From assembly GCA_030681555.1 (NCBI GenBank), contig JAUXRW010000160.1, positions 1 through 42,159 on the forward strand: DNA of 42,159 nucleotides. Direction: 5' to 3'. This document shows positions 1 to 42,159 of this stretch, piece after piece. Within the stretch, counting starts at the first letter, position 1. The number at the start of each line of letters is the position of its first letter. This stretch comes from Acidimicrobiales bacterium. GTDB taxonomy: Bacteria > Actinomycetota > Acidimicrobiia > Acidimicrobiales > VFJN01. The translations under genes were made by a program, and so were the position numbers. The notes beneath the pieces are model-generated. The model worked only from the letters and a program-made list of their open reading frames with translations, did no database searches and was not told where the DNA came from.

Positions 1-315
1 AGCGACGACGGCCAGCTGGCCTATTCGATGCAGACGACCATCGGACAGCACCACCGCCGCTTCCGCGCCGGCGAGACCACAGAGATCGAGGTCACCTTCT
101 CCCCCCGCCTCGGTGGTGGCGGTACCTACCGCACGTCGCTCGTCGTCACGGACACGAGCGGCGTCCGCCCGCTCGTCAACGATGAAGGTTCCCTCCTCTT
201 CTACGTGACCCCGCGGCTCGGGGTCCTCGGTCCCGCCGACCTCGCAGCGACCATCCGGGTGGACGGCGCGGTGCTGACCGAGCACGCACCGCTGCTCATC
301 GACGACGAGTCCTAG
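1..315 (+). CDS. Wzt-type polysaccharide ABC transporter ATPase, C-terminal fragment
   Basis: The frame is open from the first base and stops at TAG 313-315, leaving 104 residues of a longer protein. The sequence is a beta-rich domain ending in FYVTPRLGVLGPADL and a conserved VDG/TEH stretch. This is typical of the C-terminal carbohydrate-binding domain of Wzt, the ATPase of the Wzm/Wzt exporter for lipid-linked O-antigen-like glycans. In characterised systems this domain binds the capped non-reducing end of the chain. The ATPase part (Walker motifs) lies outside the window, so the assignment rests on the tail alone. The position at the head of a large glycosyltransferase locus fits. Confidence 0.72.
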   Translation, partial: SDDGQLAYSMQTTIGQHHRRFRAGETTEIEVTFSPRLGGGGTYRTSLVVTDTSGVRPLVNDEGSLLFYVTPRLGVLGPADLAATIRVDGAVLTEHAPLLIDDES

Positions 316-540
316 GACGCGCCGCGCCGCGAGCGCCATCGAGGTCGACCCGGGGCACCGCCCGGGGGTCGCCGGGCATCGGCGGTCCTCTCAGGTCGTA
401 GGTGAGGCCCGTCGGGCCGGTGAAGCGATGCCGCCGGTGAATCTGCCGCAGAGTCACCCGTGCGACCTTCGGGCGCCGACCGGCCGGTGCGCCGTCCGCG
501 AGCGGGCGCGACCATCTTTCGGGGCGCAGCGGCCTGGCGC

Positions 541-546
541 TACGTT
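541..546 (+). promoter_or_regulatory. -10 hexamer TACGTT, leaderless start
   Basis: TANNNT hexamer 7 nt before GTG 554. It selects 554 rather than the upstream ATG 428 as the start of the glycosyltransferase gene. Confidence 0.55.
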
Positions 547-553
547 CCGTCCG

Positions 554-1600
554 GTGTCCCTGGCCTCGAGGAAGCTGCGCATCGGCGTACCGCCGTCGCT
601 CGCTGCGCTGGCGCCGCAGACCTCGGTCGGTCGCATCTGGCGCAACGTGCTGGAGGGCCTCGCCGACCTCGGCGCACGGGTCCGGATCGCGGAGCCCACC
701 CTCCGGCGACGCCGGATCGACGTCTGGTTGACCGATGGTCACCAGGGCGCGCTCGAGGTCAGGGCGCCCGTGGTCGCCCACCTCCACGAGGCGACCTGGG
801 CTGACCCCGCGCTGCGCGCGCTGGTGGAGCCGGCGTTCATCGCTGCCTACGAGCGGCCCTCCGCGGAGGCGGCAGGAGCCTCCCGGAGGCTGATCACCCT
901 CTCCCACTCGTCGCAACAGCAGATCGTCGCCGCCTACGGCCGCGACCCCGAAGAGGTGCACGTCGTTCCGCCCGGGGTGGACCACGGGATCTACCGCCGC
1001 GGCCTCGACCCCCCGGGACCGCTCGTGGCCGCGGCGGGCGGCGAAGCTCTCCGCCCGTACGTCCTCTTCGTCTCCGTCGTCCACCCCCGCAAGAACCTCG
1101 TCGTGCTCCGCGAGGCGATGGCCGGCCTGGCCGCACGTGGCTTCCCGCATGCCCTCGTGCTCGTCGCCGGCCCCGCCGCCGACCGAGCGGACTCCCGGGC
1201 GCTCGCATCCGCGGCCACGGCGCCGATTCCCGGGGTGGTCGCCCCCGTGGTGAACCTCGCGGGCGCGGCAGACGCCGACGTGGCGCGGCTGATGGCCGGT
1301 GCGGCGGCGTTCTGCCTCCCGAGCCTGATGGAGGGCTTCGGCATGGCCGTGGCCGAGGCGATGGCGTGCGGTGCGCCCGTCGTCGTCTCCGACCGAGGCG
1401 CGCTCCCGGAGGTCGTGGGCGACGCGGGGATCGCGGTCGCCCCAACCGCTCCTGCGATCGAGTCTGCGCTGGCGGACGTCCTCGGCCACCCGCTGCAGGC
1501 CCGCGAGCTCTCCGCGCGGGCGGTGGCGCGCGCCGCGGCCTACCGCTGGGATCGCACGGCGGCGGGGTTCCTCGCGGTGCTCGAGGCCGCGACCGCCTGA
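554..1600 (+). CDS. GT4-family glycosyltransferase
   Basis: This 348-residue protein transfers a sugar from a nucleotide donor to a growing glycan in the cytoplasm. Its C-terminal half has the GT-B/GT4 donor site: a HPRKN motif after a beta strand, then EGFGMAVAE, whose Glu260 and Glu268 form the E-x7-E pair, followed by GAPVVVSDRGALPEV. The N-terminal acceptor half contains LHEATW and a hydrophobic core. The frame is open back to ATG 428, but the extra 42 residues are low-complexity and family-atypical. GTG 554 is preceded by TACGTT at 7 nt, so I chose 554. The 238 bp between the Wzt gene and this start hold no gene that I can see. The gene ends 3 bp before a convergent methyltransferase gene. 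Sugar and acceptor are unknown. Confidence 0.85.
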   Translation: MSLASRKLRIGVPPSLAALAPQTSVGRIWRNVLEGLADLGARVRIAEPTLRRRRIDVWLTDGHQGALEVRAPVVAHLHEATWADPALRALVEPAFIAAYERPSAEAAGASRRLITLSHSSQQQIVAAYGRDPEEVHVVPPGVDHGIYRRGLDPPGPLVAAAGGEALRPYVLFVSVVHPRKNLVVLREAMAGLAARGFPHALVLVAGPAADRADSRALASAATAPIPGVVAPVVNLAGAADADVARLMAGAAAFCLPSLMEGFGMAVAEAMACGAPVVVSDRGALPEVVGDAGIAVAPTAPAIESALADVLGHPLQARELSARAVARAAAYRWDRTAAGFLAVLEAATA

Positions 1601-1603
1601 GCC

Positions 1604-2374
1604 CTACCTTGGCGGCACGACGACCAGGCGACCCGTGAAGTCGATCCGGTGGAGCAGCACGTCGGGTCCGTGCGCGGCGAAGTACTCGTCCACCGCTTGC
1701 TTCGCCCCCATGAAGTGCCCGTAGTCGTCGACGATCAGGATGCCCCCGGGCCGGATGCGCCCGAACAAGTGCTCCATCTCGTGACGCGTCGATTGGTACC
1801 AGTCGGTGTCGAGGCGGCACAGGGCGATCTCCTCCGGCGCCTCGTCCGGGATCGTGTCCTCCACCAGCCCGGGCACGAACCGCGTGCGCTCCACGGGGTA
1901 GCCCGTGCCCGCCAGCGCCGCCTGCACCTCCTCGAAGGGGAGGTACCGGAAGGCCTCGGCCGCCGACGCCGCGTCGTAGGCATCAGCGGCCGGGCGACCG
2001 AAGAGGTCGACGTCCTCCGGGCCAGGGAAGGGCATGTGCGTGAAGGTGTCGAACAGCACGAGCTCCCGGTCGTCCACCTCCATCTCGCGAAGGGTGAGCG
2101 CGACGACCATCATCGACCCGCCCCGCCACACGCCGCACTCGACGAACGCCCCGGGCACGCCGCGGCGGACGACGTGGCGGACCGCGTCGCGAAGGGCCGC
2201 GATCCGCTCCGGTGACGTCAGCGTATAGGGCCGGACGCGCTCGCAGAGTGCGATGAGATCGTCGTCGAAGTCGGGGGGATAGGTCCGACCGGCGCCCTCC
2301 GGGACGGTGCGAACGACGTCGTAGCCCCCCATCGCGAGCAGCCGACGGAGCGGTCGGGTCACCAGCTGCTTCAC
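1604..2374 (-). CDS. TylF/macrocin-type O-methyltransferase
   Basis: The 256-residue product belongs to the TylF family of metal- and SAM-dependent O-methyltransferases, which methylate sugar hydroxyls such as those of macrocin. The SAM site GAFVECGVWRGGSMM sits at about residues 75-89. A second hallmark, RLDTDWYQST followed by GGILIVDDYGHF, carries the acidic metal- and catalysis-related residues. Length matches the family. GTG 2374 is preceded 6 nt upstream by TACCCT on its own strand. It is transcribed divergently from the 2425 methyltransferase. Methylation of a surface-glycan sugar is the likely role here (inference from context). Confidence 0.85.
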   Translation of the reverse strand: MKQLVTRPLRRLLAMGGYDVVRTVPEGAGRTYPPDFDDDLIALCERVRPYTLTSPERIAALRDAVRHVVRRGVPGAFVECGVWRGGSMMVVALTLREMEVDDRELVLFDTFTHMPFPGPEDVDLFGRPAADAYDAASAAEAFRYLPFEEVQAALAGTGYPVERTRFVPGLVEDTIPDEAPEEIALCRLDTDWYQSTRHEMEHLFGRIRPGGILIVDDYGHFMGAKQAVDEYFAAHGPDVLLHRIDFTGRLVVVPPR

Positions 2375-2380
2375 GGTCGC

Positions 2381-2386
2381 AGGGTA
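2381..2386 (-). promoter_or_regulatory. -10 hexamer TACCCT, leaderless start
   Basis: TANNNT on the minus strand, 6 nt before GTG 2374 of the TylF-like gene. Confidence 0.55.
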
Positions 2387-2409
2387 GCGCCGGCCCGAGG
2401 CCGCTTGAG

Positions 2410-2415
2410 TAGAGT
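2410..2415 (+). promoter_or_regulatory. -10 hexamer TAGAGT, leaderless start
   Basis: TANNNT 9 nt before ATG 2425. It is back-to-back with the minus-strand hexamer at 2381-2386. Confidence 0.5.
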
Positions 2416-2424
2416 CGAGCGGCC

Positions 2425-3360
2425 ATGGAGATCCACCAGCTGGTCCGGTGCCCGGGCTGCGGCGACGAGGGATCGACGCCGGTGCCCCTGGACGGCCAGC
2501 ACGAGCTGCGACGCTGCGATCGCTGCGACCTCGTCTACGCCTCCGCCTACGGCGATCCCGACGAGATCTACGTGGAGGGCTATCTCTTCGGCGAGACCGA
2601 GTTCGGGCTCGACATCTTCCACCCGCTGTTCCAGGAGTTCCTCAGCTTCGCTGCGGAGAAGCGGCTCGATGTGATCGAGCGCTCGCGGCCGGCCCGCGGA
2701 TCCCTGCTCGACGTCGGGTGCGGCTCGGGCGAGGTCCTCCTCGCCGCGCAGCGACGCGGATGGACCGTTGCCGGCGCCGAGCCCGTGCAGCAATCGGCCT
2801 CCATCGCCCAGTCGCGGGGCCTCGACGTCCGCCCGGCCCTGCTCCAGGACACTGATCTGCCCGAGCGGAGCTGGGACGTCGTCACCGCGTTCCACGTGCT
2901 GGAGCACATCACGGAGGGCTCGGCCTTTCTCGGCCTCCTGGCGCGCTGGGCCAGGCCCGGAGGGCTGGTGGTCGTCGAGGTGCCGAACTGGGGCAGCGTC
3001 GATCGCATGCGGAAGGGCGCGAGCTGGCCCGGCGTCAGGCCCCTCGAGCACGTCGCCCACTACCAGCCCGATACCCTGCGGCGCACGATGGAGCGCGCCG
3101 GGCTCGAACCCGTGGTCGTCCGCACGCTCGGGTTCCTCTGGGACCAGCAAACGATCGAGGAGCAGCTCCGGGACCTCGCCATCCGGCGAGGCCGCCGGCT
3201 GCTGCGGCGCCTCGGACGACCGACCGAGCGCGACGGGCAGAGCGAGGTGATGCCCGGGCGCGTGACCCGGAGGGCGCTGCTCGCCATCCAGGCGGCGTAC
3301 GACCGGATGCGACGAGGCCAGGTCGTCCTCGGGGTCGCTCGAGTGCCCGACGGGCCGTGA
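2425..3360 (+). CDS. Class I SAM-dependent methyltransferase with N-terminal zinc-ribbon motif
   Basis: The 311-residue protein starts with two CxxC pairs (Cys9/12 and Cys31/34) that look like a small zinc ribbon. A Rossmann methyltransferase follows: LLDVGCGSGEV at about 95-105 is SAM motif I, AFHVLEHI is the post-motif strand, and ARPGGLVVVEVPN the next. This architecture is common among sugar C- or O-methyltransferases of surface-glycan and deoxysugar pathways. The tail after about residue 215 is basic and less conserved. It heads a tight operon: the next gene's GTG overlaps this stop by the GTGA arrangement. The exact substrate cannot be read from sequence. Confidence 0.85.
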   Translation: MEIHQLVRCPGCGDEGSTPVPLDGQHELRRCDRCDLVYASAYGDPDEIYVEGYLFGETEFGLDIFHPLFQEFLSFAAEKRLDVIERSRPARGSLLDVGCGSGEVLLAAQRRGWTVAGAEPVQQSASIAQSRGLDVRPALLQDTDLPERSWDVVTAFHVLEHITEGSAFLGLLARWARPGGLVVVEVPNWGSVDRMRKGASWPGVRPLEHVAHYQPDTLRRTMERAGLEPVVVRTLGFLWDQQTIEEQLRDLAIRRGRRLLRRLGRPTERDGQSEVMPGRVTRRALLAIQAAYDRMRRGQVVLGVARVPDGP

Positions 3361-3932
3361 TCCGTCCCGTGCCGGCGGCCCTCCGCCGCTGGGGAGCGCC
3401 CTCCCGTCCCCTCGTTCGGCGCGTCCGCAGGTGGGTCGATGAGCGCCCGGCGCCCCCACCCTCGGCGTTCGCGAGCTTCGGCTCCGGTTCTTGGATCGTG
3501 CCGCCGACCGAGGTGTCCGGCGCCGAGCGCGCGTGGGTCGGTGCCGACGTGGTCGTGCTCGAGCACGGATCGCTCATCGTGGCCGACGGGGCCGTGCTGC
3601 GCATCGGTGACGGCACTCGCCTCGCCCGGGCCGTGCACGTGCGGTGCACGAGCGAGGTGGTGATCGAGGCCGACGTCTCGACGAGCGACTACGTGTCCAT
3701 CCTCGACACGTGGGGCACCGCGGCGGGTGACAGCGAGCGGGCGCTGCCGACCCCCGGCGCCGCGCCCGTGCGCATCGGGCGGGGTGCCTACCTCGGGTGC
3801 GGGGCGGTGATCGGACCCGGGGTGCACGTCGGCGCCGGCGCCTACGTCGGCGAGGGCGCGGTCGTCGTCGATGACGTCGCCGCCCACGAGGTCGTGTTCG
3901 GCAACCCGGCCCGGCTCGGGGCGCTGCGATGA
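3357..3932 (+). CDS. Left-handed beta-helix (hexapeptide-repeat) acyltransferase
   Basis: The 191-residue protein has imperfect hexapeptide repeats (V-x-I-G-x-G type). These run from VGADVVVLEHGSLIVADGAVLRIGD to the C-terminal coils IGRGAYLGCGAVIGPGVHV, GAGAYVGEGAVVVDD and the family ending VFGNPARLG. Such proteins are trimers that transfer acetyl or another acyl group to sugars. An SDYVSILDT stretch precedes a loop where the catalytic region is expected; I do not see an unambiguous catalytic His. GTG 3357 overlaps the preceding stop, and its own stop overlaps the next start (ATGA), so the three genes are translationally coupled. It is a paralogue of its neighbour at 3929. Confidence 0.85.
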   Translation: MIRPVPAALRRWGAPSRPLVRRVRRWVDERPAPPPSAFASFGSGSWIVPPTEVSGAERAWVGADVVVLEHGSLIVADGAVLRIGDGTRLARAVHVRCTSEVVIEADVSTSDYVSILDTWGTAAGDSERALPTPGAAPVRIGRGAYLGCGAVIGPGVHVGAGAYVGEGAVVVDDVAAHEVVFGNPARLGALR

Positions 3933-4549
3933 CCTGGCGCGAGCGGTTCGCGATGGCCCGACGAGCCCAGCGTCTCGGCGCCGCCACTGCCGAGAACCTC
4001 ACGCCGCCCGACCCCAGCACCTATGGGGGCTACGGGACGAACACGTGGGTGGTGCCCCCGAGCCGGGTGACGACCCCCGAGCGCATCTTCCTCGGCGACG
4101 ACGTGACGATCCTGGAGCACGCCTTCCTCTCCGTCGTCGCGGCCGTGCCGGGGGTGACGCCGACGCTCCGCATCGGGGACCGCACCCGCATCGGCCGGCT
4201 CGCCCACATCGCGTGCGTCGGCGAGGTCGAGATCGGGGCCGACGTGCTCGCCTCCGAGCGAATCTTCATCGGGGACACCTACCACGGCTACGAGGACCCG
4301 ACGAAGCCGGTGATCCAGCAGCCGATGGCTGCACCTCGCGCCGTCCGCATCGAGGAGGGGGCCTTCCTCGGCATCGGGTGCGCCGTGCTGCTCGGCGTGA
4401 CGGTGGGCGCCCACGCCTACGTCGCAGCAGGGGCCGTGGTCACCCGTGACGTTCCCGACCGGAGCCTCGCCGTCGGCAACCCCGCTCGCGTGGTGCGCCG
4501 CTGGGACGAGCGGGCGGCCCGCTGGGTCGACACCGGACCACAGCGCTGA
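3929..4549 (+). CDS. Left-handed beta-helix acyltransferase, second paralogue
   Basis: The 206-residue protein is the second hexapeptide acyltransferase of the operon. It shares SYGS/NTWVVPP-like and LEHAFLSVVA segments with its neighbour and ends with the coils IEEGAFLGIGCAVLLGVTVGAHAYVAAGAVVTRDVPDRSLAVGNPARVV. It contains DTYHGYEDPTKPV, the His-bearing loop of WbbJ/maltose-acetyltransferase-like enzymes, so it looks catalytically complete. ATG 3929 overlaps the upstream stop. It probably O-acetylates a glycan sugar. Tandem duplication followed by divergence is the simplest origin. Confidence 0.87.
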   Translation: MTWRERFAMARRAQRLGAATAENLTPPDPSTYGGYGTNTWVVPPSRVTTPERIFLGDDVTILEHAFLSVVAAVPGVTPTLRIGDRTRIGRLAHIACVGEVEIGADVLASERIFIGDTYHGYEDPTKPVIQQPMAAPRAVRIEEGAFLGIGCAVLLGVTVGAHAYVAAGAVVTRDVPDRSLAVGNPARVVRRWDERAARWVDTGPQR

Positions 4550-4570
4550 CGACGACCGCCGGCCAACCCG

Positions 4571-5230
4571 TCAGCCGCTGCGGACGCGGTCTCTCAGCGC
4601 CGCCCGCGTCTCGCCGAGCGTGAAGCGCCACAGCTCCCGCACACTCATGCGCATCGGCCCGAGATCGACCCGCTGCCCGACTCCCCAGCTCTCGGCGATC
4701 CGGCGCGTTCGAGGGAGGAGGTCGGGCGTCAACGTGACGGCACCCTTGACGCCCACGCCGAACACGCCCTCCGGCATGAGGTCCCAGCCCTGCGCCACCA
4801 CGAGGCTCGATTCGAACGGACGGAGCAGGAGCTCGAACCCCTCGGGTGTGAACCGCCAGTAGTCCCAGGGGTGTTCGTGGATCGGGAAGAACATCAACGA
4901 GCTGATCGCGAGGACACCGCCGGGGCGGAGGATCCGGTGCATCTCCGCCACGGCGCGGAGCGGATCGGCCACATGCTCGAGGGTCTCGAGGCAGATGACG
5001 GTGCCCACCGACTCGTCGGCGAAAGACATCTGGTGCACGTCCTCGATCCGGTCGACCCCCGTCCCCGGTTGGAGGTCGCAGCCGATGTGCTGCGATGCGC
5101 CGAAGATCGCGCGGAGGTCGGCCTCCGCCTCCTGTCCGGCCGCCGCCCGGGCCCCGACCTCCACGAGCGGGTCATGGACCGGGAAGGCCGCCGCGACATC
5201 GCGGGCGAACTCGATGACGGCGGGCCGCAT
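4571..5230 (-). CDS. Class I SAM-dependent methyltransferase
   Basis: The 219-residue protein has a Methyltransf_11-type core. VGTVICLETLEHVADP is the motif around the SAM-adjacent acidic loop, and HRILRPGGVLAISSL the following strand. DYWRFTPEGF is a frequent signature of sugar methyltransferases in O-antigen loci. Motif I is unusual: VEVGARAAAG in place of a glycine-rich DVGCGxG, with acidic GCDLQPG next. The frame is open upstream to 5560, but the extra part is Arg/Pro-rich and non-homologous. ATG 5230 lies 8 nt after TACACT, which fixes the start. The 179 bp up to the next minus-strand gene show no coding signal. Confidence 0.8.
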   Translation of the reverse strand: MRPAVIEFARDVAAAFPVHDPLVEVGARAAAGQEAEADLRAIFGASQHIGCDLQPGTGVDRIEDVHQMSFADESVGTVICLETLEHVADPLRAVAEMHRILRPGGVLAISSLMFFPIHEHPWDYWRFTPEGFELLLRPFESSLVVAQGWDLMPEGVFGVGVKGAVTLTPDLLPRTRRIAESWGVGQRVDLGPMRMSVRELWRFTLGETRAALRDRVRSG

Positions 5231-5238
5231 GCTCGGCG

Positions 5239-5244
5239 AGTGTA
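5239..5244 (-). promoter_or_regulatory. -10 hexamer TACACT, leaderless start
   Basis: Minus-strand TANNNT 8 nt before ATG 5230. It supports the short start of the methyltransferase. Confidence 0.55.
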
Positions 5245-5409
5245 CTGACGGCAGCCTCCACGCCGATCGCCGTCGGCCCGGGCTACGGCGTGACGGCCGC
5301 ACCCAGGAGAGGAGCGTCCCCTCGCCTTCCGGCCGGCGAGCGTCCAAAAGGCTTCGTCTGGCGAACGTTGGCACTGCGATGACGGCTGAGCGCCAGGCCC
5401 ACGGCGCGA

Positions 5410-6456
5410 TCAGAGGACGACGCGGCGGTACCGGACGCTCCCGGCGGCCATCGAGCCGAGCGCTACGACGTCGGACCAAGCCAAGCGAGCGAGGACGGCC
5501 GGGGCGTCGCGCCGGGAGCGGGCGAGGTGGCGGGCGTTGCCCCACCGGCGCCTCGCCCACGGCAGCGTGGCCAGGAGCGGCCAGCGCGCCCGCAGCCCCA
5601 CCGATGCCGCGACACCTACCACGGCGAGGTCGAAGCGGGCCGACGCAGGGCTCAGGAACACGCCGTGGGTGAGCCAGCGGGCAACCAGCGGGCTACGGCG
5701 GGCGAGGCCCGGGAACCGCCCGAGCTGGCGCTGGTCCGCCAGCCACCGGGCATAGGTGCCGGGAAGGCACCGGTGGTGGACGAGGGCGTTGGACGTGAAC
5801 GCCGCCTTGCCCCCCGTGCGCTGCACCTCCCACGCCAGGCACGCGTCCTCACCGAAGGCCCGGCCGCTCGGCGGGTGCAGCAACGGGTCGGCCTCGTCGA
5901 ACCCGCCGGCGCGCTCGAAGGCGCGGCGGCGGTAGGACACGTTGCACGTCTCGAAGAACGGCGTGGGGGCGGTGACCCAGATGGTGTGGTCCCAGGGGCC
6001 GAGATCGTCGAGCCCCGCCGGGTCGGCATGGACGGCGCCTTGGACGACATCGACGTCGCCGGCGAAGGCGAGACGAACGTGGCGGAGCCAGCCCGGCGTG
6101 GGGAGGCAGTCGTCGTCGGTGATGGCCACGAGGGGAGACCGGCTGGCGGCCACGCCGGCGTTGCGTCCCGGTGCGGGACCGTGGTTGTCGGCCAGCCGCA
6201 GCGCCGTCGCGGGCAGGGGGCTGCGAGCCACCAGGTCCGACAGGACCGCCCACGTGTCGTCGGTCGATCCGTTGTCGACGAGCACGAGCTCTACCTGGAG
6301 CGGGTCGAGGTCCTGGGCCTCGAGCGCGGCGACCAAGCCAGTGAGAAGGGACGACCGGCCAAACGTGGTGACCACGGCCGAGATCGTCGGACGAGCGTCG
6401 TCCCACGAGGCGCTGCGCACGCTCCCCACGACCCGCGACGCGGCGCCCACCGTCAC
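5410..6456 (-). CDS. GT2-family glycosyltransferase with C-terminal membrane-associated region
   Basis: This 348-residue protein is a GT-A fold transferase. It has TISAVVTTFGR at the first strand, VLVDNGSTDDT with Asp61 for nucleotide binding, then GPAPGRNAG and ITDDDCLP with the Asp114-116 metal site. AGGFDEADPLLHPPSGRAFGEDACLAW carries the acceptor-side acidic ED motif. After about residue 245 come basic and hydrophobic segments ending in SVRYRRVVL, a tail shared with the proteins at 11476 and 12453. GTG 6456 overlaps the upstream stop by 4 nt (GTGA). It is the last gene of a three-gene minus-strand operon with two methyltransferases. Confidence 0.88.
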   Translation of the reverse strand: MTVGAASRVVGSVRSASWDDARPTISAVVTTFGRSSLLTGLVAALEAQDLDPLQVELVLVDNGSTDDTWAVLSDLVARSPLPATALRLADNHGPAPGRNAGVAASRSPLVAITDDDCLPTPGWLRHVRLAFAGDVDVVQGAVHADPAGLDDLGPWDHTIWVTAPTPFFETCNVSYRRRAFERAGGFDEADPLLHPPSGRAFGEDACLAWEVQRTGGKAAFTSNALVHHRCLPGTYARWLADQRQLGRFPGLARRSPLVARWLTHGVFLSPASARFDLAVVGVAASVGLRARWPLLATLPWARRRWGNARHLARSRRDAPAVLARLAWSDVVALGSMAAGSVRYRRVVL

Positions 6457-7286
6457 TCCGGCGCAGGGCGGGCCAGCGCCCATGCCGTGGCCCCGCCGAC
6501 CCGCCGCGTGCACGCCCAGAAGACGAGCTCGCGGGGCCGGCGCGGCACCCGCGGTGGCCAGGCCGGCATGCGGGCGCCGAAGGGCTGGAACAGGGGGCCA
6601 CCGGTGCGGACGACGTCCCACCCGCCGGCGTGGAGGAGGCGACGGTGACCGGCCATGTTCGGCGTCCACCACTGCGGGTGGTCCTCGTGCCAGAGCTGCG
6701 CCGTGGGCGTGCGCGGCCGGAGCAGCGTCATCGGCATCGACACGGCCTCGTAGGAGAGCAGCGTGCCGTCGGGAACCATGACGGACCGCAGTGCCCGCAG
6801 CGCCCGGGCAGGGTCTGCGAGGTGCAGGAGGATGTTGCCCATGAAGACGAAGTCGAATGTGCCGAGGTCGTCCGACGCCAGGTCGTAGAGCGACCGGTCG
6901 ACACGCTGGACGTCGAGGCCCAGCGCCTCCCGCACCAGTTCGAAGGCGGAGGCCGCCCGCCCCGTGCCGCGGGTGGCCTTCACCTCGTCGGCGGGCCGGC
7001 GCTGCCAGTCCTGCCGGGAGGCGTCGGCGAGGTCCAGGCTGACGACCTCCGCCGCGCCCCGCCGGGCCAACTCGAAGGCGAAGAAGCCGTCCGCTGATGC
7101 CGCGTCGAGGCAGCGCAGGCCGGCGAGGGACTCTGGGATCGGGAGCCGGCCTACCACCTTGCGGTGATCGAACAGGCCGGGGGTGACGACCCCTCCGGGC
7201 AGGTCGATGGTGTGGTACCAGTCGTGCTCTTCGACCCGTCGCCGGAGCTCGCCGGGACCGGAGGAACAGCCAGCTGCCGAGGTCAT
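6453..7286 (-). CDS. SAM-dependent methyltransferase, CmoB/DUF1698-like
   Basis: The 277-residue protein begins with WYHTIDLPGGVVTPGLFDHR (about 23-42), the entry segment of the CmoB-like family. A SAM-binding stretch LDAASADGFFAFELARRGA follows at about 60-78, then FDFVFMGNILLHLADP. The family name comes from tRNA wobble-uridine carboxymethyltransferases, but proteins of this length without CmoB's N-terminal part occur in glycan and natural-product loci, and small-molecule methylation is more likely here. Motif I lacks the usual GxGxG. ATG 7286 touches the upstream stop (TGATG). It is a tandem paralogue of the gene at 7286-8128. Confidence 0.82.
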   Translation of the reverse strand: MTSAAGCSSGPGELRRRVEEHDWYHTIDLPGGVVTPGLFDHRKVVGRLPIPESLAGLRCLDAASADGFFAFELARRGAAEVVSLDLADASRQDWQRRPADEVKATRGTGRAASAFELVREALGLDVQRVDRSLYDLASDDLGTFDFVFMGNILLHLADPARALRALRSVMVPDGTLLSYEAVSMPMTLLRPRTPTAQLWHEDHPQWWTPNMAGHRRLLHAGGWDVVRTGGPLFQPFGARMPAWPPRVPRRPRELVFWACTRRVGGATAWALARPAPE

Positions 7287-8128
7287 CAGACGCGGGGCCG
7301 GGCCAAGGCGGCGCGGTGCAGCACACCGGGCGCCCAGGACCCCGTCACGGCGCGGATGCCGACCGAATCGATGAGGTTCCTCGGCGTGGGCGGCGGTTTC
7401 GGGTGGCGGGCGAAGCGCACCGTGTAGGCCTTCGACGTGCGCTCGACCTCGAAGCCGGCCGCGTAGAGCAGGCGCCGGTGGCCGGCCGCGTTGAAGTTGA
7501 ACCACTGGCACTCGCCGCCGCTGCCGTTCAGCGTGTACCGGGGGCGGCCGCGGCCGAACACGGAGAGCCACAGCTCGATCTGCTCGGACGACAGGAAGAC
7601 CCCGTCGGTGACCGTGCGCACCGCGTCGAGGGCCCGCAGCGGATCCCGCAGGTGCAGGAGGAGGCTGCCGCAGACGACCACGTCGAAGGTGCCGATCTCG
7701 GCCGGATCGAGGTCGTAGATACTGAGGGGGCGCCACTGCACCTTCGAGCCCATGAGCTGGGCGGCCACGCGGAACCCGGCCCCCTTTGGCGGCCCGGAAA
7801 AGCCCGGGTCACGGGCGAGGTCGGCGGCGCGGTAGTCGGGCGGCCAGTCCCACAGGAGGTGGTCCTCCACATCGATGGCCACCACCTCGGCGGCGCCACG
7901 ACGCTCGAGCTCGAAGGCCAGGTGCCCGTCGAAGGTGCCGATGTCGAGGCAGCGCTTGCCCCGAACGTTCGGCCAGGGCAGCAGGTCGATGACGGGGCGA
8001 AGGTCGAACCAGCCCGGCGTGACCACGCCGGGCGCCAGCTCCATGGCGTGGTACCAGAACGGGTGCTCGTCGACGCGAGCCTGCATCTCGAACGCGCTCA
8101 GCGGTGCGTGGTCGAGGTCGTCGGGCAT
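7286..8128 (-). CDS. SAM-dependent methyltransferase, CmoB/DUF1698-like, paralogue
   Basis: The 280-residue product has FWYHAMELAPGVVTPGWFDLR at about 24-44, LDIGTFDGHLAFELERRGA at about 61-79 and FDVVVCGSLLLHLRDP. It aligns along its length with the next gene downstream, including the late WFNFNAAGHRRLLYAAGF versus WTPNMAGHRRLLHAGGW segments, so the two arose by tandem duplication. ATG 8128 follows TACGCT by 9 nt and leads the operon 7286, 6453, 5410. Two methyltransferases plus a GT2 suggest addition of a sugar that is methylated at two positions, or two successive residues (inference). Confidence 0.83.
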   Translation of the reverse strand: MPDDLDHAPLSAFEMQARVDEHPFWYHAMELAPGVVTPGWFDLRPVIDLLPWPNVRGKRCLDIGTFDGHLAFELERRGAAEVVAIDVEDHLLWDWPPDYRAADLARDPGFSGPPKGAGFRVAAQLMGSKVQWRPLSIYDLDPAEIGTFDVVVCGSLLLHLRDPLRALDAVRTVTDGVFLSSEQIELWLSVFGRGRPRYTLNGSGGECQWFNFNAAGHRRLLYAAGFEVERTSKAYTVRFARHPKPPPTPRNLIDSVGIRAVTGSWAPGVLHRAALARPRV

Positions 8129-8137
8129 CGGCGGGAG

Positions 8138-8143
8138 AGCGTA
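8138..8143 (-). promoter_or_regulatory. -10 hexamer TACGCT, leaderless start
   Basis: Minus-strand TANNNT 9 nt before ATG 8128. Only 7 bp separate it from the divergent plus-strand hexamer at 8151. Confidence 0.55.
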
Positions 8144-8150
8144 GACGCCC

Positions 8151-8156
8151 TATCGT
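8151..8156 (+). promoter_or_regulatory. -10 hexamer TATCGT, leaderless start
   Basis: TANNNT 8 nt before GTG 8165, back-to-back with the minus-strand hexamer at 8138-8143. Confidence 0.55.
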
Positions 8157-8164
8157 GACCGCCC

Positions 8165-9244
8165 GTGCGGATCGCCTTCACCCACGCGTTCTGCTGGCCG
8201 GAGGTCCGACGGGGGGCCGAGCGCTTCATCCAGGAGCTGGGCGCTGCCCTCGTCCGGCGGGGTCACGAGGTGACGATCCTGTCGGCCGCATGGGAGCCGG
8301 GCACCTCCGAGCTCGACGGGGTGCGCACCGTGCGGCTGCGTCGCCGGCACCAGGACGGGTGGGCCCACGAGGCGGACTTCGGTCGCCGCGTCCTCCCCCG
8401 CCTCGTCGCCGGGCGGTTCGACGCGGTGCACTCGATGGGCCGCCGCGACGCCCTCGCGTCGATCCGGGCGGCCAAGGTCCACCCCCGGCGGCGGACCGTC
8501 GTGACCGACCTCGGGCTGCCCAGCAAGGAGTTCTGGGCCACTGCGGGCAAGGAGGCGCAGGTGGTGGCCAAGGTGACCGCGGGCATCGACGTGTACGGCT
8601 GCATGTCCCACTTCGCCCTTGACTTCCTCGAGCGGGATTACGGGCGCCGGGACGGCGTGGTGACGCCGGGCGGCGTGGACTTGCGCGCGTTCACACCCGC
8701 TCCCGAGCGGGAGCGCCGGCCGACCCTGCTGCTGTCGGGCGCCTTCACCGAACCGCGCAAGGGGGCGGCGACCGTCCTGGAGGCGCTGCCCCTGATCGCG
8801 CGGGAGGAGGCCGACGTGCAGCTGTGGCTGTCGGGTCCCGGCGACGCCACCGACCTGCTCGCCGCCGCACTCCCCGAGGCCCGCGCCCGCACGCACGTGC
8901 TCGGGGTCGGCGACGCTGATGAGCAGGCGGGCCGCTACGGGCGGGCGTGGGCCACCGTCCTCCCGTCCACCGACGACAGCTTCGGCATGGCCCTCATCGA
9001 GGCCCACGCGTGCGGCACGCCCATCGTCGTCAGCACGCACGGCGCCCCGAAGGAGCTGGTCGACATCGGCGTGACCGGCGAGCTGTGCGCGCCGCACGAC
9101 GCCGCTGGGTTCGCGGCCGCCAGCCTGCGGGCCTTCGCCCTGATCCGCCGCCCGTCCACCGTGGAGGCGTGCCGCGCGGCGGCGCGGCGCTTCGACTGGG
9201 ACGCCGCGGTGGCGCCGCTTTGTGAGCGGCTCTACGAGGGCTGA
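8165..9244 (+). CDS. GT4-family glycosyltransferase
   Basis: The 359-residue GT-B enzyme starts MRIAFTHAFCWPEVRRGAERFI, with the glycine-poor RRGAER loop of the acceptor domain. It then shows VVTPGGVDLRAF at the interdomain linker, LLSGAFTEPRKG at the donor strand, and DDSFGMALIEAHACGTPIVVS. In the E-x7-E position the first Glu is Asp (Asp271, with Glu279), a conservative but notable change. GTG 8165 is preceded by TATCGT at 8 nt. The end overlaps the convergent gene at 9232 by 13 bp. Donor and acceptor are unknown. Confidence 0.87.
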   Translation: MRIAFTHAFCWPEVRRGAERFIQELGAALVRRGHEVTILSAAWEPGTSELDGVRTVRLRRRHQDGWAHEADFGRRVLPRLVAGRFDAVHSMGRRDALASIRAAKVHPRRRTVVTDLGLPSKEFWATAGKEAQVVAKVTAGIDVYGCMSHFALDFLERDYGRRDGVVTPGGVDLRAFTPAPERERRPTLLLSGAFTEPRKGAATVLEALPLIAREEADVQLWLSGPGDATDLLAAALPEARARTHVLGVGDADEQAGRYGRAWATVLPSTDDSFGMALIEAHACGTPIVVSTHGAPKELVDIGVTGELCAPHDAAGFAAASLRAFALIRRPSTVEACRAAARRFDWDAAVAPLCERLYEG

Positions 9245-10209
9245 GCGCCCAGCGCCCGCAGCGGGGCTTCAGGGTCGCGGATCGCGGCGGCGTGCACCGG
9301 GAGCACGCGGGCCAGGCCGACCGCGACGTCCCGCTGGTGCCGACGGTTCGGGCGGGCGAGCGATCCGAGATGGTTGGCGACGATGTGCACGAGCACGCCG
9401 AGAACGTTCACGAACGCCCACACCCGCGCCGCCGGGCCGCCGTGCATGGTGGCGTAGAGGTCGTAGGTGGCCGCCCAGAACCGCTTGTCCCGCTCGGAGC
9501 CCCAGGCCTGGGCGCCGGACGCGTTGCCGACGTGGACCACCTCCACCTCCGGCACCAGCACCGTCTGCCAGCCTTGTCGGGACAGGCGCCAGCAGAGCTC
9601 GACGTCCTCGGCGTACATGAACCACCGCTCGGAGTACGGGGGTGCGCCTCCCAGGGCCGAGCGACGTATGACGTGCACCGCGCCGATCACCCAGTCCACC
9701 GGGCCGGGCGGGTCGGGCGCCTCGGCGGCCTCGAGGCGCCAGGTCGTCCCCAGCGCCCCCCGCTGCACCGACGGCGGGGCGAAGCACACGACCGCGGCGA
9801 GGGGCAGCGACGGGAACCGGTAGGCGGAGTGCTGCGGCTGGCCGTCGGGGTGCACGAGCCTCGGCGCCACGACACCGGCCGCCGGTGCGGCGCGCAGGGC
9901 GTCGACCAGTGCCGCCAGCGACCCCGGTGCCGGCTCGGTGTCGGGGTTGAGCGCGATGAGCACCGGAGCCTCGGTGGCCGCCAGCGCCTGGTTCATGGCA
10001 CGGGCGTAGCCCACGTTCTCCGCGTTCGCGACGAGGTGGACGCCGTGGGCCGCCGCCACCGCGCGGCTGTCGTCCCCGGAGGCGTTGTCGACCACCACCA
10101 CCTCCGCCCGAAGCGGCCCGAGGGCAGGGCCGAGGGCGGCGAGGCAGCGGTCGAGCAGCGCGCCCGTGTTCCACGAGACGATGCCGACCCGGACGTCAGG
10201 CGCGGACAT
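9232..10209 (-). CDS. GT2-family glycosyltransferase, rhamnosyltransferase (WbbL)-like
   Basis: The 325-residue GT-A protein has VGIVSWNTGALLDRCLAAL at the N-terminus, VVVDNASGDDS with Asp41, NVGYARAMNQAL and ALNPDTEP (about 87-94), the WbbL-type replacement of the classical DDD. PYSERWFMYAEDVELCWRL carries the catalytic-side ED motif. A hydrophobic segment VWAFVNVLGVLVHIVANHL near the end may associate with the membrane. WbbL-like enzymes commonly add rhamnose to a lipid-linked acceptor, but the donor is not proven here. The start ATG 10209 lies inside the end of the upstream GT4 gene (14-nt overlap), so the genes are translationally coupled. Confidence 0.87.
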   Translation of the reverse strand: MSAPDVRVGIVSWNTGALLDRCLAALGPALGPLRAEVVVVDNASGDDSRAVAAAHGVHLVANAENVGYARAMNQALAATEAPVLIALNPDTEPAPGSLAALVDALRAAPAAGVVAPRLVHPDGQPQHSAYRFPSLPLAAVVCFAPPSVQRGALGTTWRLEAAEAPDPPGPVDWVIGAVHVIRRSALGGAPPYSERWFMYAEDVELCWRLSRQGWQTVLVPEVEVVHVGNASGAQAWGSERDKRFWAATYDLYATMHGGPAARVWAFVNVLGVLVHIVANHLGSLARPNRRHQRDVAVGLARVLPVHAAAIRDPEAPLRALGAQPS

Positions 10210-11479
10210 CGTCGTCCTCGAACCGCACCGCCCGCGTCGAAGGGCGTCCGTGCGCGAACCCTGACGCCGCACCCGTCAACCACGCCTCGAAGCACTCGGT
10301 GAGCCGGTCGACGTCGAACGCCGCTGCCGTGCGGAGGCCGCGGCGCACGAGGTCGGCCCGCAGCTCCGGGTCGGCGGCCATGCGCTGCACTGCCGCGGCC
10401 AGCGAGAGCGGATCGCCCGCCTGGAACCGGAGGCAATTCACCTCGTCGAGGAGGAACTCGCCGGACCCGCCGACCCCCGTCGCCACCACCGGTGTCGCGC
10501 AGGCCATCGCCTCGAGCGGCACCAGGCCGAAGGGCTCCTCCCACTCGCTCGGGAACACGAACACGTCGGCGTCCCGGTACCGCTCCACCAGCTCTTCGCG
10601 GGAAACGGTCTGGAATCTCACCCGGTGCCCCACCCCGAGCGCCTCCGCGACGGCAGCGAGCCGATCCCTCTCCGCCGGGTCGCCGGTGCCCTGCACCTCG
10701 AGCGTGACGGCCTCGTCGAGGTGGAGCAGCGCCCGCACCACGGTCTCGATGCCCTTCCGCGGGTCGTAGCGACCGACGTAGAGGAGCCGCCCCCGCCACT
10801 TGCGTCGGCCCGGGACGGGCTCGTCCTCGCGCGGCGTGAAGAGGCGCCCGTCGATCCCGCAGTAGACGATCGTCGTGTCGGCCAGCGTGGAGGGCGACAT
10901 CTCCTCGGCCCGGCGGCGGGTCACCTCGCTGATGAAGCACAGCGTGCCGGTGGCGCCGACGTCGGGCACCAGGGTGGGCACCCGCAGGACGGCGGCCGCG
11001 GCCCGTGCCACCGGGGCCGGCACCCGACCGACCACGCGGCTCCACGCGTCGAGCTTGGGGGCGTAGCTCAGCCAGTCGTCGAAGATGGCGTAGACGATCG
11101 GCACGCCGCGAGCCGCGATCGTGGTGATCAGGCCGAGCGACAGCGCACCCATCTGCCAGACGAACACGACGTCGGGTCGGACGTCGTCGAGCGCTTGCCG
11201 CAGCGCCCGCTGGCTGCGCCGCTCCCGTCGCCAGCGGGTGACGAGGCCGGGGGCGTACACCTGCTCGTCGCGGAACCACGCAGCGAGATCGCGGCGCACC
11301 GGGACGGTGGCAGTGCGCTCGCCGGCCGGGTCCGCCACGCCCAGTCGGCGCAGATCGCTGGTGAGCACAGTCACGTCGTGACCGCGGTCCACGAGGCGCT
11401 CCGCCACGTCCCGGCAGGACACCTCGTAGCCCCCGACGTGGTGGGGCGGGTAGTGCAACCCGAGCACGAGCACCCTCAC
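10196..11479 (-). CDS. GT4-family glycosyltransferase
   Basis: The 427-residue GT-B enzyme opens VRVLVLGLHYPPHHVGGYEV, containing the HHVGG acceptor-domain loop typical of GT4. It continues with FISEVTRRRAEEM, VYCGIDGRLFTP at the linker, LLYVGRYDPRKG at the donor strand, and EEPFGLVPLEAMACATPVVAT with Glu315 and Glu323 as the E-x7-E pair. GTG 11479 overlaps the preceding stop (GTGA) and its end overlaps the next start by 14 nt. It is third in a minus-strand run of four transferases (12453, 11476, 10196, 9232). Confidence 0.9.
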   Translation of the reverse strand: MRVLVLGLHYPPHHVGGYEVSCRDVAERLVDRGHDVTVLTSDLRRLGVADPAGERTATVPVRRDLAAWFRDEQVYAPGLVTRWRRERRSQRALRQALDDVRPDVVFVWQMGALSLGLITTIAARGVPIVYAIFDDWLSYAPKLDAWSRVVGRVPAPVARAAAAVLRVPTLVPDVGATGTLCFISEVTRRRAEEMSPSTLADTTIVYCGIDGRLFTPREDEPVPGRRKWRGRLLYVGRYDPRKGIETVVRALLHLDEAVTLEVQGTGDPAERDRLAAVAEALGVGHRVRFQTVSREELVERYRDADVFVFPSEWEEPFGLVPLEAMACATPVVATGVGGSGEFLLDEVNCLRFQAGDPLSLAAAVQRMAADPELRADLVRRGLRTAAAFDVDRLTECFEAWLTGAASGFAHGRPSTRAVRFEDDDVRA

Positions 11480-12453
11480 AGGATCACGGTCCGGTTGCGC
11501 ACGGAAGCGCGCGCCATGCCGGCGCACACCACGGCGTCGTTGAGCAGGTAGCGGCCCAGGACGGCGAGGGCGAACCGCGGCGGCCACACCGGCACGCGGC
11601 GCAGGCGCACCCAGGGGAGCCACCCGAGGAGCAGCAGGGGTTGCCGGGAGGTGCCGGCGACGACCGTCGACGCGAGCCCGAATGCGTACGCGACGTTCCA
11701 CGGGCGGTGGGCCCAGGGTCGCCAGAAGGTCTGGACCCGCATGGACGGATGGTGCGACGCCACGTCGACCAGGTTCCCCTCGCGCCACGCCATCATCAGG
11801 TGCCAGCGGAGCGGGCGCTCCTCGACGTCGTGCTCCACGACCGCGGTCTCGTCGAAGACCCACTCGCCGCCGTCCTCGATGGCGGACCAGCCCGCCGCGG
11901 TGTCCTCGCCTCCGAAGGTGAAGGACTCGTCGAAGCCCCCGGTGCGGTCGAGGACGGCGCGCGGGAACACGAGGTTGCAGCCCTCGAAGTACGGACTGGG
12001 AACGAGCGTCTCGCGGAAGACCGTGCCGAGGCTCTGCGGGTGCGGGCCTCGCGGGCGCAGGGTCGCACCTTGGAGGACACCGAGCTGCGGGCTGGCCCCG
12101 ACGGTTGCGACGAGCTGTGCCAGCCACGTCGGCCGGGGCACGCAGTCGTCGTCGGTGAAGGCCACGTAGGGAGCGCTGGCCGAGCGCCACCCGAGGTTCC
12201 TGGCCGGCGCCGGGCCGCGGTTCACGTCGATCTCGAGCACCCGCAGCCGGACCGGCGTGGCGGCCGCCAGCTCGTGCAGCAGTTCCCGGGTGCCGTCGCC
12301 CGAGCCGTTGTCGACGATCAGCACCTCGAAGCGCTCCGGCGAGAGCGTCTGCGCCTCCAGCGCAGCGACGAGCCGGCGAAGCCGCTCGGGGCGGCGGTAG
12401 GTGGAGACGACCACCGAGATCTCCAGCCGGCCGTTCGGCGGGGCGTCGCGCAT
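11476..12453 (-). CDS. GT2-family glycosyltransferase with conserved SVRxRxVxL tail
   Basis: The 325-residue GT-A protein contains ISVVVSTYRRPERLRRLV, VLIVDNGSGDGT (Asp48), GPAPARNLGW and VAFTDDDCVPRPTW (Asp101-103). GGFDESFTFGGEDTAAGW provides the acceptor-side acidic motif. The last 90 residues are hydrophobic and basic (FGLASTVVAGTSRQPLLLLG) and end in SVRNRTVIL, matching the tails of the 5410 and 12453 proteins. ATG 12453 touches the upstream stop (TGATG). It is probably a recent paralogue of the 12453 gene acting on the same chain with a different position or sugar (inference). Confidence 0.89.
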   Translation of the reverse strand: MRDAPPNGRLEISVVVSTYRRPERLRRLVAALEAQTLSPERFEVLIVDNGSGDGTRELLHELAAATPVRLRVLEIDVNRGPAPARNLGWRSASAPYVAFTDDDCVPRPTWLAQLVATVGASPQLGVLQGATLRPRGPHPQSLGTVFRETLVPSPYFEGCNLVFPRAVLDRTGGFDESFTFGGEDTAAGWSAIEDGGEWVFDETAVVEHDVEERPLRWHLMMAWREGNLVDVASHHPSMRVQTFWRPWAHRPWNVAYAFGLASTVVAGTSRQPLLLLGWLPWVRLRRVPVWPPRFALAVLGRYLLNDAVVCAGMARASVRNRTVIL

Positions 12454-13379
12454 CAGAGCACCACCACGCCGCTCCGCACCGAGCCGTGCACGTGCCCGAC
12501 GATGCTGGCGAGGTCGACGGCGACGCTCGCCGCCAGGTCGCGCGGCCGCCTCCACAGCGAACGCCGGGCGGCGAGGTACGGGAGGACGAGGGGCAGGGCG
12601 ATCGGCCACTGGGGCGCGGCGAGCACGGCACCCACGGCCAGCGGCAGCGTGACGCTCTCGCGCCGGAAGGCCCAGGGCCGCCAGAACGCGGTCCGACGCA
12701 GCCCCGGATGGACCGCCGCGAGGGCGACGAGGTGGCTTTCGAGGAGGCCGTGGCGGATGCGCCACCGCACCCCCCGCTCCTCGAGGTCGTGGGTGGTGGA
12801 CGCCTGCGGCACGAAGTCCCGCTCCCAGCCCGCCTCGACCACCTTCCAGCCGGCCGACGTGTCCTCGCCGTACCAGCGGATGGCCTCGTCGAAGCCACCC
12901 GTCGCCTCGAGCGCAACGAGCCGATAGGCGATGTTGCACCCCTCGAACCAGGGGGTCTCGTCGCCGATCTCGCGGGCCACCGTCCACGGCCCGCGCGGGC
13001 CCGCCTCGGCCCGCGTCAGACCCTGGGCGACGCCCAGCCGGTCGTTGCGGGCGAAGGCCCGGGCGAAGGCGCCGACCCACCCCGGATCGGGCAGGCAGTC
13101 GTCGTCGACGAACGCGACAACGTCGGCTCGGGCAGTGCGCCACCCCGCGTTCCGAGCAGCGGCCGGCCCTCCGTTCCGGTGGAGGCGGAAACCGCGGAGC
13201 GAGAGGCTCGAGGTGGCGATGAGCTCGGCGAGCACCGCCGCCGTATCGTCCGGCGAAGCGTCGTCGACGATCACGACCTCGAAGCGATCGGTCGGGTGGT
13301 CCTGCGCCTCGAGGGCGGCGACGAGCCGGCGGAGTCGGTCGGCCCGCCGGAAGGTGGGGGCCACAACGGTGATCTCCAT
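12453..13379 (-). CDS. GT2-family glycosyltransferase, paralogue heading a four-gene operon
   Basis: The 308-residue GT-A protein has MEITVVAPTFRRADRLRRLV, VVIVDDASPDDT, GPAAARNAGW and AFVDDDCLPDPGW (Asp92-94). GGFDEAIRWYGEDTSAGW is followed by the hydrophobic LPLAVGAVLAAPQWPIALPLVLPYLAA and the tail SVRSGVVVL. Start ATG 13379 lacks a TANNNT at leaderless distance. The nearest, TACTGT on the minus strand at 13424-13429, would leave a leader of about 40 nt. It is the first gene of the overlapping operon 12453, 11476, 10196, 9232. Confidence 0.89.
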   Translation of the reverse strand: MEITVVAPTFRRADRLRRLVAALEAQDHPTDRFEVVIVDDASPDDTAAVLAELIATSSLSLRGFRLHRNGGPAAARNAGWRTARADVVAFVDDDCLPDPGWVGAFARAFARNDRLGVAQGLTRAEAGPRGPWTVAREIGDETPWFEGCNIAYRLVALEATGGFDEAIRWYGEDTSAGWKVVEAGWERDFVPQASTTHDLEERGVRWRIRHGLLESHLVALAAVHPGLRRTAFWRPWAFRRESVTLPLAVGAVLAAPQWPIALPLVLPYLAARRSLWRRPRDLAASVAVDLASIVGHVHGSVRSGVVVL

Positions 13380-13423
13380 GCCGTTCCCAACGTCCGTCGC
13401 TCGGTCGGTGCCTCGGAGCCGAG

Positions 13424-13433
13424 ACAGTAGTGT
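13424..13433. promoter_or_regulatory. Overlapping divergent -10 hexamers
   Basis: TAGTGT on plus (13428-13433) lies 8 nt before GTG 13442. TACTGT on minus (13424-13429) shares its central TA and would drive the 13379 gene with a short leader. The two promoters could not be bound by polymerase at once. Confidence 0.4.
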
Positions 13434-13441
13434 CCGGCGTC

Positions 13442-14146
13442 GTGTCCATGGAACCGGCGGAGCGGCGGGCGACGGTCGAACGGATCCTCGCCGACCCGCC
13501 CGCGGTCCACCCGATGGAGGCGTCGCCGGAGCCGCGGATGGGCGTCTGGGCGACGGAGCCGTCGTGCTACCGCTTCATCGCCGAGCGCTGTGCGCCGGGC
13601 ACGCGCACGATCGAGACCGGGTCGGGGCTGTCGACCGTCCTGTTCGCCGCCCTCGGCGCCCGGCATATCTGCTGCACTGCGGGGCAGGAGGAGGCCGACC
13701 GCGTCCTGGCGCACTGTGGCAGTCGTGGCATCGCCACCGATGGGCTGCGCTTCGAGGTCGGGTCGTCCCACGCCACGCTGCCGGCGCTCGAGGCAGGCGG
13801 CACCGAGGTGGACCTCGTACTGGTCGACGGGAGCCACGCGTTCCCCCTCCCCCAGGTCGACTGGTTCTACGCCGCGGCCATGCTCCGGTGCGGAGGCACG
13901 CTCATCGTGGACGACATCGGCCTCCCCGCCGTCAGCGTGCTCGTCCGGTTCCTCGAGCTCGATCCGCGATGGCGCCGGGTCTCCGGCACCGACAAGTGGC
14001 GAGCGTGGGAGCGCCAGGTGGGCGGCACCCTCTCGGAGGACTGGACCGAGCAGGGCTTCTACCGCAGCCGTCGCGACGCGCTGCTGCAGCCGGCTCGGCG
14101 AGTGGTCGGCAAGATCCGCCACGAGCTGGGTCGCCGCCGAACCTGA
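13442..14146 (+). CDS. Class I SAM-dependent methyltransferase (Methyltransf_24-like)
   Basis: The product of about 234 residues has TIETGSGLSTVLFAALGARHI as SAM motif I, an acidic EVG and VDLVLVDGSHAFPLPQVDWFY, followed by GGTLIVDDIGLPAVSVL. This DGxHxxxxxxxD plus VDD pattern is that of Methyltransf_24/cephalosporin-hydroxylase-like methyltransferases found in glycan loci. Possible starts are GTG 13430, GTG 13442 and ATG 13448. I prefer 13442 because TAGTGT ends 8 nt before it. The tail is basic (KIRHELGRRRT). The stop lies 3 bp from the convergent fusion gene. Confidence 0.78.
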   Translation: MSMEPAERRATVERILADPPAVHPMEASPEPRMGVWATEPSCYRFIAERCAPGTRTIETGSGLSTVLFAALGARHICCTAGQEEADRVLAHCGSRGIATDGLRFEVGSSHATLPALEAGGTEVDLVLVDGSHAFPLPQVDWFYAAAMLRCGGTLIVDDIGLPAVSVLVRFLELDPRWRRVSGTDKWRAWERQVGGTLSEDWTEQGFYRSRRDALLQPARRVVGKIRHELGRRRT

Positions 14147-14149
14147 CCG

Positions 14150-16246
14150 TCAGACGAAGCGGCGCGGCCCTCGCACGACGCCGTGCAGCAGGCCGCCCAG
14201 GAAGGCCATGGTGGTGACCGGCCCGAAGGAGCGCCCCTCCGCCGCGGTGTGGCGCCAGAGCGAGGCCTGGTAGCGGCTGCGGCGGACGAGCAGACGGGCC
14301 GAGCCCAGCGGGTGCCGGCGGAGGGCCAGCCCGACGAACGCGCCGGCGCCGCGGGAGTAGACGACCAGGTTCACCCGCGTCGCCGCCTCGTCGCGCCACT
14401 CGAGGTGCTCCACCGTCGGCGCCGCCGCGATGCGCACGGCCCACCCCGCCTCCTGCAGGCGGAGCACCAGGTCGTGCTCCTCGCCGTGCACCGGCGCCCC
14501 CGGTCCCAGGCGCTCGTCGAACCCACCGATGGCGAGCGCCGCCTTGCGTCGGACCGCCATCGCCGCACCGTTGGCGTAGGCCCACGTGACCGCGGGCGGA
14601 TCGCCCTCCGCAAGGAGGGCGACCTCCACGCCGCGCACGCCCGAGAGGCCGCTGACGTTCCCGAACACCACGCCGACCCCTGGATCGGCGAACGGCGCCG
14701 CCATCGCGGCCACCCAGCCCGTCGCCACGCGGCAGTCGTCGTCGGTCATCACCACCAGCGGGTGCCGGGCCTCCCGAAGCCCGAGGTTGAGCTGCCGGCT
14801 CTTCCCCGGGCGCGGCGCGGCGAGGTGGCGGGCCGGGTGCCGGAGGGTGGCCACGAGATCAGCGGCGTGCGCCCCGTCCGCCTCCACGACGAGGAGCTCG
14901 TCGTCGCCGCCCATCGCTGCGTCGATCGACGCCAGGCAGTCGCCCAGGAGCTCGGGCCGTCCCCGGGTGCACACGAGCACGGCGGCCCCGGGAGGCTCAC
15001 GGCGGGCCGGCGGCACCGACGGGACCTCGGCCAGCGCCGTGGAGAGGTCAGCGGCTAGCCGGTCGGCGATGGCGCCCCATGCGAACGAGGCCTCTACGTG
15101 GGCCCGTCCGGCGGCGGCGACGGCGGCGCGCCGCTCGCCGTCGAGCAGGAGGTCACCCACTGCGGCAGCGAGCTCGGACGCGGTGTCGGCCACGACCGCG
15201 GGCGGTGCCTCTCCCGCGACCGGCTGCATCCCCAGCCCGAGGCCCTCGAGCCCGATGGTGGTGCCGACGGTGGCCCGGCCGGCCGCCATCGCCTCGAGCG
15301 CCTTGAGGCGTGAACCTGTGCCGATCCGCAGGGGTACCACCGCGACGGCGGCCGTCGCGAGGAGCGCCGCCGCGCTGGACACGCTTCCCTGCACGTCGAC
15401 TGTGGGGTCGCTACCCAGGGCAACGACCTCGGGTCCGGGCCGGTGCCCCGCGATCGTCAGGGTGGCGCCAGGCACCCTGGCCCGCACGCTCGGCCAGACG
15501 GTCTCGGTGAACCAGCGGATCCCGTCCACGTTGGGTTGGTAGTCGAGCGACCCGAGGAACACCACGCGTGACGCATCCGGGGGGGGCGCCGGGCGGAACC
15601 GCGCGAGGTCGACGCCGTTGGGGGCCACGATCCCGGCAGGCCCCCGGCCGAGGGCGGTCGGCGTGGCTGCCGACGCCAGGAGCGCGTCCAGGTCGGCAGT
15701 GGTGCACGCGATCACGGCGTCCGCCGCAGGGAGCGACGCGGCCGCGGCTCGCCGGCTGGCGCGGGCCTCGGCCCGCCACCACGCCGCCCGTCGTCCCGTG
15801 GCCTGGGCGGCGGCCTGGTCGGCTCGCACGCTCTTCACGTCGAAGACGTGGAGCACCCGCGGGGCCGCACCGCAGCGCACCAGCAGCGGCAGGAGGTTCT
15901 CGTGGTGTACGACGACGGCGTCGTACCGGCTCGCTCGCTGGTCGATCACCGCACCGAGCGCGACCGCGGCCGGCTCGGACGCGGCGACGGCGGCGGGCCG
16001 GCGCCGGACGGTCGGCTCCCACCAGCTCCGGATCCGTCCGAGGCCGGGCAGGCGCACCGGCAGCTCCAGCACGCTCCGGGCCGCCTCCCGGACGGCTTGG
16101 TCCCGGACAGTCCCGGCCACGAGCAGATCGATGTCAGCATGCCTGGCCAGCTCGATCAGGAGGTTGGCCTGGCGGACGGCACCCCCGCCACCGTCGCGAT
16201 CAGGCACCTCCTCCGTCACCCAGAGGAGGACCGGGCGGGTGGTCAC
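14150..16246 (-). CDS. Two-domain glycosyltransferase: GT4 fused to GT2
   Basis: The 698-residue protein joins two transferase domains. Residues 1 to about 400 are GT-B: VLLWVTEEVPDRDGGGGAVRQ, the HVFDVKSVR/RRAEARASRRA helix and the linker APNGVDLARFRP. These are followed by VFLGSLDYQPNVDGIRWF and PLRIGTGSRLKALEAMAAGRATV, as in the EpsH1/PEP-CTERM-associated group. Residues from about 415 are GT-A: AAVLVCTRGRPELL, LVVEADG, KSRQLNLGLREA and VVMTDDDCRV with the DDD metal site near 500, then HGEEHDLVLRL. Reading is continuous with no stop at the junction, so it should add two sugars in sequence. GTG 16246 overlaps the upstream stop (GTGA). It is last in the operon with the Wzy-like gene. Confidence 0.88.
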   Translation of the reverse strand: MTTRPVLLWVTEEVPDRDGGGGAVRQANLLIELARHADIDLLVAGTVRDQAVREAARSVLELPVRLPGLGRIRSWWEPTVRRRPAAVAASEPAAVALGAVIDQRASRYDAVVVHHENLLPLLVRCGAAPRVLHVFDVKSVRADQAAAQATGRRAAWWRAEARASRRAAAASLPAADAVIACTTADLDALLASAATPTALGRGPAGIVAPNGVDLARFRPAPPPDASRVVFLGSLDYQPNVDGIRWFTETVWPSVRARVPGATLTIAGHRPGPEVVALGSDPTVDVQGSVSSAAALLATAAVAVVPLRIGTGSRLKALEAMAAGRATVGTTIGLEGLGLGMQPVAGEAPPAVVADTASELAAAVGDLLLDGERRAAVAAAGRAHVEASFAWGAIADRLAADLSTALAEVPSVPPARREPPGAAVLVCTRGRPELLGDCLASIDAAMGGDDELLVVEADGAHAADLVATLRHPARHLAAPRPGKSRQLNLGLREARHPLVVMTDDDCRVATGWVAAMAAPFADPGVGVVFGNVSGLSGVRGVEVALLAEGDPPAVTWAYANGAAMAVRRKAALAIGGFDERLGPGAPVHGEEHDLVLRLQEAGWAVRIAAAPTVEHLEWRDEAATRVNLVVYSRGAGAFVGLALRRHPLGSARLLVRRSRYQASLWRHTAAEGRSFGPVTTMAFLGGLLHGVVRGPRRFV

Positions 16247-17247
16247 GGGCCGAACAGCTCCTCGACGAGCTGCGTCCGCCAGACCTGCTCGAGCTCCGCA
16301 ACGACCTTCGCGCCGGCCGCGCGCTCGACGCCGTCGAAGGTCGGCACTGCGACCAGATCGATCTCGTCGTCGAACAGCAGGTGGGGCGCTGCGATCTGGA
16401 GGTGGCTCGGGCGGGGGCCCCGGGTGAGCGTCGGCACGCCGTGGGCGAGCGGGGTGCGGAGGCTGAGCCGGCCGTCGTGCGGCGGCTCCTCGAAGGGCGC
16501 GAGGGCGAGCTCCCACCGGCTGACGACGGCGGGCAGCTCCGCGGCGGGCAGCTGGCCATGGGCAACGACCTCGTAGCGGGACAGCAGCGACTCGGGCCAG
16601 GTGGTCAGGTCCCAATCGCGACCCACGATCTCGAGGCGGTCGAAGCGAGGGTCGAGGGCGCCCAGCGTGGCCAGCAGCCAGTCGACCCCCTTGTCGGGCC
16701 GGAGCTGCCCCACGAGCCCGAGCGTGCCGCGGCACGCCTCCTCGTGGCCGACCGCCAGCGCGGCGGGCGCCGAGCCGTTGGCGGGAGGCACGACGACCAC
16801 CTCGCTGCGGCCGGCCCAACCGCGGTAGCGCCGCCGCAGCGCTGCCGCCTCCCGCTCGGACGACACCACCACCCGCGTGGCGATGAGGCCGACGACGACC
16901 GCCACGGCGAGGCGCTGCCGGCGGCGCAGCCGCTCGAACTCGTGGAGGTGGACGCGGAGCCAGCCTCGCCGGCCGAGCAGCGCCCGGAGCAGGAGCAGGC
17001 GCGGCACGACGCGCAGGCGCTCCACCTGGCTGAGGGTGGGGTAGGCGACGACCGCCCCGTGGGCGCCGTGAGCGGTCCGGCGCAGGCGGCGGGCGAATCC
17101 GAGGAAGGAGCCCGCCGTGGGATCGAGGGCGCGTACCTCGCCGGGCGCCATCGCAGCGAGCACCGCCTCGCTGCTCCCGACCCCGCAGCGCTCGTCGCCC
17201 AGGTCGCCGAGCACGAGGAGCGTGGGGCCGGGCCCCGGCGCGCTCAC
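16243..17247 (-). CDS. GT4-like glycosyltransferase (divergent)
   Basis: The 334-residue product looks like a divergent GT-B transferase. The N-terminus TLLVLGDLGDERCGVGSSE fits an acceptor-side Rossmann strand and loop. LGLVGQLRPDKGVDWLLA is the donor-domain strand and K-G motif, and ALAPFEEPPHDGRLSLRTPLAHGVPTL stands where the E-x7-E region should be but without a clear E-x7-E. It may therefore use a changed donor site. GTG 17247 and the downstream stop share GTGA overlaps with both neighbours. The family is assigned on fold-like motifs and context, with less certainty than its neighbours. Confidence 0.7.
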   Translation of the reverse strand: MSAPGPGPTLLVLGDLGDERCGVGSSEAVLAAMAPGEVRALDPTAGSFLGFARRLRRTAHGAHGAVVAYPTLSQVERLRVVPRLLLLRALLGRRGWLRVHLHEFERLRRRQRLAVAVVVGLIATRVVVSSEREAAALRRRYRGWAGRSEVVVVPPANGSAPAALAVGHEEACRGTLGLVGQLRPDKGVDWLLATLGALDPRFDRLEIVGRDWDLTTWPESLLSRYEVVAHGQLPAAELPAVVSRWELALAPFEEPPHDGRLSLRTPLAHGVPTLTRGPRPSHLQIAAPHLLFDDEIDLVAVPTFDGVERAAGAKVVAELEQVWRTQLVEELFGP

Positions 17248-18800
17248 CGGCCGGGCACCCGTACCGGCTCCTGCGCCGGGTCGCGGTCCCGGCTCGCCTC
17301 TACCGCGCCGAGCGCGGTCCCGGCCAGCGCGAAGAGGATCCACGACACCTCCAGCAACCCGAAGGCCTGTTGGTACCAGAGCGCGACGAGCATGCCGACC
17401 ATGGCGTTGCGGGTGCCGAAGGCCAGTGTCTGCGAGAGGCGGTCTGCGCCCGCCGACGATCGCCGCAGCGACGAGATGAGGAGGAAGTACTGCCCCACCA
17501 GCAGCGCCGACCCCAACACGCCCAGCTGCACGGCGGTGTCGAGGATCTGGTTCTCCACCGGCACCGCGCCCTCCGCGGCGCGACCGCCTGCGGTGGAGCC
17601 CATGCCGAGCCCGAGGCCGAAGGGGTGATCGATCACCGTCTCCACGGCGAGATCGACGCGGTCGTCGTGCACGCTGTCCGAGATCTCGTCACCCTCGGTG
17701 AACCGGTCGCCCAAACCCGCGCCGAGCACGAGCGGGAGGGCGACGACGATCGCGGCGCCGGCGATGATCGCATAGCGCGCCCGGTCGGTCGTCCGACGCC
17801 CCGGAGCGGGCCGCAGCGCGATGATCACGAGGACGCAGGCGCCCACGATGGAGCTGCGCGTCTGCGTGAAGAGGAGGCCGAGCCCGCACCCGACCGCGCC
17901 GACCACCACGGCCACGGTGACCTGCTGGCGGATGATCCGCTCCACCACGATGCCGAGGCCGATGAGCAGGACGAACGAGAAGGTGAGGTGGCTCACCATC
18001 GGCCCGCCGGCCCGGATGATCTCCCGCCCGGCCACCGTGCCGTACACGCGGATGTCGACCAGGCTGAGGCCCTGGCTCCGGAAGTCGACGCCGAGCACCT
18101 CGAACCGGTAGCGGTTCACACCGACCGTGTTCACAAGCAGGCTGTTCCACCACCCGGAGGCCACGAACTCGACCACGCCGACCACGCCCATCGCCGCCGC
18201 CAGCGCAGTGGCGCCGCGCACCACGCGACGCAGCTCGTCGCCTTGCAGGTGGAGGCGTCGGCAGGCGAGGAACAGCACGGACGGCAGCACCACGATGCGC
18301 CAGGAGACGAACCGGGCATCAACGCTGAGCGGAGGCCCGGCTCCGGAGAGGAGCAGCTCGGGCACGAGGACGTAGATCGTGCCGAGGATGACGAAGGCCA
18401 CGGCGAGGCGGTCGAGCGCATCGAGGGCTCCGCTCCGTCCCGACGACCGGCGCCAGGCCGCCAGCACGAGGGCCAGCACCACGAGCTCCTTCCAGAGCGC
18501 GGCCATGCGGGTGAGGCCTCCGGCCAGCCCGAGCTCGTAGAGCCCCGAGGTGAACATCAGCTGGAAGGGCAGCAGGACGCACAGCACGGCCAGCGACGGA
18601 GCCGGGCGAGCCGCGATGGCGACGAGCGCGCCGGTGGCCAGCACCGCAGCGATGAGCTGCTCGAAGTTGAAGAGCCCGAGCCCCACCAGCACGCGGGCGG
18701 CGATCGCCGGCAGCGTCGCCAGCCCCCAGGGGACCCACCACCCGCGGGCCCTGCGTCGCCGGCCGGCGTACGTGGGTCGGGTGGGGACGTCGGTGCTCAC
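17244..18800 (-). CDS. O-antigen ligase/polymerase-like membrane protein (Wzy/WaaL superfamily)
   Basis: The 518-residue protein is mostly hydrophobic with roughly a dozen membrane helices, starting LATLPAIAARVLVGLGLF. The Wzy_C-like core is LLFTQTRSSIVGACVLVIIAL, a large periplasmic-type loop with GDEISDSVHDDRVDLAVETV, and HPFGLGLGMGSTAGG with VENQILDTAVQLGVLGSALL. These enzymes polymerise repeat units or ligate glycan to a lipid or protein outside the membrane. Both roles share one fold, so I do not choose between them. It lies between the FkbM methyltransferase and a GT4 gene with GTGA overlaps on both sides. Confidence 0.85.
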   Translation of the reverse strand: MSTDVPTRPTYAGRRRRARGWWVPWGLATLPAIAARVLVGLGLFNFEQLIAAVLATGALVAIAARPAPSLAVLCVLLPFQLMFTSGLYELGLAGGLTRMAALWKELVVLALVLAAWRRSSGRSGALDALDRLAVAFVILGTIYVLVPELLLSGAGPPLSVDARFVSWRIVVLPSVLFLACRRLHLQGDELRRVVRGATALAAAMGVVGVVEFVASGWWNSLLVNTVGVNRYRFEVLGVDFRSQGLSLVDIRVYGTVAGREIIRAGGPMVSHLTFSFVLLIGLGIVVERIIRQQVTVAVVVGAVGCGLGLLFTQTRSSIVGACVLVIIALRPAPGRRTTDRARYAIIAGAAIVVALPLVLGAGLGDRFTEGDEISDSVHDDRVDLAVETVIDHPFGLGLGMGSTAGGRAAEGAVPVENQILDTAVQLGVLGSALLVGQYFLLISSLRRSSAGADRLSQTLAFGTRNAMVGMLVALWYQQAFGLLEVSWILFALAGTALGAVEASRDRDPAQEPVRVPGR

Positions 18801-19663
18801 TCGCGCACCTCGAGGTCGCGCGCCCCCGCAGGGACGAAGAAGCCGTTCCGCACACGCTGGTCGGCGCCGCTCCGGGGCACCGCCCCGCCGTCGACGTTGA
18901 CATAGCCCGATGCGGCCAGCAGCGACACGACGTCTGCAGCGCTCGTTCCGCACGACTGCAGGGTCAGCTCGTTGAGCTCGACCACGACGGCCTGGAACGC
19001 AGCGGCCCCGAGCGCCTCCACCATCCCCTCCAGCACGCGCCGCTCGTAGCCCTCCACATCGATCTTGGCGACCCACCGGGGCTCCTGCGGGAGGTCGAGC
19101 CCGGCGGAGGCCCGCCACCCGTCGAAGGTCACGACATCGACGGTGACGGTGTGCCCGTCGTCCCACGTCCGGGGGCCGAACGAGGAGTGTCCGAGGTCCG
19201 CCTCCCGCACCTGGAGCGCGAGGCGCGAGGGCGAGTCGCCGAGGCCGAGGTTGTGGCACCGGACGCCACCGAGGCCGTTGCGGGCGACGGTGGCCGAGAG
19301 CCGCTCGTGGAGGACCGGGTTCGGCTCGAAGGCGTGCACCTCTGGGCACCCCGCGTGGTGCGCCCGGAGAGTGAAGAACCCGTAGTTGGCGCCGATGTCG
19401 AAGAAGGCCGAGGCAGTGGCCGACCAGTCGTCCAACCGCTGGGTGGTGGGGTGCTCGTAGCGCCCGCCCTGCCACCAGGACTGCAGCTCCACGGGCTGGC
19501 GCAGGTCGAGCTCCGTGCGCACCCCGGGCAGCAGCTCGACGTCGGCCCGTTCGGGCAGCGAGCGACGGACCGCCTCGTGCAGGCGCGCCCCTGTGCGCGG
19601 CACGGCGTAGCCGTTGTGCCGGCGGACCAGCTCGACGGCCCGCAGGAGCGGTCGGGAGAGCAC
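18797..19663 (-). CDS. FkbM-family methyltransferase
   Basis: The 288-residue protein has the FkbM core: ASAFFDIGANYGFFTLRA near residue 90 (SAM motif I), VHAFEPNPVLHERL, NLGLGDSPSRLALQV, then VTFDGW and WVAKIDVEGYERRVLEGM, with VVELNE afterwards. FkbM proteins O-methylate sugars or polyketides. The frame is open far upstream, but homology begins near VLSRPLLRAVELVRRHNGYAVP. GTG 19663 follows TACGCT by 6 nt, so I start there. It heads the operon FkbM, Wzy-like, GT4-like, GT4-GT2 fusion, with GTGA overlaps throughout. Confidence 0.86.
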   Translation of the reverse strand: MLSRPLLRAVELVRRHNGYAVPRTGARLHEAVRRSLPERADVELLPGVRTELDLRQPVELQSWWQGGRYEHPTTQRLDDWSATASAFFDIGANYGFFTLRAHHAGCPEVHAFEPNPVLHERLSATVARNGLGGVRCHNLGLGDSPSRLALQVREADLGHSSFGPRTWDDGHTVTVDVVTFDGWRASAGLDLPQEPRWVAKIDVEGYERRVLEGMVEALGAAAFQAVVVELNELTLQSCGTSAADVVSLLAASGYVNVDGGAVPRSGADQRVRNGFFVPAGARDLEVRE

Positions 19664-19669
19664 GCACCG

Positions 19670-19675
19670 AGCGTA
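19670..19675 (-). promoter_or_regulatory. -10 hexamer TACGCT, leaderless start
   Basis: Minus-strand TANNNT 6 nt before GTG 19663 of the FkbM gene. It identifies the true start in a frame that stays open far upstream. Confidence 0.55.
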
Positions 19676-19708
19676 GGGGGCCCGGGACCATCGGCCATGA
19701 TGGCCGCC

Positions 19709-20788
19709 ATGGGGGCGCTGACCATCGGGTTCGACGTCACCTCGGCCCTGACGGGTGCCACCGGCATCGCCCGCTACGTGCGCCACCTCGCCGCCGCCCT
19801 GGAGGAGCTGGACGACCCACCGACGGTGCGACGGTTCGCCGCCGGCCGGGCCCAGGTCGCGCCGTCGGAGGGCGAGGCCGCCGCGATCGTGCGCTCGCGC
19901 TTGCCGCTGCGCGTGGTCTCGGCATCGTGGGCGCACGGCGGACCGCCCTCCGTCGAGCGACTGGTCGGCCCGGTGCAGACCGTCCATGCGGCGGGCCCGG
20001 CCCTCCCGTCGGCGTCGGCACCGCTCGTTGCGGTGGTGCACGACCTCGCGCCCCTCGACCACCCCGGGCTCCACCCGCGGCGGAACGCCGACCTGCTCCG
20101 CCGCTACGTGGCCGGCCTCGATCGGGCAGCCGCCGTGGTGGTGGTGTCGCAGACGACCGCCGACCGGCTCGCTGCCCTCGCGCCGCGCGCCTCCATCCAC
20201 ATCACGCCGAACGGCCGCACGCTGCTCCCGCCTCCGGCCGCCCCACCGCTGGCCGGCCGTCGCTACGTGCTCGCCGTCGGGTCGCCCGTGCCGCGCAAGG
20301 GCTACGACCAGCTGCTCCGGGCCGTCGCCCGGCTCCACGGCGACGATCTGCTGCTGGCCCTCGTCGGCCCTCGGGGATCGGGCGACCCGGCCCTCGCCCG
20401 CCTGGCCGCAGAGCTCGGCCTCGGCGGGCGGTTCCACCGAGTGGAGTCCGCCTCCGACGCCGAGCTGGCGGGCTGGTACGCGCAGGCGTCCGTGCTGGCG
20501 GCACCGAGCGTCGACGAGGGGTTCAGCCTGCCGGTGGTCGAGGCCCAGGGAGCGGGCGTGCCGGTGGTGGTGACCGACATCGCCGTGCACCGCGAGGTCG
20601 CCGGCGGAGCGGCCGCCTTCGTACCCGTCGGCGACGCCGACGCCCTGGCCGAGGCGATCGCCGACGTGCTCTCCGGCGGCCCGGGCGTGGAGCGGCGCCG
20701 CGCCGACGGGCGCGCCAACGCCGACCGCTACTCGTGGGCTGCGTGCGCCGAGGCGACGCTGGCCGTCCACCGAGCCGTGCTCGCCTGA
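19709..20788 (+). CDS. GT4-family glycosyltransferase
   Basis: The 359-residue GT-B transferase has IGFDVTSALTGATGIARYVR, the TGIxRY acceptor loop typical of mannosyltransferase-like GT4 enzymes. It also has VVHDLAPLDHP, VSQTTADRL, HITPNGRTLLP at the linker, VLAVGSPVPRKGYDQLL at the donor strand, and EGFSLPVVEAQGAGVPVVVT with Glu270 and Glu278. Starts at 19697, 19700 and 19709 are possible. I chose 19709 because homology begins there and a CATGAT hexamer lies 7 nt before it, a near-match to TANNNT. It heads a plus-strand run of four GT4 genes. Confidence 0.87.
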   Translation: MGALTIGFDVTSALTGATGIARYVRHLAAALEELDDPPTVRRFAAGRAQVAPSEGEAAAIVRSRLPLRVVSASWAHGGPPSVERLVGPVQTVHAAGPALPSASAPLVAVVHDLAPLDHPGLHPRRNADLLRRYVAGLDRAAAVVVVSQTTADRLAALAPRASIHITPNGRTLLPPPAAPPLAGRRYVLAVGSPVPRKGYDQLLRAVARLHGDDLLLALVGPRGSGDPALARLAAELGLGGRFHRVESASDAELAGWYAQASVLAAPSVDEGFSLPVVEAQGAGVPVVVTDIAVHREVAGGAAAFVPVGDADALAEAIADVLSGGPGVERRRADGRANADRYSWAACAEATLAVHRAVLA

Positions 20789-20806
20789 GGCCGACCGCCA
20801 CCTGCC

Positions 20807-20812
20807 TACGAT
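20807..20812 (+). promoter_or_regulatory. -10 hexamer TACGAT, leaderless start
   Basis: TANNNT 9 nt before ATG 20822, inside the 33-bp gap after the previous gene. It may give the downstream GT4 trio its own promoter. Confidence 0.45.
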
Positions 20813-20821
20813 GCTGACCCC

Positions 20822-21973
20822 ATGACCGCCCCCGACCAGCCGCGGCGGGCGGTGCTGTTCGACGCCTACCCCCACACCTACGGCGGCGCCCAGCGCATCG
20901 ACCACCTCCTGGCGCGCGAGCTCCCGGCCCGCGGGTGGTCGTTGCACACGATCACCCCCGGGCCCGGCGTGTTCCCGGACCGGCTGGCGGCGGACGACCT
21001 CCTCGCGACCGTCGTGCCGGTCCCGGCGTCGCTCGGGGGCTACGGGCGCTCCACCACGGGCGGTGCGCTCGGGCGGGCCGCGCTCGCCCTCCCCGGGTAC
21101 TGGTTGCGCCTGTGGCGGGCGTTCCGGCGCCTGCGCCCGGACGTCGTGGCGGTCGTCGACCACCGCGGGATGGTGCTGGCCGGCGTCCCGGCCCGGCTCT
21201 CCGGCGCGCGCGTCGTCTGGCACATCCACGCGCTCGACCGCACCCGCCCGCTGAACCGTTGGGGTGGCCGGCTCAGCCACGTCACGCTCGTGCCGACGCG
21301 GTCGGTCGTGCCGAAGCTGCCCGGCCTCGACCGCGCGCGCGAGCTGCGCGCGGTGGGCAACGTCGTCCCGGCCGAGCTGCGCCGGCCCGAGGTCGTCCCC
21401 CTGGCGGGCCGGCCGGTGATCGTGACCATGGCCCGACTGCACCCGGACAAGGGCCTGGACGTGCTCATCGACGCCTTGGCGGAGGTGCGACGCTCGGTGC
21501 CGGACGCGGTCGTGCGGGTGCTGGGCGCGGCCCAGGCGGGTGCCGAGGACATCGTGCCCGACCTCCTGGCGCGGGCAGAGCAGCGCGGGGTGGGCTCGGC
21601 CTTCGAGCTCCTCGGCTTCGTGGACCGACCCGACGAGGTGCTGGCCACCGCCCGTTGCTACGTGCAGCCGGCGCGCGAGCGAACCGAGATCCTCCCGCTC
21701 GCCATCCTCGAGGCCATGGCCGTGGGCGTGCCGGTGGTCGCCACCGACGTCGGCGGGGTCGGCGACATCGTCCAGGACGGCCGGACGGGCACGCTGGTGC
21801 CTCCTGAGGACCCCCGCCGCCTGGCCGAGGCGCTGGTGGCGATGCTGCGGGACGAGGAGCGGGCAGAGCGCTGCCGGCACGCCGCGTTCACCCTCGTGTC
21901 TGCAGAGCGGTTCCACATCGAGGGGTTGGTCACCCGCGTGCTCGCGGCCTACGAGGGGCGACCGGATGCCTGA
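20822..21973 (+). CDS. GT4-family glycosyltransferase
   Basis: The 383-residue protein starts AVLFDAYPHTYGGAQRIDHLL, with the GGAQR acceptor loop. It also contains VVWHIHALDRTRPLNRW, the donor strand VTMARLHPDKGLDVLIDAL, and TEILPLAILEAMAVGVPVVATDVGG with Glu289 and Glu297 as E-x7-E, followed by DGRTGTLVPPED. It looks complete and catalytically intact. Its last 8 nt overlap the start of the next GT4 gene. The YGGAQR loop resembles enzymes extending lipid-linked saccharides; the specific sugar is unknown. Confidence 0.89.
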   Translation: MTAPDQPRRAVLFDAYPHTYGGAQRIDHLLARELPARGWSLHTITPGPGVFPDRLAADDLLATVVPVPASLGGYGRSTTGGALGRAALALPGYWLRLWRAFRRLRPDVVAVVDHRGMVLAGVPARLSGARVVWHIHALDRTRPLNRWGGRLSHVTLVPTRSVVPKLPGLDRARELRAVGNVVPAELRRPEVVPLAGRPVIVTMARLHPDKGLDVLIDALAEVRRSVPDAVVRVLGAAQAGAEDIVPDLLARAEQRGVGSAFELLGFVDRPDEVLATARCYVQPARERTEILPLAILEAMAVGVPVVATDVGGVGDIVQDGRTGTLVPPEDPRRLAEALVAMLRDEERAERCRHAAFTLVSAERFHIEGLVTRVLAAYEGRPDA

Positions 21974-23144
21974 GCCCGAGGCAGGCGCCCCGTCGAACGG
22001 CGCGCGGCACGTCGCACTGGTGGGCCACCGACTGGCCGCCCCGGCCGCGACGGGGATCGGGCGCTACTACGCCGAGATCGCGAGCGGGTTGGCCCGCACT
22101 GCGGATCCGGCCACCCACCGGTACACGGTCGCCAGCACGCGCGAGCCGGGCTCGCCCTCCTGGGTCGCTCCGCCGCTGGGCCTCGGCAGCCTCGGCGGCC
22201 CGCGCAGGGCCCTGGCGATGGCATGGGCCCTGACGGGTCGTCCGGCGGTCGACCGTCGGCTCGGCCACCCCGCCCTGGTCCACCTGCTCCACCCGTGGGC
22301 GCCCGTGCCGACCCGAGCCCCGCTCGTCGCGACCGTCCACGACCTCATGCCGCTGCTGCACCCCGAGTGGTATGGGCGGGTGGAGCGGTGGTCGTACCGT
22401 CGGGGGATCCACCACGTGCGCGCCGACGCGGCCGCTGTCGTGGCCGTCTCGCAGTGGAGCGCAGACCAGCTCGTGGCCGAGGCCGGCATCGAGCGCGACC
22501 GGATCCACGTGGTGTGGGAGGGCGCGGGTGACGAGTTCCGCCACAGGCCGACGACAGCGGAGCAGGCGGCGGTGTGCCGAGCCCACGGCGTGGAGCCGGG
22601 GCGCTTCCTCGTGGCCATCGGCGCGGTGTCCACCCGCAAGAACCTCGCCGTCGTGCTGCGGGCGCTGGCGCAGGTCGATCCCGCGCTCCTCGGTTCACCG
22701 GCACTCGTCGTGGCGGGTCCCGCGGGCCAGGGTGCGGCGGAGGTGGAGGCGGCGGTCGACCGGCTCGGCCTCACCGGCCGGGTGCGCTTCGCGGGCTACG
22801 TGCCGGGTGGCGAGCTGCCGGTGCTCCTGGGCGCGAGCATGGCGCTGGTGCACCCAAGCCGGGACGAGGGGTTCGGCATCACGCCGATCGAAGCCATGGC
22901 CGCCGGCGTGCCGGCGTTGGCCAGCGATGCCGGCGCCATCCCCGAGGTGGCGGGGGAGGCGGCGCTCCTCGTCGGGCTCGACGACGTCGACGGCTGGGCC
23001 GCGGCCATCACGGCGGTCGCCACCGATGAGGGGCACCGGGCCGACCTCGTCCGGCGGGGCACCGACCACCAGGCGCGGTTCACCTGGGATCGGGCTGCGG
23101 AGGCCACCCGCGCCGTGCACGACGCCGTGCTGGACGTCCGATGA
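21966..23144 (+). CDS. GT4-family glycosyltransferase
   Basis: The 392-residue GT-B protein has ALVGHRLAAPAATGIGRYYAEI, with a TGIGRY acceptor loop as in the 19709 protein. ATVHDLMPLLHPEWYG, VSQWSADQLV, FLVAIGAVSTRKNLAVVLRAL at the donor strand and EGFGITPIEAMAAGVPALASDAGAIPEV (Glu301 and Glu309) follow. It resembles the 19709 protein throughout and is likely a paralogue. ATG 21966 lies within the previous gene (8-nt overlap) and its stop overlaps the next start (ATGA), so expression is coupled. Confidence 0.89.
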   Translation: MPEPEAGAPSNGARHVALVGHRLAAPAATGIGRYYAEIASGLARTADPATHRYTVASTREPGSPSWVAPPLGLGSLGGPRRALAMAWALTGRPAVDRRLGHPALVHLLHPWAPVPTRAPLVATVHDLMPLLHPEWYGRVERWSYRRGIHHVRADAAAVVAVSQWSADQLVAEAGIERDRIHVVWEGAGDEFRHRPTTAEQAAVCRAHGVEPGRFLVAIGAVSTRKNLAVVLRALAQVDPALLGSPALVVAGPAGQGAAEVEAAVDRLGLTGRVRFAGYVPGGELPVLLGASMALVHPSRDEGFGITPIEAMAAGVPALASDAGAIPEVAGEAALLVGLDDVDGWAAAITAVATDEGHRADLVRRGTDHQARFTWDRAAEATRAVHDAVLDVR

Positions 23145-24271
23145 GCCCGAAGCCGAGGGTCCTGCACGTGATGGAGGCTCTGGAAGGCGGGACGGCGCGC
23201 CACCTCGTCGACATCGCGACGCACGCAGACGAGGCGCAGCACCACGTCGTCGTCCCGGCCGCCCGCGTCGGGGGGCTCACCGACGAGACCGCGGTGCCGT
23301 GCCTGCGGGCAGCCGGGGCCCAGGTGCACCTGCTCCGCATGCACCGGGCTCCGTGGTCCCCGGTCAACGTGCTGGCGCTGCGGCGGGTGCGGCGGCTGCT
23401 CCAGACGGTGCGGCCCGACATCGTCCACGGCCACAGCTCCATCGGTGGGCTGCTGGCGCGGGTGGCCACCATCGGCACGGACCTTCCCGTCGTGTACACG
23501 GCCAACGGGATCACGGGCGTGCGCGCTGGCGTCGCGGTGGAGCGCGTGCTCGGCCGGCGGACCACCCGGTTCGTGGCCACCTCGGCCAGCGAGGCCGAGC
23601 TGGCGGTGCAGCTCGGGCTGGCCAGCCCGACCCAGGTGGCCGTCATCCCCAACGGGATCGAGCTGGAGATCCCGGCCGCGCCGATCGACCTTCGCGCCGT
23701 GCTGGACGTCCCGCCCGAGGCCCCGCTGGTGGGGACGATCGCCCGGCTCGTCCCCCAGAAGGCCCCGGAGGACTTCGTTGCGGCCTGTGCCGTGGTCGCC
23801 GGGCTGGTGCCGTCGGTGCGGTTCGTGATGGTGGGCGGCGGGGAGCAGGAGGCGCTCTACGAGTCCGCCGTCGACGCCGCTGGGTTGCGGGGCCAGCTGC
23901 ACCGGATCCCCAGCCTGGCCGGGGCGGCGGGGGTGCTCGGGCAGCTCGACGTGTTCGCGCTGAGCTCGCGGTTCGAGGGCGGGCCCTACGCGCCGCTCGA
24001 GGCGATGCGCGCCGGCACGCCCGTCGTCCTGACCGACGTCGTGGGCAGTCGGGACGCCGTGGAGCACGGCGTGTCCGGGCGACTCGTGCCCCCGGGCGAT
24101 CCCCTGGCCCTCGGGCAGGCCGTGGCCGACCTCCTGCTCAACCCCGTCGAGCGGCGGCGGCTCGGTGAAGGGGGTCGCGCACGGGTCGCCTCCCAGTTCG
24201 ACGTGCGCTCGATGGGCGCGTCGTTGACCGAGCTGTACGGCGCGCTGGCCGAGGGCCGGCCCGGCCGCTGA
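23141..24271 (+). CDS. GT4-family glycosyltransferase
   Basis: The 376-residue protein starts RVLHVMEALEGGTARHLVDI, the EGGTARH acceptor loop being typical of GT4 enzymes of capsule and O-antigen synthesis. It continues with DIVHGHSSIGGLLARV, VAVIPNGIELEIP at the linker, GTIARLVPQKAPEDFVAA at the donor strand and EGGPYAPLEAMRAGTPVVLTDVVGSRDAVEHG with Glu279 and Glu287. The gene closes the plus-strand GT4 quartet. It is convergent with the nucleotidyltransferase gene, with a 180-bp gap that contains an inverted-repeat element. Confidence 0.89.
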   Translation: MSPKPRVLHVMEALEGGTARHLVDIATHADEAQHHVVVPAARVGGLTDETAVPCLRAAGAQVHLLRMHRAPWSPVNVLALRRVRRLLQTVRPDIVHGHSSIGGLLARVATIGTDLPVVYTANGITGVRAGVAVERVLGRRTTRFVATSASEAELAVQLGLASPTQVAVIPNGIELEIPAAPIDLRAVLDVPPEAPLVGTIARLVPQKAPEDFVAACAVVAGLVPSVRFVMVGGGEQEALYESAVDAAGLRGQLHRIPSLAGAAGVLGQLDVFALSSRFEGGPYAPLEAMRAGTPVVLTDVVGSRDAVEHGVSGRLVPPGDPLALGQAVADLLLNPVERRRLGEGGRARVASQFDVRSMGASLTELYGALAEGRPGR

Positions 24272-24277
24272 CGCCTC

Positions 24278-24436
24278 GTGTCCCGGCAGGCTGACTCGCT
24301 GCGAAATCCATCGGCCAGATCCGTCCCTGGCTGCGTCCTCGGCCTCGCATTCGCTGGGGGAGTCCGTCGGTCTGCGTCCTTGGCAGAACCGAATCTGACT
24401 CGCCCATTTCGTCAACGGACCAACCTGCCGGGACAC
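24278..24436. repeat. 159-bp element with 13-bp perfect terminal inverted repeats
   Basis: GTGTCCCGGCAGG at 24278-24290 is the exact reverse complement of 24424-24436. The interior is non-coding and imperfectly palindromic (matching CGAAAT-type and CCAGAT/TCAGAT blocks inward from the ends). It also holds two CTGCGTCCTYGG copies near 24333 and 24382. It fills the gap between two convergent genes. Size and ends resemble a MITE, but I see no clear target-site duplication; a large bidirectional terminator-like hairpin is the alternative. Confidence 0.6.
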
Positions 24437-24451
24437 TGGGCGCTCGACCGC

Positions 24452-25168
24452 CTAGGCGTGGTCGCCCGGAGGGGCCAGCCACGGGCCCGGGCCGGACTCG
24501 CAGAGGGCTCCGAGCTCGACGGCGTCCTTGTACGTGTCCATGGAGCGCCAGAACCCGAGGTGGCGGAACGCGAACAGCTCGTCGCGGTCCCCGAGCGCCG
24601 GGAGGACGTGGCGCTCGAGATCCTCGCCCGGGTCGGGCCACAGGTCGAAGGCCCGCCGGTCGAACACGAAGAAGCCGGCGTTGATCAGGTGGTCGGTCAG
24701 GCGCGGCTTCTCCTTGAACCGGTGGACGCGCCCGCTCTCGTCGACGTCAAGCGTGCCGTACTGCGACGGCAGCGGTACGGTCGTCAACGTCGCCACGCCG
24801 CGGTGCCCGCGGTGGAAGTCCCGCAGGGCGGCGAGGTCCACGTTGCCGAGACCGTCGGCGTAGGTGACGAAGAAGTCCTCGGCCAACCGGTCGGCGAGCC
24901 GCCGCACGCGGCCCCCGGTGTTCGTGGTCTCGCCGGTGTCGACCACCTCGACGTCCCACGCCGCCGGCAGCTCGCGGGCGAAGGCCTCCACGAGCGGGAG
25001 CTTGTAGCCCGCGGCTAGCACGAACGACGTGAACCCCTGGGCGGCGTAGATCTCCATGAGGTGGGCCAGCACCGGCCGATCGCCCACCTCGAGGAGGGGC
25101 TTCGGCACCTCCAGGGTGTGCGGGTAGGCCCGCGTGCCCATCCCTCCGCAGAGGATCACGGTCTGCAT
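24452..25168 (-). CDS. Sugar-1-phosphate nucleotidyltransferase (RfbF-like)
   Basis: The 238-residue enzyme would make an NDP-sugar from a sugar-1-phosphate and NTP. The signature LCGGMGTRAYPHTLEVPKPL (about 7-26) contains the GGxGTR nucleotide loop and the catalytic Lys of the VPKP motif. YADGLGNVD holds the metal-binding Asp105, and RFKEKP, INAGFFVF and FWRSMDTYKD follow the order seen in glucose-1-phosphate cytidylyltransferases and related enzymes. The nucleotide and sugar are not resolved. ATG 25168 follows TACGCT by 9 nt. It is divergent from the priming transferase, separated by a palindrome. Confidence 0.86.
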   Translation of the reverse strand: MQTVILCGGMGTRAYPHTLEVPKPLLEVGDRPVLAHLMEIYAAQGFTSFVLAAGYKLPLVEAFARELPAAWDVEVVDTGETTNTGGRVRRLADRLAEDFFVTYADGLGNVDLAALRDFHRGHRGVATLTTVPLPSQYGTLDVDESGRVHRFKEKPRLTDHLINAGFFVFDRRAFDLWPDPGEDLERHVLPALGDRDELFAFRHLGFWRSMDTYKDAVELGALCESGPGPWLAPPGDHA

Positions 25169-25177
25169 CGCGGCGAG

Positions 25178-25183
25178 AGCGTA
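25178..25183 (-). promoter_or_regulatory. -10 hexamer TACGCT, leaderless start
   Basis: Minus-strand TANNNT 9 nt before ATG 25168. It rejects the longer open frame running to 25279. Confidence 0.55.
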
Positions 25184-25225
25184 CTCACCGCCGGCTCCGG
25201 GTCCGCCCGCTCTGGTTCTCCTCGG

Positions 25226-25251
25226 GGCGCAGATCCCGTAGGATCTGCGCC
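25226..25251. promoter_or_regulatory. Perfect 11-bp-arm inverted repeat, operator or hairpin
   Basis: Arms 25226-25236 and 25241-25251 (left arm GGCGCAGATCC) are exact reverse complements around a 4-nt CGTA centre, within the divergent promoter region. There is no T-run, so it is not a standard terminator. A two-fold regulator site is plausible. Confidence 0.45.
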
Positions 25252-25279
25252 GAGCTGGGATCGGGCGCCGGACGACCAC

Positions 25280-25285
25280 TACGGT
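25280..25285 (+). promoter_or_regulatory. Possible -10 hexamer TACGGT with short leader
   Basis: TANNNT ends 35 nt before ATG 25321, so the priming transferase may have a leader of about 28 nt, unlike its leaderless neighbours. The leader shows no strong ribosome-binding site. Confidence 0.35.
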
Positions 25286-25320
25286 GCTCCGGAACCAGCG
25301 GTGTCCCCCCTGTCACGACC

Positions 25321-25986
25321 ATGACCAAGCGCCTCGCCGACTTCCTCACCGCCAGCGTTCTGCTGCTGCTGACCTTGCCCATCGTGGTGGTGGCGGCGAT
25401 CGGCAGCGCCCTCGTGCTGCGGGCGTGGCCGTTCTTCGTCCAGCAGCGGGTGGGCCGCGACGGCACGGCCTTCCGGTTCATCAAGATCCGCACGCTGCCG
25501 ACCACCACGCCGACGTACCTCCTGAAGAGCGACCTCTGCTTCGACGAGGTGCCCCGATTCACCCGGATGCTCCGCGACCTCCACCTCGACGAGCTCCCGC
25601 AGCTCTTCCTGGTGCTCACCGGGCGCATGAGCCTCGTCGGACCCCGGCCGGAGATGCCCGAGTTCCACCACCGCCTGCCGCCGACCTTCGCCGCCGCCCG
25701 CACCACCGTCCGTCCCGGGTGCACCGGCCTGTGGCAGATCGGCGCGGCCTGCACCGGGCTCATCGGGGACGCGCCGGAGTACGACCGCTTCTACCTCTAC
25801 AACGCCAACGCCCGCCTCGACCTCTGGATCCTGGCCCGCACGGCGCGCATGATGCTCGGCTTCGCCGGCCTCGTGAAGCTGAGCGACGTGCCCGAGTGGG
25901 CCGTGCCGGACGACCGGGCGCCTGCGGTCCTCGCCCCCCGGCACGAAGCGCTCGTCGAGCTCGCCGACGCCGACCTCTCCGCCTGA
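25321..25986 (+). CDS. Polyprenyl-phosphate sugar-1-phosphate transferase (initiating enzyme)
   Basis: The 221-residue protein starts glycan assembly by moving sugar-1-phosphate from an NDP-sugar to undecaprenyl phosphate at the inner membrane face. It has one N-terminal hydrophobic re-entrant helix (TASVLLLLTLPIVVVAAIGS). FFVQQRVGRDGTAFRFIKIRT is the family motif with KIRT instead of KFRTM. DELPQLFLVLTGRMSLVGPRPE carries the catalytic Asp90-Glu91, and VRPGCTGLWQI follows. The size fits the small PglC-like class without the extra membrane domain of WbaP. It ends 26 bp from the convergent purL. Confidence 0.88.
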   Translation: MTKRLADFLTASVLLLLTLPIVVVAAIGSALVLRAWPFFVQQRVGRDGTAFRFIKIRTLPTTTPTYLLKSDLCFDEVPRFTRMLRDLHLDELPQLFLVLTGRMSLVGPRPEMPEFHHRLPPTFAAARTTVRPGCTGLWQIGAACTGLIGDAPEYDRFYLYNANARLDLWILARTARMMLGFAGLVKLSDVPEWAVPDDRAPAVLAPRHEALVELADADLSA

Positions 25987-26012
25987 CGCCCCGGCCTCTT
26001 GCTGAGCGGCGC

Positions 26013-28241
26013 TCAGTGCGTGGCGCCTGCTGCGATCGCGTCGGGCAGGTGACCCTTCCACGCTGCGACGGCGTCGGCGAGGTCGACGTCGAGGAGGCCC
26101 TCGACCACGAGGCGGTCGCCGCCTGCCGTCCCGATGCGGGTGGCCGCGACGCCCGCTGACTGCGCGGCCCGCACGACGTCCTCCGCGTGCCCGTTGGCGA
26201 CGCAGGCCACCACGCGGCTGGGCGACTCGGCGAACAACCAGGCGTGGTCGGCTCCTGTGGCCGCTACGCGGAACCCGCGGTTGCTGCGAACGGCCATCTC
26301 GGCGAGGGCGACACCGAGGCCATCGGCTGCGTCGTGCACGCCGGCCAGCCGGCCGTCGATCACGAGATGGCGGACGAGGTCGGCGACGGCGGCGTGGACG
26401 TCGAGGTCGAGGACCGGCGGCGGCCCGCTGCGGTGGCCGTGCTCCCACGCCCAGCGCGACCCCGACAGGGCGCGGGTGTCGGGGCCCAGGACGATCAGGG
26501 CCCCCTTGTCGACGAGGCGGACGCCGGGCGGACGGCGGTCGAGCCGGTCGACGAGGCCCACCAGGCCCACCACCGGACTCGGGTCGATGTCGCGGCCGCG
26601 ACTCTCGTTGTAGAGGCTGACGTTGCCGCCCACCACGGGGATGCCGAAGGCCAGGCACGCCTCCGCCATCCCGTCGATCGACCCCGACAGCTGCCACATC
26701 ACCTCCGGGTGCTCGGGGTTCCCGAAGTTGAGGCAGTTGACGAGGCCGAGCGGCCGGGCGCCGACGCAGGCCAGGTTCATCAGCGCCTCCGCCACGACGA
26801 GGGCCGTGCCCTGATGGGGGTCGAGGGCGCACCACCGGTGGTTGCCGTCGCAGGTGAGGGCCAGGCCCCGGCCCGTGTCGGCCCCTGTGGTCGGGTGCTT
26901 CAACCGCAGCACGCTGGCATCACCGCCGGGCCCCTCCACGGTGTTGAGGACCAGCTGGTGGTCGTACTGGCTGAACACCCACGTGGGGTCCAGGAGCAGC
27001 TCCATGAGGTCGGCGCCGGCATCGGTGGGGGCGGGGAGCCCGCTGCCCCGGTCGGCCAGGCGGGCGGCCCGAGCGGTGGGGGCGGCGAGGGGCCGGTCGT
27101 AGAGCGGGGCGTCGGCGTCGAGGGAGCTGGCCGGCATGTCGGCCAGCACTGCGCCGCCCACCTCGTCGAGCACCCGGAGGCGGCCGGAACCGGTGACCGT
27201 GCCGATCACCGACGCGCTGATCTCCCACCGCTCGCAGATGGCCAGCACCTTGGCCAGGCTCGCCGGCTCGACGATGGCGAGCATGCGCTCCTGGCTCTCG
27301 CTGATCATGATCTCGAAGGGCGCCATCCCCTGCTCGCGCACGTGCACGTCGGAGAGGTGGACGTCCATCCCGGCGCCGCCCTTCGACGACGTCTCGCTGG
27401 CCGCACCGGTGATCCCCGCGGCGCCGAGATCCTGGATGCCGACGACGAGCTCGGCGTCGAGCATCTGGAGGCACGCCTCGATCAGGCGCTTCTCCTCGAA
27501 GGGATCGCCCACCTGCACGCTCGGCCGCTTGTCGGCGTCCTCCTCGTCGGTGCCGAATCCGGCAGAGGCGAGCACGCTCGCACCGCCGATGCCGTCCCGC
27601 CCGGTCGAGGACCCGAACAGCACCGCCAGGTTGCCGACACCCGACGCCCGGGCCAGCACCAGCCGCTCGCGCGGCAGCAGCCCGAGGCAGAAGACGTTGA
27701 CGAGCGGGTTGTCCTGGTAGGTGGCGTCGAACACGGTCTCGCCGCCGACCGTCGGCACACCCACCGAGTTCCCGTAGCCGCTCACGCCGCTGACGACGCC
27801 CTCGGCGATCCACCGGCTGCGAGGGTCGGAGAGCGGCCCGAAGCGCAGCGGGTCCATCAGCGCGATGGGGCGAGCGCCCACACTGAAGATGTCCCGCAGG
27901 ATGCCGCCCACCCCCGTCGCCGCCCCCTGGTAGGGCTCGATGGCGCTCGGGTGGTTGTGGCTCTCGATGCGGAAGGCCGCCGCGATGCCGTCGCCGACGT
28001 CGACCACACCGGCCCCCTCACCTGGACCCACGATCACGTGCGCAGCTTCGGTGGGCAGGCGGCGCAGGTGGAGCCGCGAGGACTTGTACGAGCAGTGCTC
28101 CGACCACATGACCGAGAACATGGCCAGCTCGAGGTGGTTGGCCGGGCGCCCGAGGATCTCGGTGATCGCCACGGCCTCGTCGTCGGTGAGGCCGAGGGCT
28201 CGATGGACCGAACCGTCCGCGCTCGAGGGCTCCTCCGCCAT
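26013..28241 (-). CDS. purL: Phosphoribosylformylglycinamidine synthase subunit PurL
   Basis: The 742-residue small-type PurL converts FGAR to FGAM with ATP and ammonia in de novo purine synthesis, partnered with PurQ (glutaminase) and PurS. It has [12 protein letters not shown] with His49, [48 protein letters not shown] and the second half [13 protein letters not shown]. Both AIRS-like halves are present. ATG 28241 follows TAGGCT by 7 nt. It is split from purQ by a pseudogene and an intact opposite-strand gene, but separate purS and purQ nearby confirm the three-subunit enzyme. Confidence 0.97.
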
Positions 28242-28248
28242 GCGTCGC

Positions 28249-28254
28249 AGCCTA
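28249..28254 (-). promoter_or_regulatory. -10 hexamer TAGGCT, leaderless start of purL
   Basis: Minus-strand TANNNT 7 nt before ATG 28241. With purL separated from purQ, this gives purL its own promoter. Confidence 0.55.
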
Positions 28255-28319
28255 CGCGGCGACCGACTGCGCCTCGACCACTCCGATGGCGGCCCGGAGC
28301 ACGCCGCAATTGCAGCCAA

Positions 28320-28325
28320 TACAGT
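28320..28325 (+). promoter_or_regulatory. -10 hexamer TACAGT, leaderless start
   Basis: TANNNT 8 nt before ATG 28334. It selects this start over 28286 and 28361. Confidence 0.55.
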
Positions 28326-28333
28326 GCCCGGAC

Positions 28334-28741
28334 ATGGCCCCGAACCGCACAAGGACACCGATGTCCGATGAGCACAAGGCAGCCCTCGCGGAAGGCCGCA
28401 ATCAAGGCCGGTCCGTCCGCCAATACCTCGAAGCACTCGACCGTCATCGGCCCAGGCGGGGGCGCAAGCGCACCAAGGACTCGATGGAGAAGCGGCTCGC
28501 CCGCATCGACGCCGAGATGGTGTCCGCGGACCCGCTCCGGCGCCTGCAGCTCATCCAGGAGCGCCTCGACCTGACCGCCGAGCTCGAGGCCCTCGACACC
28601 AAGGTCGACCTCACCGAGCTCGAGCAGAGCTTCATCCGCGCCGCCGGCCCCTACAGCTCCCGGAAGGGCATCTCCTACGCCGCCTGGCGCGAGCTCGGCG
28701 TCGAACCCGCCGTCCTCAAGCGCGCCGGCATCTCTCGGTAG
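28334..28741 (+). CDS. Small conserved actinobacterial protein of unknown function
   Basis: The 135-residue, highly charged protein has no signal peptide or membrane segment. It contains [22 protein letters not shown], then a basic RPRRGRKRT patch resembling an AT-hook. A helical stretch ([31 protein letters not shown]) may form a coiled coil. The C-terminal block [18 protein letters not shown] followed by VLKRAGISR looks helix-turn-helix-like. I recognise this layout from uncharacterised actinobacterial proteins; no function is known to me. It is transcribed divergently from purL and ends exactly where a hairpin-rich repeat starts. Nucleic-acid binding is a guess from charge. Confidence 0.8.
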
Positions 28742-28890
28742 TCGGCTCGGAGAGCTTCGCTCTCCTCCCCGAGCATTGTTTGGTGCGCCCTTTCGGGCGC
28801 CCTCGTCTCTGCTCCGGGGTCGGCGGAGCCGCTCCTGCGCGGTGTGGGGGCTCCGGCAAGCCTCTGCCCCCACACCCCCGCCACCCCGCC
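28742..28890 (+). repeat. 3' multi-hairpin repeat, copy 1
   Basis: Begins at the base after TAG 28739-28741. It holds hairpins 28749-28765 (7-bp stem, TTC loop), 28785-28800 (GCGCCC/GGGCGC with a TTTC loop) and 28842-28875 (9-bp GTGTGGGGG/CCCCCACAC). Read in gene direction it aligns with the copies downstream of the 29049 gene remnant and of purA. There is no coding signal and no U-tract. Confidence 0.7.
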
Positions 28891-28909
28891 ACTCGCGCTC
28901 GTTGCGCGC

Positions 28910-29048
28910 GCGGGGTGGGGTTCGGGGGAGTGTGAGGGGGAACTCCCCCTCACGGTGCGAGCGGGCCGGCTCTGCCGGACCCGAGCAGAGATGAGCGCGC
29001 CCGCAAGGGCGCACCGCTGAGCTAGGTCGAGAGGCTCCGCTTCGAGAC
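28910..29048 (-). repeat. 3' multi-hairpin repeat, copy 2
   Basis: Read on the minus strand, it starts directly after TAG 29051-29049. Stems include GCGCCC/GGGCGC at 28997-29012 (GCAA loop), CCGGC/GCCGG at 28966-28978 and a perfect 9-bp GTGAGGGGG/CCCCCTCAC at 28932-28953. It matches copy 3 block by block (for example CTCAG, GCTCGGG, ACTCCCCC). Confidence 0.72.
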
Positions 29049-30670
29049 CTACGACCAGGCGTGGCGCTCTGGGGGCGTGAGGCCTGCCGGCTGGCGGGCG
29101 ACGACCTCGCGGTAGACGGCGCCGAGGGTGTCGAAGAGCCAGGCGTCGGCGATCTCGCGAACGCCTTCGTCGGAGAGGTGGAGGCCGTCCGGGCGGATGC
29201 GGGTGGGGATCGTACCGTCCGGGCCGGCGAGGCGGCTCGCATACGGCCAAAGCGCAGCCAGGGGCGAGCGCGACACTCGAGCGCTGTTGATCTCGTTGCG
29301 CCGGGCCGTGCGCGGCGGGTCGTTCAGGGTGATGGGCCCCTCTCCCGGGACCGGGCTACCGATGATCTGGCTGAACACCTCGAGGTCCCATTGAGGTGTG
29401 GGGACCGTCGCCCACAGGACCGGGATGCCGTTTTCGGCCAGCGTGGCGACGGCCGTTTCCAGGGCCGGGCCGAGGCGCGCGTCGATGACGGCTCGCCGAT
29501 GTGGTGGACCCCTTCGAGGTCGTCGTACTCCCAGTCGGCCAGCTGGGAGGAGCCGACGAACACGACGATGGCGTCGGCGCCGAGGTCCCGCGCGGTCTCC
29601 ATGGCGTCACGGAACAGCGTCTCGCAGCGGTTCGGTCGGAACTGGTAGCCCTCCCGGATCGTGAACTGCACCCCGTGCAGCACGCCGCAGCCGGGACGGC
29701 TGACGGTGACGGCCTGGAGCCGTCCGGTCTCGACGCCCCACTCTTCGAGCCCACCCCCCGATGGCCGCCGCCGTCGAGTCGCCAACGACGACGACGCGAG
29801 GCGCCCGGACGGGTGGCAGCGTCGTGGTGGTCGTCCGGCGAGCCGCGGGCACGGTGGCCCCCGAGGTCGCGCCCGCCGGCGCGGTGGCGGAGACGTCGGG
29901 CGCCAGCGGCGTCGTCGTCGTGACGGTGGTGGTGGATTTGGGGTCGAGCTCGCGGAAGACCAGCTGCTGCTCGTCCCCGCTGCGGCCGACGGGCACCGCC
30001 ACCAGCAGGACCGCCGCCAGGCCACCGGCCAGGGCGATCGGGCCGAGTCGACCCGGGAGGGCCACGCCGGTTCGGATGGGCCGCTCGATGAAGCGGTACG
30101 ACAGCCAGGCCATCGTGATGGTCGGGATCAGCCGCAGCGCCAGCAGCCAGAGGCCCCACAAACCCGACCCGTTCCTCGCTGAGGAGCACATAGAGCGGGA
30201 AGTGGTACAGGTACCCGCCGTAGCTGATCTTGCCGAGGCCGACGAGGGGCCGGAAGGAGAGCAGGCGCCGGAATAGGTCGCCCTCCACGGCGGCGAACAC
30301 CATCACTGACGACACGATCGAGAACGCGGCCAAGCCGCCGTCGTAGATGCCCGGGCGCTGGTGCGGCACGGTGAGGAACAGCGTGGCGCTGGCGGCGGGG
30401 CCGACGAACCCGCCGATGTCCGCGAGGCGGGCCCGGCGCACCCAGAAGGCGGGGATCCGCACCTGCCCCGTGCCGCGGTGCTCCGCGAGCACCAGGCTGG
30501 TGATGAGGAACCCGGACAGCGTGAAGAAGATCGACACGCCCAGGAACCCCCCCTTGGCCCAGCCGATCCGGGCGTGGAAGCAGAGGATGGCGATGAGGGC
30601 GGCCCCTCGGAGGCCGTCGAGGGGCCGGCCAGTACGGCAGGCGCGCCTCTCGGATGGGCTGGACCGTGAT
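29049..30670 (-). pseudogene. Decayed OafA-type acyltransferase with SGNH domain
   Basis: Pieces of one membrane O-acyltransferase/SGNH protein appear in order but in changing frames. LDGLRGAALIAILCFHARIGWAKGG, SIFFTLSGFLITSLVLAEH and FWVRRAR come first, then LGKISYGGYLYHFPLYVL, AWLSYRFIERPIRTG, VVVVGDSTAAAIGG (SGNH Ser block), AIVVFVGSSQLADWEYDD, and DGLHLSDEG (SGNH Asp-His block) before TAG. Shifts fall near 30622 (GGGG), 30161 (AAA on plus), 29757 (C6) and 29495, each a single base, mostly in short runs. About 150 residues after FWVRRAR are missing in frame, including the HxWSLAVEEQFY core. The gene is non-functional unless the assembly is wrong. It abuts purQ. Confidence 0.82.
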
Positions 30671-31344
30671 CAGACCTTCGCGCCGGCGCTCACCAGGAGG
30701 GAGCGGAGGAGCACGGCACCGTCGGTGGAGCCCACAAGGGGGTGGCACGCCCGCTCGGGGTGCGGCATCAGGCCGACGACGTTGCGGCCCTCGTTGCACA
30801 CGCCGGCGATGTCGTCGACGGAGCCGTTGGGGTTGTCGAGGTAGCGCACGACCACGCGGTCCTCCGAGCGGAGCATCGCTAGGGTCGCGGGGTCGCAGGT
30901 GTAGTTGCCTTCGAAGTGGTTGATCGGGATGCGCAGGACGTCGCCGACGATGGCCTCGGCGGTGAGGGCCGAGCTCGTCGTCTCCACCCGCAGGCGGGTG
31001 GTCGTGCAGAGGAACTTGAGGCCCCGGTTCTTCTGCAGGGCACCGGGCACGAGCCCCGCCTCGGCGAGCACCTGGAAGCCGTTGCAGATGCCGACGACCG
31101 GGCCACCCGCGTCGGCCAGAGCCCGCACCCCCTCCATCACCGGGGAGAACCGGGCGATGGCGCCGGGGCGCAGGTAGTCCCCGTGGGCGAACCCGCCGGG
31201 CAGGACGACCGCGTCCACCTGGTGGAGGTCGGCGTCGCCGTGCCAGAGCAGCTCGGCATCGCCGCCGAGGTCCTCGATGGCCTCGACCGCGTCGAGCTCG
31301 CAGTTGGAGCCGGGGAAGACGACCACCCCGATGCGGGGGGCCAT
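30670..31344 (-). CDS. purQ: Phosphoribosylformylglycinamidine synthase subunit PurQ
   Basis: The 224-residue class I glutamine amidotransferase supplies ammonia to PurL. FPGSNCELDAVEA is near the start. GGPVVGICNGFQVLAEAGL has the nucleophile Cys87, and MPHPERACHP supplies the His/Glu of the triad. HFEGNYTCD and LDNPNGSVDDIAGVCN are PurQ-specific. ATG 31344 shares its A with the purS stop (TGATG), so the two subunits are coupled. Its stop is followed immediately by the acyltransferase pseudogene. Confidence 0.97.
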   Translation of the reverse strand: MAPRIGVVVFPGSNCELDAVEAIEDLGGDAELLWHGDADLHQVDAVVLPGGFAHGDYLRPGAIARFSPVMEGVRALADAGGPVVGICNGFQVLAEAGLVPGALQKNRGLKFLCTTTRLRVETTSSALTAEAIVGDVLRIPINHFEGNYTCDPATLAMLRSEDRVVVRYLDNPNGSVDDIAGVCNEGRNVVGLMPHPERACHPLVGSTDGAVLLRSLLVSAGAKV

Positions 31345-31604
31345 CAGACCGTCTCCGCCACCGAGAGGGAGACGTCGGCGTCCTCGATGACGGGGTTGAT
31401 CAGGAACCGCTGCGTCACCTCGTCGGCGTGGCTCCGGGCCGTGTCCTCGTCGGCGGCTTCGACGACGAACCGGAAGGCCTTGCCCACGCGGACGCCGCTG
31501 ATGCCCTCGAACCCGAGGGCCGGGAGCGACCGCTCGATCGTGGCGCCCTGCGGATCGGCGATCCCGGGCCGCAGACGGGTCTCCACGAGCACCGAGAACA
31601 GCAT
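31344..31604 (-). CDS. purS: Phosphoribosylformylglycinamidine synthase subunit PurS
   Basis: The 86-residue PurS bridges PurL and PurQ in the FGAM synthase complex. The sequence VLVETRLRPGIADPQGATIERSLPALGFEGISGVRVGKAFRF, then DEVTQRFLINPVIEDADV, fits the family at its usual length. ATG 31604 follows TAGAGT by 7 nt, so purS-purQ form their own transcript. Confidence 0.97.
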   Translation of the reverse strand: MLFSVLVETRLRPGIADPQGATIERSLPALGFEGISGVRVGKAFRFVVEAADEDTARSHADEVTQRFLINPVIEDADVSLSVAETV

Positions 31605-31611
31605 GCGACCG

Positions 31612-31617
31612 ACTCTA
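31612..31617 (-). promoter_or_regulatory. -10 hexamer TAGAGT, leaderless start of purS
   Basis: Minus-strand TANNNT 7 nt before ATG 31604. Confidence 0.55.
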
Positions 31618-31673
31618 GTTTGCGGCGCCGGTCCGATCTGAGCCGCCCCGCAGGGTCACCGCGCGGCGGGGGC

Positions 31674-32564
31674 TCAGCGGCTGACGCCCGGCCAGTCCGC
31701 GAACCGCCGCTCGGTGATGCGCTCGTAGGCCTCGGCGTAGCGGGCCCGAGAAGCCTCGATCACCTCCGACGGGAGGGCGGGCGGCGGCGGGGCCTTGTCC
31801 CACCCGGACGCCTCCAGGTGGTCGCGCAGCGGCTGTTTGTCGAAGCTCGGCGGGGTACTGCCGGGCTTCCAGTCCACCACGGGCCAGAAGCGGCTCGAGT
31901 CGGACGTCAGCACCTCGTCGCACACCACGAGCTCGCCGCCCACCATGCCGAGCTCGAACTTCGTGTCGGCGATGATGATGCCGCGCTCGCGCGCCCGCGC
32001 CGCGCCCTGCTGGTACAGCTCGATCGAGATGTCGCGGGCCCGGCCTGCGAGCTCCTCCCCGACGAGGTCGACGGCGGCCGCGAACGAGATGTTCTCGTCG
32101 TGGCCCTCCTCCGCCTTCGTCGACGGCGTGAAGACGGGCTCCGGCAGCTGGTCGCTCTCCTGCAGACCCTCGGGCAGCGGCTCGCCGTGCATGGTGCCGC
32201 TGCGCTGGTACTCCTTCCAGGCCGAACCGGTGAGGTAACCCCGGACAATGCACTCGAGGGGCAGCATCTCGGCCTTGTGGCAGAGCATCATGCGGCCGTC
32301 GAGGTCGTCCTCGGCGCTGGCGGACCCCGCTGGGAGGTCGGCGGGGTCCACCGACAGGAGGTGCGACCCGGCCACGTCGCCGAGGACCTCGAACCAGAAG
32401 GCGGACATCGCGGTGAGCACCCGGCCCTTGTCCGGGAAGGGCTCGGCCATCACGACGTCGAAGGCGGACATGCGGTCGGAGGCCACGAGCAGCAGCCGGT
32501 CGTCGCCGACGGCGTAGATGTCGCGGACCTTCCCGGAGTGGAGGTGGGGAAGCGAGATCGTCAT
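31674..32564 (-). CDS. purC: SAICAR synthetase PurC
   Basis: The 296-residue phosphoribosylaminoimidazole-succinocarboxamide synthase joins CAIR and aspartate with ATP. LHSGKVRDIYAV and LLLVASDRMSAFDVVM form the nucleotide and substrate region. LPLECIVRGYLTGSAWKEYQ, IIIADTKFELG and SRFWPV complete the family motifs. ATG 32564 follows TAGGTT by 7 nt. The neighbours purB and purS lie on the same strand with short gaps. Confidence 0.97.
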   Translation of the reverse strand: MTISLPHLHSGKVRDIYAVGDDRLLLVASDRMSAFDVVMAEPFPDKGRVLTAMSAFWFEVLGDVAGSHLLSVDPADLPAGSASAEDDLDGRMMLCHKAEMLPLECIVRGYLTGSAWKEYQRSGTMHGEPLPEGLQESDQLPEPVFTPSTKAEEGHDENISFAAAVDLVGEELAGRARDISIELYQQGAARARERGIIIADTKFELGMVGGELVVCDEVLTSDSSRFWPVVDWKPGSTPPSFDKQPLRDHLEASGWDKAPPPPALPSEVIEASRARYAEAYERITERRFADWPGVSR

Positions 32565-32571
32565 CGCCGCG

Positions 32572-32577
32572 AACCTA
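32572..32577 (-). promoter_or_regulatory. -10 hexamer TAGGTT, leaderless start of purC
   Basis: Minus-strand TANNNT 7 nt before ATG 32564. Confidence 0.55.
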
Positions 32578-32600
32578 TCCCGGCGCGAGGAGCCGTTCGG

Positions 32601-34028
32601 TCAGAGGATCGGCTCGGGCCGGTAGGCGGCCGCGTCGGGATGGCGGGCCACGACCTTGCCCACCTGCTCCACGAAGGCTCCGACCTGGGCCACGGCGGTG
32701 CCGACGAAGCTGAGCGGCTCCCCCACCAGGGCGTCGAGCGCGGCGCGGTCGAGGGGCAGGCGGTCGTCGGCGGCGAGTCGGTCGAGCAGGTCGTTGCCCG
32801 CGGCGCCCTGCTCGCGCATGGCCAGCGCCACGGCGACGGCGTGCTCCTTGATCGCCTCGTGGGCGCTCTCCCGGCCGACCCCGGCCCGCACCGCTCCCAT
32901 GAGCACCTTCGTCGTGGTGAGGAACGGGAGGTAGCGCTCGAGCTCGCGCGCGATGACGGTCGGGTAGGCGCCGAAGTCGTCCAGCACCGAGAGGAACGTC
33001 TGGAACAGGCCGTCAGCGGCGAGGAACGCGTCGGGCAGCGCGACGCGACGCACGACCGAGCACGAGACGTCGCCCTCGTTCCACTGGTCCCCCGCCAGCT
33101 CGCCGACCATCGAGAGGTGCCCGCGCAGCACCACGAGCAGGCCGTTCACCCGCTCGCAGGAGCGGCTGTTCATCTTGTGGGGCATGGCCGACGACCCGAC
33201 CTGGCCGGGCTTGAAGCCCTCGGTGGCCAGCTCGAGGCCGGCCATCAGGCGGATCGTGGTGGCGAGGCTCGCGGGGCCGGAGGCGGCCTGGACGAGGGCG
33301 GATACCACGTCGAGGTCGAGGGAGCGCGGGTACACCTGGCCGACGTTGGTGAGGGCGGCGCCGAAGCCGAGGTGCTGGGCCACGGCTTGCTCGAGGCGGG
33401 CGACGCGCTCGTCGTCGCCGAGCAGGTCCAGCATGTCCTGCTGCGTGCCGACGGGGCCCTTGATGCCACGCAGGGGGTAGCGCTCGAGCAGCTCCTCCAC
33501 TCGCCGAAGGGCCTGCAGCAGCTCCTCGCCGGCGTTGGCGAACCGCTTGCCGAGCGTGGTGGCCTGCGCGGCCACGTTGTGGCTGCGCCCGGTGACGACC
33601 AGCTCGGCGTGCTCGGCGGCCCGGTCGGCCAGCCGGGCCAGCGCCGTCACCATGCGGTCGCGTACGAGGGCCAGGGCGGCGCGCACCTGCAGCTGCTCGA
33701 CGTTCTCGGTGAGGTCGCGCGATGTCATCCCGGCGTGGATGTGCTCGTGGCCGGCGAGGGCCGAGAACTCCTCGATGCGCGCCTTCACGTCGTGGCGGGT
33801 CACACGCTCACGGGCCCCGATGCTGGCCAGGTCGACCTGGTCGATGACGGCGACGTAGGCGTCCACGGCGTCGTCCGGGATGTCGACCCCGAGCTCGCGC
33901 TGGGCCCGCAGCACGGCCACCCAGAGCTGCCGCTCCAGCACGACCTTGTGCTCCGGGGACCACAGCGCCGCCATCGGCCCGCTGGCGTAGCGAGCGGCGA
34001 GCACGTTGGGCAGCTGGGCGCCAGGCAT
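32601..34028 (-). CDS. purB: Adenylosuccinate lyase PurB
   Basis: The 475-residue lyase cleaves SAICAR and adenylosuccinate, releasing fumarate. HEHIHAGMTSRDLTENV, TGRSHNVAAQATTLGKR and the fumarase/lyase signature SSAMPHKMNSRSCERVNGL are all present, and RALVGEP-type tail motifs follow. The frame is open upstream to 34730 by chance. ATG 34028 has a GGGAGG Shine-Dalgarno about 10 nt upstream, better than ATG 34037, which would sit on it. So purB is led, unlike most genes here. Confidence 0.96.
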   Translation of the reverse strand: MPGAQLPNVLAARYASGPMAALWSPEHKVVLERQLWVAVLRAQRELGVDIPDDAVDAYVAVIDQVDLASIGARERVTRHDVKARIEEFSALAGHEHIHAGMTSRDLTENVEQLQVRAALALVRDRMVTALARLADRAAEHAELVVTGRSHNVAAQATTLGKRFANAGEELLQALRRVEELLERYPLRGIKGPVGTQQDMLDLLGDDERVARLEQAVAQHLGFGAALTNVGQVYPRSLDLDVVSALVQAASGPASLATTIRLMAGLELATEGFKPGQVGSSAMPHKMNSRSCERVNGLLVVLRGHLSMVGELAGDQWNEGDVSCSVVRRVALPDAFLAADGLFQTFLSVLDDFGAYPTVIARELERYLPFLTTTKVLMGAVRAGVGRESAHEAIKEHAVAVALAMREQGAAGNDLLDRLAADDRLPLDRAALDALVGEPLSFVGTAVAQVGAFVEQVGKVVARHPDAAAYRPEPIL

Positions 34029-34038
34029 CGCTTCCATC

Positions 34039-34044
34039 CTCCCA
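34039..34044 (-). promoter_or_regulatory. Shine-Dalgarno GGGAGG of purB
   Basis: Minus-strand GGGAGG about 10 nt before ATG 34028, ruling against ATG 34037 and against leaderless translation. Confidence 0.5.
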
Positions 34045-34103
34045 CCCGCTCGCCACCCCGTCCCACCCCGCCGCCCACTTCCGCCGTCCCTGCGGCGGAC
34101 GGG

Positions 34104-34155
34104 CGAACTCGCGACGGAGCGTGCACAGAAGTGTGTGCGCTGGGTCGCGAGTTCG
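34104..34155. repeat. Nested hairpin between purE and purB
   Basis: Arms CGAACTCGCGAC (34104-34115) and 34144-34155 are perfect 12-bp reverse complements. Inside them AGCGTGCACA and TGTGTGCGCT form a second imperfect stem around GAAG. A smaller CCGCCG/CGGCGG stem lies beside it at 34081-34098. It could be an attenuating or processing structure, or a palindromic repeat unit. Confidence 0.6.
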
Positions 34156-34183
34156 ATGGAGGAGACGGGTCGGCTCCCCGGGG

Positions 34184-34636
34184 CTAGCCGGCGATCTCGG
34201 TGCGGTGGTCGGCCAGCTTGGCCGCGAGGTCGCCGTCGCTGATGGCCAGCATCTGGACGACGAGCAGGGCGGCGTTCATGGAGCCGTCGATGGCGACCGT
34301 GGCCACGGGGATGCCCTTGGGCATCTGCACCGTGGCGTACAGCGCATCGACGCCGTTCAGCGCGCCGCCGGACAGCGGCACGCCGACGACCGGGAGGGTC
34401 GTCTGCGCAGCGACGGCGCCGGCGAGGTGGGCGGCCATGCCGGCCCCGCAGATGAACGCGGCGTAGCCCTGGTCGCGCGCCGTCGAGGCCAGCTCGGCGA
34501 CTTTGGCCGGGGTCCGGTGGGCGGAGTGCACCCGGACGTCGGCCTCGATGCCGAAGCGCTCGAGCACGTCCACGGCGGGTTGCATCTTGTCCCGGTCGTT
34601 GGGGGACCCCATCAGCACGGCGACCTTGTACGTCAT
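34184..34636 (-). CDS. purE: N5-carboxyaminoimidazole ribonucleotide mutase PurE
   Basis: The 150-residue class I PurE rearranges N5-CAIR to [25 protein letters not shown] is the phosphate/ribose site, and [14 protein letters not shown] contains the catalytic His (SAHRTP). [13 protein letters not shown] and [24 protein letters not shown] are the family octamer elements. ATG 34636 overlaps the purD stop (ATGA). No purK is seen in the window. Confidence 0.97.
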
Positions 34637-35856
34637 GACGTGACCTCTCTCGCGATGTCGGTTCGGTGGTGCCTACCAGGCCAGGCGATCCTCGCCAACG
34701 CCTCGTAGGCGCAAACCCGGGCGGCGCCAATGTCCGGCCCGGTGCCCACGACGTCCAGCACCCGCCCTCCCGCCGTGACGAGCCGCCCCTCGTCGTCGGC
34801 GGCCACGCCGGCGCACAGCACGGTGGCGCCGGGGACGGCGGCAGCGTCGGCCAGCCCCTCGATCACGTCGCCGGCCCGCGGTGTCGCCGGGTAGCCCTCC
34901 GCTGCGGCTACGACGAGCACGGCGGCGGCGCCGTCGTAGGTCGGCTCGCCGACGAGCTGCCCCGCCGCCGCCGATGCCAGCAGCTCGCCGAGGTCGGAGG
35001 TGAGGCGGAGCAGCACCACCTGGCTGTCGGGGTCGCCGAAGCGGATGTTGTACTCCACCAGCTTGAGCCCTTCGGGGGTCAGCATGAGGCCGGCGTAGAG
35101 CACCCCGCGGTAGTCGATCCCCCGACGCCGCAACTCGGCCAGCGTGGGCTCGATGAAGCGCGACTGGATGTCGTCGACGAACCCTTCGGGCAGCCAGGGC
35201 AGCGGGGCGTAGGCCCCCATGCCGCCGGTGTTGGGCCCCTCGTCGTCATCCGCGACGCGCTTGAAGTCCTGCGCCGGGTCGAGCACGACGGCGCGCTGGC
35301 CGTCGCAGATCGCGAAGACGGACACCTCGGGCCCGGTCATGCCCTCCTCGATCACGACGGTGCGGCCGGCGTCGCCGAACGACGTGCCGGCCAACTTGTC
35401 GCGGACGTCGGCCTCGGCCTCGGCGAGGTCGGTGGTGACCAAAACGCCCTTCCCCGCTGCGAGCCCGTCGGTCTTGACGACGTAGTGGCCGGGAAGCGTG
35501 CCCAGGAAGTCGAGGGCCGGGCCCACCTCGTCGAAGCGGCCGTAGCGGGCCGTCGGCACCCCGGCCGTGGTCACGAGCTCCTTCATCCAGGCCTTCGAGC
35601 CCTCGAGCTGCGCGCCGTCGGCGCCGGGCCCGAACACGAGCCGGCCCGCCGCCCGGAGCCGGTCGGCCAACCCGTGGACGAGCGGAACCTCGGGCCCGAT
35701 GACGTACAGGTCGGCGATGATGTCCTCCACCGGCGTGGGCACCGACCCGGGGATCCCCGGGTTCCCCGGCGTCACCACCACCTCGTGCCCCGAGCGAGAG
35801 AGCACCAGCGCCAGACAACCCTCCCGCCCCCCCGACCCCACAACGCACACCCTCAT
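34633..35856 (-). CDS. purD: Phosphoribosylamine-glycine ligase PurD
   Basis: The 407-residue GAR synthetase joins glycine to phosphoribosylamine with [20 protein letters not shown] starts the N-domain. [16 protein letters not shown] is the ATP-grasp lid, and [18 protein letters not shown] and [20 protein letters not shown] carry the metal ligands. The frame is open to 35994, but ATG 35856 starts the conserved part and has GGGAGG about 9 nt upstream. A hairpin repeat fills the gap to purA. Confidence 0.97.
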
Positions 35857-35865
35857 CGTCCCGGC

Positions 35866-35871
35866 CTCCCT
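35866..35871 (-). promoter_or_regulatory. Shine-Dalgarno GGGAGG of purD
   Basis: Minus-strand GGGAGG about 9-10 nt before ATG 35856. It supports this start over upstream in-frame codons. Confidence 0.45.
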
Positions 35872-35879
35872 CGCCGCGG

Positions 35880-36022
35880 GAAGGGCCGTTGGGGAGGGTT
35901 CCGGGGGGAGTGGGAGGGGGGAACCCCCCCCTCCCCAGCGAGCGGCCGGGCTTGCCCGGCCCGAGCCGCAACGAGCCGCCCGCAGGGCGCGCACTCAGCT
36001 CGTGTAAGGAGCTCCGCTCCGA
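35880..36022 (-). repeat. 3' multi-hairpin repeat, copy 3 (after purA)
   Basis: Read on the minus strand, it begins at the base after the purA TGA. Stems: GGAG/CTCC near 36008-36020, CGCCC/GGGCG at 35977-35989, a perfect 8-bp GGCCGGGC/GCCCGGCC at 35944-35961, and GGGAGGGGG/CCCCCTCCC within 35912-35935. Block order matches copy 2. Several paired positions differ between copies in ways that keep pairing. Confidence 0.72.
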
Positions 36023-37315
<1,293 letters not shown>

Positions 37316-37339
37316 TCAGCTGTTCGCGGACGGCGTGCG

Positions 37340-37345
37340 AGCATA
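37340..37345 (-). promoter_or_regulatory. Possible -10 hexamer TATGCT of purA, with leader
   Basis: Minus-strand TANNNT whose 3' end lies 36 nt before GTG 37303, with GAGGAG as Shine-Dalgarno in between. Confidence 0.4.
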
Positions 37346-37361
37346 GAGGGTGGTGCGGCGC

Positions 37362-39851
<2,490 letters not shown>

Positions 39852-39857
39852 ATCCAC

Positions 39858-39863
39858 AGGCTA
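39858..39863 (-). promoter_or_regulatory. -10 hexamer TAGCCT, leaderless start of clpB
   Basis: Minus-strand TANNNT 6 nt before ATG 39851. It lies immediately downstream of a TCTGAG repeat, so repressor binding there could block it. Confidence 0.5.
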
Positions 39864-39900
39864 CCTATCACTCAGAAAAGTTGATACCCTAACGCTCAGA
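39864..39900 (-). promoter_or_regulatory. Tandem TCTGAGYGWTAGG repeats upstream of clpB
   Basis: Two near-identical 13-nt boxes on the minus strand (within 39864-39876 and 39888-39900), 24 nt apart, so on nearly the same helix face. They do not match the HspR-associated inverted repeat CTTGAGT-N7-ACTCAAG except for a TGAGT half-like core. Confidence 0.4.
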
Positions 39901-39907
39901 TTTTCTG

Positions 39908-40303
39908 CTAGCGCTGGCGGAAAAGCATCACCGACTGCTTGAGGGGCACGAGTTCGCGCCGGTACTGGCGGTGCGTCTGCTGCACCGCTTCCTGGGCGCC
40001 GTCCTGGGCGGCGTGCAGCCGGCTGCGCAGCTCGACCAGCTCGGCCTCGAGCTCGAGGACCTTCTGCACTCCGGCCAGGTTCAGGCCTTCGCTGGTGAGC
40101 TCCTGGATCCGATGGAGCTGCTCGATGTCGGCATCGCTGTAGCGCCGGCTGCCGCCGCCCGTGCGGGCCGGGTCGACGAGGCCCTTGCGCTCGTAGATGC
40201 GCAGCGTCTGGGGGTGCAGGCCGGCCAGCTCGGCCGCCACCGAGATGACGTACACAGCTCGGCTGCCCGTTTGCTCGTCGTTTCGGTCGCCGGTGCTCGC
40301 CAT
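39908..40303 (-). CDS. hspR: HspR, MerR-type heat-shock repressor
   Basis: The 131-residue protein would repress the dnaK operon and often clpB, usually with DnaK as co-repressor. VYVISVAAELAGLHPQTLRIYERKGLVDPARTGGGSRRYSDADI is the MerR-type wing-helix DNA-binding region at about 17-60. LTSEGLNLAGVQKVLELEAEL is the following helix, and a coiled-coil-like tail (HAAQDGAQEAVQQTHRQYRREL) ends in KQSVMLFRQR. ATG 40303 is within 5 bp of the dnaJ stop. Position after dnaJ is the classical actinobacterial arrangement. Confidence 0.94.
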   Translation of the reverse strand: MASTGDRNDEQTGSRAVYVISVAAELAGLHPQTLRIYERKGLVDPARTGGGSRRYSDADIEQLHRIQELTSEGLNLAGVQKVLELEAELVELRSRLHAAQDGAQEAVQQTHRQYRRELVPLKQSVMLFRQR

Positions 40304-40307
40304 GGCA

Positions 40308-41423
40308 TCACACTCCGAGGTGCGAACGGGGGGAGTCCCCGTTGGACGCGGCCTTGAGCGCCTCCACCGCCTTGCGCTCGGCGCTGGACAGCTTGGACGG
40401 TATCGCCACCTCGACGGTGACGAGGAGATCCCCGGCGCTCTTTCCCGCCGCGACACCGCGACCTTTCACCCGGAACGTGCGCCCGGACCGCGTGCCGGCG
40501 GGCACCCGGAGGGTGACCGGCGCTCCGTCGAGCGTCGGCACCGTGATGTCGGCGCCGAGGGTGGCCTCCGGGAAGGTGATCGGGACGGTGAGCGTCAGGT
40601 CCCGGCCCTTGCGCTGGAAGAGCGGGTGGGAGGCCACCGAGACGACCACGTACAGGTCGCCCGGGGGACCGCCGTTGCGGCCCGGGCCGCCGCGCCCCTT
40701 CAGCCGGATCCGCTGCCCCTGGTCGACGCCCGCGGGCACCCGCAGCTTCACCTCGCGGGGCCGGCGCTCCACGCCCGTGCCGCGGCACGTGGGGCACGGA
40801 TCGTCGATCGTGACGCCGCGCCCCCCGCACACGGGGCAGGGCGACGACAGCGAGAACAGTCCCTGGTTGTCGGAGACGACGCCCCGCCCGCCGCAGTTGG
40901 CGCACTGGTGGGGTGTCGCGCCGGGTCGGGCGCCGGAGCCGTGGCACGTGCCGCACGGCGCGTCGCTGGTGAGATGCACCGCTGTGGTGATGCCTGCCGC
41001 TGCATCTTCGAACGTGAGGTGGAGCTCGGCCTCGAGGTCCTGGCCGCGGTGGGGCCCGCCGCCTCGTGCCCCGCCGCTGCGCCGACCCCGGCCGAACAGG
41101 CCGCCCAGCAGGTCACCGAGGTCGCCGCCGTCCTGGAACGAGAACCCTCCGCCTCCGCCTCCACCCGGGAAGCCGGCGGCGGCCGGGCCCAGCCGTCGGA
41201 CCTCGTCGTACTCGGCACGCCGCTCGGCGTCACCGACGACGTCGTAGGCGCTGGAGATCTCCTTGAAGCGCTCCTCGGCGGCGGCGTCACCGGAGTTGGC
41301 GTCGGGGTGGTATTCGCGGGACAGCTTCCGGTACGCGCTCTTGATCTCCTTGGCGGAGGCTGTGTCCGACACGCCGAGGACTCGGTAGTAGTCCTTCTCG
41401 AACCACTCGCGCTGGGGAGCCAA
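40308..41423 (-). CDS. dnaJ: Co-chaperone DnaJ
   Basis: The 371-residue type I DnaJ activates the DnaK ATPase. The J-domain DYYRVLGVSDTASAKEIK has the HPD motif in SREYHPDANSG. A Gly/Phe-rich linker follows (GFPGGGGGGGFSF). Four zinc-binding CxxCxGxG repeats follow: CGTCHGSG, CANCGGRG, CPVCGGRG and CPTCRGTG, all intact. The start is TTG 41423, with AGGGGAAGG just upstream; no ATG or GTG alternative fits the J-domain. grpE ends 13 bp upstream. Confidence 0.96.
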   Translation of the reverse strand: MAPQREWFEKDYYRVLGVSDTASAKEIKSAYRKLSREYHPDANSGDAAAEERFKEISSAYDVVGDAERRAEYDEVRRLGPAAAGFPGGGGGGGFSFQDGGDLGDLLGGLFGRGRRSGGARGGGPHRGQDLEAELHLTFEDAAAGITTAVHLTSDAPCGTCHGSGARPGATPHQCANCGGRGVVSDNQGLFSLSSPCPVCGGRGVTIDDPCPTCRGTGVERRPREVKLRVPAGVDQGQRIRLKGRGGPGRNGGPPGDLYVVVSVASHPLFQRKGRDLTLTVPITFPEATLGADITVPTLDGAPVTLRVPAGTRSGRTFRVKGRGVAAGKSAGDLLVTVEVAIPSKLSSAERKAVEALKAASNGDSPRSHLGV

Positions 41424-41436
41424 CGGTCCTTCCCCT

Positions 41437-42015
41437 CTAGTCCGTCACCTTGACCATGGCCGGCCGGACCACGCGCCCCTGCCAGGCGTAGCCCGCCCGC
41501 AGGACCTCCGACACGATGTGCTCGCCCCCGTCGCCGGGCTCGTGCACGACGGCGTCGGCGACGGTCGGGTCAAAGGGCTCGCCGATCGGGTCGATGCGGC
41601 TGAGCCCCTCCTTCTCGAGCACGCCCAGGAGCGCGCTCACGATGGGCTCGACGTCCGCAGCCCCGTGGGCCAGCGCGCCATCGCATGCGTCGAGCACGGG
41701 CAGAAGCCGCTCGACGAGGCCGGCCAACGAGCGTTCGACCATGTCCTCCTGCCGGCGTTGCGCCTGCTTCCGGAAGTTCTCGAAGTCGGCCTGGCTGCGG
41801 CGGGCCGTGTCGAGGTAGTGGTCGCGCTCGGAGGCGACCCGCTCGAGGTCGGCGACGAGCGCCTCCACGGTGACGGGCTCGGTGGGGCCGTCGCCGACGG
41901 GCGCGTCGACCGCGCCGACGTCGAGCAGCCCGCCGTCGAGGATCGGCTCGCCGACGCCCGCGCTGATGTCGCCGGGCCCACCGAGGTCGTCGTGGGGATC
42001 GGTCACGCCGGTCAC
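41437..42015 (-). CDS. grpE: Nucleotide exchange factor GrpE
   Basis: The 192-residue protein drives ADP release from DnaK. A variable acidic N-terminus precedes the coiled coil LVADLERVASERDHYLDTARRSQADFENFRKQAQRR. The C-terminal beta domain has GLSRIDPIGEPFDPTVADAVV and VLRAGYAWQGRVVRPAMVKV, the classical GrpE ending. GTG 42015 directly abuts the dnaK stop; GTG 42006 is the alternative start. Confidence 0.95.
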   Translation of the reverse strand: MTGVTDPHDDLGGPGDISAGVGEPILDGGLLDVGAVDAPVGDGPTEPVTVEALVADLERVASERDHYLDTARRSQADFENFRKQAQRRQEDMVERSLAGLVERLLPVLDACDGALAHGAADVEPIVSALLGVLEKEGLSRIDPIGEPFDPTVADAVVHEPGDGGEHIVSEVLRAGYAWQGRVVRPAMVKVTD

Positions 42016-42159
42016 CTACGCCGAATCGGCTTCGTCGATGATCTCGGCATCGACCACGTCGTCGTCGGAGGGTTGGGCCGCCCCGCCGCCGCCGGCCTCG
42101 CGGTCGGCCTGCGCGGCCGCGTCGTACAGCCGCTGGGTGAAGCTCTGCGACGACGTCTT
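42016..42159 (-). CDS. dnaK: Chaperone DnaK (Hsp70), C-terminal fragment
   Basis: Only the last 47 residues are inside the window, running off the end. The sequence SFTQRLYDAAAQADREAGGGG, then DDDVVDAEIIDEADSA and TAG at 42018-42016, is the Gly-rich linker and acidic ED(V)VDAEIIDE tail typical of DnaK. The gene order dnaK, grpE, dnaJ, hspR confirms it. Any promoter and HAIR operator lie outside the window. Confidence 0.93.
   Translation of the reverse strand, partial: KTSSQSFTQRLYDAAAQADREAGGGGAAQPSDDDVVDAEIIDEADSA

Follow-up and report, generated by a model that had tools for sequence, protein, structure and literature searches.

A large inverted repeat between convergent genes belongs to a dispersed, structured and probably mobile repeat family at gene ends in Acidimicrobiales

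What is a 307-bp inverted repeat doing between the ends of two convergent genes? The repeat lies in a 42,159-nucleotide stretch of an Acidimicrobiales bacterium genome (assembly GCA_030681555.1, contig JAUXRW010000160.1), which we refer to as the window. The original prediction, made from the sequence alone, described two facing elements, one per gene, and suggested that they block read-through both ways. We find it likely that the repeat is a facing pair of units from a non-autonomous mobile repeat family, dispersed and structured, that inserts at gene ends.

Results

The inverted repeat and its flanking genes

Reading the sequence directly confirmed the 307-bp inverted repeat at positions 28,742 to 29,048. 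It occupies the gap between two convergent frames, the left one ending with its stop codon at 28,741 and the right one with a stop codon at 29,051 to 29,049. Folding of the 307 nucleotides as RNA yielded -217.4 kcal/mol (z = -10.3), and none of 100 dinucleotide shuffles was as good. The best ungapped arms span 36 nt and are 89% complementary (28,782 to 28,817 and 28,980 to 29,015); over their whole length, the arms share just 65 to 66% identity.

The left unit, W_L, runs from 28,742 to 28,893 on the plus strand and comprises hairpins A (28,749 to 28,765), B (28,785 to 28,800), C (28,821 to 28,831) and D (28,841 to 28,876), followed by a C-rich tail. Facing it on the minus strand, W_R spans 28,912 to 29,051, with hairpin A at 29,049 to 29,025, hairpins B and C, hairpin D at 28,953 to 28,932, and again a C-rich tail. 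W_L and W_R match the covariance model described below with 81.7 and 136.6 bits, respectively, and both copies were in its training alignment. They are joined at approximately 28,894 to 28,911 by a short GC palindrome, to which no strand was assigned. This palindrome corresponds to what had been called an Arg-rich GC core separating the halves; we found no protein-coding evidence for it. Each unit begins at the stop codon of one of the two convergent frames, which agrees with the proposal of one element per gene.

The left flanking gene (28,286 to 28,741, plus strand) codes for a 151-amino-acid protein, and its TAG stop codon (28,739 to 28,741) directly abuts W_L. The protein had no Pfam match above the cut-off and no PHROG or NCBIfam match. 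A second copy, 49% identical, was seen on contig C137 of the same genome. The right flanking gene (29,049 to 30,650, minus strand) is acyltransferase/SGNH-like and broken over several frames, so the suspected pseudogene was indeed present; its extent and motifs were read by eye, and a Pfam search returned only a sub-threshold piece of Acyl_transf_3. Its stop codon, TAG, overlaps the first hairpin of W_R. Relatives with a single copy and the same boundaries had been named as evidence against two facing elements. The same-family relatives lack the repeat: in all five genomes with a purQ match (six searched), the homologues of purQ and of the left ORF converge directly, and little separates them. 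No match to the broken acyltransferase was found near purQ in those five genomes, and this gene may have arrived together with the composite.

A dispersed family in the source genome and its relatives

The inverted repeat is one member of a family and not a unique structure. A third unit lies in the same window at 35,892 to 36,028 (minus strand, 84.4 bits), between co-directional genes that we take, from their translations, to be purA and purD; the unit's first bases contain the purA stop codon. When the source genome (G000) was searched by BLAST with the 307 bp, 43 matches were obtained at E ≤ 1. A covariance model, R1, built from 14 units (alignment A1), found 41 places in this genome at E ≤ 10, of which 34 scored E < 0.02, including the training copies, which match by construction; the E-values of this model and of the next are rough. 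R1 had no match in three same-genus and three same-family genomes. For a second model, R2, 62 core sites were found, 13 were removed by eye, and 48 of the remaining 49 were aligned. R2 detected 23 copies in the source genome, 23 in G164 (21 of which were fetched, in 20 stretches), 13 in G188, 15 in G023 and 10 in G035, and none in the same-genus genomes G001, G002 and G003. Four contigs of the source genome (C115, C106, C108 and C153) end close to a unit (L005, L013, L052 and L060), so the true copy number may be higher.

The same genome holds a sister composite. A facing pair on contig C56 matches the 307 bp at 83% over positions 22 to 290 (BLAST). W_L is 83% identical to C56b. W_R shares 81% identity with C56a and 83% with the unit on C62, and the two composites have partly the same join. 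Because each arm is closer to the matching C56 arm than to its own partner, the facing pair was copied as a composite. Together with the partly kept join, these identities indicate that the composite predates its last copying and is no fresh local duplication; a local duplication of one arm was rejected on the same ground, each arm being nearer to another locus than to its partner.

Anatomy and compensated fold of the units

A unit measures about 75 to 150 bp and contains up to four hairpin modules, in the order A, an optional B and a core hairpin C that carries an A bulge; the long forms add a GC hairpin, D, and end in a C-rich tail. In most copies, hairpin A starts 0 to 5 nt past a stop codon. 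Its stems differ completely between copies, and a 2x2 internal loop, TC/TC, recurs; this loop was scored in 18 of the 28 source-genome units listed, by a criterion that missed some (e.g., L053, judged by eye). Core hairpin C consists of GACCGGC-NNA-GCCGG-A-TC above a lower stem that varies with compensation. In other families of the order, the stems of the units are different, but hairpins A and C and the place after the stop codon are the same. In the units read, no U-tract follows the GC hairpin, the tail being C-rich and free of T-runs.

We counted two-sided changes in the lower stem of C in two sets. In set A4, which holds one site per pattern locus from L141 to L170 (30 sites, unfiltered by eye and counted separately), 37 cells showed such changes, compared to 18.3 in shuffles, and none of 500 shuffles reached the observed number. 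Pairing was far lower in slid controls of this alignment. The 48 sites of R2 gave 90 cells, compared to 39.3 in shuffles. Pairs that never vary, and are therefore uninformative, numbered 7 in the 30-site set and 5 in the 48-site set. A copy that follows a secA-like gene, common to G164 and G188, shows one compensated pair of differences between them in the lower stem. Little came from RNAalifold run on A1. A search of the window stretch and nine loci against Rfam yielded no match above the gathering score, and membership in a known Rfam family was rejected on that basis; the one sub-threshold match, to Actino-pnp, lies partly over the rpsG coding sequence.

Placement at stop codons

In the source genome, 26 of 30 units have a same-strand stop codon within -20 to +40 of their start, compared to 1,297 of 20,000 random positions (6.5%; Fisher P = 3e-27). 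Open frames counted in this test if they had coding-like GC and a length of 240 nt or more, and one of the 26 units, L044, rests on a weak frame. In relatives, 17 of the 23 R1 matches listed lie at a stop codon, and an 18th, L076, lies at +41. The units are thus sense oriented at gene ends, and they were found at convergent ends and also at operon-internal junctions. The exceptions in the source genome are L036, L047, L060 and L061. L036 (1,501 to 1,648) is a full unit placed antisense directly upstream of a gene start read as aroC, L047 and L060 each form the second unit of a tandem, and no upstream stop codon precedes the plus side of L061. The C56 pair, which sits between two co-directional genes, also departs from the rule. 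At L149 and L169, the units seemingly follow tRNA genes, whose ends were recognized by eye, and not protein genes.

Filled and empty junctions

Units occur inside operons at rpsS-rplV, rplN-rplX, cysD-cysN and sdhA-sdhB. Except where a Pfam result is cited, gene names at junctions were read by eye from translations. In most of the 27 genomes with a match, rplN and rplX overlap or nearly abut. Four filled junctions were read, with gaps of 103 nt in G000, 127 nt in G035, 106 nt in G188 and 178 nt in G108. The junction is empty in G001 to G003, of the same genus as G000 (11-nt gap), and in G164, which shares its genus with G188 and has a 9-nt gap. In all four filled genomes TGATG precedes the unit, and the source-genome copy has TGATG on its right as well, which makes a 5-bp direct repeat. 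Such a full flanking repeat is clear at one site only; elsewhere 2 to 3 bases are shared, in part because a start codon has to be there.

Similar pairs were seen at other junctions between the source genome and G003, against which blastn was used and tblastx was uninformative. At cysD-cysN, G003 has TGATGG with overlapping genes and the source genome has TGATGG-unit-GTGGCT; at rpsS-rplV, the gap is 2 nt in G003 and filled in the source genome; at tuf-rpsJ, G003 has a shorter spacer in place of the unit. Of the 13 G188 copies, at least 6 have a counterpart at the same genes in G164, and in some of these the stem has changed in a compensated way. Orthologous junctions were cleanly filled or empty, and we saw no transposase, no excision and no movement of a unit.

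Bridging frames in operons

At rplN-rplX in G000, G035 and G188 (and in G108, by eye), the ATG of TGATG opens a frame that passes through the unit and stops on the start of the next gene. We defined a bridge as a frame of at least 20 codons that runs from the upstream stop codon and ends within -3 to +5 of the next start. Among the 29 junctions listed, 20 have no Shine-Dalgarno-like motif, so that their starts are uncertain, and most of these are without a bridge. Eight of the 9 junctions with a Shine-Dalgarno-supported next start have one, compared to 2 of 159 gene pairs in stretches of the source genome and G003 (P = 3e-11). The ninth, sdhA-sdhB (L215), does not, nor does rpsG-fusA in G164 (L203). 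The rpsS-rplV junction of the source genome, outside the nine, is bridged too. The source-genome sense copies with a bridging frame, at rplN-rplX, rpsS-rplV and cysD-cysN, are short forms with hairpins A and C only. The reading frame relative to hairpin A varies between copies, which argues against a conserved peptide and suggests that the bridge itself is what is kept. At rpsM-rpsK of the source genome (L119, 16,032 to 16,185), one of the two control positives, we observed hairpins resembling an antisense unit, with a bridging frame.

Distribution across the order and phylum

The core pattern, GACCGGCNNAGCCGGATC, was found in 36 of 397 genomes of the order, belonging to 29 of 203 genera, and 20 of the 36 had at least two matches. 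The reversed pattern matched 6 of the same 397 genomes, none twice. In a phylum sample of 396 genomes, nine had one match each besides G000 and G025, which belong to the order; judged by these matches, the family core is rare outside the order. A scan of 84,980 genomes with a hairpin-A pattern returned 13 single matches. Most of the 7 inspected look like coding sequence, and L097 may be a lone hairpin A beside a gene end. The same pattern had no match in viral contigs. A literature search, with thin coverage of subscription journals, found no description of this repeat.

Discussion

We propose that the units are mobile but non-autonomous and that they insert at the ends of genes, with TGATG stop/start overlaps as notable targets. 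Their folded hairpins, as RNA or single-stranded DNA, would be the likely feature recognized by an enzyme supplied in trans. Within operons, surviving copies would retain stop-start coupling via a mini-cistron, and expression of the next gene would thereby be preserved. At transcript ends, the long forms would act at most as 3'-end stabilizers or weak terminators. Long forms at convergent ends may thus serve as terminators, a role that does not extend to the whole family. A bolder version, which we regard as doubtful, would make the units order-wide structured mobile mini-cistrons: the enzyme would recognize the core hairpin, TGATG insertions in ribosomal-protein operons would leave a translated bridge of 30 to 45 codons, and the hairpins would tune the ratio of neighboring proteins, so that core operons were repeatedly rewired.

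The main competitor holds that the units are selected 3'-end regulatory RNAs (terminators or mRNA 3' stabilizers), with the likeness between copies due to shared function plus gene conversion, and the facing pair a bidirectional terminator. The tight sense placement at stop codons, the compensatory changes, seen even between orthologous copies of G164 and G188, the GC hairpin and C-rich tail that end the long forms, and the copies after tRNA-like 3' ends (L149 and L169, by eye) all fit such a role. Bidirectional intrinsic terminators are likewise hairpins between convergent genes. Against this, the present units have no U-tract, dozens of copies share conserved primary sequence, and copies lie inside operons (rpsS-rplV, rplN-rplX and cysD-cysN) with bridging mini-ORFs. 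Their occurrence is also patchy, with absence from three congeners and clean empty sites. We therefore consider this explanation unlikely. The operon-internal copies led us to reject a strict terminator pair, and, together with the C56 composite between co-directional genes, they speak against the two-way block of the original prediction as a general explanation. That the signal is an artefact of chance or composition in a GC-rich genome, where hairpins form easily, or a mere local inverted duplication, has a negligible chance given the z score, the 34 related copies, their absence from same-genus genomes and the greater similarity of the arms to another locus than between themselves; the artefact was rejected on the copies and the arms.

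REP/BIME elements are linked to RAYT transposases, and mobile units of that type, moved by a RAYT (Y1) enzyme, would account for short dispersed palindromic hairpins with a bulge at gene 3' ends, for BIME-like facing pairs and for the lack of a coding gene of their own. RepRanger includes an Acidimicrobium genome among its REP counts and notes that ribosomes can be stalled by REPs located no more than 15 nt from a stop codon (PMC12306157). The likeness extends to palindromes that sit at the 3' ends of genes, alone or face to face, in some cases no more than 15 nt from the stop codon. The Y1 transposase domain, PF01797, was missing in 17 of the 19 genomes tested, among them the copy-rich G000, G164, G188, G023 and G035. 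With 0 Y1 transposases in the source genome and a presence in 2 of 19 genomes, RAYT/REP membership was rejected; the larger, modular unit of 75 to 150 bp, its strong sense orientation and the operon mini-ORFs also differ from REP/BIME, and this origin seems highly improbable. ERIC, BOX and MITE-type elements are non-autonomous, intergenic, modular and hairpin-forming, about 100 to 150 bp long, with no coding gene. The present units resemble them in all these traits of size and build, but we identified no terminal inverted repeats like those of a known insertion sequence, and the units strictly abut stop codons.

The preferred reading, of mobile units at gene ends, has its closest parallel elsewhere. 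By analogy, the units probably work like MIRUs, the mycobacterial interspersed repetitive units, as non-autonomous mobile elements, and not as a two-way terminator pair. MIRUs reportedly go back to Supply et al. in 1997. One account describes them as short mycobacterial repeats, dispersed and apparently mobile, which have inserted between genes and contain an ORF whose stop/start overlap couples it to the neighboring gene, so that this gene stays expressed (PMC12548453). The present family belongs to the same phylum and likewise consists of short, dispersed repeats, oriented like the genes beside them (26 of 30 units versus 6.5% of random positions) and with an ORF coupled to its neighbors by stop/start overlap (8 of 9 junctions versus 2 of 159, not at L215 or L203). 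It differs from MIRUs, which are likened here by description and not by sequence, in having as many as four hairpin modules, a core hairpin that is conserved, and compensatory changes. Also unlike the MIRUs so described, it is patchy through another order and lies at convergent or terminal gene ends too, singly or as facing composites, where a mini-ORF is not expected.

If this reading is true, a non-mycobacterial lineage has evolved the MIRU solution, insertion at coupled junctions with a mini-ORF that keeps the coupling, joined to a strongly conserved RNA or DNA fold. Filled and empty rplN-rplX, rpsS-rplV and cysD-cysN junctions would then be natural experiments on coupling and operon stoichiometry. 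Such repeats may be mistaken for terminators or non-coding RNAs. Another palindromic repeat, of the GCGTTCCTGCGCTC...GAGCGCAGGAACGC type, was observed in several copies between two units on contig C137, at about 11,030 to 11,160 (L037, 1,644 to 1,775).
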